From Gigantopelta aegis (taxonomy: Eukaryota; Mollusca; Gastropoda; Neomphalida; Peltospiridae): a stretch of 64,000 nt of DNA. Where the stretch lies: assembly GCF_016097555.1 (NCBI RefSeq), contig NW_024532763.1, positions 1 to 64,000 on the forward strand, read 5' to 3'. The notes under the pieces are model-generated. The model had not been told where the DNA came from. It saw only the letters and a program-made list of their open reading frames with translations, and did not search any database. How positions within the stretch are numbered: position 1 is the stretch's first letter; each line of letters begins with the position of its first letter. The translations under genes were made by a program, and so were the position numbers. Shown here piece after piece: positions 1 through 64,000 of this stretch.

Positions 1-600
1 TGGACCAAAGTATTGTATTCTTGATATGATGAATGAAACTAAAATTATCAATTATTTCAAATTTTCCTAGAACAAAACCTTCCTAAATATGTAAATGCTC
101 TTGTTACTATTTTTAGTAAAAGCATAGTATATGGGGATATCCTATTAATGTATTTTAAATTGTGATCAAGCTATTTGCATGGCCTTGCATCTATTTGTTT
201 ATTTTGTCAAAGTACTTTCATTGGCGTTGGGGGGGAAAGGGGCCCAAATTGTGCCCTTCTGTCCGTTGGTTTCTTACCAGTCTTAACATCTTTAGTCTCC
301 ATTTAATGCTAAATGTATGCTGCTTATTTTGCACATTTGCTTCATTGTACTACCTAGATTTTAGATTTCTTAAAAAATATAAAATTTTAAAGGTAAATTA
401 ATTTCTAAACTTTTTTTTTTAATTTAAAGACCTAAAAATTATTATTAAATTCTATTCAAACTACATGTTAAAACTGAAGATCAAAACTATCATGTTCAAA
501 ATGTTTTGGGTTATGTTGAAAAGGTAGCAAAGTGGACCAATATTGGTAACATGTCGGAAATAGACCACCAGAGGTCCACGCTATCTCTTTCCATCATTTT
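1..600. other. no gene recognised
   Basis: AT-rich sequence with short accidental open frames only. No domain, RNA gene or repeat family was recognised here. It may be intron or 3' flank of the candidate minus-strand gene that follows. Confidence 0.4.
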
Positions 601-619
601 CTACCCCTAAACCACCATC

Positions 620-2440
620 AATAATTATACCTAAGGGACTTCCTGACATTTCACCTTACGAACAGGTAAAAAGGCTTTAATCGGAAAAGAATGGGGGTTA
701 GAGGCCTTCATTACGACAACAAATAAATTAAAGGTTAGAAATAAAACCACTGGAGTAACAAAGCCATTAGTTTCCCAATTTTTCTTCCCAAAAAAGAAAC
801 CCTTCAAAACCTTGTGGGCAAATCCTTTCTTATAGAGGTAACGCCCTTGGCAGTAGGTCAAAATAATTTGTTCGGTAATTTTATCAAAAAAATGGGAATG
901 TCACAAGGTAAATTGCCCGAAGATTTTTTTAGAAATTAAAGATTATTGCCACTTCATTCATGTTTCCTCCACCTTTAAAAAACAAACCTGCCTTTTGGAC
1001 CCACTTTTGGTTGAGAAGTCCATATGTCCCATAGGTTCATACTAATGGACATTGTTGTGGTCAGGTACCGGTGGCGACCTTTATTTTGAAAAGCAATAAT
1101 GTTATTTCGTGGTTATCAGTTGTAATTAAGTTTAAAAGTATGTACTTGTGTCAGTGGGAGATGTTGTGCATATGTTTTTAATGCATTTTCCAGATACATG
1201 CACTGTTCTTTCAAAGAAGCGGTACCTGCTGAGTATATTTCCACTAGTATCCTTTGATCCGTACTGTCATCTAAACATTTTTCCATATCCTGGATTATTG
1301 CAGACCTCAGTGATGGGAATTCGCTTAATGTGCACAGGATATGGATTTTTTATATTTTTGAGGTATAATGCCAAAAATTTTTTATCATTCTTGACTTACT
1401 GTTGATCCGACTGTAATTCTCCTGTAAAGTTTCCCAAGTTAGTCTCTCAATTGAGAATTTCTATTTAAGCGTCGAAGATCTAACTAGCTACACCACCCTG
1501 GAACATTCCACGTTTCAAAGACCAAAGAAGCTTTATCCTAAGCCAAAACATTATTTACACATCACAGCTCTGTTCAAGTAATTACCTTTCTCACCTTGCA
1601 AAGTCAAAGAGATCCACGTGTGATGACGCTGAAACGCTCATATATTGTCCTCCCCAATTTAGCTTTCAACAATAATATGCTACACAAATTAGAAAATAGA
1701 TTAATTATGAAATTTTATTAAAGGTACCGTCCATACCGTTCCCCACTTGTCCACAAAATTATAGTAATCTCTTGGAATCCCATTTTTAGGCAATTCTTTG
1801 AAGGCCATCACAGAAGCGTTTTGATACTCCCAAACTTGTCTTTTTTTCTTATAAATTCCTGTCATGTACTGTACCAAAAGTGAGATGACACTTTACATCC
1901 TTGTCAAGGAATCTTTCTTGTTTTTTTGTGTCTGTTCTTTGATATGTTGATACTCTATAACACAATTATATTATTTTATTATTTTATATATGAAAAGATA
2001 TTATTACTGACCACGACTCCAACGGAAAGCGAATTTTACAAGTCCAAATTCTGTAATTAATTAAAGAAAATTCCAATTAAATTGTTTTCAAAACTAACTT
2101 GCATCAACATCACAGATCTCAACAGTTTTGCTTGATAAATTGATGGTCCAGCAAAATATTGTGCTGTTTCTTTACAATGCAATGGTAGAGATATCATTTT
2201 CACTTGGTCGGGGACACATCTATCTTTCCCTTGTATCTTTTTTGACTTGCCTTCATCAAAGTCTAGTTGAAGTATGTTGCGAAAAAGTCAGTCAGGGATC
2301 AAACCCATTATCTCCTCCATCAGGTTACCATGAAGGAGCTTGTAACCCATTCCAACAAATACAGGTTGTTTATACAATTTTGCACTTGTTGTTGAAGCAG
2401 TTAATAATAGTCCCAATGGCCACTGCCATAGTAAAGGTAT
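620..2440 (-). CDS. unrecognised multi-exon gene, possible PH domain (partial)
   Basis: Several minus-strand stretches read like exons. One at about 2440-2105 begins after a tract ending in ag and reads WPLGLLLTASTTSAKLYKQP, then VFVGMGYKLLHGNLMEEIMG. A cleaner one at about 1860-1730 has ag and gtatgg borders, 45 open codons and motifs KKKRQVWEYQNASVMAFKEL and DYYNFVDKWG. A third at about 880-635 contains YLYKKG, FGKKNW and PIKAFLPVRKV, which resembles the first strands of a PH domain of the RASA2/RASA3 type. The links between these pieces are inference and the family is not identified. Frame breaks are frequent, as elsewhere in the window. Both ends are uncertain. Confidence 0.3.
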
Positions 2441-2563
2441 GACACAGAGTAATGCTTCATGAGATGAGATGATAGCAGGACTAGATGAGAGATCTGTTTC
2501 CCTGTGAGTGTGTACACCGCTATTTATTGTGAATTGAATGCCATGAGTTCTAAAAATAGGACG

Positions 2564-3240
2564 ATGCTATTAATAGAATATAATAACCTTTTAGGTAATA
2601 ATGAAGACAAGAAAATGAAACAAAGTACAGTATCAAATATTATAATTTGTTATGCCACTTTTAATTTAATTTCTATGGACTTTACCTTATATTTCAAATG
2701 ATATAATTGAAAGTAGGTGTTTAAAGTTAATACACAATGCATTACAAAATATAACTAATGATTACTTATATTATAATAACACAGAATATTATAGGGTATA
2801 CAATAATAATATTATAACAAAATATGATATAATTATATTATAAGTTACTAGTGTTGACTTTATGAAAAAAGACTTCATTGGTCATTGTTTTCTGTTTGTT
2901 AGAGCCAGCTAAACAAATAAAGAATTCTGATAAAGATATTGATGGTATCAAGATAGATACCACTAGGACATATTTATTGGTACATAATATGATTGTTCTC
3001 TGCATGATGAATAATCTTCTGTGTATCATATAGTAGTCATAGCCTCCAAAGAGAACTAAACCTCCATACAGTATATAGTATGTAATCCTGAAATAATGCA
3101 GTACCAGGAGCTGGCAAAAAGACCACCTAAAGGAGGACAGGTACAAAATGAAGGACAATAACATATAGATATGTGTACAGGATAACATAATTATTGCCTA
3201 CTCTAATTACCAATGGAGCCCACAAAGACCACACCCAGTC
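2564..3240 (-). pseudogene. partial duplicate of the GHITM 3' end
   Basis: This block matches 4187-4881 at roughly 90 percent by eye, including intron and 3' flank, and lies in the same orientation. On the minus strand it still encodes the motif YGGLVLFGGY and the C-terminal LAGSNKQK. It begins inside the exon that encodes GLGVVFVAS, so it lacks the first two thirds of the gene and cannot make a whole GHITM on its own. A shorter third copy of the intron/exon border follows at about 3250-3290 (cctaaaggaggacaggtac). It could serve as alternative last exons if transcripts read through the true gene end; otherwise it is a dead partial copy. Confidence 0.75.
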
Positions 3241-3290
3241 GCTACAAATGAACCTAAAGGAGGACAGGTACAAAAATGAAAGGACAAGTA

Positions 3291-4186
3291 ATACACAGAT
3301 TTATGTAAATCAAAGATAAAATTAATTATCAAACTCAATCTACTTTAAAAGCTTCTATTTTGATGAAAGCAACCACTTGATGAGATTTAAGTACAAAATA
3401 TGTATGTTTATTTGCAGCAAATCAATAATATTTACACTTTAGTATATATCAGCTGGTAATTTCTAAGGTTTGATGTTTGTTATTGAAAGTGTTTGAAAAA
3501 TTTGCACCACAACGGTTTTCTGAAATCATATATTCCAAGTGTTTACAGTTTGATAAGGTATGGACGTCCCCAAAAAGTATAATTTTTAATTTAATATATT
3601 CCTTATTGGGTGACATAGGATTGAATTAACAATGGTTCCTTTTAACACCTCTTGGATCTTCCTTTATAACTCACTAACAACACCCTTGAATAACTTCTGT
3701 TAGTGAATTTTGTTGGTATGTATTTAATATGCAAACATACAGCAAATATTTGAGTTGTTTACACGCAGAGACACTGTTCTAGAGTCATTACAGTAAAAAC
3801 AAAATGGCAAAATCTTAGTACATGTCATTTGGTCCTTCTATTCTGTTTCATATCTCTTTAGATGTTGACTACAGACATTATATGGGTTGTATGGTTGTAT
3901 TTCATTAATGATCATTTCTATCACATCAAACAAATTGATTTGTCAGTGGGCACTTAACTTCTTTCATCATAATTAAATCCCAAAATATGATATAGTCTAT
4001 ATGATGTGAAGCTATCCAGTATTAGAATTAATTACATCAATCAAGTCTATTTTCTCTAGACTCTAACCCATCTTAAATATAGTAATATACAATTATATAT
4101 TACTGTTTTTAGTGGAGAAAGCCAAGAATAATCATTATTGTTGATTGCTGACAAAAGTTATCATGTGACATGACCTTACTAATAAC
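3291..4186. other. spacer between the two GHITM copies
   Basis: AT-rich sequence with no supported gene, RNA or repeat. It separates the partial and complete GHITM 3' ends. Confidence 0.5.
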
Positions 4187-4527
4187 TATTGCTATTAATA
4201 CAATATAACTTTTGAGGTAATAATGAAGACAACAAAATGGAACAAAGTGCCAAATATTCATAATTTATTATGCTTCTTTTAATTTTAATTTACATTAACT
4301 TTACCCTTACATTTCAGATGACATAATTGAAGCAGGTGTTGGAGTAATACACAATGACATTAAAAATATAACAAATGATTCCTTATATTATAATAACACA
4401 GATATTATTATAAGGATATACAAAATAATATATTACAACAAAAACTGATATAATTATCATCATAAGTTACTGAGTAATTAATAATTATAGGAATGTGTTC
4501 AATTATATGAAAAAAGACTTTGTTTGG

Positions 4528-5996
4528 TCATCGTTTTCTGTTATTAGAGCCAGCTAACAAATAAAGATTCTGATAAAGATATTGATGGTATCAGATAGAT
4601 ACCAATAGACATATTGATTGGATCCTAATATGGCATGTTCTCTGCATGATGAATAATCTTCTGTGTATCATATAGAAATAGCCACCCAAGAGAACTAAAC
4701 CTCCATACATGTATATAGTATGTAATCCTGAAAATAATGCAGTACCAGGAGCTGCAAAAATACCACCTAAAGGAGGACAGGTACAAAATGAAGGACATAT
4801 AACATATAGATACATGTACAGACTAACATAATTACTGCCTACTCTACTTACCGATGGAGGCCACAAAGACCACACCCAGTCCTAATGATAGGGTCCACTC
4901 ATATAGAGGTACTTTTGACGGGTGCACATGCTGCTGTGAGACTAAGTCCTCCTACTACACCTGCTGTGTAGAGTGCAGCACGAGCTACAAGCCGAACCTA
5001 GTGAATAGATAGATTGATAAATGCATCAAGGGACATATAAAAATGAGTGGGATTGGTTGACTGATAATTGAAGGGGTACCTGCCATGACCGAGCAACTGG
5101 AGCGAGGTAGCCCCCATAATAGATGAGAATAAGGTAAATGCTCCTAACTTTGCTGGCAATGATTCTTGTGTGTATGGGATGGCATAACAAAGCATAGCAC
5201 TGGAGCCAACTAGTACTGACCAAGAAAGTCACACTAGACTATAAGTATAGAAAGACAAAAGTAATATAATGTCACACAATAAAAAAAGGTTCAAGATATG
5301 AGCAAATAATATGGACATTATATATTATCACATAGTACTCACTAGAATTGGTCTAGTGATCATAAACCTCATCACAGACTGAGTCAGTCTTGACACACCA
5401 TAGGCAGCCAATGCTGTTACTCCAAGACCAGAGGCAAAGTATGTATAAGTCTTGTTAATACGTTGACGTATCTCTGTTGGCCAAAATCTATGAGAAGAGT
5501 GAGTGATTATAGAGGAGATAGGAACTTACTTAGCTCTGTTCAATAGCCACCTGTGTCATTGGATAAACCTAGCCCGTAGTAACAGAGACTACGATTGCAA
5601 TAGAGAACCACCAGATCTAGAATGCTCGACCAACACGATCACCTACATGTATGAATGGAGAGTAAATGTATTATACATGTAACTAATGATGTTTTATCCC
5701 GTTATTCAACTAATTCTCCATTTATCCACCTACCTACCCATCCATCTTACTTGTCCATCAATCTTTCTATGTTATTCCCAAATCTATTTTATTACCAGTC
5801 CATGTTCCAGGTCTAGTCACTCCCTTAGTATCAGCTACTGTACTCTCCCAAGTTTCCACTCTCGATGATTAGAATATTTCTTCCCTGTAGTCGTACCCCC
5901 CTGAATGTATTACTAGAGCTTGTAAATCCTCTCCGTACTGATATCAGCCTTATCGATGGATTATATACAAAAGGAATACGTTCCCAATGATGCCAT
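4528..5996 (-). CDS. GHITM: growth hormone-inducible transmembrane protein (mitochondrial TMBIM family)
   Basis: GHITM (MICS1/TMBIM5) is a multi-pass inner mitochondrial membrane protein of the Bax-inhibitor-1 family, tied to cristae structure and cation/proton exchange. About seven exons match the human protein in order: LGLSND (about 5545), WPTEIRQRI and GLGVTALAAYGVSR (5490-5345), IPYTQESLPAKLGAF and SIMGATS (5190-5095), RAALYTAGVVGGLS (4985-4925), GLGVVFVASIG (about 4860), then APGTALFSGLHTIYMYGGL and LYDTQKIIHHAEN (4760-4640), ending SNNRKR and a stop at 4530-4528. The chosen start (ATG 5996-5994) opens a short first exon, and the N-terminal region is the least certain part. At least three one-base frame changes are needed. 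The start lies 109 bases from the IQCA1 start on the other strand. Confidence 0.9.
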
Positions 5997-6105
5997 TATA
6001 ACCAGGTCTTCTTTAATATAGACAAGATGGCTGACGCAAGGTCAATGTAAGATCACGTGGAGCTACTTGTTGTGCTATAGCAACAAATCACACATGCAAG
6101 ACAAG
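5997..6105. promoter_or_regulatory. short bidirectional promoter region GHITM / IQCA1
   Basis: The two predicted start codons face away from each other across 109 bases, so both promoters must overlap here. No TATA box is obvious. Role inferred from layout only. Confidence 0.4.
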
Positions 6106-9100
6106 ATGTCTCACAAGTAAGTCAGTCATTTGCAAGATCTTTGTAAGTATATTATGTTCTCAGCTATTACAATCATCAATGGCTGAGTGCTCAACATGAG
6201 TTAGAAGACTTGTTAGCAATAGAAAAACCCAAAGATCCAGTCAAACCAGGAGAAGGTACTAGTTGTACTGGGGAATTAGATGTACATCTCTATATTTGTT
6301 AATGCAGGATAAAGTGACAGCATTTCAGAAATGGGGCACTATGTATATCAGATAGATTCAATCTTAGAAAACTAGAAGAGTCCTATGATCAGGTAAATAA
6401 TTTTAATAGAATTAATGATAGAATAGGGTTTATTAATGGTCTAGTAATAAGTTCAATGTGTATATTAAATGATTGGGTATGACTCATATAATACACAACA
6501 AAAATTGTACTTTAAGCTTATACCTATAGTCATTGTGATTTTTAAATAACTGCATATTATTTAATATAATTAATATTCATATTGATGCTAGTTTCCATTT
6601 CACTCACTCTAGATCACACATCCTCAAAAACGTCGTCTTATTCGTAATTACTTGATTGTACATTGGGAGTACGTAATAACACATTTGACCCCACACATAA
6701 TGTTGAAATAATTATTATGAGATCCTTTATTTTTTTTAGAACTCTTGAATTGAAGCAAGAGATGCCCTTGAACTTGGAGTTATTGGAGTATCATTATTTT
6801 GATGATATTCTACTGATATGAAATTAAACTCCTGTAATGACAACCCCTTGTATATTAACACCATATTCATATTCTGATCCATTAATACTGTACATTAGCA
6901 ATGTCATATTCTGTCCCATTAATACTGTACATTAGCAATGTCATATTCTCGGACCCATTAATACTGTACATTAGCAAATGTCATATTCTGACCCATTAAT
7001 ACTGTACATTAGCAATGTCAATTTCGGAGCCAACCATTAATACTGTACATTAGCAATGTCATATTCTGTCCCATTAATACGGTAACATTAGCAATGTCAT
7101 ATTCTGTCCCATAATACTGTACATTAGCAATGTCCATATTCTGACCCATTAATACTGTACATTAGCCAATGTCCTATTCTGACCCATTATACTGTCACAT
7201 TAGCAATGTCATATTCTGACCATTAATACTTGTACATTAGCAATGTCCATATTCTGACCCATTAATACTGTACATTAGCAATGTCATATTCTGACCATTA
7301 ATACTGTACATTAGCAATGTCATATTCTGACCAATTAATACTGTACATTAGCAATGTCATATTCTGACCCCTAATACTGTACATTAGCAATGTCATATTC
7401 TGACCCATTAATACTGTACATTAGCATTACAATGTCATATTCTGACCCATAATACTGTACATTAGCAATGTTCATATTCTGAACTAATAATACATTTTAT
7501 ATATATATCTCTATACAGGGCTGATATAGAAATTCCTATCCCTCGTTACTTTATTGCTGAAAATGCCAAAGTCCTAAAGAAAAGAGATAAATGTTTGGGT
7601 ACTATTTTAGCACGGCTTGGTCCTCTAGACTCAGAGGTATATATATATAGAGAGAGAGAGAAAGATTGCTCTGTGTTTTCCTTAGACTAAAGATGAATCT
7701 GACATGACAACTGAGGATGCTGTTCGACTCATACAAGTAATATACAACAATCCAATGTCATATTTTACAAGATGCAATTTATATATGTATAGATCCATGA
7801 AAGAGCTAGACAAGGCAGGCTAAGAGCCAAATTCATGAAGGATATTCGGTGAGATAATTTACTGAAGATATTGACCAGTTATTACATTGTATTAGAACTC
7901 CGAGAAGAGAGAGAGAGACAAGCACAATTGAGAGGTCCCCAAACATTAACAGAGATAAAGCTGCTACAAGAGTACAAAAAGTTAGTCCATTCATTCACCA
8001 ACTCAATCTCTCTATCCATTCATCATCTCGTCTCAGGTATGGAGAGGTTTTTATCAGAGGAAAAACAAGTTGCTGAAATGAGAGCTCAAGAGAACTAGTC
8101 TTTCTAGGAATGGTCAGACTTAATTACATGTTAATATAAATATAGTGTTATTAAAATTATTTAATAGGTACACTACTCCTCAACCTACCTCATTAAAGCA
8201 CTCTGTTGTTGGACAATCCAAAAAGACAGAGGTACACATTTCTACATATTGTACATATAATAATGCACTTTCTTCTTGTAGGAGAAACGTCGACTCACTC
8301 AAGAACAGTATGAAAAAAAGATTACAAAGAGGTTAATATCAACTTTTAATGATCAATATCATTATATCTCTATCTCTGTCTATCTTGTGTTGAAAACAGG
8401 CCCTTGTTACTATCAAGGATAGACTTCATGAAACTGAAGGTCCTATATGAAAGAACAAATGCAGATCAAATAAAGACAGTGGTTTATTGAAGTGAGGGGA
8501 GTGGCATGTTATTATGTCTCTCTTTAATACAAAACTTGTAGAGATATGCCACTGGAAAGTTTCCAGACTATCCTGATGAGGATGCAGGAGGCTCAATGGC
8601 CATTTTTAAGAAAAAGAGAAGACCAGAGGTAAAGTGTCAAAAAAAGATAAACCTTTTATTATTATAGTTTGTAGGAATCACAAGATGATGAGAAGGTAAC
8701 GCCAATAATGTATCTTATTTTCCATTCATTTTTTCTATCATGGAATACTGTGGAATGGTATTCTTAAATATATCTAAACTAGACATTAGTGTGGACTATG
8801 TTTTTATAACCTATATCTATTATACCTGCTTGTTAGCATTCACTATTAATAATTATCTATAATCATATTGAATTTAGATAACTAAAATTATATAAAGAAG
8901 GAATTTAGATATGAATTATAATTATGATTAAATATGTTTAATTAGATAATTATTTATCAGATGTAAATATGATAAATAAATAAATTATTTAATTAAATAA
9001 ATTAACTTTATTTGATTAAAAATACATACCAATTGTGTTGGAATACAAAAAGACATATAGTTACTTCCATATAGAGGGTATGCTCCTCTATAAAGATGTT

Positions 9101-12100
9101 TAATTCAATAGTACATTTATAAATTAATATATAGTTGTATAGAGGACTTCAGGAAGTATCCCAATATTTAAAATGTAAATCAGAATGTTCTTCATTTCAT
9201 GTAATTGTGAGATATAGTTATCATGAATATAGTCTACTAGGGAGAGGAAGATACTACAGTAGTTATCATGATATTATATACTAGGGAGGAGATATCTACA
9301 TGTAGTTATCATGATATAGTTATACTAGGGAGGAGATATCTACTGTAGTTATCATGATATTTATACTAGGGAGGAGATATCTAACATGTAGTTATCATGA
9401 TATTGTATACTAGGGAGGAGATATCATGTAGTTATTTTTTCATTTTATTTATCTAGGGAGGGAGATATCTACATGTAGTTATCAGGATATTGTATAGGGA
9501 GGAGATATCTACATGTAGTTTTATCATGATATTGTATACTAGGGAGGCAAAGTAAAAAAAGGAAAAAAGGGAAAAAAAAAGGCACAGACCAAAGGGAAGA
9601 CAAAGGAAAAAAAGGAAAGAAGGGGAAAAAAAGGCAAAGGAGATGAGGTAAGTAATGACCTCCATTTCAATCCTCAGTGTATAAGTCCTACAAAGTTAGA
9701 TTTATAGTAATTACTTTTCAGTATCCCAAATATATATAGTGTTATAGTAGCTCTGTTATATTGATAGTACATTAGTTTGAGCTCTGTCTATGACTAATGT
9801 TAAATATAATGGTTTGACTTCTGTCTATGAATTCTCTGAGAAAGTGATTTTTAAAACACTAAGTCACTACAGATAAATGTTCATATTGAAATTAATTATA
9901 ACTAAATACAATTAACACTAAAGATCAACTGAATTCAAAACAGCTTAACACAATTTCGTCAATGATTTAAACTATACAAGCTATTTATTAAGTTTGTTGA
10001 GTGTGCTCTGTAACTCCTTCAACAGATCATGATTATTAGCAATCATATTAGTATCAAATTTGGACATTTCTTTCATTTTGTGAGCATCATGAAGAGAGCT
10101 TTCCTTAGAGAACTCAGGGCCTTCAAGTTCTTTATCTCTTCTTCAACGTAGCCTTCAGGGAAGATCACAGGTGGTAGAACTAGGAGAGGAACCAGTCTTC
10201 ATCTTGATTGTCATTGTCTAGTTCTTCCACAAGTGATTGTCATTGCTAACTCGATTGTCCTGATTGTTTGTTTTGATAAGGTTATCAACGATATTTGTCC
10301 ATTTCATTGTCAGCATTATTATTCTCAAATTGGTTTCTTCACGAAATTGATTGCATTCTCCGGCCCAGTTTTACATTTCTTGAGACTGCTGTAAATACGC
10401 GAGCTGGTGATCGATAAAGAGAATCAGAGAAAACTTGCCACCGATAGCGAGAGTGTGGGTGAGGACCTGTCTTGTGGTAACTTATCATTAGCTATAGCTC
10501 TACAGTAAAAATGTTTTCGAAGTTTAATGGGTATACATCTATCACGTTCTTTAATGACTTAGATGGACACCGAATTTTTTGAACACAACCTGGTTGATTT
10601 TTGTACACTGTGATAGAGTTGGCATGTCTGATCCACTAGCTTGATATAATGCTATTACTCTCATTTTAGTTCTGTCCTCTAAAGCAACACGGAGATAACA
10701 AATAGGCTCTTTCCATTTATTTAAGTTGACTCTATTTAAGTTACCACAGTTCACTCTGATTGGTTGTTAAGGAAAACATCTGGCTGAATTCTTTTAATGG
10801 CAGTGTTGTCACAGATGACACGAGAAAGCATCTGCTTCATTTATTTCGTCTACGTTGTGGCAGGTGTAAATACTCCTGGTCTCTCATAATAGAATCGATA
10901 CCATTACGGGTATTAGCAAATGTAAGTCCAAAAATGCAAGAAGAAAATGTGGGGCCTATTAGAGAATTTGGAAGTCGTTCTCTGATATACCACCCACCCA
11001 AAGATCAACGTTATCAATCACACCATATGCTTGTAGAAACGGATAAATGTGGATGCTATTTTTGAATGTCACCATCGGCAAATTAGGAAATTTACGGTTG
11101 ACAAAAAATTTCTCCAAAACGACATAAGGAGCCATACCATGATCACGTTGACGTTGAATGTTTAGTGACGCTAAGTCCATACCAGAAGTGCGTTTTGGAG
11201 TCCCTGGAATAGTTGTGTTGTTAAGACACTATTCACAAACTCATCCATTCTTAGAGAGCTTTGTGTATAAGACCAAGAAAGATGGAGCAAAGGTTGGTCT
11301 CTAAGAAAAGCAGTCAGGTTGAAAAAAGCTGCACGAAGATTTATGGCATTATTAACACCATTTTCATACCTGTCGTCGGAAACGAGGGGAAGGAGAGAAC
11401 AGGTCTGACAAACTATGACCATAGCGATAGGCTGCTGTAGCTAGCAAAGGAAATTAGGAACACTAGCATCAATAGTAAAGCTGTACCCTATAAGACTGAA
11501 CAAGCCTGTCAAAGTTTAGCTTGACCCATAAAACTATGGGTAGATAATCGTGTAGGTAATTTTTTGTAGATAGCTCCGACCAACTTTACGAGCCTCTTGA
11601 TAAGTTCGCTCATCACTCCAGTGTTGTTTAATTTCTTGAATTTTTAGCGATCCCTGTTATGTTCTCGTACCCACAGTGTATGCATGGAAGTGAGGGCAAT
11701 TTGCTCATTAACACGTATGTCTCCTGCGAAAAAAAGATCTTCATCTGACTCCTCGTCTTTTGCTAGGCAAATGTGCTTCACCAACTTTTTAGGAGGCCAT
11801 TTTTGAATGTTCTCAATGAATTTGCAATTTTTAAATTGGAGCCATAAATTTGTGATCCATCAATATAGGAAGTTCAAGTCAGTGACTTGATCACGGCAGT
11901 GTGAGAACCGTGTTTTAGACATGTGCATGCAGGAATAGAGTCTGAATGAGAGACACTCCCCATCTTTTGTTGATCCTCGTCCTCCACTGAAATTAGGATC
12001 ATTTTCAGGAATACGAATTGGTTCACAATTATCAGTGATTTCACACGATTCAACATTCCACTTCCATTTCTGGTGCTAAATCCATGTCGTGGTCTAAAAA

Positions 12101-15100
12101 TTGTCCCACTGAATAACAACATGTGCGAAAAAGAGGATTCATCAACAGGGGTCTCGTACAACTGGACTTGCTAATTAGTCGTGCACTAGGTAACGGAGGA
12201 TCAAATGGCCCACTTCGAAATATAGAATTTCCACTCTTATTCTAGTACTTACAGCTGTAGACGTCCTCGTGGAGCTGATATCCCATCTTCATAATGTGGC
12301 TGGAATAAGACGTCCTCGAAATGGAGTGGGGCAGCTCTTGGAGTGGGCTCCGCAGGGTAGTACAGTACCATCAATGGTGCGAAAAGTTAACAATGAAACT
12401 TGCCTACATATCCTCCTGTAGCGACATTGCATTCTTCATATATTTGAGCTAGTTCATAGTTTTTAGGAAGCTTCCTGTTTGTGGAAACAGTTCTTCTGCT
12501 AAATCTTCAGCTTTGACCTCAATAATTACTCTGATATCTGTCTTTCGTTTTAATCGCTCAATTTTCTTTCTGCACGATAAACAATGTCTTCTATTACCAG
12601 ACTGCTTTCCCTTGTTTAACAGCTTGAGGAGATGGTTTTTTAAATCCTTTGAACAAAAGTCTTGAACTGGTCATCACTGGACTATATGAATTTTTTGTGT
12701 GAGTGTGCTGTCTTTCATCTGGTGACTAAGTTTAGCTTCAGAGATAGCCTCTTGAATGATCTGTGGACGTTCTGCATAATAAGTGAATAAAAGAGATAGT
12801 ATTATGCAAAAATATATCTCACATTAGCTGTTCCCAGTATTGATTGTTAGCCAAGAATCCACTGGCTATAGCACAGACTACGAGGCAATAAAAGAAATAA
12901 CGTCAATAGTACGTGTGAGTGTGAAATAAAATTCTCTCTGCTTCTCTTCAAGTCTGTCTGCACACACAAGCACGGCACGTTTATTATAGTGCATGGAATC
13001 CTATCAAATGCAGAAAACACCTAGATTGGTTAATGATACAAATCGCTTAGGTGTTTTAAATATGGCGGACTTGGAACCTTCGTGTAATGGGAAACGCGAG
13101 CTTTGTATAAATTGTAATCACTAAGAGATTAAATTACTTATTATAACATAGGTGTAGGAACAGGAGGGGGGCACAGGGGGCAACGTGCCCCCCAATATTT
13201 TGGTATATGTGAGATGTTTCACAATCAATGATTTAGATTATTACACTTTCAAAATTTTTGTCCGTGTAAACGGACAGAAGAAGGTTTTATTTTGGTTGTT
13301 TTGTAGTTACTTGCATTGTTAAACTGAACAATCTTAAATGTTACATAGGTGCACCCCCCCCCCCCAATGACCAAAGTGTTCCTACACCTATGTATACATA
13401 ACTGGAGACAGTCTAAATACCGTGTTGTAAAACTTGAAAATGAAAACTGATATGCTTAGATAGCTAGACAACAACGAACATCATAATTTACTATACCAGG
13501 AGTACTTATGAAGTTATACAATGGACAAATTAATTATAATTTATTATGTAATTGATATCATCACCACATGTCTGACATCATTTTACAATAAAAATAAAAC
13601 AATCATTACATTTGAAATTCTCAAACAACAACAAATCTATAATTATTTATATATTTATATATGGAATGATTAAACTATAATAAAATAAATCATGAAAATC
13701 TTATAATGTAGTTTAGACTGATAGTAATCACAAGTAATAATCATTGGTTTATGTGTTAGATTTAAAGATTTACTATTGAAGACATAACAATATGATTAGA
13801 GAACACAAAGCATTAATGTACATGTATATGATCATATATATCATTAGTATTGAGCCTCTGCACTATAGTGCTTTTTTGTATATTGTACACCACCTTTTCA
13901 TGACTTCATAATAATACACTTTTGTAAGGGAAATGAAACAGATGTAGTTTTTATATATTGAGACAAGTGTATTTTAAGAAAGATAATACAATATATACTT
14001 ACGTGGAGGTAATATTCCCGACATGTTTTGACATTAATGTGTCGCTATTTTATCATAAAAAACTATAGTAAGTTTTGAGGTGCAATCATAATGTTTGGAG
14101 ACAAAATCTTGTGAACTGAGACATCAAGGTATTAATATCTGTTTATAGTACCTATATATTTGCTAACTAATGATATCAATCTCTCTATTTTATAATAATG
14201 ACAGTCTCTTCTATTTACTTAATGCCAATTATACTTAATGATGGCTAATATAATAAATTAATATACAAGTTTTAGTTTTGTAATTTTATGAATATTTCTG
14301 TTAAAATGTACTTTATATTTCTAACTCAATTCTAATCAAAAACTATGCCATCTGTGACACATCTACTATATATTGACCACACTGCTATAAATATATTAAC
14401 CACACTGCTATATATAAACACCACACTGCTTATAATTGACCATACTGCGATATATTGACATACTGCTATATAGATGACCACATGCTATATATTAACATAC
14501 TGCTATATATTGACCACATGCTATTATTAACCACACTGCTATATATTGACCATACTGCTATATATTGACCACACGGCTATATATTAACCATAATGCTATA
14601 TATTGACTACAATGCTATATATTAACCACATGCTTATATTGACCATGACTGCTATATATTGATATTGTGTCACAATCTTTCCCACCACCATAGGATGAGG
14701 GACCAGGATTCAAACTGGCTCCTTCTTAATTTGTACCCAATATCAAGTGAAAGGTTGTCACAATTATGCTAGTACTTGGTTGAGAAGAGATGGAGTCAAG
14801 TAATTTACAGCAACGGACATGATTCAGAACTTATAAAAACACCAGAAACGGTAATGGTAACATGAGTATCATGTGATGATGCATTTTGTCATGTGACTAC
14901 AATGTTTTATAGGGTGGAATTAGAGGCAGAAATTCGTCTGCGTGTTGATGAATTGAGAGAGAAGAAGTAAAGAACTTAAAATTGGTTTGTTGACATAGAC
15001 AATATTTGTATGTTATCTTAGTATAGGCAATTGAGAAAGACAAAGGAAAGGGTAAAAAAGGTGGGAAAAAAAGGGAAAGAAAGGAAAGAAAGGGGAAAAA

Positions 15101-17726
15101 AAGGAAAAGGAAAGAAGAAGAAGAAAGGGGAAAAAGATTTGACACCAGATAGGTTAGGTAGAAATAACACAAGTGTGGTTAATGTAATTTATTAATAGGA
15201 CTATGAGTCTCTTTATGAGGAATTAGGTACGTGAAGGTGTTGTTAAGAGACATCCTAAAAGTTCACCTATCAGATTACAGCGGAGATTTCAGGTTTGATC
15301 ACATCTTTCACTATCACATGACAATCGTGTGGGACATAATAATAGTTACTTGCAAGCATACTAAACGCCAAATGCACGAGATCCCCAAATTCAAAAGACA
15401 AAAAATCCAGAGAAGATTGAACCAATGCCATATTATCTGATGTTAGGAGACTAATTAAGAACATTGTATTTTAGTCATTAGGTATGTATTTGCACATGGA
15501 CAATAATATCAAGGTATCTATGGTGATTTTCAATAAATCTTTTAGGCTCAGGACAGTTCATGAGAAGGCCCTCATATTAAGTCCACTTAATGATTACTGG
15601 TCGTTTCGTGGTACGGGCAAAAAAATGTTAGTACATGCAATATGTACGAAACAGTGCCAACTTGTTTGATCTCACTCCTCTAATTTGGCGGGTAAATACC
15701 GGGGAAAGCAGGTTCTGAACATGCTGTTGGCATATGGTCTTAAAAGTAAGTGTGGTCATCTACATGTACGTGGATCTTTTCCTCTTCCCTACCACCTCCT
15801 TCTGACCCTAATACCCAACCAGCACATTCTTTTCCACAGGTAGCTAAGGCATGGCCTCCTCAGTGGTGTTACATTGGAGACTGTGAGCGGACATTTATGA
15901 AGAAAATTCCCCCAAAAAACGATAAAGTAAGACCAAAAAAACTAGGCTACAAGATACACTGTGATCACAAGAATGCTTTACTATTGGCCAAACAAGGTCT
16001 TGCAAGTTATTGTATAATTGGTTGGATCATTGAAACCATTACAATTAATTATGATATATAATTATATGTGTGTGTGTGTGTATGTAAACTAATTTGTGGA
16101 AGGGACACCTGCTAATTATATGGAATTTGTAGTTGAACAAATGATAATAGTAATTGAAATCAATTCATGGCATCTACTATATATCACATTATTTCTCTTA
16201 GCTGATCCTAAACGATTCCAGAAGCGCATTTTCCTAAAATTGTTGAAGACAATGAAACCAGATGACAGAAATATGTTCATTGGTCACTAAGCAGTCCATT
16301 GGTAGGTAAACACAATTACCATGATTTATTAGACTTATAACTCACTTACTATTAATAGATGCTGAAGGTAAAGGGTGCTGTGTGGTATGTATTCAGAGAC
16401 GTGGTCAGGGGACCTCGTCCAGATTATGCTTCTAGAGTATGTAAGTGTATATGAAAGAAAAGGCCCTACGTGGTAGTCAAGTGTACATGTGAAATAACTT
16501 ATAAAGACATGTGTAATTAATTACATGTAAACAATGTCATTTAGGGAGACACTAGGTTTTTTGTTAAGGGCTGTTCTTGTATAACAGTTCACTGGATTAT
16601 GTCATCTTTTTCTTATACACTAAAATTTCCTAACTCTAAAAATAGTAACAAGCTTCTAAAAAATAGTAGCAGCATGGCACCATTATGTTATGTGCAAAGC
16701 GGGTAATTACATGGAAAAATGTAAGATGTAAATCATTATACAAGTACATGTTTAATTTCATGTTTTCTTGTATAGTGTTATGGGTAGTATATTCTACGAA
16801 AATGGGGCCATTATTAAGGAGGAATTTGACCTCAGTCCATAGCTAAGGTCTCTGATGGCTACACACCAGTCATATGACCCCACTGTTATCACTCAAGGTA
16901 TTAACAGAAAGGGAATACAACAGGGTAACAATGGGCTGTCTCTTGCTTGTATTAAGTGTAACAATATTTAATTAGTTACGAAGAAATTCCTCTAGCAACT
17001 GTAGTCATTCCATTTCTGTCTAAGATTGATCCCCTTACAGAGAAAAGAGGGAATCTTACAAAGTAGGGGTCTATCTTTACTGTTTGTCCTCCACAGTCGC
17101 TATCACACAATCTCACCTTCACCATCCCATCCATCACTTATAACCTCTCAGTAAATGATCTCCTTTCCATTAACTTGTTCGCCGTCCACCGCCATAAACC
17201 ACTCTCTCATGCAAAACCTACACATCCACCCTCCATTGTACCTTCACATCCAACCCTCCACATTCACCTACACATCCTCTTCCATTCACCTACACCATCC
17301 ACCCCCATTTACACTCCCCTTTACATCACATCCTCTCCCATTAACCTACCAACATCAACCTCCCATTTACTTCAAATCCCACCTCCATTCACCTTCACAT
17401 ACACCCTCCCATTAATCTGCATGTATCACCCTCCATTAACCCTCCACATCCACCCTCCCATTTTCCTTCATATCCACCTTACAATTCCTTCACATTGTAC
17501 GTATAATCTCTCATTCCTCTTCACTTCCCATCATTAAACTTTATTCAATTACCATCAATTCTTCCTTCTATCTGTATAGACTGGTTTGATAAGAGACACC
17601 ACCGGGTAAGAAGAGAGCTAAAGCAATCAAAGAGGCCAAGGAGATGACGAGGGTGGAGGAGGTAAAGGAGAAAAGGAAAAGTGAAAAGGGGAAAGTAAAA
17701 AGAAAGGCAAAAAAGAAAATAAGTAA
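6106..17726 (+). CDS. IQCA1: IQ and AAA domain protein, dynein regulatory complex subunit 11
   Basis: DRC11 is part of the nexin-dynein regulatory complex of motile cilia. Some 20 exons follow the human protein from end to end: MSHK and [20 protein letters not shown] (6106-6260), FQKWGTMYI (6330), [10 protein letters not shown] (6620), HYFDDIL (6795), IPIPRYFI (7530), TEDAVRLIQ (7715), [13 protein letters not shown] (7800), [13 protein letters not shown] (7900), [13 protein letters not shown] (8570), a lysine-rich linker (9545-9650), [12 protein letters not shown] (14920), a second lysine-rich stretch (15030-15140), then the AAA+ module with Walker [16 protein letters not shown] (15605), RTFMKKIP (15890), [13 protein letters not shown] (16250) and [10 protein letters not shown] (16410). 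It ends with a basic tail KKKGKKENK. Many single-base frame changes are needed. The ~5 kb intron between about 9650 and 14690 holds a whole peroxidase gene on the other strand. Confidence 0.92.
6875..7490 (+). repeat. ~37-bp minisatellite in an IQCA1 intron
   Basis: About 16 tandem copies of a unit close to cattaatactgtacattagc followed by aatgtcatattctgacc. Copies differ mainly by one-base insertions and losses. The array ends about 25 bases before the next IQCA1 exon. Confidence 0.95.
9225..9540 (+). repeat. ~43-bp minisatellite in an IQCA1 intron
   Basis: Seven or eight tandem copies built on ctagggaggagatatctaca followed by tgtagttatcatgatattgtata. The last copy runs straight into the lysine-codon-rich IQCA1 exon at about 9541, so the array lies against the 3' splice site. 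Confidence 0.93.
9981..12900 (-). CDS. animal haem peroxidase (peroxidasin-like), nested in an IQCA1 intron
   Basis: Animal haem peroxidases use H2O2 to oxidise halides or phenolic groups, usually outside the cell or in vesicles. Motifs run in family order: a hydrophobic signal-like stretch ending [11 protein letters not shown] (about 12870-12830), [10 protein letters not shown] (12275), [11 protein letters not shown] (12190), the distal-histidine motif [13 protein letters not shown] (12115-12080), [16 protein letters not shown] (12030-11985), [13 protein letters not shown] (11870), [20 protein letters not shown] plus REHNR with the catalytic Arg and haem-linking Glu (11740-11640), ITYTDYLPIVL, the proximal-histidine motif AAYRYGHS (11440-11410), [15 protein letters not shown] (11240), [14 protein letters not shown] (11178), [13 protein letters not shown] (11025), [12 protein letters not shown] (10880) and IQPDVF (10780). 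A further ~67 residues and a predicted coiled-coil exon ending [11 protein letters not shown] (10130-9981) extend beyond the domain. All key residues are present. The start codon is not resolved. Confidence 0.9.
13147..13392. mobile_element. MITE-like repeat with terminal inverted repeats
   Basis: The ends are inverted copies of cataggtgtaggaac around 246 bases that contain runs of G and C, including a poly-C of about 14. No coding capacity is seen. A shorter relative with the same ends and the same ggtcattgggg-type block lies at 27840-27908. Two copies with shared inverted ends suggest a non-autonomous DNA element. Target-site duplications could not be fixed with certainty. It sits in the same IQCA1 intron as the peroxidase gene. 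Confidence 0.6.
14350..14660 (+). repeat. ~19-bp minisatellite in an IQCA1 intron
   Basis: About 16 copies of a unit close to ccacactgctatatattga, with frequent one-base slips. It lies just upstream of the IQCA1 exon at about 14690. Confidence 0.9.
17160..17540 (+). repeat. degenerate CA/CT-rich tandem repeat in the last IQCA1 intron
   Basis: Loosely periodic (about 20-25 bases) repeats around cacatccaccctcccatt. The open frames here are by-products of the repeat, which lacks G and so lacks most stops on one strand. Confidence 0.7.
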
Positions 17727-19204
17727 CAAACTAAAAACTATTACTGTTATAATTGTTGTTAAATGTCTCTGTCTGTTAATATTTATATGGAATACTTCAA
17801 GTACTTGTATAATAAAAGGTTTAGTCAAGAAAATACTTATTAATGTTATTTTGTAAGGGAAGCAAATTATTGGGAAATTTTGAGGTGTTTACAACTTCTT
17901 TGAGTAAACTTGGCAAGTTCTCTGAACAGTTCTCAATTTGTATGTGTATATTATAAGTAAACAAGATATTGTGGTAATGTCCTTAAATATTCTTTAAGTC
18001 ATAACTCAGTTACTGTAAGAACAATAATGTACAAAAATAGTAATTCATTACGTATTCCATTTTACATGGTATCATGACATAAGGTATATTAATTTCATTA
18101 AGTCTATTACAATGTATCAGGACATGAGGTTATATACTATTTTTTACCCAAGCCGAATAATTTAAAAAAGTATGTTATACTTATCAATTTGGCAAACTTG
18201 ACTCTTTGAAAGAAAACTGATACCTTCCAATTTTTATGTTATTGTTACAAGAAAAACAAGACATTCTAGTAATGTTCTCTTTGATATATATGTATCCTCT
18301 TCAGTTAGATATCCATCCAAGTTACACAATAGATAGTATCCTGTTTAATAAGAGACGACTTTATATTGTTAGAGACTCTTGTCTCAGTCACAAACCTAGA
18401 TAAAAACACTCAAATAAGTCGTAGAGAATGACTGCCAAGTTTTAAAATTAAACATTGTAATAATTTGAAGTTGAACTCAAATAGTACATTGTAATATACT
18501 AATACTGGTATTAGTGTGAAATGTTTAATAATATAGAGGAGGTCAAAGGGTATTGAGTACTTTATCTTATCCATAGTAGTTTTAATTGTCAAAAGAAAGT
18601 ATTAATTAATTGAATAAAGTGTCTTAAGGATAACAAAAAGGTGTGAGCTACAAAATTACTACAAAAGTTATTAACACACAATAGTAGCATTATTTAATGT
18701 TATATCATTGTAAACCTGGCAAATAGAATATATTTAACATTAATTAACAAAAAATAACAATGATGTCAACACGTGTGACACCAATAACAACAGGAATATG
18801 TATTATTAAAAGTAACAATGTATTAATATTTACAGTTTGTTCCTTCCCTTGTGTTCAAACAACAAAATAGTTTTTTGTTTGTAACTTCACAATAGAACAT
18901 ATTGTTCCAACCTGAACAGGACTCCGTCAGTCAGTCCAGTCTCAAATAAATCATCTTAAGGTACAATATGCGGTCTGTTTGGATGATAGCCATGAAATAA
19001 ACATGAGGTTAATAGCATAACAATTGTAATAATGTGACCCTAGTTATGATAGTAAACTTTTGGCTAAAGTACCAGCACAGATATGACATTCTTCTGTCCA
19101 CAAGTACTCAATTACTCTAGCTTATTCTTGAACAAAAATTAAAAGGCACATACAAACACAAGTACATGTAAACAATAATAATATATTATTGTGCTACATG
19201 TAAA

Positions 19205-19236
<32 letters not shown>

Positions 19237-19689
19237 ATATAAAATTGTGTTAAATGTAACAACAAAAAGTAATAATGATATTATTGTACATGTACAATAT
19301 AGTTATATTATACAATGAATCTTACAGAATGTACTAGTTTGATTATCTGTATAAATGACCATGCACTTCCGTAAAGTAACTCTGTTTATATTTCTCTGTT
19401 TCCTCAATAGACAGTAGATTAATGTAATACATTTAATTTGTTAATCACTGAAATTGTTACAAAAATTAACTTAATAAAATTAATTAACTAAAATATTTTT
19501 ATTGTTATAATAAACACATTTTACATAATAAGTTTAAATCATACTAAAGTTAACAAGATAATAATAACAACAACATTGTTGTTAAGTAAGAAAATAATAT
19601 TATTATAACAAGTTAAATCAACCACGCTAAGATAAGTACATTTCTCAAAGTACTAATTTTTTGAAGCTTTTGATTAAATTTCTGAAAGT
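17727..19689. other. gene-poor AT-rich spacer
   Basis: The region lies between the convergent 3' ends of IQCA1 and the ROCO kinase. No gene or RNA was recognised. A run of 30 A lies at 19206-19235. Several ttatt/aataaa-like stretches could be polyadenylation signals for either neighbour. Confidence 0.5.
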
Positions 19690-22600
19690 CCAAACATCCT
19701 TGTCCAATTGATACCATAAAACGACAATCAATCTTTGTCCTGTGCTGTCCTAAGTAAGTGGGAAGATAGAACTGTAGCCATTTTCTTTATTTCTCTTTCA
19801 TCACAAATATACCAGATACATGCGGAGGTGTGTAGTAAGTTGCTGGGGGTATCCATAGCAACCTGGTTTACATTCTTTAATGAGTCTAATGGCACGAGAA
19901 CAGAAGGACGGTCTCTGTCCCTATCAAGAGCTCATTGATGTCATATTAAAAGAGGAGGACTGTAAGTGAAAAAGAGAAAAGTTTTTATAAAACAGCGGCT
20001 CCAAAGTAATATGTGATCATTATACTATCACATGATGGACTTGGGTCACTGAACAATAGACTACATGTAAAGCCAAATATCAATCATTACACTATCTACT
20101 ACATAAATATTGATTTTGTAAATCACTTTTAAAATATATATATATATCTCATTGTTTAACACACATAAATTTACATGCCCTCTTATGACACTACTTTAAT
20201 AAATGTATATAATACAGCTATGATATTGACTGAACTACACAACTAGGAAATGTTTGTGGATTATTTTGGTACCACATTATAATTGGAAATTAAACAAAGC
20301 TAAGATAAATACTGGGGTTAAAAAATTGTTACAGTTCAAAGGTCAAAGTAATCTAAGGGTCAATTATATGTATAAATTACATACCATCTAATACTCTGCC
20401 AATATTTCAAGGTTGTCTTGTAGCCACATCTATTGGCACACAGAACTGCTATGCTCATTTTATCTCTGATCAATACAAACATAGTTGATTCTTAGGAGAC
20501 AAAGTCATCTTGGACACAGTAGATGTGGGCGGAGTGTATACCATATTTCAAGTTTAACAACATGTGTAGTACGTTTTACTGTAGTTTGGCGCCATGCATT
20601 CGAATGCTTAAAGGAAATTCCCACACTCAATGGCTGCCACGTCGCATCCACACCACACTCCAAGCTGGTCTCAATCTTGTGGATCATTTCATAGACATTA
20701 ACTGTGATGTAAACACTTTGTAAGTTAGCACAATAACAGCTGCTTATCCCCACTACCTAAATTGGACAGGTTGGCTTTGACAAAATGTCCATACCCATCA
20801 CTGAAGCCGAGCACAACAGGTCTGTGGTTGTATGTAGCGGATATAAAAATGACGTTGCCATGGTGATAGGTTTGGCCACAGCAATTGACGGTGATTTGCT
20901 GAGGTGGTTCCTTTTTTCGAATAGTTAGCACATTCCACCTTCTCTTCAACAAATATAGTCATATCTGTTGATACATAAAAGTGCTGTGATAGCTTTTGAC
21001 TTTTGTCAATTATCTGACATGAAAGAGTTAAAAATAAGCAATACAGTGTAATGAAAGGGTTAAAATTATAACATACATACATACCTACATAATATTAACA
21101 CTGTGTATATGTGCATGTATGATATGCTAGACTAGATTACAGACTTAAGAAGTTTTAAAGACATCCTGTTAGTTTCGCCATATAACAACTTTCAGCTGCT
21201 ATTACTTGAGACGATGTCTCCTGTTTAAGTGCAACATAAAATGTAAGAGGTTCTCGATCAGGGACTAGTGCATATGGGTCACAGAGCTATCAGTACTGAT
21301 TTGATAAGCATCAAGGAAGTGACACATGTTCTCAGAAGGTAACTGAAAATTCTAAGAGACAAATAAAGAACAGCTGTCTTATACAAATGGATGATCATAG
21401 ATGTATGATGGATGGATAGGTTTTAGATGGTATCTTACTTCTTTACATAGAGGCCAGTGACATTTTCTAAGAAGTCTTAATAATAAGAGCTGACGGTCTT
21501 GTATTGAAGTATTGTTCCAACATTGTTCCAAACAAAGATAAAGTGGCACAGGGTAAGGAGGATCCTAGCATGTTAAAATGTAGAGAGATAATTGGCCATT
21601 ATATGAAAATATAGTGTAAAAGGGACAGGTATAAGAGAAAGGATGGACAGATGATAGTGTAAAATGGACAGATATAAAGGAAAGGGTGGACAGATGATAG
21701 TGTAAATGGGACAGATATAAGAGAAAGGATGGACAGATGACAGTGTAAAATGGAAGGTATAAGAGAAAGGATGGACAGATGATAGTGTCAAATGGACGCT
21801 ATAAAGGAAAGGATGGACAGATGATAGTGTAAAATGGACAATTATAAGAGAAAGGATGGACAGATGATAGTGTAAAAGGACAGATATAAGAGAAAGGATG
21901 GCAGATGATAGTGTAAAATGGACAGCTATAAGAGAAAGGATGGACAGATGATAGTTAAAATGGACAGATATAAGAGAAAGGATGGACAGATGATAGTGTA
22001 AAAGGACAGCTATAAAGGAAAGGATGGACAGATGATAGTGTAAAATGGACAGGTATAAGAGAAAGGATGGACAGATGATAGTGTAAAATGGACAGCTATA
22101 AAGGAAAGGATGGACAGATGATAGTGTAAAATGGACAGATATAAGAGAAAGGATGGACAGATGACAGTGTAAAATGGACAGGTATAAGAGAAAGGATGGG
22201 ACAGATGATAGTGTAAATGGACAGCTATAAAGGAAAGGATGGACAGATGATAGTGTAAAATGGACAGGTATAAGAGAAAGGAGGGACAGATGATAGTGTA
22301 AAAATGGACAGGTATAAGAGAAAGGATGGACAGATGATAGTGTAAAATGGACAGGTATAAGAGAAAGGATGGACAGATGATAGTGTAAAATGGACAGATA
22401 TAAGAGAAAGGATGACAGATGATAGTGTAAAATGGACAGGTATAAGAGAAAGGATGGACAGATGATAGTGTAAAAATGGACAGCTATAAAGGAAAGGATG
22501 GACAGATGATAGTGTAAAATGGAAGGTATAAGAGAAAGATGGACAGATGGATAGTGTAAAATGGACAGTATAAAGGAAAGATGGACAGATGATAGTGTAA

Positions 22601-25600
22601 AATGGACAGGTATAAGAGAAAGGATGGACAGATGATAGTGTAAAATGGACAGATATAAGAGAAAGGATGGACAGATGATAGTGTAAAATGGACAGGTATA
22701 AAGGAAAGGATGGACAGATGATAGTGTAAAATGGACAGGTATAAAGGAAAGGATGGACAGATGATAGTGTAAAATGGACAGGTATAAAGGAAAGGATGGA
22801 CAGATGATAGTGTAAAATGGACAGGTATAAGAGAAAGGATGGACAGATGATAGTGTAAAATGGACAGATATAAGAGAAAGGATGGACAGATGATAGTGTA
22901 AAATGGACAGGTATAAGAGAAAGGATGGAAGATGATAGTGTAAAATGGACAGATATAAGAGAAAGGATGGACAGATGATAGTGTAAAATGGACAGGCAAT
23001 AAAGGAAAGGATGGACAGATGATAGTGTAAAATGGACAGGTATAAGAGAAAGGATGGACAGATGATAGTGTAAAATGGACAGCTATAAAGGAAAGGATGG
23101 ACAGATGATAGTGTAAAATGGACAGGTATAAGAGAAAGGATGGACAGATGACAGTGTAAAATGGACAGGTATAAAGGAAAGGATGGACAGATGATAGTGT
23201 AAAATGGACAGATATAAGAGAAAGGATGGACAGATGATAGTGTAAAATGGACAGATATAAAGGAAAGGATGGACAGATGATAGTGTAAAATGGACAATTA
23301 TAAGAGAAAGGATGGACAGATGATAGTGTAAAATGGACAGATATAAGAGAAAGGATGGACAGATGATAGTGTAAAATGGAAGCTATAAGGAAAGGATGGA
23401 CAGATGATAGTGTAAAATGGACAATTATAAGAGAAAGGATGGCAGATGATAGTGTAAATGGACAGATATAAGAGAAAGGTGGACAGATGATAGTGTAAAA
23501 TGGGACGCTATAAGAGAAAGGAGGACAGATGATAGTTGTAAAATGGACAGATATAAGAGAAAGGATGGGACAGTGGATAGTGTAAAATGGACAGCTATAA
23601 AGAGAAAAGGATGGACAGATGATAGGTGTAAAATGGACAGCTATAAAGGAAAGGATTGAGGACAGATGATAGGGGTAAAATGGACAGCTATAAAGGAAAG
23701 GATGGACAGATGATAGTGTAAAATGGACAGCTATAAAGGAAAGGATGGACAGATGATAGTGGTTAAATGGACAGCTATAAAGGAAAGGATGGACAGATGA
23801 TAGTGTAAAATGGACAAGTAAGGATGGATTAGAAAAAGTACAAGAATAGAGACTTACTTGAACTTAAAGATAATGGAGTACTTTAATAAAAGTTACTTTA
23901 GAATGAAATGGAGGTCTCCAATTTCTCTTGATCGGGTCTTGAATCTTGCTCTGACAATCCCGAGGGGGAAGTCCCCTTAACGTCATGAGCTCATAGAGAC
24001 AAAGAGCAAGACAGAAAATGTCCACCTAAAGGAAGAGAGACCACCATTAGTAATATCAGTATTGCTAATATCAGTATTGTTTAATATCACCATAGTAATA
24101 TCAGTATTGTTAATATCAGTATTGGTAAAATCACCATTAGTAATATCAGTATGTTAATATCAGTATTGGTAACTATCAGTATTTGTTAATATCAGTATTG
24201 GTAATATCACTATACAACATTAAATCTCCAAATAATTACTAACAGTTTTGTACCTTCTCAGTAATTTTGCTATCAAATCGTAGACATTCTGGAGCAAATC
24301 GTTGATCCCAATTGTATCAATATTGTGAGCAGTGGATTAACACATACTCCCATATCTCCTAACTTAACAAGTACTTCCTATCTCCATTTTTCAGGTAGGC
24401 AGAACAGAACATCGTCCACGATCTTGCAATCATAACAACAACGATGATCCATTCTTGGAAACCTGTAGCATAAATGCAAATAATAGTTCAAGCTATATAG
24501 ACTCTCTTCTCTCTCTCTCTCTCTCTTTTCTCCCCTCTCTCTTTCTCTCATTACCTAAAAGCCAGTATATGCCTAAGTTTCAGGTCACTGTGTATAATAA
24601 CCAATGGGAGGAGTATGAAGATAATGGAGGCCATCAGTCACCTTACAGTGTGTATATAGTGAAGTGTCATTGTTGCTAATAAGTGCTCAGCTAGTACAAC
24701 TGACCTGTAAGAGTATCAAGTAGAGAGAAACAGGACAAAAATGAACAATTTGTTTCCTGTGACATTTCCTAATCCTCTCCAAAGCTCATTAATGGAGCCC
24801 ATTCTAATATGAAAGATGAAGGGTTAGTGAGTAGTCCAACGAACTTCACAACAAAGTTATGATCAAGTACGCTCAGTGTGTTGAGCTCATATCTCATATC
24901 TGCATATGATTTGAACAACTCTAGTTCGGCATCATAATCCATGTCAGTGAACGAAATTCCTTAACAGCAACCTCAGGTATGCATCAAAGTTGTACTACAT
25001 GGATATACAATACATAGACAGAGAGACAGACAAGATAGAAAGACAGACAGATCGTACCTGCATTTGCATTATCTTGTGATAAACAACACCGAAACATCCT
25101 GAGCCAATAGGACTACCGTCACTCTTGGAGGATCTCTTTAATGCACGTACGTTAATCTTCCATGTTGAAAGATCATTGAATGTCTGTAAAGAAAAAAATT
25201 GAAGGTTCATCTAAAAATAGTAACAAACATACAACCAGTCTAAAAATAGTAACAAATGTCATAGAACTCACAATGTCTGGGGACTAGGAATTCCAGAGCA
25301 TATCATTTTACATTGGGGACATTGGATATAGTTGCTAGTCATGCTAGAACGGGGTAATACATTGGTCAATCGAGAATACAATGATAACATCATCACCAAT
25401 TTTTGTATTGACAGTTTGAGGCTTTGCCACTGACATACCACGAAGTCTGTGGATAGCCGCTGGTACTGGGATTATGTTGCATTCCAAGGGTCTCACGACA
25501 ATCCTTTTCTCCGAAACATATTGGACAAGGGACAACATGAATCATGTCACCAATTGTATATATACCATTCTGGCTAATTGCTCACAGTGACCTTTGAGAA

Positions 25601-26772
25601 CTTCGTCGATCATTTCTAAAGCTTCGCTAAAAGCTTAGCACTGACGGTGTTATCATATTTTTGAGGGCTCACCAGATTAATTGTGGGACAAACCTCAACC
25701 ACTTCATTGAATTGAGTGGACAGGAATAGTTATACACCTTCATCGGCAAAGTGAAAATGTTTAACTTTATCATTTGTTGCTGACACAACAGGCTCGTTCC
25801 AGGGGATCAATAAATTCATCAGTTTAAGGCTATTAATACTTAACCAAATCTTATCATCAAAAAACAGGACTATTCCGTTTTCCAATACATCCAAGTACTT
25901 GCCGTGATCCAATATCATAATACCAGTCCATGCCATCCAGAGAGATACATTCTGTTGCTTTCAATTCCAGAGATGATCTTTACAAAATCATTTTTTTGGA
26001 GGAAAGATAATGAGTTTGGCTCCAAAAACCAGCTGGTAATGGAGGAAGAAGAGAAACATACGACGATAGACCAGACCACTTGATTGTATTTGAATGTTCG
26101 GACTCTAGAGATCTGCAAGCTGCAGGAAGATTTCTAGCAAACATCTCCCAGTTTGTTGTCTTCTCTTGTAAGAGAAGTTACCTCGAGGGAAAAGCACCCT
26201 GACTTGTGAACACTTTCTCAGTGTGTTAAAAAGAATTTAAAAAGTTTTATAAACTATATCATGTTTATAACAGTCCAGCTATCAATCCATTGTAAAAATG
26301 TATGATCAGTTGAAATGAATCCTTCCATCCATCTATCCATCTACAAACAGGAATAGGGTGATATCATAGAAGGCACAAGAGCTGTTTCCTTGTCCACAGG
26401 AAAGTAATACATTCATATTGATGAAGAAAAAACTGAAGATAAGAGCAGCACATTCCTGATCATAGCCTTTATCTTGAAACATCTCTTGCATTTACTGAAA
26501 CTTCAATAAACCAGATCCAGGATCTACAAAAAATAGTAAAATACTTGTAATAGCAGTTATATAAGTAACTATTGCCACACCACTGTTAATTAAAGCCACA
26601 TCCTAATGAGAAATAAACCCGGACAATTTAACCTGCTCCTGCGTGACTAAAATGCTCACGTTATTGGGAGAAATAACAAGAGCACATGCATCAAACCACC
26701 ACTGTGGATTAAGAATGTAGTAATACTTCTAAGAGAGGCTTAGGAAAATGGAGGACTCGGACCACTGTGTGG

Positions 26773-26805
<33 letters not shown>

Positions 26806-27122
26806 CGAGAGATGAGAGAGATTAATGTGTATGTGTTAATGTTCTGAACTTACTATTATGAAGAAAATTGATTGCAGCATCCTTCTTGATCATCAGGAAT
26901 AATTGTTGTTTAAACATTTTAACTCACTAAAAATTATGAGTTAGACTTATTTCCTGAATATCACAAAAAACTTACCAAAATTCACTTCTCTTGTAAATTG
27001 GTTTATCAATCGCTAAACCACCAATGACTTTTTCTAACTCAAGATAACATCTTGGAATTTTCTCATCAATTAGTTTCATATGTAAAGTAGCAGGAGTCCT
27101 GGAGTGGAGCTGGAAATGAGAG

Positions 27123-27153
<31 letters not shown>

Positions 27154-30100
27154 TCAAGTGGCATATATCAACACAAGGACTTACTTTGAGGTAGTTCCAA
27201 TTGTGTTGCTAAATAAAAAAGTATCATGGAGCTGGTATAATTTAGTGGTACAGGATCAGCAGAGAAGGGACCAACAGTAACAGGAAACGAAAAATGGGAA
27301 ATGACTCGAGAAAACCAACACAAATAAATTTTGTGTTATTTTGGTGCTGTCCTTTCACGTGATGAGTAATTTTGGAAGATTCTGGCTTCGATATTGGTGG
27401 AGAAGTTGCTCTGTGTTCTTGCCTTCTTTTCTAACGAAACTCATCCAAATGTGTACCCACAATGATTACTACTTAGCATAAGGAGCAGCAGCCTAATAAC
27501 AAGAAACATAGTAGCTATCCTAGGTTACTGTAGTAAGTACTGATGGTTACTAGTCTAGAGCTTACTAATGGTAGTGTATCCTAGGTCACTGTAGTAAGTA
27601 CTGATGTTTACTAGTCTAGAGCTTACTAATGGTAGTTATCCTAGATCATTGGTAAGTACTGATGTTCACAATATCAACTATAAGTTAGACTTACATGTAG
27701 ATTCTCAGCCATACTGAGAGTCCTCAATTCCATGTTCCTTGTCTGTTACTTTCCAAACAAGTAGATAAAGTGCTCTGTTAGTTAAGAAGCACTGATGTGT
27801 GACATAGTACTCATCCTGAAAGAAATCATATTACACTATAGGGTGTAGGAACAATTTTGTCATTGGGGGGGGGGGGGGGGGAGCAGTGCCCCCTGTTCCT
27901 AGACCTATGTACACTACAGATCACATTGTAATATATACACATATAATAATAACAATATGCTTTCTCATAAAGAGCTGAGAATAATAGTAAATACAAGATA
28001 ATACTTAGTTAGGACCACCTTGCATATTCAGGACACATGTTCTAATCTCATAATCTCATTATTTCATATATCTCATACTAGTACTTTATCTTTCAATAGA
28101 GGACAACCTCAACATCCCGAAGTGTCCCATATAAAAAAGTATCGTTATCTTTGCGTCGTAACTATTTTACCGTCCAGCAAAATCCCACGTGTAAAAAGTG
28201 ATTTTTTTATTTAGTTTTTCTTTTTAATACAATGCCACAGTCCGCATTGGATTCCAACAGTATCTTAGAAATGTTGCACATCAATGGACACGCCCCTTTC
28301 AAACTAACCTTTCTCAGAGTTATGTCTGTCTCTTGGTCTATGTTCTCCTAAACTGTCTTCTTTTTAAACCTGAAGATCTTTGGTTTCTCTCCTTGAAGAG
28401 TTTTTAAAATGGTTGTCTTTCCTTTATGACAATGTCCGATAAGAAACAGTCTCATTGTTTTATGCTCGATTATCTATGGCACTAGAGACAAAATGGATGC
28501 ATATTTAGTAGAAAGATGGATCAATGGATGAATGAATGGATGGGACAGATATATCTATAAATGGACTAATGGATAGATACACTGAGATATTTATTAGATA
28601 GATACACAGCTGGTTCACCATACTCAGTTTCTCGTGCTCTCAAGTAGTGAAAGAAAGTGGGCAGCATTCTTTAAAGGTTTCCAAAGTGGAGATACTAGGA
28701 TATCCGATTCCTTTTTAAACGAAACCGATCCAAATTCTTCCAAAAGATGAAGTTTACGATGGGGCACCAATTCTTTAATGACGAGGATTGTTACTGATGT
28801 CTAAAGTACCAAGTCGTTCCAGTTTTATGAATTCCACAGGACACGAGGTCAAGTCATTGTCGTGAGAAATAAAGAACATGGGACTTTGGAATGATATAGC
28901 AGACGTTCTTCTAAGACAGAGATCCATGGTTTGAGGCAGGGCAGTAAATTGTGGGGTTTTCAACCTTTCAAGTACAACAAAGTTTCTTCCAATTCGTTTT
29001 TGCTCAAGTTGAGGTGTTGGTAAGTTAGGTGTTCGGGCCAAACGAAAAATGATCACTGTGTGTAAAACGTTTTGGTTGATGAGGCGGATGAGGCAGGCAA
29101 TAAAACCATGGAGGCATCGACGGACGATGAGTGATGCACATTTTCCCCACCATGTTTAGTTCACCTCCAAGATTTAACAGAGTAGGTAATCTGATTATGT
29201 TGCCAAAATTCTTAATTTTATTTTTACTGGAGTTTCAATGTCAAGAGCATTGGTGCAAGGCATGGAAAAGGACTTAGGCAGGGACGTCAGATTGTTTTCA
29301 ATAACATCTAAAAACTCAAGGTTATATTCCAAATGATTATTGATTGATAATCTTTCATCTCTAAGCTCTGCAGACGTGTCTATAAATCCATGCCGTCTAT
29401 GCTGTGAGTAACTTCTCTCTCAACATACTTGGAGACAGTAGTCCCACTGATTGTATTGCTAAACTCTGCCTCCTCCACCAAAGTCAGGGTAAGGGCGTTC
29501 GTCAATCCTCATTTGATGAGGAAGGAATAGGGTTTTTGAGACACGGAGCTTTCCACATGGATTTATCAACATATTTGATCTTATTGTTACTGGCATTGAG
29601 ACTTAACAGTTTAGGGGAGAGGAACAAGTCTAGGGGGAGATCAATAAATCATGCTAGACATATTAAAATAGGCTAAGTTCTGACTGACACTGCCACTTCT
29701 TCACAGGAGGGAAAATGTGAGAGTTTGTTCTGACTAAGTGCTAAGGAGCCTAGGTTTGGGTGGAAACAATTGCTAGAGGAACTTCTGCAATTCCTAATTC
29801 CGATAGTGACAGATTTACTAATGTACACCAATCAATTTATGACTAAGCATGGTCATGGATAATATCAGGACGACCCCGGAGGAGACACATGGACAAGCAA
29901 CTCCAACACTGAATTTTTTTTGGAGAAGTCTCTTCCTTGCCAAGTTGGTATAGTCCTTGGAGAGTATCCGATCAGGAAGGGGTTTTTTGTCTTGTGAGTA
30001 AGATCATTTCAATAATTTTTCAAGTCTAGTCTTTTCTCTATAACAGCATCGAGGAAGATAGGTATGTAGGTATCACGAAAGTCGGAGGGAAGTCACTACA

Positions 30101-30480
30101 AAGACTGAGGATAGCGATCATGACAAAACATTAATACCTCACCAAAGTTGTGACCCTCTGAATATGCCATATGAGAATAAAATGGACAAAGTGAATAAAT
30201 GGTTTGTGTATTGATGAGTGAATGGGTACAGAAAATAATAAATTAATAAAGGGAAAAAGAAGATGGCTGGGATGAGGTTAGTAAATATAAGGACAAACGA
30301 TATACTCACCACTCTATCAAGTGATATAAAGCTCTCCTGTGATCATTATTAGTTGTAACATTTATTTGTCCATACTATGGACACAGAGATAATGGATACA
30401 TCAGTAAATGACACTAACCAGTAACTTTACCAGGTGTTGCTACAGATTTATCTGATGACATTAAAGCTAACATATCTGGA
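19690..30480 (-). CDS. LRRK-type ROCO kinase: LRR, Roc GTPase, COR, kinase, C-terminal propeller-like region
   Basis: ROCO proteins couple a Ras-like Roc domain to a COR dimerisation domain and a kinase. Domains read 5' to 3' on the minus strand: leucine-rich repeats (about 30170-28690, e.g. LLSLNASNNKIKYVDKSMW and FIKLERLGTLDISNN); Roc P-loop IGHCHKGKTTILKTLQGEKP (28450-28395), TFYTWDFAG (28190), EYYVTHQCFLTNRALYL (27825), IIVGTHLDEF (27440); COR with PRCYLELEKVIGG (27045) and PAGFWS (26030); glycine loop IGSGCFGVVYH (25110), VAVKEF lysine (24975), EWAPLMSF, DGLHYLH (24625), IIHSDLK (24590), LGDMGV (24345), RFAPECLRF (24290), DIFCLALCLYELMTL (24020), LEQCWNN (21530). The C-terminus includes YNHRPVVLGFSDGYGHF (20840) and IWYICDEREIKKM (19815). 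The family match is strong (closest to LRRK1/2). Ends are approximate and an upstream exon PDMLALMSSDKSVATP (30478) may belong. Kinase motifs are atypical; see findings. Confidence 0.88.
21590..23818 (-). repeat. 2.2-kb minisatellite, ~43-bp unit, inside the ROCO kinase gene
   Basis: Around 52 tandem copies of a unit close to gatggacagatgatagtgta followed by aaatggacaggtataagagaaag, with variants at a few positions (ggt/gat/gct before ataa; agaga/aagga). It fills the intron between the exons encoding ELMTL and LEQCWNN of the kinase domain. On the minus strand it is open for about 570 codons, but that follows from the unit having no stop in any minus frame; I do not regard it as a protein gene. 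Confidence 0.97.
24040..24215 (-). repeat. short tandem repeat in a ROCO kinase intron
   Basis: Repeats of atcagtattggtaatatcac with a caccattagta variant, about seven units, in the intron after the exon encoding RFAPECLRF. Confidence 0.85.
27495..27670 (-). repeat. 60-bp minisatellite, same family as the FUBP-intron array
   Basis: Nearly three tandem copies which, on the minus strand, match the unit at 63330-63895 (core pieces: cctaggatagctaccattag, taagctctagactagtaaac, atcagtacttaccacagtga). It lies in a ROCO kinase intron between the Roc exons and has the same orientation relative to transcription as the array in the FUBP gene. Confidence 0.9.
27838..27908. mobile_element. short MITE-like copy, relative of 13147-13392
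   Basis: About 70 bases that start gggtgtaggaac and end gttcctagacctatg, with a run of about 17 G and the block cattggggg in between. The ends and the G-rich core match the element at 13147-13392, but the middle is deleted. It is probably an internally shortened non-autonomous copy. Confidence 0.55.
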
Positions 30481-30570
30481 GAAAAAAAAACAAGAGAAAA
30501 TGATCATAGTAACAAACAATTAATAAACACAATAGACAGTTGTTTAAAAATCCATTAAAGTACACGATAT

Positions 30571-30605
30571 ATAACAATACATACCTTGTTGGTATGTATT
30601 GTTAT
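30571..30605. other. perfect 15-bp hairpin
   Basis: Arms ataacaatacatacc and ggtatgtattgttat are exact inverted copies with the 5-base loop ttgtt. Weaker pairing continues outward for several bases. It lies in an intron or spacer upstream of the ROCO kinase repeats. Function unknown. Confidence 0.8.
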
Positions 30606-30849
30606 CATGTGTATATAATCCAGCTGTCACATGACATTACTACAATAGTTAACAAAGTAATGTACCCCATAATAATGTATTGTTAGGTTTGTTTAGGGGA
30701 ATGTATTATAAAAACATTAGATTGTGTGCTTTTAAACTATGAAAATATATACAAGTAAGTGATTATTTTTCCTCATTATTTCTGTTAATGAATAAAAATG
30801 AAAACATTCAGTTTCATAGTAAATCATAAACGACTGACCAATTAAAAGA

Positions 30850-31065
30850 GCAGCCCTCACTGAAATTGCTCTCATAGCTAGAGCCATCAATGAAGGATGG
30901 AGTGGTGGCTGGTGAAAAACATCTTCTTCTTAACCTGGTTCTTGTCCAAACAACTAGACCAGTAGGTGCCTGTGCTTTATGTAATGATAAAATATATCGA
31001 GTTGAATCTTGCGAGCTTCATCTGGTGTTCTTGGGAAGTAGAGATGGCTCCACACTAGCCTATAG
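30850..31065 (-). CDS. unassigned candidate exon
   Basis: On the minus strand an acceptor ctttctatag precedes a stretch reading ASVEPSLLPKNTR, then after an apparent slip TGLVVWTRTRLRRRCFSPAT and FIDGSSYESNFSEG. The opposite strand is also open for 65 codons (MKDGVVAGEKH...), so strand choice is not firm. It could be an N-terminal exon of the ROCO kinase or the C-terminus of the unrecognised gene to its right. No family recognised. Confidence 0.3.
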
Positions 31066-31299
31066 AAAGGTAACAATATTATTATGAAAGTAACAATAAC
31101 TGCTGTATCCATAACAACATGTAATTTGATAATGTGCGCATGTATTCAATATAATATATGATAGTATTTTTTAAACAATTTTACAAAGTTTTGTTCTCTG
31201 GTATACTATTGCGTACTATTGTTTATAAGTTAATAGTTATTACGAAAAAAGATTTGTTTGTTTTCCATTTGTTTATCAGATAAATTTGTTTAAGTAACA

Positions 31300-33199
31300 G
31301 CAACTTACTGTGGGGTCTGGTTCATTAAGAAGGTAGGAACAATTCATTGATACCCATATAAACAGCATAGTGATAAAGGTTCCAACCGTAGTGCTTTGTG
31401 TATCATCATCATCATGAGATCTATGAAAAAAAATAGAATATCCAATGTGTAGATGGATGAATGGAAAACTAATGATAATACATTATTAATAGGTTGAGTC
31501 AATGGTCAGATAGAGGATGGATGGATGAATGGGAGGATGGAAATGGGACAAGATAGAGGATGGATGATGAATGGGAGGGAGGGAATGGGGAGATGGAGGG
31601 GTGGATTGAATGGGAGGAGGGAATGGACAGATAGAGGATGGATGGATGAATGGAAAGAGAGAATGGGGAGATGAATGGATAGACAAAAGCAAAATGTCAC
31701 TTTAAACCTTATGGTAGTAATAAATATAACACTGTCTTACTGAAGATATGTGTTAATGGATTTAATAGTGCATGTGTGTCTGCCAACTGTACCTATGTAT
31801 GGTATTTCTTGAGTGCACCAAGGTTGACCAAATTGTGCAGCTGTAAAGAGACATAACGTGTGATCTCCCTTGGTTTGTCCTTGTTTTCGTCGACCCACCA
31901 CTGAGCATCTTCACCTAAGCAAAACATGACCATTGTCCTGACGTCCTGTCCTTCAAATCCGCTCATAATGGCGTCACTCGTAACAATAGCTTGCTTCTAT
32001 TAGTCTGGAACTAACAATTTAGTTTGTCTTCTTGGCTTTGCAGGTTACTACTAAAAATATGGAGACATGGACAGTCGTGCTCAGCACAGTTTTTAACCCC
32101 GGGGTTCCAGGTCAAATCCCCGGGAAATTCCCCAGGCTAGTTTAATATTAACTAATTTTATTAATAATTATTTATTTTTGAATGATTTATTGTTGTAGTT
32201 GACAACATTTCAGATATTAAATGAAAAAAAAGAGCAAATGTCGTCTCACTATGTTCTTGTCTGAAGCATCTGGAGTATAGTCCATGACCCTATATGGAAA
32301 ATACCAGTTCCAATAAACTTTTTAAAAATAAAATGCATACCTCTCAATTTTTTTGTCCAAGCATTTTAAAGAAATCAATTTGTGAAATCAGAAGAATCTC
32401 TAATAATAAAGATAAATTATAAAACGAAAACATAATAATACCCTCTCTCTCCCTTCTCCCTCCCTACCTCTCTCTCTAATAATTATACGTACACTAAGAC
32501 GGGCACCTCCCACGAACCTCAGTACCATATCGGGAAAGGATCCTGCTTGCATAATTATATGGCAACAAATGAGGATTTATTTGTTGAATTAATCGTTGTC
32601 TTCTACCTTCTTCACATCATACCTTAAATAAAACAATACAAATTTTACAATAATATTTTGGTAATTATTTTCTTTGGGACTTTACGGTGCAGAAAAATCA
32701 GGACCTATGTAAGTGGGATTCCTTGGTTGTGGTAAACGACTAGGTCTTCTACTCTAAAGGACTTAGTCTTAGAACATACTGTCTTGTTGCTGCTGTTGCT
32801 TCAGATACGAGTGGACCATCTGAAAACACAACACATGAATAATACACAATTAATAAACTAAGAAGCTAAGAATAATAGATTGATTATCTATTATTGTATT
32901 TATCAATTTTCAGATATACTATTAATTCATTGACCTTTCCCTCCATCCATCTATCCATTCATCTATTTCTCCATCTTCACTACATCCATCCATTCCATTC
33001 ATATAGAAAAATATCACTCAAACAAACCACGTGTTTCTGTGTTCTTCTCTCCTTCATCTTTAGATGTAGGAACAACAGCGGGTTGGATAACCTCACTTGA
33101 ACGTGAGGATCCACAACCCATAATTATCAGACTACTGACAGCATAGAACAGAACAGACAACAGATTTGTTGATTCATCTAACAAAGATATCTGTGCCAT
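31300..33199 (-). CDS. unrecognised multi-exon gene with possible N-myristoylated start
   Basis: The first exon is open from 33199 (MAQISLLDESTNLL...) and contains an inner start at 33124 reading MGCGSSRSSEVIQPAVVPTS. The inner start fits the N-myristoylation pattern (Gly2, Ser6) with a palmitoylatable Cys3, so I favour it. Likely later exons read RPSRLPQPRNPTYIGPDFSA (about 32735-32680), LIQQINPHLLPYNYASRIL (32610), VMDYTPDASDKNIVRRH (32285) and SGFEGQDVRTMVMFCLGEDA then QWWVDENKDKPREITRYVSL (31965-31810). None of these matches a family I know. Frames change between pieces, so the joined protein is inference. The 5' end faces MRPS18B at short distance, which supports a real transcribed gene. 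Confidence 0.45.
31495..31685 (+). repeat. GGAT-rich degenerate tandem repeat
   Basis: Three to four copies of a motif around gatagaggatggatggatga and gggaggatggaaatgggac. Minus-strand frames here are proline/serine/histidine by-products of the repeat. Confidence 0.8.
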
Positions 33200-33366
33200 T
33201 TAAGGGGCAAATTGATTTCATTTATTAATTTTAGCCCTTTAAGTTATAGACAAGTAATTACAGGTCTTGCTTTACTTGGACGCCAAACTTCAAATCTTAC
33301 AACGAGCCCCACCCCATTTGTTCTGCAAGTATGGGCGTGGTCTTTCTTCACCCACGTGGAACTAAA
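33200..33366. promoter_or_regulatory. bidirectional promoter region, unknown gene / MRPS18B
   Basis: Only 167 bases separate the two outermost divergent start codons. Somewhat GC-richer than its surroundings (ccccaccccatttg, cacccacgtgg with an E-box-like cacgtg). Role inferred from gene layout. Confidence 0.4.
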
Positions 33367-34410
33367 ATGGCCATCTTACTGAGAATACTTCATAGAACAT
33401 TCTTTGAGAGTTTAGGTTAAAAACAGAAGCTAGTGTCACCCAAGCTCTTACCTATTTAGTCATCAAACCCTTTTTGCTTCACCTGTTTTATTCAGGTTTA
33501 TTTCAACGAAATCCACTGGGGCACTTCTCCAATAATAACACTACACATGTAAGTGTTTAAATGTCATAATTTGTTTTTAATAAATAGCTTTGCAGCCACT
33601 AAAGAACTAGAAAGTGGAACTGTGAAGAAATTGATTTGGGAAGATTACAAAAGAAATCACAAAAGGAGCCATACCCCCTCAAGTACATATTTACATATTC
33701 TGTTGTAATTATCTCCCTCTTCTCTACCTCCCAGGAAAACCAGACTAAGATGCAAGGTTATATACATTTTATTTTAAAAAGATAATAAATTACTGTATTT
33801 GTTCTTTTAACAGAGAAGAACCAAGAAACATATTGTAGGCAACCCCTGCCCAATTTTGTAGAGATAACATTGAAATTGAGTATACAGTATGTATGATGGC
33901 TACAATTATAGCTGGTAGATTTTATTATTCCATAGGATGTTAAGTTTATTAATACAGTTTATATGCCCCTATAATGGCACAGATACTTCCAGCTACTAAA
34001 AACAGGTAAGTTGGCAACAGTAAATACACTGTAGCTACTGGTAACTGTGCTATATATTTCACTACAAAATAATATACTCCAAGATAAGTACAGGATATAA
34101 CATTAAATTTTCCCTTAAAGTATAGCACTTTATTATCAGTAGACACAAACCACACGATTGTTATATAGTATTCTCTACTTTATATATATTTATATAGGAT
34201 TTATGGTAGACTGCAGCAGAAGAAACTAGTAACTGCTATTGAGAAGCAGGGGATTATGGTAACTTGTTTAGTTAACTGTCTTATTTTTATTATCCTCTCA
34301 GGTCTAATGACTTATACTATCCAAGAGAGACTGATGCCCATTCTACTGGAATGGAATCGAATTATTCTTTATCCTGGAACAAGATTGATGTTATTGAACC
34401 TAAACATTAA
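33367..34410 (+). CDS. MRPS18B: mitochondrial small-subunit ribosomal protein bS18/mS40 (MRPS18B type)
   Basis: A structural protein of the mitochondrial ribosome small subunit. Exon 1 (33367-33416) encodes MAILLRILHRTFFESL, an import-signal-like start that continues GLFQRNPLGHFSNNNTTH. The family signature then follows: LIWEDYKRNHKR (33630, compare WADYRRNHK of MRPS18B), KTRLRC (33740), KKHIVGNPCPI (33825, an exact GNPCPI core), DVKFINTVYMP (33935), GRLQQKKLVTAIEKQGIM (34205) and GLMTY (34300). It stops at 34408-34410 after IDVIEPKH. Around seven short exons with tiny introns. One or two slips, such as the stop just after GNPCPIL, look like sequence errors. The minus-strand open frame at 33949-34155 is a shadow of this gene. 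Confidence 0.85.
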
Positions 34411-34609
34411 GAGTTTAGTACATTTCTAATAACAATTATATTAACAATATTTATAACATCAGAATTTCAAAGTAGATTCTTTAGTTTCTCTGATATGCTT
34501 TTAACTACAAGCGTGCATGTTTTAAACTATAAGCTAGAAAAATATTAAAAATATGAAATTACTCTTACAATGATGAAAAATATACCCTTACGCTTTTAAA
34601 TGTGCTCTA

Positions 34610-37600
34610 ATATTCTCAGTAAAGTACCCACTATCAATCCACTTCGTGATCTTTAATGTAATCAAAAGCAGTCTTACTATAACAGCATTACATCTATAGT
34701 CTGCACCTAAATTTTAAAAATTAATATTATGATCAGATGACACTCTTCTTGTGATCACTGACCATGCTGTAAGAGTTTACTAGCTGCATAGAAATTGTTA
34801 TTTCTGACATGCAACAAAAGTGTGTCATTTTGTGCTCCATCAATACTATAATATCTGCATTAGATTCTAATAATAAGTCTACTATGTCAGAGAGATAAAT
34901 GTGACCAACAGCATAATGTAGTAGACTAAATCAAAGAAAGAAATATAGCTAGTTTGTGTTAATGATAAGTTGGTATTGTTTTATTCTTTATACCTTTTGC
35001 CATTTTGAGGACTGTGTTTACATTTTAATAATCCATTTTTTTAACAGAAATCTGAACATGTCTATAGGATTTTTACTGTATGTGGTTGTTATAAACAATT
35101 TTAACTAATTCTATACTTACTGTTTTTTCTCAGCATTAGTAAAAAAATAGTTTTGTGCTAAAGTTGTAGCTTCTTCCTCTTCTAACAATGACCCATTCTT
35201 CACACTAACCTGATAGAGAGACTTAAAATTAACTCTTTAGAATTCACTCATAGTCAGCAAAGACTCCATGACCTACTTACCATTCTGTACACATTAAGTG
35301 ACCTTCATTCAAAGCTATATATCCCAAACTTTTAGTATTTGACTATTAGAAAAATGATTAGTCAAATGAACTATTATAACTTCTCTATGTATGACTTTGT
35401 TAGATTAGTTGTTGAATATTGACTGAACAATATCTCTAATATTGCTATGTGACTCTCTCAGTGTAGCACAGTGGATAGGTAATAGCCGTCATCATTCTCC
35501 ACTGTCAAATCCACTCCAGCTTCTAGCTGTATGAAAATCAACAATATAGCACTTTATACAATTAATACGTTATTAATATATGCAATTAATAAGGTTAATA
35601 AAATATGTACTTACTAACACTGCTATTAATTTCTTCTACTTGTGCAGTGGGTTTTCATGTCTAGACAGATACAGTGTAGTGGCGTGTTCCCTTTCTTGTC
35701 TACAAAATGACGTATGTCCATAATCCAATAACAATTAGCTATAGTTGGATGTCTTGTTAAATGTAATGCTGTGGATCCAATATACCTCTTTACATCAGGA
35801 TCAATATGCTGAGAAGAGTGTGTCTTGTGTGTGGTGTGAGAGAGAGAGCTCTTTTAATGTATGTCATTACTGACAATACTGAGTTACCTTTGTCAGATCA
35901 AAATGAACCAATTTTAACAGCCCAATGCAAGAGAGTAATAACCATCAACACATCTGTAGGGAAACAAAGAATAAAAAATCATTTTTATAAATTAGTATAG
36001 TCAACTGACCTGCTTGTAAGACTGGCAAATGGTTTCTCCTCCAAAATCTGGTCATCCTCGAATAATCTCTTCAAGATAGGTCTGGTTTTTTTGTTGACGA
36101 AATTTCTTAACCAGTTCTGAATGTTCTTCAGCCACTCCTATTAACACAGTAATGACATTGAAGTAACATGAATTCATTAAGTAAGTCTTTCACTTTCTAG
36201 AAACTTCTTTAAGTCACTGTTCCTCACTATCTCTAATGCTGTCTTGCTTTTTCTGTTAGGAATATCAATATTAGCTCCCCATTCAATTAGTAACTATAAC
36301 ATAATGATGCAACAATAATAATTAATGATGTATGTACTTGACTTAGTTTCTTGTGAATCCCTCTACGCTGACAAAGAAAGGAGTACAGCCTGAGTTGTTT
36401 TGGGTGTTAACTAATGCTCCATTCTCCAGTAGATATAATGCTGATTCCTATGACAAAATATATATTAAATAAAATTATCAATGATAGAAATAAACAACTT
36501 ACAAAAAATGTCCATTTCTAGCAGCAAAATGGAGTGGTATATTACCAGTCGTAATATCTAAACTATTAACAAACTCTTCATCAGATTTGAAAAAGACGAC
36601 CTATAATATATAGGTGAAAAGTATTGGATTGGATCTAACTTAAGACTGACCCAGTTTCTGTATTGTCTCTAGATCGCCTCCTTTTGCAGCTGACCTGAGC
36701 AGGGTCGTTGACATTGATTTGGAGTACCAGGAAACACTTGATAGAGAAACCTGTTTGTAAAAATACAAGTCATTTGAATACTCTGTGTTATACAAACTTG
36801 GAACCAGCTTTGAGGATTTTGTTCCTAGAAGAGCTCTCAAAGAACAACTATTTCAAATGTAATTTTAAAAAGGCATTTTCGGTATATTAACTAATACCTC
36901 ATAATTAATGTGGCTCTATGGCACTACCTCAATTCATCAGTTAAATGTAGGCCTAGTAATCCTCTTAATGAACCTAATGCATTTGACAATGAGTCTATAG
37001 AGTCTCTATACATGTGTAGCAGTTACCTTTAGGACAATCTGCACCTGAGAAATCATCATAGAAACTCACCTAATGACATTGTATAAGTGATAACTGTGAA
37101 ACAGGGGATTTTTTCTAAGTTACCAGATTCTTTGTCTCTAGCTACCATCTTTCTTTTAGTCCATAAAATTCTCTTTATTGTCATTGGTATAGAATCCATT
37201 ACACTAGTTTAAACTCTGCAAGGAAGTAAGAGGCAATGATTACAATACGAGATTATGTCTCACCAATTAATGACATATATCTTGCACAACTCATTAATTG
37301 TCAAACCACTTAAAAAATCAAAGGAATTTGGAAGTCAATTTTTAACTTTTATACAGTGCTTTAACTGACCATGTATTCTCTGGTACAGTACAATATCAAA
37401 TCTCCTACTCATTGCTAGCAATGCTTTCTCTTACATCAGCTTGAACTGTTTTATTGATCTCAGCCAATCTTGACATCTTTCTATATTGTAAGTACTGCTG
37501 AGCCAAGACAACTCTACATTATAAAGTTATATAATAACAACATTATGTTTGATTCCTAATCACCTTCTCTAACACTCTGTAATGCCATTTCCTCTGTCCT

Positions 37601-39460
37601 ACTCCTAAGACAGCATTGGCAGTAAAGTACATATGTAGTAATGTACTGACTGTTTCTCTTTAGGTGGTGATGACTGTAAGAGAGATATTGATCTAGGAGC
37701 TTTACGCTCTTGAGATTAAGGATTTATTTTCTGTAATAATTCTGGAGATCTTCTTGTCTTTTATATTTAGTTCTTCCTAGGGATTATAGAAGTCTGTAAT
37801 GATTTTTAAGAATTCTTACAAATTGATAACAATAGCTCTTGCTTGAGTCAATGGTAACAAAGCAGAGAAAGAAATAAGTCAAGAATCACCAAGCCCCCAT
37901 GTCATCTCCCTAGTCAATAAAGGTTATGATAAAGTTTTTTTATTATTTTTTTTGTAGAGAATAACTAACTTCATTTAATTCTTTAGAGGTCATTTTTAGT
38001 GTCTTCTTTGAAACAGTTTTAGCAGCAGTTTGTAATGCCTAGATTTATACTCCATCTTTAATAGAAATAATATCTATATGAAACAACACAGTACACAGTA
38101 TTACAATCATTGTACCTGTCATTTAGGAGAACTTCTGATGTAAATGTTCCTGGTACAAAAGACTTAACTAGTGGCACCTAATATTCTGAAAAAATATATC
38201 AAATAAAGAAACACATTTAATAATACTCTTACTTGCTATCAACGAGTTCTTGAAAAATCCTTCAAAAAAGGAATTATTTATATTTGTATATATGTACTTT
38301 TAAAGGGTATTTATTTCTTACTGATATTTTGAGCCTTCTTCCTTCAGGAACAGTCTATAGTGTATAGTCTTAAGTTACATATATCACAGCAATATCAAAT
38401 CTTTACTTTCAATTGAGTATTCCTAACTTCAGTATCATTTGTTCAGGTGTCATCAGAGTACCCTCCTTTGCTCTATAAATGAGGACAGTTACTAATAAAA
38501 TCTTTCTACAAAACAAATACCTCTTTTGACTACGAAATGTGCTGAATTTTCGACTCTCAGCTGATTGGTAGTAAGGCTAAAGATACAGAATCAGAATGCA
38601 CACAATATCATAGGACCATGCCATATATATAGGTACCTACTTTGTATTGTGTGTCATTAGTTAAATCTTGTGGGCCATCCTATAGATACACCAGTAATAA
38701 TTATAGTGCAAACTAGTTATATATATTGTTTTACTTTCAGTGGTTCTGTCGTATGGTTATATTAGCACGGATAAAAGCCTGTTGAATGTTGGTGCTATCT
38801 CCCATAAAAAGCAATATCTGTCACTAAATAAATGCCACAGTACTGATATATCTGGTTTAGTTCAAATGGACAAAATGTATTATTGAATGATAATTGAATT
38901 GGGCATGATAGATGGATAATAATGCATTATGGATGAACTTATTATTATTATATGAGTAATGGATATGGATATTCAGTGGTCAGCTGTGTATCATATCTCA
39001 CATGATCTGTAGAATGCTTGCAAAGTCTGGGAGCTAATTTTTCAATGATTGCGGTAGTTTATTTCTATAACAAAGAAAGAATCAGATAACATAGTTGCAG
39101 AATAAGTTGCCGTCATCACTTACTGTTGTTTTCCATGCATCAAACCAATCCACTCTTGTGACTTTTTTGTGATGGGTCCCAATCTAAAAAAGGATTGGTA
39201 TCGATATTCATATTTAATGCAATTGACATATTGTGACTTACCCATCTTAATGAACCCTAATCTCTTTGGGAACTGTTCCTGGGAGTTCTGGAGAGATAAA
39301 CTTTAATTGTTTTGACAATATATCTTCACTTTCTTACTTTCAAAGAGTGTTTTCATATCATTTTGCTCCTGCCATTTTGTTCTTTGAGAATGTTTTCCAC
39401 ATCAACAGAAAATTACCAGACACTATTCTCATATTAGCCCGATGCTGTGAGCTCTGTCAT
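34610..39460 (-). CDS. ankyrin-repeat protein, family not identified
   Basis: The C-terminal half is a run of ankyrin repeats, each about one exon: STTLLRSAAKGGDLETIQKL (36700), FVNSLDITTGNIPLHFAARN (36560), LLENGALVNTQNNSGCTPFF (36430), LIEWGANIDIPNRKSKTALE (36280), STALHLTRHPTIANCYW (35760), DKKGNTPLHYS (35690), AGVDLTVENDDGYY (35510) and DIVDLLLESNADII (34880). It finishes near 34610. Upstream exons have no recognised domain: WFDAWKTT (39135), NIQQAFIRANITIRQ (38780), LTTNQLRVENSAHF (38570), MTPEQMILKLG (38450), VPLVKSFVPGTFTSEVLLND (38160), ALQTAAKTVSKKT (38030) and AEINKTVQADVRESIASNE (37450). A possible start MTELTASG lies near 39460. The joining of N- and C-terminal parts is inference; they could be two genes. 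Confidence 0.6.
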
Positions 39461-39994
39461 GGTGATTAACTCCATCTTTGTATGTAGTGCCCCTTCGGGG
39501 ATCATTGTTTATTTCCATGGTAACTACACTGGTTATCTTTCATTAGGTTGAAGCCATAGTTTACGGAATTGAGTTTAATTTGTGGCATTTCCATTTTTTC
39601 ATAAATTTCTTTTTTTTTCTGTCACTTTTTTTTTAGCAACGAATGCAAACACAATCTAACACAGGTATATATGAATTGTTTGTTGAAGTATTTAAAGAAT
39701 AATTTTAGAAAACAGCTATAGAAATTTCAGTATTATTTGTTTCCGTTTTTTTGTTCGGACATTGGTTTCCAAAAATGGGCTTTAAGTTGAAAACATATTG
39801 GCGGAAATGAAAGAACGTTGACTTTAGCAGCTGCAATAGAACTAGTCCTGATTGGTTGCAAGAACTCTTGTTCTTGTTTTTAGGTGTTGAGCATAGTTTG
39901 TTGATCATACCATTATGCTTCCTTTGTGAACTCTGTAGACGATCTGTTCTGTCCTAAGACGAACACCATGCTGGTTTTCTTCCCTTTATTTCAG

Positions 39995-42900
39995 ATGGTT
40001 GGAGTTTAGACTGACTTCTTTAACCCTCTATAAGGGTCCTGCAAGTTAAGAGGTCCCTTTTAGAAAGTTCACAGCTATCTATAGGACCTAATGGAGCAGG
40101 TAAGAGATGCGATTGTATTATCCTACTATTTTTACGAGGCCAAGTCCCATCTCATGCGAGGCCTATTAGCTTTGTATTAGTCGGCGAATCAGACAAGAGA
40201 AAAACCTTCGCATTCCAAAAGTTTAAAAGTATTTAATTAATTATTAGTGTTATTTTTTCCTACCCTTCTCGATGCTTCCTTTTTTTTGTTCTGTGAAATT
40301 TAGGAGTTGATCCATGGAGAGCACCCATTTCTAAACCCATAGCAGCCACAGCTCGTTTCCAGCATCGTTTATAAATAGAAAGGAATGGTATATCTACCCC
40401 AGAGACAATCCTCTTTCTTCCCCATTTTTTGATCCCCAGAACCGTGAATACATGTCACTAATCGATCCCGATCCCCCATTTCTTTTAATAGCTGCCGTTT
40501 CTGCCTGTCCATCTTGATTTATTTATAACATTGTCATATGGTTTAGTCATCGCCTTATAATAGTCTTTATTTTATATAGTATTGTTGAGCAATAAATCGA
40601 ACAGAAGAGTGTCCTATTTTGGGAAATGTTCTATAGAATTTAATGACAAAGTAATTTACCTCAATAACTGTTTCACATGCTAGATGATATATGACCATTG
40701 ATTATTACTAGGTAAAGAGTGCAGTAGGCAAATATGAATTTTCCCTAGAACAGATTGAGCTCTGTATTAAATCAAAGAATTTTTCTATGGTTCCCGTACG
40801 GACGAATGAAAGTAACCAATTTATTATATATTCAGTTCTATGGTATAATAGGGGATGTGGCCTAGTTGAGTCTCTCCTTGCATGATCTTATTACACCTAA
40901 AGATATATCTCCGTAATTCAGTGGTTTGAAGAATTTCATGTTAGGTATTATAGTATTTTCGGTGTTTTTTTTGGGTAATATTTTTTCCAGAGCGAAAAAA
41001 AAACAAAGGAATATGGCGGATGAGTACGAAGAGAAGAAAACCAGCCATGGTGAAAGCTCAAGAGGAGACAAGCTCTTCCGCTACCAATTACCAAGAGAAG
41101 GGAAATCACTTAAAAATTCTTTTAAGTTCACAACTTACATGTATACTCCAATGTATGTGTACCATTGGAATTGTGTTATCTTTTCCCCCCTTATCAATTG
41201 ATTGTGCTACATGTATATTGTATACAACCATGGTATTTTTCTATTGGTCTAATACACTATCACTGTTTCGCCCTCATAATCATTAGAGAAGAAAAACGAG
41301 CTCGATCAGAAAAGGAAGAAGCTGCACAAATTCCCCCCAAGAACCACTAACACATTAGAATTGGTAAGTTTTTTTTGAACTTTTTCTCTCACTTTACCCC
41401 CCATGCGACTTATCTATTATAGTGTTGTTGTTTGTGTAGTTTGAGGGCCCAAGTTGAGGATCAATTGTTTAATTAGATTCATATGAGCAGCAGATTGAAA
41501 AATTGAGCAGAAGAAATGAAGTCTATGCAGAAAGCAGTCGTTGATAAAGATATTAAATAAAATAAATTCCTAGATGGTAAAGTTTGATATCATTGTTGTA
41601 GATTTCGTAATCTCCGAAAACTGGAGGACCCGCCTTGAAGTCTCCAATACGTCAAGAGTCGGCTCGATGGACTAGAGCCAAATCAACTCATTATAAAAGA
41701 ATGATGAGAGAAAGAAGTTGAAATGAATTCAAAAGTGGGAAAAAAAAACCCACGTTATCATCAAATTCTAAAGAGGAGACTTCTCCTGGTATCAAAAGAT
41801 TGGAATCTCAGAATTAAAGAGTTGTTGAAAATAATAGTTACATTTTCGTACCGAATACTTTCCTTTGAATTATAATTAACGTTGTTATTTTCTTTAGAAA
41901 GACACTATCCAAGGCTAAGGAGAAACCACTCTGACAAACTACAAGAAAAGGTAAGTATATTATAACAAGACTATTAAAGATATTTGGTTGCCATGGTAAA
42001 TCTCTAGAAGAGAGCTGATGAGAGAAAGTAAATGAAGCTTTTGAACTTTTCAATGTTCAAAATTTGCTGCTTCCAAATGAACGCACGGGTATACAATCAA
42101 GGATGATGAGGTCAACTCTCTCTAATATTAATATTGTACTAATGGACTATTATAGGTTGCTGAGTATCTAGTAACTATAAAGATATTGCTGGCAAAACAA
42201 TCTGCGTCCAATAGCCACAGCAATTGGAAAGGGTATGATGACATCATCTATTCTAATATAATACATATACTATCTTTTACATGTACATACCATGTACATG
42301 TATTATTGCACCTGTACATTTTGTAACCATCTACAGGTCGGACATGAACAACGTACGATGAGCCAGATCTTGAACACGACAAAATGAAAAAAGAAAGAAT
42401 GTAGAGACACGTGAACAAACACTTCAAACCAACTCTCACCGCATAGACAGAGATTAAAAGAACGGAGTCTTACATAAAGTAAAATAATAATAATAATGTA
42501 TTTTATTTGATAGTTTATTGTCCCCTTTCCTTAGAACAAGCTCAGAACATCATTGAAGTTAAAAATGATCATGAAAACTATATGATGAAATAACTCGATC
42601 TGATCTCCGTTATCAAAGAACTTCAATGAAGCATTGGGAGGAATTCATACTAAAATCAGAGATGCCAAGGTACATGTGGCACATGTTTTACTGATAAAAC
42701 ATTATATGCTACGGTAGTGTGATACTCATGAGAACATCGGACTCAGAGAAAACTGGAACTACTTGAGAACCTTGAAGAGACTTTATTATCCTGGTGTTTC
42801 ATGGTCGTCGATTGATCTTTGTGAACCTGTCCATCGAAAGATACAGTGTAGCCATTACGAAAGTGATGGGTAGAAATATGGATTCTATTTTTTAACCATG

Positions 42901-45900
42901 AGAAAAACTGCAAGGACTGTAATACATACATCAAAGAACAGGTTCTAAATGGACAGGTAAATATGATGGTGACTATTGTTGTACGTTGAGAGCCTTGTGG
43001 TTTCTTCCCCTTTTGGATAGTAATTGAAGCTAAGCCAACAAATGGAAGCCTTGCGGTATAAATATGGGTTTGTACTTCAATGGGCATACTCTCTCTTCCC
43101 TCCAGGAATCTAGTGTGGTTCAGACCAAAAACTAGTTATTGACATTATTAAAGTTTGAACCACTGTTAAACCAGCTTTAACTTTTGCTTGTGTAACTCCC
43201 TGTGCTGTGAACATCTACAGAAGAAGCATAGGAGAGTAGCCCCTTCGGTTCACACCAGAAGAAAGAAAGGTGCACATTATGTTTACACCAATAATATTAT
43301 AATCTCTCTTTACTGTAGACTGTCTCTTTGGATGGGACTCTGTTTCAGAAGTCAGGTATTATTTCAGGTGGAGCTAAGTAATATTAAAGCAAAGCTAAAA
43401 GATGGGATGATAAGTATTGTTATACAATACAATGATATCAGTCTTTGTTAACACTATAGCACGTGGAAGACTACGACTACAAAAAGATCGCTATCTTGAA
43501 GAGATACAGGAACTGGTAGTTGTTCGACGTAAACTCATAACTCCAAGGTATGACAGTCTCAAAGATGGGGGACTAGAATCTCGACTGAACTACTCCAAGA
43601 AAGACTATGACATACTTGTAAGTGAACTACTGAGAGTTTTAGTCAATTAAACAATATTATATAGTCTAATTTGTTGTCCCAAAGACAGAGTAGAGAACTG
43701 GAACATATTAGGACAGAATTACAGCCTATTGAGGTAAGCCCCTTTAATTACTACTGTTATTATTATCTTATTAATATACCCAGCCTAGAATGGTCAATAT
43801 TCAAGCATCTATTGACAAACGAGAAACCAAAATAAACAGTCCTTAACTCAAAAATTAGCAAAGTGGAAGATCAGGTAACAAATTGTATACATATATATTT
43901 ATATTCACATTACTTACAAACCATTTTTTAGATTTTTAAAGACTTTTGTAGAACGTATCAAAATATCAAACATTAGGTAATTATGACAATATCTGACTTC
44001 TAAAGTCTGTATTGTGTTTATTTCAGGGATATGAAGGAAGAACAACTTCGTAGTCAACAACAACAAAACAAAAGAAATTGGAGTATGGAGAATCAAATCT
44101 CAGACTCGAGAACCAACTAGATTATGAAAGACGACGTGATACTAAAAGGTATACAGAGTAACTAGATTACATATAATATGTACTATATAAATATGGAGTA
44201 ACTAGATTACAGTAATATGTACTATATAAATATGGAGGTAACTAGATTACATGTATATGTACTATATAATATGAGTAACTAGATTACATATAATATGTAC
44301 TATATAAAATGGAGTAACCTAGATACATGTATATGTACTAATAAAATATGGAGTAACTAGATTACATGTAATATGTACTATATAAATATGGAGTAACTAG
44401 ATTACATGTAATATGTACTATATAAATATGGAGTAACTAGATTACATGTAATATTTACTATATATTAATATGGGAGTAACTAGATTACATATAATATGTA
44501 CTATATAAATATGGTAGTAACGGGATTACATGTAATATGTACTATATAATATGGAGTTAACTAGATTACCATTTAACACGTACCATATTATTATGTAGCT
44601 ATTGTACAGAAAATTCTTACAAGTATTGCAACTGACGAGGGACTCCAATTGCCTCTCTACAGAAACAAGAGATAACCTCTTAAAAGTACTTCTATGTCAT
44701 GTATCAACTACATGTCCATGTAACATTAATACATGTACATATACTATGCATGCATATGTATTTTATGATGTGTATTGTTGTTAGGCTATTGAGTTCATTG
44801 AAGCTGAGATTGAGGAACTAAGAACTCAAAAATTATCTGTACAACGAATTGAATATGACCAAGTACTTACATTAAACTACAGTAATATGATAGTATAATT
44901 CTTTTATTTTTAGGATGTTGAGGTTAAAGAGTTAACAAAAAAAGATGTTAGCTAACATTAGTTTTTATTGGTTTTTGTTTGGTTTACTAAGGAGTTGTTG
45001 TTTATAACTATACAACAGACAGATCAATGCTATGGTACTTATAATACAGTTTAGTGATTGTAATAGTTTGTCTTCAATATTAGGAGACGAGCGAATTAGA
45101 TCAGAAGAAATCAGATCGTCATAGTCTGTTGAAAGCCTGCAAAGTACATTAACATTGATAATATATATTTTATGTTGTGGTCTTCTTTAGATGGAAAAAT
45201 ATTCAGATTCCAATTGCTGACAAAGGGGGGGGGGGGGGGGGGGGGGGGGGGGTGCAATGGAGATATTGAGATATTGAGGTAGTGCGAATATTATGTTATA
45301 ATTTGTATTGGTTTGTACTCTCCTCTTAGGGAGGATCACTACTCAAAGTGGTGAGACTAGTTCCTCTATTGCTATGATGGATGTTGACAGCATGACAACA
45401 CAGGTACATGTACATTATAATTACATGTATTATTATCATGTATTTTTCAGGGTGCCCAATTACTATATGAGAGAGAGTCTAGGATTTCATAGACTACATT
45501 GATTTAGAGAAGGCTACAAAACAGTGAGTTATACACCCCACTCTAACAAGCAAATTAATGTATCTCTCTTAGATAACACAAGTTGACCAGATCACAGAGC
45601 ACAGCTCAGACCTCAATGCTCAAGTTGTTTCGATTACAAACTAACTTGCAACGTATTACACTCCAAATATAGAGCACTAGACAAGTAAGGGGACTATCCT
45701 CATATTATATGTACTGTTTAATGCCACATTGAGTATATCGTACTTCATTCATGTGGATCATGCTATAGTTTTTAAGAGCTAACATTGTGCTATATATTAT
45801 ACCGTAAATGTGTTAGTTTATATATAGTAATGTATTTTCTTTAGATTAGATTATGTTGAAGCACGATTGCAACAAACTGCTGCTGCTTTTGAACATCGAG

Positions 45901-46886
45901 ACTCATGGCTCTAAAAACTAAAACAGATTTTGCAAGAATCAAAAAGAAAAGGTGCGACTATATTCTCTAACTAGATCACAATTGTGTTCTATTCTCACTA
46001 GATATGATGACTTTATTCGAGCATTTGATCATGGCTCCACAGTATTGATGACATATACAAAGTGAGTACAGCAAATATCAATTTAATTTTAGCTCATTTT
46101 CTTTATGTATAGAAACTCTCTAATAATTTCAAGTGCCGCAAGCTTTCTTAGGAGCTGAGAATGGCTGAAGTATGCAATTACATAATAATTAATGTATTAT
46201 GTATATTAATTATAGGACCCTATCTTGATGGTATTAGTTATTAATTGTATTGCTCCTGGTAAAAGGTAAGATAATTGTAAAGTAGTATGGAATTATCAAT
46301 GATGTGATGGTAAATGATTAGTTTTCGTCCGATGGATAATTTATCTGGTGGAGAAAAACAGTGGCAGCATTGGCTCTACTGTTTTCTATACACAGGTATA
46401 AAAATTAGATACTGTAACTATATAATCTCCTCTCTTTCTTTTTCTCTCTCTCTCTCCTCTCTCTCCTCTCCCCCCCTCCCCCCCCCTCTCTCTCTAGTTT
46501 TTCAACCAGCTCCATTTTTTTTTCTAGATGAAATTGATGCAGCTCTTGACACTACAAACATCAACAGGGAGAATGACAAACATGTACATGTATCTTGATC
46601 ACAACCTCCCTCATGTTTGCGCGTTACATCACTGAACAGACTAGTACAGATCGATTTCAATGTATTATGTCATTTCATTGAAAGAAAGATTTTTCTCCAG
46701 TCTTTGTAGGCATATCTTGAGCTCTTGTAGGCATATACTGTGAAGTAAAGACCCTGATCGATATCCAAGTACAATGTATAAGTATCTATATAATGGGTAT
46801 AATAGGTACAATGTATGTAATGGGTATATAATGGACAATATTGAAGTGAATAGAGACAATACCCTCTGTTTTTCATGTTATAATCT

Positions 46887-46933
<47 letters not shown>

Positions 46934-47083
46934 TTATAGCCTGGTGGAGATTACTATCATTCATACTTTACTCACGACTTAACACCATATTCATCTGGCT
47001 CCAAACAACCCCTTCTAAACAACCGTACTTATGTCTTTTCATTTCTCCCCTCCGCTGTTGATCATGTTGACCCATATCAGTGA
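39995..47083 (+). CDS. SMC1A: cohesin subunit SMC1
   Basis: SMC1 pairs with SMC3 at its hinge to form the cohesin ring that holds sister chromatids and shapes chromatin loops. Signatures in order: LTSLTLYKGP and KFTAI.GPNGAG (Walker A, 40020-40105), ISFVLVGES (40175), ELIHGEHPF (40300), IKSKNFLWF (40765), coiled-coil exons to about 42700, a hinge with SLDGTLFQKSGIISGGAS (43325-43380) and KAKLKDG, a second coiled coil to about 46150, ABC signature FRPMDNLSGGEK (46320-46355), and Walker B QPAPFFFLDEIDAALDTTN (46505-46560). A late exon (46935-47083) ending HVDPYQ carries HDLTPYSSGS, like the human LTFDLTKYPD tail; I include it with less certainty. The ATG at 39995 follows an acceptor-like tract. 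Around 25 short exons; many one-base slips. Confidence 0.93.
44150..44570 (+). repeat. ~41-bp minisatellite in an SMC1 intron
   Basis: About ten tandem copies of gagtaactagattacatgta followed by atatgtactatataaatatg. The array begins within about ten bases of the upstream exon's 5' splice site, and the unit includes gtaac/gtaat donor-like steps. Confidence 0.95.
45225..45252 (+). repeat. poly-G run of 28 next to an SMC1 exon
   Basis: Twenty-eight consecutive G follow directly on SMC1 coding sequence resembling MENIQIPIADKG (human KMQDIKLPLSKG). The run therefore begins inside or at the edge of the exon. Its exact length is likely unreliable. Confidence 0.9.
46888..46933 (+). repeat. poly-C run of 46 before an SMC1 3' splice site
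   Basis: Forty-six consecutive C followed by ttatag and the candidate last SMC1 exon. The run takes the place of the polypyrimidine tract of that acceptor. Confidence 0.9.
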
Positions 47084-47953
47084 TACAGCATGACATGTAC
47101 TGTATGTTATTAATTGTTATCAGAAAAATAAGACCCCTTTACTAGGAACAAAATATATAAGTATAGTTTTTTGTCAGTCAGAGAGTGAAGTGTTATATTT
47201 CTTGAAAGAGATCCCTTTCTTCCCCATTATGTCTATGTATTGGTGATGTTATGTTGAACACACACACACACATGCACACACACACATAATTTTTAAGCTG
47301 GACTTGTGATATAATGTGAGTGTTATTTTTAAGTTATAAAATATACATCAAAATTTAATTAATATTATTTTAAGTAAAAATAAAATCATTGGTACACAGA
47401 AGTATTATAATTATTATAAATGCATTTCATTTTCACTCCTAATATGACCTACAGTTTCAGTTAGGTTGGATTGTTTTTGTGTGCGTGTTCATTTTTTACT
47501 TGTCTTCGCAAAAAATTACTTTGAATAATTTTGTCATAACAGTTTGAAAACTTTTTTATATTTAATTTTTAAATAAATTTAAATCTTCAAATAATTGTTT
47601 TTTGAGTCACCGTCTGGTAACTAGACTCATTCCAGTTACAAATGTTTCCAGCTTGTGTCATCTAGGAGAGGACAAGATGGCCTTTGGCAGGAAACGAACC
47701 TTGTTCTTTTTCAAACTTAGTATTTTTTTTGTGTATCGTTTGTTTTGTTGTGAGTGAGTTATCTACATCTAATATATTGAACACCTCATAATTAATACTG
47801 TTAAGTGCTGTGGTCAGTTAAAGTATTCTGTATTCATCAATTTAGTATTAAAGATATCATGTTTATAACAGTACTTGTAGTTATAACAGTAATGATTAAC
47901 TAAAATTTAATATAAGCAAGGTTATAAAAGACACAATGATCATTATTTCTGTT
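47084..47953. other. spacer between SMC1 and BRK1 3' ends
   Basis: AT-rich. A CA microsatellite lies at 47257-47287. No gene recognised. Contains likely 3' untranslated sequence of both convergent neighbours. Confidence 0.5.
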
Positions 47954-48157
47954 CATAGTTTATTCACTCTAGCTTCTATATAAATCCACCTGTCGCTCTA
48001 GGTACTCAGTTTCTCATTCAATGTAGCAAGACGGGATCGTGCTGAGAGATTCAATGCATTCAAAACTCTGTGATCTTTTTTTATACTGGTTGTAATGAGT
48101 TTCAATAAATTCTCTGTTATTCCAGTCTTGTTGAATCTGTGCTTGGACTGAAGCCAT
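47954..48157 (-). CDS. BRK1: BRK1/HSPC300, SCAR/WAVE complex subunit
   Basis: BRICK1 is the ~75-residue coiled-coil subunit of the WAVE regulatory complex that drives Arp2/3 actin branching. The exon starts MASVQAQIQQDWNNREFIET (human: QREIHQDWANREYIEV), continues SIKKDHRVLNALN, SARSRLATLNEKLS, TLERQVDFIEARVNK and ends at 47954-47956. About 68 residues in one exon, the normal size for the family. Two or three one-base slips break the frame in the raw sequence, so it appears only as short open pieces. It lies head-to-head with the SKI2 helicase gene. Confidence 0.88.
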
Positions 48158-48359
48158 TGTTGAACTGGTGTCCTAAAAGAGATAGAGAATACGTAGTTAG
48201 AGATTTAGTACAACACAAGGTTTAGAATGTATATCTATTGACAAACGATTAAAGAAGAAATCTACCTTCCACTAAGTAAACTGAACTGAATTCACTGGGT
48301 GTGGCTAAAGGTGGTTTAGTATTAATAATATAATATTTTCTCTGACTTATACAGGCTCA

Positions 48360-51300
48360 TGTCAATTCCATTGCCTCCCTTTCCCTCTTCCCAAAATGAA
48401 ATGGAGGGGTTCCTCTTATCTCCTCAAAATCTCTCAATTCCAAATAATTTTCGCAGCAGCCCAAAGTGGGTACATCTATATCACTATATAGTAGTAGTAC
48501 AACTGCATACATCTCATGCAGTAATGTAGTGCATTAACCAGCTGTAATAAGTAGTAAATATTAAAATATACTGTTTATTATGGAATATTTGAATATGTAC
48601 CAGAACCTCCACTTATGATATTTTGATAGGTTCTGGCCGAGGGTACCTAAGCCAGAGTCATTTTTTTGTTCCTCTTTGTCCCCCCCACACACAAATTGCT
48701 GTGGAACGAGACCCAAAGACTGGAAAATTATCAGGCTATAAAGAAGTATAGATACCAAAATGTACTATAATGCTCTAATTATATGTTGTATGCTATACAG
48801 ATTGAGTCAATGAGGTGGGACTTACAGCTAAAACTCTACCTCTCTTCAAAGGGCACCAGTCCACTTGATCAATCCATTAAAGGTGACTCCACCCATTTCC
48901 CTTTTTGGCCAGGTACATCTGCACACTCATAACACATGCAAAATGGGAACGAGCCTAATATATAAATGTTTAATAATGCAGGTGGTTTGGATGAGCCCAA
49001 GGCGCAGTTAAAAATATACTTCAATCTACAGATGATAACATTGATTTTAGCAAAAGTTAGTTGAAGATACAGCTGCTGGTGGTTGATGACTGAACTGGTA
49101 CTAGCTAAAAATATTTCCTTTTTATTATTAGATCTCTGTTGTCTGTACCTCCTGGATTCAGCGAGGGAATGACCTTTCCTGATGAGTCCCATTGTCAAAT
49201 AGCTGGTAGTTTTAAATCTACAATATGTGTGTCTTTTATGATTCCTTAGACTCCGTGCAGCCTTAACAATCTCCCTCCAAGACTTACTTTCTGGTTCTGG
49301 AAATGGACTAGGATTGGAATGGACTTCAGACCAAGACAGACACACACCAACATATCAGACTCCAATCCAGTACTAATATAATAATTATATTTCCATACAA
49401 AACTTAACTATTAATATATTTTAGGTCAAAGATAGTGACAGTGCTATTGATGGACTAGTAGAAGATATGTCCCCTCCAGGGATCAAATTCTGATGTGTTT
49501 TCAGAACCCTGTTGGTAAAAAGACATGGGCGATTAAAGTTGATTTACAAGAGAATGTAGATGATTTTCCATCAAGAGGATACCATATATGGCGCATTCAG
49601 TCAGTGTTTATGTCTAACTGTCTCCATATCTCATTGTCTTCTTTAGTGGCCATTTTGAGTTAGATATTTTTCAGAAACAAGCCATATTGAGATTAGAATC
49701 ACAACAATGTGTCTTTGTTGCTGCTCACACCTCAGCAGGAAAGACGGTAGTACAGAGTATGCTATAGCTCTTTCCTTTCTCACATGACTAAGTTAGTCAG
49801 TCACATGTTTATCACATGCTAGTATGTTTTCTTTATATAGACTATTTATACTTCACCTATAAAGCTCTTTCAAACCAGAAGTTTAGAGATTTTCGATTGA
49901 CTTTTGAGGAAGACAAAATAGGATTGGTGACTGGAGATGTTCAGATACGCAAAGAGGCACCTGTCTCATTATGACTACAGAGATATTACTGGTAGGAGAA
50001 AGAGAGAGGGAAAGAGATAGAACCTTGTTTTTTTGCTAGTTCAATGTTGTATCATGGATCTGATATGATACGTGATGTTGAGTGGGTTATCTTTGATGAA
50101 GTTCACTATATCAATGATTCTGAGGTAACAATCATCCATTGATCTTATCTGTTGGTCCAGCTGTCTCTTTTGTCCATTTTTCATTCATCCATTTGACATT
50201 TGTTCATCCATTCAACTATTTATCTCTCTCTCCATTTATTCATTCCATGTATCCATTTAGAGAGGGGTTGTATGGGAGGAAGTCCTCATTATGTTACCAG
50301 AGCATGTCAATCTAATCCTATTATCAGCTACAGTACCTAATGCAATGGAGTTTGCTGATTGGGTTGGGTAAGTAGTTTAGTCATGTGACATTCATGCAAT
50401 TTACATGTGATTAATATTGTCCACAGCGGACAAAACAAAGAACATATATGTTATCAGTACCAGTAAGAGACCAGTACCATTGCAGCACTACTTTGTATAC
50501 TGGTAACAGTAAACAAACACAAGACCAATTGTTTATGATTGTAGAATGAGCACAGAAAGTTTATTTTGAAAGGGTAAATTTGCTGTTCATTTTAGTTTAA
50601 GAATTAGAGTCTCATGTTTTCATAAATTGATCTTGATACCTTCATATTTAATACATACTGAGCATTTATCAGTATTTGTAGATACTCAATATCAATAGAT
50701 GTTTACTGACTACATATATACTGATAATTTCATTCCTATACTACTGATATATTGATAATTTCATTCCTTTACTACTGATATTTTGATAATTTCATTCCTA
50801 TACTACTGATATACTGATAATTTCATTCCTATACCTCAGATAATTTGATAATTCCATTTCTATACTACTGATATACTAATAATTCCATTCCTATACTACT
50901 GATATACTGATAATTTCATTCCTATACTACAGATATCATCAGGCTTTAGATGCTAAGAAAGAAAGAGAAGAAACAAGGAGCTGCTGCTAAGTTTGGTCCT
51001 AAAGGAAGATCTCAACTAGGACCAGCTCAAGACAAAAAATATTTGGCTTTCTCTTATTTACATGTTACAAAAAGAAGACAACTTCCATTAGTAGCATTCA
51101 CTTTATCTCGTGCTCGTTGTGATCAAAATGCTGATTCTCTAACAAACTTAGATTTAACTGACGGTGACGAAAAACATAAATAAATTCTTTCTTTCAAAAT
51201 CAATATCGATATTAAAAGGTTCTGATAAAGAACTACCTCAGGTACTTACAAATCTAGCAGTCATTTTTTGATTATAATTACACGTACTTAATTTGATGTT

Positions 51301-54300
51301 TGTAATTGCTGTTATCTCTTGGTTTTAATTTTAGGGACTTTGGATGAAAGATCTATTAAAACGTGGTATTGCTGTACATCATAGTGGTATATTACCAATT
51401 ATTAAAGAGGTATGTGGTATATTACCAATTATTAAAGAGGTATGTGGTATATTACCAATTATTAAAGAGGTATGTGGTATATTACCAATTATTAAAGAGG
51501 TATGTGATATTACCAATTATTAAAGAGGTATGTGGTAGATTACCAATTATTAAAGAGGTATGTGGTATATTACCATTATTAAAGAGGTATGAGATATATT
51601 AATAAAAAGGTAGTTAGTATATATTAACACACTATGACTATGAGTTAATTACAGCTGGTTAGCTTAAACTTGATCTCATTTTGTTAGGTTGTGGAAATGT
51701 TATTTGCCAAGGTTTAGTAAAGGTATGTAAAAAAATTGTAATATAATTTGAATTGTAAGGTTAATAATAATAATAGAATGAGTATTTTGACTTCAAATTT
51801 TGAATGACTTCAAATTTTTGCTATGATTTATAATTACAAGAGCCCATAGTTTCACTAAAGAGGGGTGAGTCTTGTTATTTAGTATTTTATATTTAATTAT
51901 CAGTATTGATTTTAAAATTACTTTTAGTTATTATTTGCTACGGAAACATTTGCAATGGGTGTCAATATGCCGGCTAGAACAGTGGCCTTTGATTCTATGA
52001 GAAAAACACGATGGAGTACGAATGAGAGATCTCTATACATGGTCAGTGACCACATGATCATCACATGATTAGTGGATAACGATGTTATAGGAGAGTATAT
52101 ACAAATGGCAGGAAGAGCCGGAAGAAGAGGCAAAGACTCCACAGGGACTGTTATTATTCTCTGCAAAGCTGACATTCCAGAGTCCAGTGAACTCCACAAG
52201 ATGATACTGGTCAGTTTAGTTTTTGATGACTCTGTTGCTATGGTAACATTTGTGTTTTAGGGTATTCCAACAACATTGGTTTCACAGTTTAGATTGACGT
52301 ACACAATGGTTACTAAACATTATGAGACTGCCAACATTGAGGTAAATAAAACAATAACTCCTTTTAATGTAAACATTTTTAATAAATTTCTGTTAGAGTT
52401 GAAGATGTTATGAAGAAAAGTTTTGCCGAATTAGATTCTATAAAATACCAAGATGACCGTCAAGAAAAACTTGAAGCATTGCAACAGACAATGTCATCAT
52501 TAGATGGATTGTATTGTCCTGTATGTATCACTGATATCGATCAGTATTATCAGTCTTGTGATCAGTTACAGAAATTAAAGAAGAAAATGCAGGTATGAAT
52601 GGATGGATGGACAGATAAATTGATCTATACTTTTTGTGATATAGGAGTTGCCTCTTAGGAAATGTACACTTTCAAAAAGCTCTTGCTCCTGGTCATGTGA
52701 TATAGTCATGTGGACAAATAAATACAAGTATGGTCTAGGAATTATTTTACAAGAAAATGCAAAAAAGAACAATGACCACACCTACATAGTACTCATGTTA
52801 TGTAACCGTGATGATGAGTCTGAAAATGGTGCAACTTCATTGGTCAATTTTGATCCTGATCATGTGATCCCTTTTGAAGCCATGACGAATATGTTTAAAC
52901 CCGAAGGAGAGGTCGGGCACATTGTTGCTGAGGTCAAGGTCACATAATAATTGCTGTAACCAAGAATGTAATATCAGTGGATACTAAAAGAATAATTAAT
53001 GATTATAAGGAAAGGCAACTCCCCCGATTCAAGTCAGTCATGTGACTCTCATGTGATAGTGGTATTATATCACATGATATTAATTCATTAGGGATAGATC
53101 TCCTATTCCAGACACAGTTAAGACAGTTGAGATGTTAAGACAATTGTCTGATGGTACCTATAAAGGATCTGGGACTATTAGATCCAATAGCAACCTTGAA
53201 CGATGAACAGTTTGGATTATGTGGAGATGAAGAGTGATAAGGAGAGAATTGAGGGGACCCCTGTTGTGTTATACATGTATTAAATGTCCGCAATTCTTGG
53301 AACATGTAAGAGTGCTATATTTGAATGGATAAGTCTTGAATAGTGATAATGTAGATTGACAGTTATAATTGTATTTATTGTAGTTTGAAAAGGCACGTAC
53401 TAAAGCTGTCCTTCAAGACCAGCTGTCTGTACTGAGATACAAGTTGTCAGAGAACAGTCTTCAGTTGTTACCAGAATATTACCAGAAACTAGATGTAAGA
53501 TCATTTGTTGTTAAAAGTATCTTCAATTTATTTCATGTTGACAGGTTTGAAACATTTAATATATCAGTGAAGAAAATGGCACAGTAAAATTGAAAGGTCG
53601 TGTAGCATGTGAGATTCATACTCAGGAGATAATGATCACTGAACTATTTGTTTCGAAACGCTCTGGAGGGATTTGAACCGGCTGAAGTGGCAGCTTTACT
53701 ATCCAGTATGGTATTTCAACAGGTATAGTATTAGACGATGACTGTCATATTTTAATTTTCTTTATATTTTAGAGTAAATGTAGTGAACCAAACTATACTG
53801 AAAGATTAACTGAGGTAAGTCTCAAACTAGTGAGGCAGTCTCAGACCTGTTCTGAGTTCATGTAGTATAAGTATGAAATTATGAAATCTATACTAACAGG
53901 GCAAACAAATGATATTGAGTATTGCTGAAGAGATAGCTCGTGTAGAAATGCATATCGATTAGAAACGTCAGTAGAAGACTATCAGAAAGAATTCAAGTTT
54001 GGATTAGTGGAAGTTGTTTATGAATGGGCCAAAGGACAGGTAAAGGTATTAGGAATGAGACTTTTATACATATCAGTATGGGAATGAGACCTATAACTTG
54101 TGAGTATGGGAATGAAACTTGACTCTTAAATTGATATTTTAGATTATAAGCAACTTTTAATTTTAGGAATTTGTCAAAATAATTGAGTTGACTGATGTAT
54201 TAGAAGGTATGTTGTCTAACTACAAGCTACATCATGTGATTATGACATGTTATTCATATATCATAGGTGTGATAGTCAAGTGTATTCAACGTCTTGATGA

Positions 54301-54434
54301 ACTTTGCCGCGATATTGGCAAAGCTGCCCGACTAGTAGGCGACCACGATTGGCTAGCCTCATGCAAGAAGTCTCAACATTGATCAGAAGAGATCTATTAG
54401 GAGTAGTATTGCTGCTAGTCTTTACACAATATAA
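48360..54434 (+). CDS. SKIC2: SKI2-type RNA helicase of the Ski complex
   Basis: SKI2 (SKIV2L) is the DExH helicase that threads mRNA into the cytoplasmic exosome. The N-terminal region is recognisable: [11 protein letters not shown] (48405), [15 protein letters not shown] (48700), THFPFWPG (48890). The core reads [20 protein letters not shown] (49655), AAHTSAGKT (motif I, 49725), [13 protein letters not shown] (49925), [20 protein letters not shown] (motif II DEVH, 50050-50105), [19 protein letters not shown] (50315), [16 protein letters not shown] (51090), [11 protein letters not shown] (51377), [20 protein letters not shown] (51930) and [20 protein letters not shown] (motif VI, 52090). The arch and C-terminal domain follow, ending [20 protein letters not shown] (54280) and IAASLYTI with a stop at 54434. 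Coverage matches the whole family length. The 158-codon minus frame at 48869-49345 is a shadow of this gene. The first exon is not certain. Confidence 0.93.
50640..50935 (+). repeat. ~30-bp minisatellite in a SKI2 intron
   Basis: Eight or nine units of gataatttcattcctatact followed by actgatatact. The array abuts the acceptor of the exon that begins at about 50935. Confidence 0.92.
51410..51600 (+). repeat. 30-bp tandem repeat containing a coding exon end and its 5' splice site
   Basis: The unit is gtatgtggtatattaccaat followed by tattaaagag. The SKI2 exon ends [11 protein letters not shown] at 51409 followed by gtatgt. The sequence from that donor through a copied GILPIIKE coding block repeats six more times, giving seven aaagag/gtatg junctions. 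The next exon ([12 protein letters not shown]) begins at about 51688. The first full units are exactly 30 bases and free of stops in frame. Confidence 0.95.
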
Positions 54435-54860
54435 ATAGAATCACTTTAAAACACATGTGTTTTTGACATTTTTTCTACCTAATATAGAGTAGTCATTCAG
54501 GTAAACAATTGTTACAAATTTTATTTCCCTTTTTGTTTAATTCATTTATATAATGCAATATTTTTTGTTATGATGTTTTTAACAATTCCTGATATGAAAT
54601 TTGTAGGTTCTTCCCAAGGTATGTATTGGCTTTTAAAGACATTACTTTTCTATAATATTTGAGCAAGATAGGGTCTTTGACACAAGTTTCTTAACTTCTT
54701 AAACAATTGTTGTTCGGTGTTATATAAACATTTGTTCTGAAAATGAAAAGTCGATAACATCCAATGTAGGGAGAATGTTTTTAACAGTATTCACTGAAAT
54801 AGATAAAGTAAGGCTCAAATTATGTCTTTCATTATGTCTCTGATTTCAGGAGCCTCATTT
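54435..54860. other. spacer between SKI2 and GTDC1 3' ends
   Basis: AT-rich, convergent 3' flanks. No gene, RNA or repeat recognised. Confidence 0.5.
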
Positions 54861-54872
54861 CATCAATGTGTT

Positions 54873-56386
54873 TTAGTGAATTGTTAATTCCTCCCAAGTG
54901 ATGTAAGTTTGTGAAATGTTATGGTAAGTATCAGTCTTGTCTGTATAAATGTCCTCATGCAACATAGCCTCAGACCTATACACTGAGTCATAGTGTATAG
55001 GTTTGAGGCTATGTTGCATTACCTGATAGATTTCAGGATAGACCAATCTGTTAGGGCATAGTGGATAACATCCACAACAAGTTGCTTCTAACCTAAAATT
55101 TAAACTACCTATCATATCCACAATGGTATATCAAATCTTACATTGCTACACCAAAAAACTCATGTTTAGCTGTTGATATGACTACATCAGCTTCATGGAG
55201 TACACTCCAATAATCTTCTTTGCTGACTGGTCCACAGTGGAGAAGACGAGGTCCCAACATAGGAAATATGTCTTGAAAACAGACAAGTTGAAAAAGAAAG
55301 ATAAGTATTTTTTTGCCAATATTATCAGACTTTATAATCAAGTATATCTGTAAACCTGGAATATCTTCAGTGTGGTCTCCTAATATTGATATTCTAAATT
55401 TTAGATCTGCTACCAACAATTTTTGCAGTACTGAGGCACAACTCTTCTGGTCCTTTGTCATGTTTTCCCTACAAAGTAAAGGATAGTTAGAAAAGTCATT
55501 AAGTACTTTAAGATCTGTGAATGCACTAATAGTCTAATACCATCTGTGAGGCCATACAATATGGAGGGACTTTTGCTGTGTTAGTGAGTCTATACCAGAA
55601 GTTTGATGATCACATGGTGGTTCATTCATTGTCCAAGTCATTGTTTGTTGAGCAAGTATTAATAACTTTAATTGTTGGCGATGAATTTATGTCTGTCATT
55701 AAAACTTGTTCTGGTATTTCCAGTGGATAATACAACACACTACATTTTGGTCTGATCTTATCAAACAGACCACTAGGTCGAAAATCTGGCATCAATTTCA
55801 AAATGGATCAATGTTTTCAAGAAATGATGTCATATTGAAATGAGAAATTAAAGACGATTTTATTGGCAACAAGACTAGAGAATGAATGAGGACTGCTAAT
55901 GTCATCAAAATAGTCAGTGTTGATCTTACCATGATAGTATCTGATTATATCCATATTGAAAATCTCTCTCTTGTTGTTTTCTAACAGGATAGATAAGTTG
56001 ATTTTCATGAAAGTAGAGTATCTTATGGAGTTTATTCAAATCAGGCCGAAGAGCTACTAACTCACACAAATTAAGTACACTGCTAGCAAAGAGTATCCTG
56101 AATAAAGAATAACCCACAGAGATCATTACTTCATCTTAACATACTAACTTGTATTGATGTTCTTGAGGTAATTGCTCTGCAAAAATACAATGCTGAAGTT
56201 CTCATTCTCCATGTGCCACTTACTGGCTGGAAGAGAATAGATATCACCTTCATAGTCTCTTTGTAACAAGGTAATCAGCTGCTTATGAGAGCCACCATAA
56301 TAAGGTTCAAGATATAATATTTTAGAAGAATCCACAGCAAAATGGAGAGTAGTTGAGCGGTCTGGTGTTCGAGATTGTGTTGCCAT
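54873..56386 (-). CDS. GTDC1: GTDC1/QTMAN-like tRNA-queuosine mannosyltransferase
   Basis: The family transfers mannose to queuosine in tRNA-Asp and carries a GT-B type glycosyltransferase fold. The start exon reads MATQSRTPDRSTTLHFAVDS then KILYLEPYYGGSHKQLI (human IIEAFYGGSHKQLV). It is followed by SLPASKWHM (56215), ASSVLNLCELVALRPDLNKL and HKILYFHENQLIYPV (56095-55975), QERDFQYGYNQILS, and in the C-terminal lobe FRISILGDHTEDIPG (55395), LLHCGPVSKEDYWSVLHEAD and VVISTAKHEFFGVAM (55245-55140), CCGCYPLCPNRLVYPEIYQ (55085-55025). The match to the human protein is close in both lobes. The middle has indels. The region after YPEIYQ is not recognisable, so the true C-terminus is uncertain. It faces eRF1 head-to-head. 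Confidence 0.9.
54941..55022 (-). ncRNA. candidate mirtron: short intron folding into a 28-bp hairpin
   Basis: Directly after the codons for YPEIYQ the minus strand reads gtaatgcaac..., a fair 5' splice site, and 82 bases later ...tttatacag, a fair acceptor. Between them 54957-54984 and 54992-55019 are inverted copies over 28 bases with one G/A difference (a G-U wobble in RNA from one strand) and a 7-base loop. The hairpin starts two bases inside the donor and leaves a tail of about 16 bases before the acceptor. A hairpin of this size released by splicing would resemble a tailed mirtron. A fold-back assembly artefact or a recent inverted duplication would look the same. Splicing and processing are inference. 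Confidence 0.45.
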
Positions 56387-58325
<1,939 letters not shown>

Positions 58326-58551
58326 AAAGTATAAATTTATTTTCCTCGCTTCTCTGATTGTTATTATTACTATTATTATTATAGTTTAATGTTCTTTTCA
58401 AAGTTTGAGTCTTCTAAAATGCTCTCATCTCATCTTATTGTAAACTCATTATAACTAGTTAAATTAATATTAATATTATATTTATAATTATTATTAAGTT
58501 TTTGTAATATGTCACTGATTTTTATGTTATTGTTAAATAGATTAAGATTTA

Positions 58552-58650
58552 AGGGTTCCCTGCTATTGCTAGCTTGGTAAACCTCGTTCGAGGATGAAGC
58601 GATCCTGGCTGGAATGTCTAATACACCTAGCCTGATAAAATCTATGCTAA
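58552..58650 (+). repeat. short copy of a GC-rich structured repeat
   Basis: Shares blocks with the longer copy at 58845 onward: ttccctgctattgctagct, ttggtaa, cctcgttcgagg (self-complementary), tcctggctgga, aatgtc, atacacc and agcctgat. The blocks are in the same order but the spacers between them are missing. Lies in the 3' flank of eRF1. Confidence 0.6.
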
Positions 58651-58789
58651 ATAAAATTCTTTGTTAGTTTAATGATTGTAATACTAATTGTATATACAGC
58701 TTAATCAAATTCACGGACCAGTTCTACTGACATTTAACATAATTTATTAAATAGATTTATAAAAATAACAAAAAAAACCCTTGTGTGTT

Positions 58790-59165
58790 GCCCAAACGAT
58801 TCCTACTCGCTCACCCACTCAGGCTTCCACTTAGGCTCCAGGATTCCCTGCTATTGCTAGCTGGGACCGCCACCTGGCTTGGTAACCCTCGTCTTCGCGA
58901 GGTAATCCTGGCTGGAGCGTCGCCCTAACTTAAAACCAGCCGTACGGGATTCCAGCTCTTAGGGAATGTCGCATTCAGGAACCGGGAACCACAAATACAC
59001 CAGCCTCATCTCGTTTAAAGGGAGACTACCAGCCCTATCCTAGTCGGCCTTTCGGATATCCGTAGAGTATGCTGGTAACCATCTCAGAGGTCTGATGCAT
59101 TGCAGAACGCTGGCCCACAACACACTGGCACTCATGACTGGTTCAGTTTCTTTATATATGTACGT
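58790..59165 (+). repeat. GC-rich structured repeat, long copy
   Basis: About 370 bases much richer in GC than the surroundings, beginning near cccaaacgattcctactcgc. It contains ctgctattgctagctggg, the self-complementary cctcgtcttcgcgagg, tcctggctggagcgtcgccc and ggcctttcggatatccgtag, with no open frame. It may be a dispersed repeat, a SINE-like element or a structured RNA. No tRNA boxes or known RNA fold recognised. Confidence 0.5.
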
Positions 59166-59375
59166 CAGATTTTGTCTTCGGGCTCTTGTGGGTGGGGCGC
59201 GCTGTGAACCGCTATGAATCTCATTAACGGCAATTCATGAATATGATATACCGGTATCAAAAAATTGAGAAGGCTGTTAAAAAATACGTTTTTAATTGTA
59301 TTTTTAATATCATGTCTTTATTTTTTTATTATAACTAAATTATTAATTCATACAGCAAAAGACAATGTTGATTCT

Positions 59376-60647
59376 TTAAGATGATTTTTTTACAATGGTA
59401 TCAAGAATGGTGTGAACTCGAGAAGAACCTTGCATGGCTGCTGATAAAACTTTGTCCAAGTTATCAACATGTAATCTGGAGTCAATCTATTTTTGAAGTT
59501 ACAAGTTCAAATGTAAAAATTATTACACAGCAGTACCTGTAGCATTATTATTTTATTTGATTTTGGTAAAATAGCTACAACAAGATCTGGACCACCAGCT
59601 GTCTCTTCTAAATAATTCAAATCTAAAAGAATAACAATTTTACTATTTGATCATTATTAAGACCATCCTCATACTCATACTATCAGTCATGAGAATGAGA
59701 CTTTGCCAGAAGTATCTTGTTAAATATTAGCTCACCGACTACTGGAGTATCATCTATTAAACTAGCACTGCAGGCACATACGAAATCTCTCATAGGAATT
59801 CCAGCATTGATTAGTGCCATAGTGGCAGCATTAATGCACACAGCTCTATTACCTGACATTAGAGTGGTAACACAATCATCAAATACTCAACAGAATGTTG
59901 TGTAATTGTAACTAACTTCCATCTGACTGTAATACTTGTACAAATATATCAATTTTAGACATGGGATAGAGCTCTGTTAAGATAACTTTTCAAAATTTTT
60001 TTTTCATTGCTAATGATATTTCTGTTGATTTTCTGTAATATATATTTGAAATGCAAACAAATTAAGAAAATGAAGTCAAACCTGTCTCCTTTTGGTCTTT
60101 TCTTTCTCTCTGAAGTAGAGAAGGTAGCCATGCTAAATTGACATTAATACATGCTCTATCATGTAGTGCTTCTGATCGACGACTTACCTAATTAGAAACA
60201 ACCTACATTATAACAATTAACATTTATATTATTTTCAATTGCTTAAATAGTATTTATTGTATCTAGACTCCTAGTGGAAATATCATATTTTAAGGTACCG
60301 CCAATAAAGCTTAAACTTTAAACCTGATTTCATATTGGAATATCTTTATTGGGGACTCTAAACACTTTGCTTATAATTTATACTAACATCGTGTGGCCCA
60401 TATACTGTAGCAATGACTTTAGTATTGCCTTGCTCAAGGTACACAGATCCATCAGCTTGTTGACATCGCTCCAGTTGGCAGTTCAATTTACGAAGCTCAT
60501 GTGGTCGTCTTCCGTCGATTCTCAATCCTGTAAATAAGATATAAATGTAATCTAATTACATTTACATGTATGTACCTTCAGGAGACAGATATTCAATGCC
60601 AGCCTGAAATAAAAGTTAGTCGTTGAAATAAAGTTTTATCTTACCAT
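59376..60647 (-). CDS. EXOSC4: exosome core subunit RRP41
   Basis: RRP41 is one of the six RNase PH-like subunits of the exosome ring that feeds RNA to the catalytic exonucleases. The ATG at 60647-60645 is followed at once by gtaag, so the first coding exon is only the start codon. Coding resumes AGIEYLSPEG (60600), GLRIDGRRPHELRKLN (60530-60485), CQLERCQQADGSVYLEQGNT (60480-60425) and VIATVYGPHDV. Later exons hold the region equivalent to ATFSTGERKRRPHGD (about 60100), CVNAATMALINAGIPMRDFV plus CACSASLIDDTPVV (59850-59740), and LDKVLSAAMQGSSRVHTILD (59460-59395), ending TIVKKSS with a stop at 59376. Order and length match human EXOSC4. Confidence 0.9.
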
Positions 60648-60746
60648 TTTCCACGTGGTTGAAGTGATTTCAAAACAGTTTACGGAGGTACACGGAAACT
60701 CTGTGTGTGAGTAAAGTTAAAGGTGATTTATTCAATCATAGAACAA
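60648..60746. promoter_or_regulatory. 99-base divergent promoter region EXOSC4 / small membrane protein
   Basis: The two start codons are 99 bases apart on opposite strands. Contains ccacgtggttgaagtg (E-box cacgtg). Function inferred from layout. Confidence 0.4.
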
Positions 60747-60932
60747 ATGGAAGAAGAAGAAAGAGAAGAGTCTGTTTCATCAAAGGATACTTCATTTAGA
60801 TGTTCTTGTCCTATTATTCTAGCCTTTGTAATTTGCATAATTGCTATTGTTCTACTGTTCTGTGATCAGTTCAGTACAAAATGGCTGAAGTACTTTGATG
60901 AATGGGCTGGCAATGCTAGGATACCGCTATAA
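60747..60932 (+). CDS. small single-pass membrane protein, unrecognised
   Basis: A 61-codon frame starting MEEEEREESVSSKDTSFRCS with an acidic N-terminus, then one hydrophobic segment IILAFVICIIAIVLLF (about residues 25-40), then CDQFSTKWLKYFDEWAGNAR and a stop. An ATG eight codons upstream (60723) is less likely, because the acidic start looks like a proper cytosolic tail. Nothing shows a known SMIM family. Support for a real gene: the position 99 bases from EXOSC4 in divergent orientation, an uninterrupted frame in error-rich sequence, and a clean charged-hydrophobic-amphipathic layout. The alternative is a chance frame. Confidence 0.55.
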   Translation: MEEEEREESVSSKDTSFRCSCPIILAFVICIIAIVLLFCDQFSTKWLKYFDEWAGNARIPL

Positions 60933-61104
60933 TAACAATGGATCATCATATCTCTCTACACAGACGATTTCCAAACAAGAACTTACTAAGACTAATTCCC
61001 TCTATTTGATTTCTTGATTCATTTCTGTTAACCACTTATATTAATAATAGTATTTGTCATATCTTAGTTGTTAGGTAACATTAATACAAACATTATTTCT
61101 TATA

Positions 61105-62353
61105 TCATTCTGAACTGCTCATAGATAAGATCTGATTGTCGCGGAAACGTTTATGACACAACATGTGTCCATATTCTTTATATTCAGATTGAGTCACAGG
61201 TTGAAAATCAATTCCCTTCGCCATTATTCTCTTTCCTCCAAACCATGGTGTACAGTGTGGCTGTTTAGAATGGCCATGTGCACATCATGTATATCTGGAG
61301 CTAGTTTTCGGACTTCTTTAAAGATCCTATCATAAAACCCTGGAAAACAAAGTACTTCCACCAGTTAATAAGATATTATGATATAAGTGAGCATGCATTG
61401 GTTTTGGTGTAGTCGATATACTGTGTACTATAGCTTCAGCTATCCCCATTTGATTTATACCAATATCAGATGGATAGAACAAGATCTCAGGGACTGCAAA
61501 TCGCTCATTAGCTAGCTTTAAAACCTGTTCTTCAACACCACTCTTGGACCCTAGTTCACGGATGTAGCCTTTTTTAACTGATGTAAAATCAGGAAGTACA
61601 TATTCTCGTAGGATAGTGTTTGAACTGTCTTTTTTTGAGCAATTTCCATGTCAGCATATAAGTCTTGACTAACAAAAACATACTTCCTCTTTGACTTGAT
61701 TCATAACATAGGTTTCATCCAATACATTTAATTGCCGGTAAGAAACAATCTCTTTCAAATGATGGTTAATACTTTACCACCAACATCAACTCGTCTGATG
61801 CTATCTTGGAGAAACTTTTCCTTGAAATAAGGTACAACATGAGTGAATGAGTACCCAGTATCTACGACAAGACAACAAGGACGATCAGGTACTTCATGGA
61901 GTTGGTACACTGCTGAGAGTGTTGTTTGGTAACGTAATGAGGATAGAAGAAAATTGATACTCTTCAAAGAGAACTTCATGTAATGATTCCTGAATTGAGG
62001 AAAATTGAAAGGTGGTTCAGTGAATATGAGATTGAGATCCTTGGGAGTCAGTTTAAGATTGCTGAAAAGGTAGTCCCAAACTTGACGTTGAGTATCCCAG
62101 TTGACCAAATATCCTTTTTGAAATGGAAGTAAATAGAACAGTCTGACAAGTCTTTGCACTCATCCAATGGTTTGCAATGAAATTACGCCTTCTCTCAGAT
62201 TTTGATCTTGAAAAAATACTGTAATGATAATCATACAATTTAAATCTACCTTGTTATACAGTTAGGTACACACATAGGTTCACTGTCTGTATGTAAACCA
62301 ATCTTTAACGAATATGCTCCATTGTCAATAATTAGCTTTTTTTGAGAAGACAT
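61105..62353 (-). CDS. ACTR6: actin-related protein 6
   Basis: ARP6 belongs to the SRCAP/SWR1 chromatin complex that deposits histone H2A.Z. The start reads MSSQKKLIIDNGAYSLKIGL (62353 down), then MCVPNCITR, PFQKGYLVNWDTQRQVWDYL (62125-62065), LIFTEPPFNFPQFRNHYMKF, CCLVVDTGYSFTHVVPYFKE (61870-61815; the nucleotide-binding DxGYSFTHVVP loop), RRVDVGGKVLT, YRQLNVLDETYVMNQVKEE (61740-61685), EQVLKLANERFAVPEILF-like text (61530-61485), and the C-terminal VTQSEYKEYGHMLCHKRF (61205-61150). The stop at 61105 is the first in frame. A few slips. It faces the FUBP-like gene across 135 bases. Confidence 0.92.
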
Positions 62354-62488
62354 GTTGAAGTTATGATATAATAGCCACCATGCGCTTATAGAACGTTGCT
62401 ACTTACCGAGCATGCGCAAACAATTCTAATAGCCTCATGTTTTAGGTCAATTTCTTGTGTAGTGTAAACGTTTCTCTAACCTTATTCA
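62354..62488. promoter_or_regulatory. 135-base divergent promoter region ACTR6 / FUBP-like
   Basis: Lies between the two divergent start codons. Contains the palindromic-looking gagcatgcgcaaac (an NRF1-like tgcgca core). Inferred from layout and motif only. Confidence 0.45.
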
Positions 62489-64000
62489 ATGGCTGACACT
62501 TCTAATACCATAATATCAGAAGCTCAGAAGAGGGCACAAGAGGTAAAGATGGCCACAAAAATTCTAATTCACTTTGTCATTGTCTCTTTTCAGATTGCTG
62601 CCAAATTAACAGCTGGAGCGTTCAGTAATGGCGGAGATGGTAAGTATTTATTTTGTGTAGTCAATCATGTTATTTGTACTAATAGACAATAATCGTAAAA
62701 GACCACTAGAAGATAATTATGGCATTGATGGGCCAGAAACAAAGAAATTACCAGCGATGGTACAGTTCCTCCCGGGACCCAACCAGCTTCCGCAAATGCC
62801 AAAGCAATAGCTCAAGCAGCAATATCAAAGTATGCGTACCTAATTAAAAGTCTATTTCAATTTTACTTTTATATTTCAGGATTGCGGGACAATTAGGTTT
62901 AGCAGCATCGATGACAATAGAGATTAAAATTCCTAATAGGATGGTCGGTTTAGGTAGGTCACATGACTTTCTCTACCAAGTCACACGATTGAATCTTCTA
63001 CAGTGATAGGTAGACAAGGAGAAATGATAAACAAATTACAGGCTGAATCAGGAGCTAGAATACAAGTAGCACCAGGTGACAATGTACATGTAATGCATGT
63101 AGTATATCCATGGATACTTTATAGATGGATCTGAGATAAATGGCGAGAGGCAAGTGAGCATATCCGGATCTCCCGAGACAGTAGAGTGAGTTTGTGACTC
63201 TTGATTGACTTCAGATCATGTTTCTGTGTTTGCCTAGGAGAGCTAAAAGTTATGTCCATAAAGTGATAGAAGATGCTGGAGGAGTAACAAGTGTTGTTTC
63301 AGTATGTAATATGTTTATATGTACTGTTAGTGAGCATCAGTGCATACTTACTACAGTGACCCTAGGATAGCTACCATTAGTAAACTCTAGACTAGTGAAC
63401 ATCAGTACTTACCACAGTCATCTAGGATAGCTACCATTAGTAAGGTCTAGACTAGTAAACATCAGTGCTTACCACAGTCATCTAGGATAGCTACCATTAG
63501 TAAGGTCTAGACTAGTAAACATCAGTACTTACCACAGTCATCTAGGATAGCTACCATTAGTAAGCTCTAGACTAGTAAACATCAGTACTTACCACAGTCA
63601 TCTAGGATAGCTACCATTAGTAAGGTCTAGACTAGTAAACATCAGTACTTACCACAGTGACCTAGGATAGCTACTATTAGTAAGCTCTAGACTAGTAAAC
63701 ATCAGTACTTACCACAGTCATCTAGGATAGCTACCATTAGTAAGGTCTAGACTAGTAAACATCAGTACTTACCACAGTCATCTAGGATAGCCAGCATTAA
63801 TAAGATCTAGACTAGTAAACATTAGTACTTACCACAGTGACCTAGGATAGCCAGGGTCTAGACTAGTGAACATCAGTACTTACCACAGTGACCTAGGATA
63901 CTATAAATTATTCAATAGACTAGTTTGACATAGGATGATAACATTTCTGTGGTAGCAAGTGATTTAGTTTTTTACGGATCCTCTGTAACTGATGATAAAG
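62489..64000 (+). CDS. far upstream element-binding protein-like KH protein (5' part)
   Basis: FUBP/KHSRP proteins bind single-stranded DNA or AU-rich RNA through four KH domains. Exon 1 (62489-62542) reads MADTSNTIISEAQKRAQE and splices to IAAKLTAGAFSNGGDG (62594-62640), matching the N-box helix RARQIAAKIGGDA of human FUBP1. Then KRPLEDNYGIDGPETKKLPA (62697-62755), and the first KH domain: IEIKIPNRMVGLVIGRQGEM (62920-63025, with the GxxG loop GRQGE), NKLQAESGARIQVAPGD, SGSPETVERAKSYVHKVIED (63150-63275). The gene runs off the right edge of the window, so later KH domains are not seen. Whether it is FUBP1, FUBP3 or KHSRP cannot be decided. Confidence 0.88.
63330..63895 (+). repeat. 60-bp minisatellite in a FUBP-like intron
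   Basis: About nine tandem copies of a 60-base unit made of catcagtacttaccacagtc, atctaggatagctaccatta and gtaaggtctagactagtaaa. Copies are over 95 percent alike. It begins some 25 bases after the donor of the KH exon. The same family occurs at 27495-27670. Confidence 0.97.

Follow-up and report, generated by a model that had tools for sequence, protein, structure and literature searches.

An intron of the tRNA-sugar enzyme gene QTMAN, encoded on the minus strand of the 64,000-nucleotide stretch of DNA analyzed here (the window), contains a near-perfect inverted repeat immediately inside its splice donor. The most suitable explanation is that this is a young repeat in an otherwise ordinary intron, likely born through template switching and without a selected function, and we consider this reading probable.

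The inverted repeat is present in the sequence, and both the inverted-repeat list and the predicted fold agree with the original prediction regarding the 28-base arms with one difference, the 7-base loop and their coordinates. The two arms, 28 nt each and 7 nt apart, are 96% complementary and are arranged as follows:

54992..55019, minus strand: 5' arm of the hairpin (intron positions 4-31)
54985..54991, minus strand: 7-base loop of the hairpin
54957..54984, minus strand: 3' arm of the hairpin (intron positions 39-66)

On the sense (minus) strand the predicted fold has an energy of -44.6 kcal/mol (z -9.1, with 0 of 200 shuffles equally stable) and comprises 27 pairs over 28 positions with a single A.C mismatch. 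This mismatch corresponds to a G.U on the plus strand, which consequently is predicted to form 29 pairs (-48.7 kcal/mol, z -11.1). In this sense-strand fold the first three intron bases lie unpaired. The hairpin, which fills intron positions 4-66, is retained in both the best and the centroid structures when 285 of the 286 nt of the intron are folded. It is the sole match in the 64,000 bases when arms of 16 bases or more are sought with at most one mismatch and a loop of at most 40, and the same scan of 12 first-order Markov controls recovered none. The 13 other inverted pairs of the window (at least 20 nt, at most 300 bases apart) are only 70-90% complementary. When 20 further loci of the assembly were scanned for arms of 18 bases or more (193,039 bases in total, including 7,368 N), the matches listed, no more than three for each locus, comprised one hairpin with 18-base arms and, in two of the loci, runs of AT repeats.

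The host gene is identified as QTMAN by the Pfam profile PF12038, which matches the joined exon pieces with E = 3.5e-57 (an X standing at most of the breaks) and three separate exons above the family cut-off without any joining. This is consistent with its earlier identification as GTDC1, which we take to be the older name of QTMAN. A second copy of the gene is found on contig C9 (84.9 Mb), where the three profile matches are free of internal stops; in the window, one of the three contains two stops. The best window matches of the eight C9 exon pieces lie in gene order in 8 of 8 cases, with E-values from 9e-33 to 7e-5 against a 4.5-kb window stretch (tblastn). The C9 piece ending in YPEIF matches 55091-55026, and the exon upstream of the intron shows 77% identity to it over 22 amino acids (E = 1.4e-11 against the 4.5-kb stretch; tblastn). 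The downstream exon is recovered at 54733-54662 (58% identity over 24 amino acids; E = 3.2e-9, tblastn, 4.5 kb), and the reverse search of this exon against 29 kb of C9 gives E = 2.35e-7. Homology to the C9 copy therefore indicates that the exon resumes in frame at 54736 after cttttcattttcag, and the intron, its borders being set by homology, extends from 55022 to 54737 with a length of 286 nt. The elements of this region are:

55023..55091, minus strand: QTMAN exon ending in ...LEATCCGCYPLCPNRLVYPEIYQ, directly upstream of the intron; its 5' limit is taken from the match
55021..55022, minus strand: GT of the 5' splice site (CAG/GTAATG), placed by frame and by homology on both sides
54941..54942, minus strand: AG of the acceptor first proposed, rejected; its use gives YPEIYQ, 18 residues and a stop, and its pyrimidine tract is poor
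54737..54956, minus strand: rest of the intron, a 220-nt 3' tail past the hairpin with a pyrimidine tract
54737..54738, minus strand: AG of the homology-supported 3' splice site (cttttcattttcag)
54653..54736, minus strand: next QTMAN exon, NKCLYNTEQQLFKKLRNLCQRPYLAQIL; its 3' limit is uncertain and a stop codon follows in frame

Frame and homology thus retain the donor at 55022, directly after YPEIYQ, that had been proposed earlier, and the reading frame does stay open through the hairpin as then noted, up to the stop at 54873-54875. An intron of the C9 copy, 706 nt long by our own count, lies at the corresponding position to within one base, in phase 1 versus phase 0 in the window. In the retained frame, the residues TYITWEELTIH were considered as a duplicate of the last exon and rejected, their alignment score being 31 against 300 shuffles with a mean of 29.4 and a maximum of 59. 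A search of solved structures with the C-terminal piece of QTMAN produced weak matches only (best E = 0.37). In the C9 copy, a GTAVDVDSRLKTCFS-like repeat run shares a 467-residue open frame with the third exon piece.

The original prediction had placed the acceptor in tttatacag at 54941, giving an intron of 82 nt, 55022-54941, interpreted as a conventional mirtron in which both splice sites set the ends of the hairpin. We tried and rejected this candidate: the 3' splice site lies 204 bases further on, at 54737. This leaves 220 nt between the hairpin and the end of the intron, and hence the acceptor does not define where the hairpin ends on its 3' side. GT and AG are indeed found at the places proposed, and the hairpin fills most of the interval between them. 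Yet exon homology goes on at 54736 rather than at 54940, splicing at the nearer AG would append 18 foreign residues and a stop, and a search of the C9 gene region (29 kb) with the peptide so joined gives no convincing match (best E = 1.1). Moreover, pyrimidines make up 44% of the 16 nt before this AG versus 81% before the AG at 54738-54737, and a 16-nt tail would still be left after the hairpin. A third AG, at intron position 229, likewise follows an 81% pyrimidine stretch, but has a stop immediately after it. The homology-based length of 286 nt accordingly replaces the earlier 82 nt, and a conventional mirtron is improbable in the extreme.

The relative ages of the repeat and the intron can be approached through the C9 copy. 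That the arms are 96% complementary with one substitution implies that the repeat is either young or maintained. An intron at nearly the same place in C9, together with the fact that no arm match was reported on that contig (23-base core, at most three mismatches), suggests that the intron is older than the repeat. Furthermore, with its own pyrimidine-rich acceptor and 220-nt tail the intron does not need the hairpin. We infer a template-switch origin, in which a switch during replication would have copied a short stretch as its reverse complement, creating the 28-base repeat in a single step and placing it three bases inside the 5' end of an old, ordinary 286-nt intron. The intron would still be removed normally, and the hairpin would persist in it as a passenger that serves no selected function. 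Within the pre-mRNA, the hairpin would engage intron bases +4 to +6 in pairing, whereby U1 binding may be weakened; as side effects, the intron might sometimes be retained, with the stop at 54873, or Dicer might now and then cut the intron after its debranching. A study of template switching describes the process as a source of perfect stems, including those of microRNA loci such as MIR633 (PMC8794818). Against a repeat without function stands the location of the window's one strong hairpin next to a splice donor: the odds of chance placement within 10 bases after a donor are about 1.6%, given an assumed, uncounted, set of about 100 introns in the window, and this favors some link to splicing. 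The length of the stem also suits a substrate of Dicer alone.

A remnant of a miniature inverted-repeat transposon (MITE) would be compatible in size and shape, and the derivation of a human microRNA family from MITEs has been reported (PMC1784062). However, the 23-base arm core, sought with at most three mismatches in the assembly, where the scaffold's organism may be represented incompletely, has no matches beyond the two arms themselves, as compared with 2 matching places for the control pattern read backwards. Such a lack of a second copy is set against another repeat of the same scaffold, that at 58750-59250, which is carried by many contigs. This repeat has at least 41 matches, namely the window itself, one on C6 and 39 on contigs in the range C255-C3879 (40 of 365 candidates scored), and among the at least 40 further places listed 39 are 93-97% identical and one is an 80% partial match. 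A MITE remnant is therefore highly improbable. The exact 21-base arm core is likewise missing from the IMG/VR viral contigs and from prokaryote genome contigs, both of them collections not meant for animals. Elsewhere in the window, at 21611-23820, there is a 43-base tandem array of about 51 copies with long open stretches on the minus strand.

Alternatively, the hairpin might belong to a Drosha-dependent microRNA residing in the intron, or to a plus-strand microRNA from transcripts running past the neighboring gene, which we take to be a SKI2-like helicase. The 29 pairs of the plus strand, one of them G.U, would be in keeping with this, and the plus strand contains neither AATAAA nor ATTAAA from 54381 to 54960, so that the SKI2-like transcript could extend. 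Additionally, the hairpin is the site of 6 of the 8 sub-threshold Rfam matches near the locus, with a best E of 5e-5. On the other side, the gathering score is not attained for any Rfam family across the window. The strongest Rfam match scores 32 bits where the cut-off is 110, with the long middle of the model left unmatched, which we read as pairing rather than kinship. A search for tRNAs found none. Drosha cuts 11 bp from the base of a stem, and here such a cut would leave only about 17 bp, which is short for a pre-miRNA. Stems processed by Drosha and then Dicer are about 33-35 bp long in bilaterians, although this may not hold in other animals, and at 27 pairs on the sense strand and 29 on the other the present stem falls short of that length. 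By this rule the stem is of a length more fitting for Dicer on its own than for successive cuts by Drosha and Dicer, and a microRNA of either kind seems very improbable. The SKI2-like gene stretch also contains a 30-base tandem repeat of about 7 copies (51384-51601), which is open in frame.

A sequencing or assembly artefact, in which a read folds back on itself, has to be weighed because the scaffold is error-prone. Relative to C9, the reading frame breaks in QTMAN exons 1 and 3, and like breaks are seen in the ETF1-like and SKI2-like helicase genes within 54300-58300. These breaks in coding frames suggest indel errors, as would fit a thinly covered long-read consensus. They do not, however, account for a 28-base repeat whose flanking sequences are unrelated. 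The errors that can be seen take the form of frame breaks, the two arms differ by no indel, and an artefact with an arm of 28 bases, a loop of 7 and flanks unrelated on both sides would require two switches. Fold-back reads normally remain inverted over long stretches. A fold-back artefact is thus unlikely for arms of this length with unrelated flanks, and we regard an artefact as quite improbable.

The owner of the scaffold bears on several of these arguments. The window represents 64 kb of the unplaced scaffold C600 (198,435 bases) in an assembly of 1.15 Gb with sampled contigs of up to 120 Mb. QTMAN and ETF1, the two conserved genes checked, both have diverged second copies on large contigs, namely C9 and C10, which gives the scaffold the appearance of a second organism in the assembly. 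In the ETF1 stretch, 180 of 203 residues are identical between the scaffold and a solved eRF1, presumably the human protein. Over four C10 pieces, the scaffold shares 177 of 208 residues with C10, and C10 shares 177 of 207 with human; when the weakest C10 piece is removed, these values become 141 of 157 and 140 of 156. The scaffold version is hence about equally distant from the C10 and human versions, and another animal fits better than a recent paralogue; an old paralogue could also account for the pattern. In a mitochondrial-like reading on C1045, which we take to be NAD1, positions that we take as conserved carry arginine only when AGR codons are translated as Arg, as they are in the mitochondria of sponges and cnidarians; this bears on C600 only if both share one owner. 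Dinucleotide distances do not cleanly separate the scaffold from chromosome samples, one window piece being nearer to the C7 sample than to other window pieces, and composition therefore lends the second-organism reading no support. Taken together, the above observations suggest that the scaffold stems from a second, possibly non-bilaterian, animal in the assembly, and the "early-branching animal" of the original prediction is plausible. The uncertain owner and the frame breaks weaken both the test for an artefact and any claim regarding small-RNA machinery. A different locus, C6:42729340-42730680, which lies within a contig of chromosome scale, matches the COX1 profile over its full length, contains six TGA codons and is close to frames that are presumably NAD2- and NAD3-like; this is mitochondrial DNA inserted or misplaced in the assembly.

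A 3'-tailed mirtron constitutes a further reading which, judged from sequence, is possible but unlikely. In this case the hairpin would have its 5' end released by splicing and debranching, the 220-nt tail would be shortened by the RNA exosome or another 3'-5' exonuclease, and Dicer would process the stem into a small RNA for loading on Argonaute. The hairpin begins 3 nt past the 5' splice site, at intron position 4 and so within less than 10 nt of it, and a stem with 27 pairs in its 28 positions, closed by a loop of 7 bases, would allow one Dicer cut. In Drosophila mir-1017, splicing sets one end and the exosome removes the 3' tail; the authors consider the base pairing at the donor a possible reason why that intron is retained (PMC10853799). 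By analogy, the pairing of +4 to +6 could entail retention here too. Piwi-domain matches number 23, with 4 on C1058, C1097 and C1247 and the others on C3, C7 and C8; against this, the 3 RNase III matches are all on C4 and C10, and none is found on small scaffolds. In humans, 13 of 17 3'-tailed mirtrons end at most 5 nt from the predicted branch point (PMC4513878), whereas here the usual branch-point zone is far off, the loosely matching A's of the last 60 nt, leaving aside any too near the acceptor, lying 18, 44 and 58 nt from the intron end, or 162-202 nt beyond the hairpin. Yet 26 A's of the intron fit the loose motif, including one 11 nt past the hairpin, which renders this test weak. Mammalian 3'-tailed mirtrons derive from very short introns (PMC4556696), as against the 286 nt seen here, and the unpaired first three intron bases also speak against this reading. 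Its fuller form, namely that a 3'-tailed mirtron of a non-bilaterian animal was recently born by a template switch at the donor, dampens QTMAN splicing and yields a Drosha-free Dicer small RNA, appears distinctly doubtful. At most, the hairpin could feed this rarer kind of splicing-derived small RNA.

The known record outside bilaterians provides few points of comparison. In a search of the ctenophore Mnemiopsis, no mirtron could be called functional among introns of up to 150 nt, and the time at which the mirtron pathway arose was left open (PMC3563456). Titles and abstract openings among the matches listed for sponges (including Amphimedon) and cnidarians (including Nematostella) report no mirtrons; in PMC7935066 and PMC5509036, the word appears respectively in a reference only and in a comment about Drosophila. 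A newly arisen hairpin located precisely at a splice donor would lend itself naturally to testing how mirtrons originate. The present hairpin is a single candidate on a scaffold that is error-prone and whose owner is uncertain, and is thus of value mainly as a lead.

When set beside known systems, the hairpin resembles conventional mirtrons in being intronic and close to the splice donor, but in those the acceptor sets the 3' end of the hairpin, which is not the case in this 286-nt intron. With the 3'-tailed mirtrons, namely mir-1017 and the human examples, it shares the location at the 5' end of an intron of a protein gene, donor bases in or next to the hairpin base, and a long 3' part following the hairpin. 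As a candidate, it differs from them in the long tail and in the distance of the usual branch-point zone from the hairpin. MITE-derived hairpins are similarly short inverted repeats, but occur in multiple copies, none further being found here. Finally, template-switch hairpins such as MIR633 of primates, whose origin has been traced whereas that of the QTMAN repeat is presumed, share with it a near-perfect stem, a short loop and the finding of a single copy (PMC8794818).
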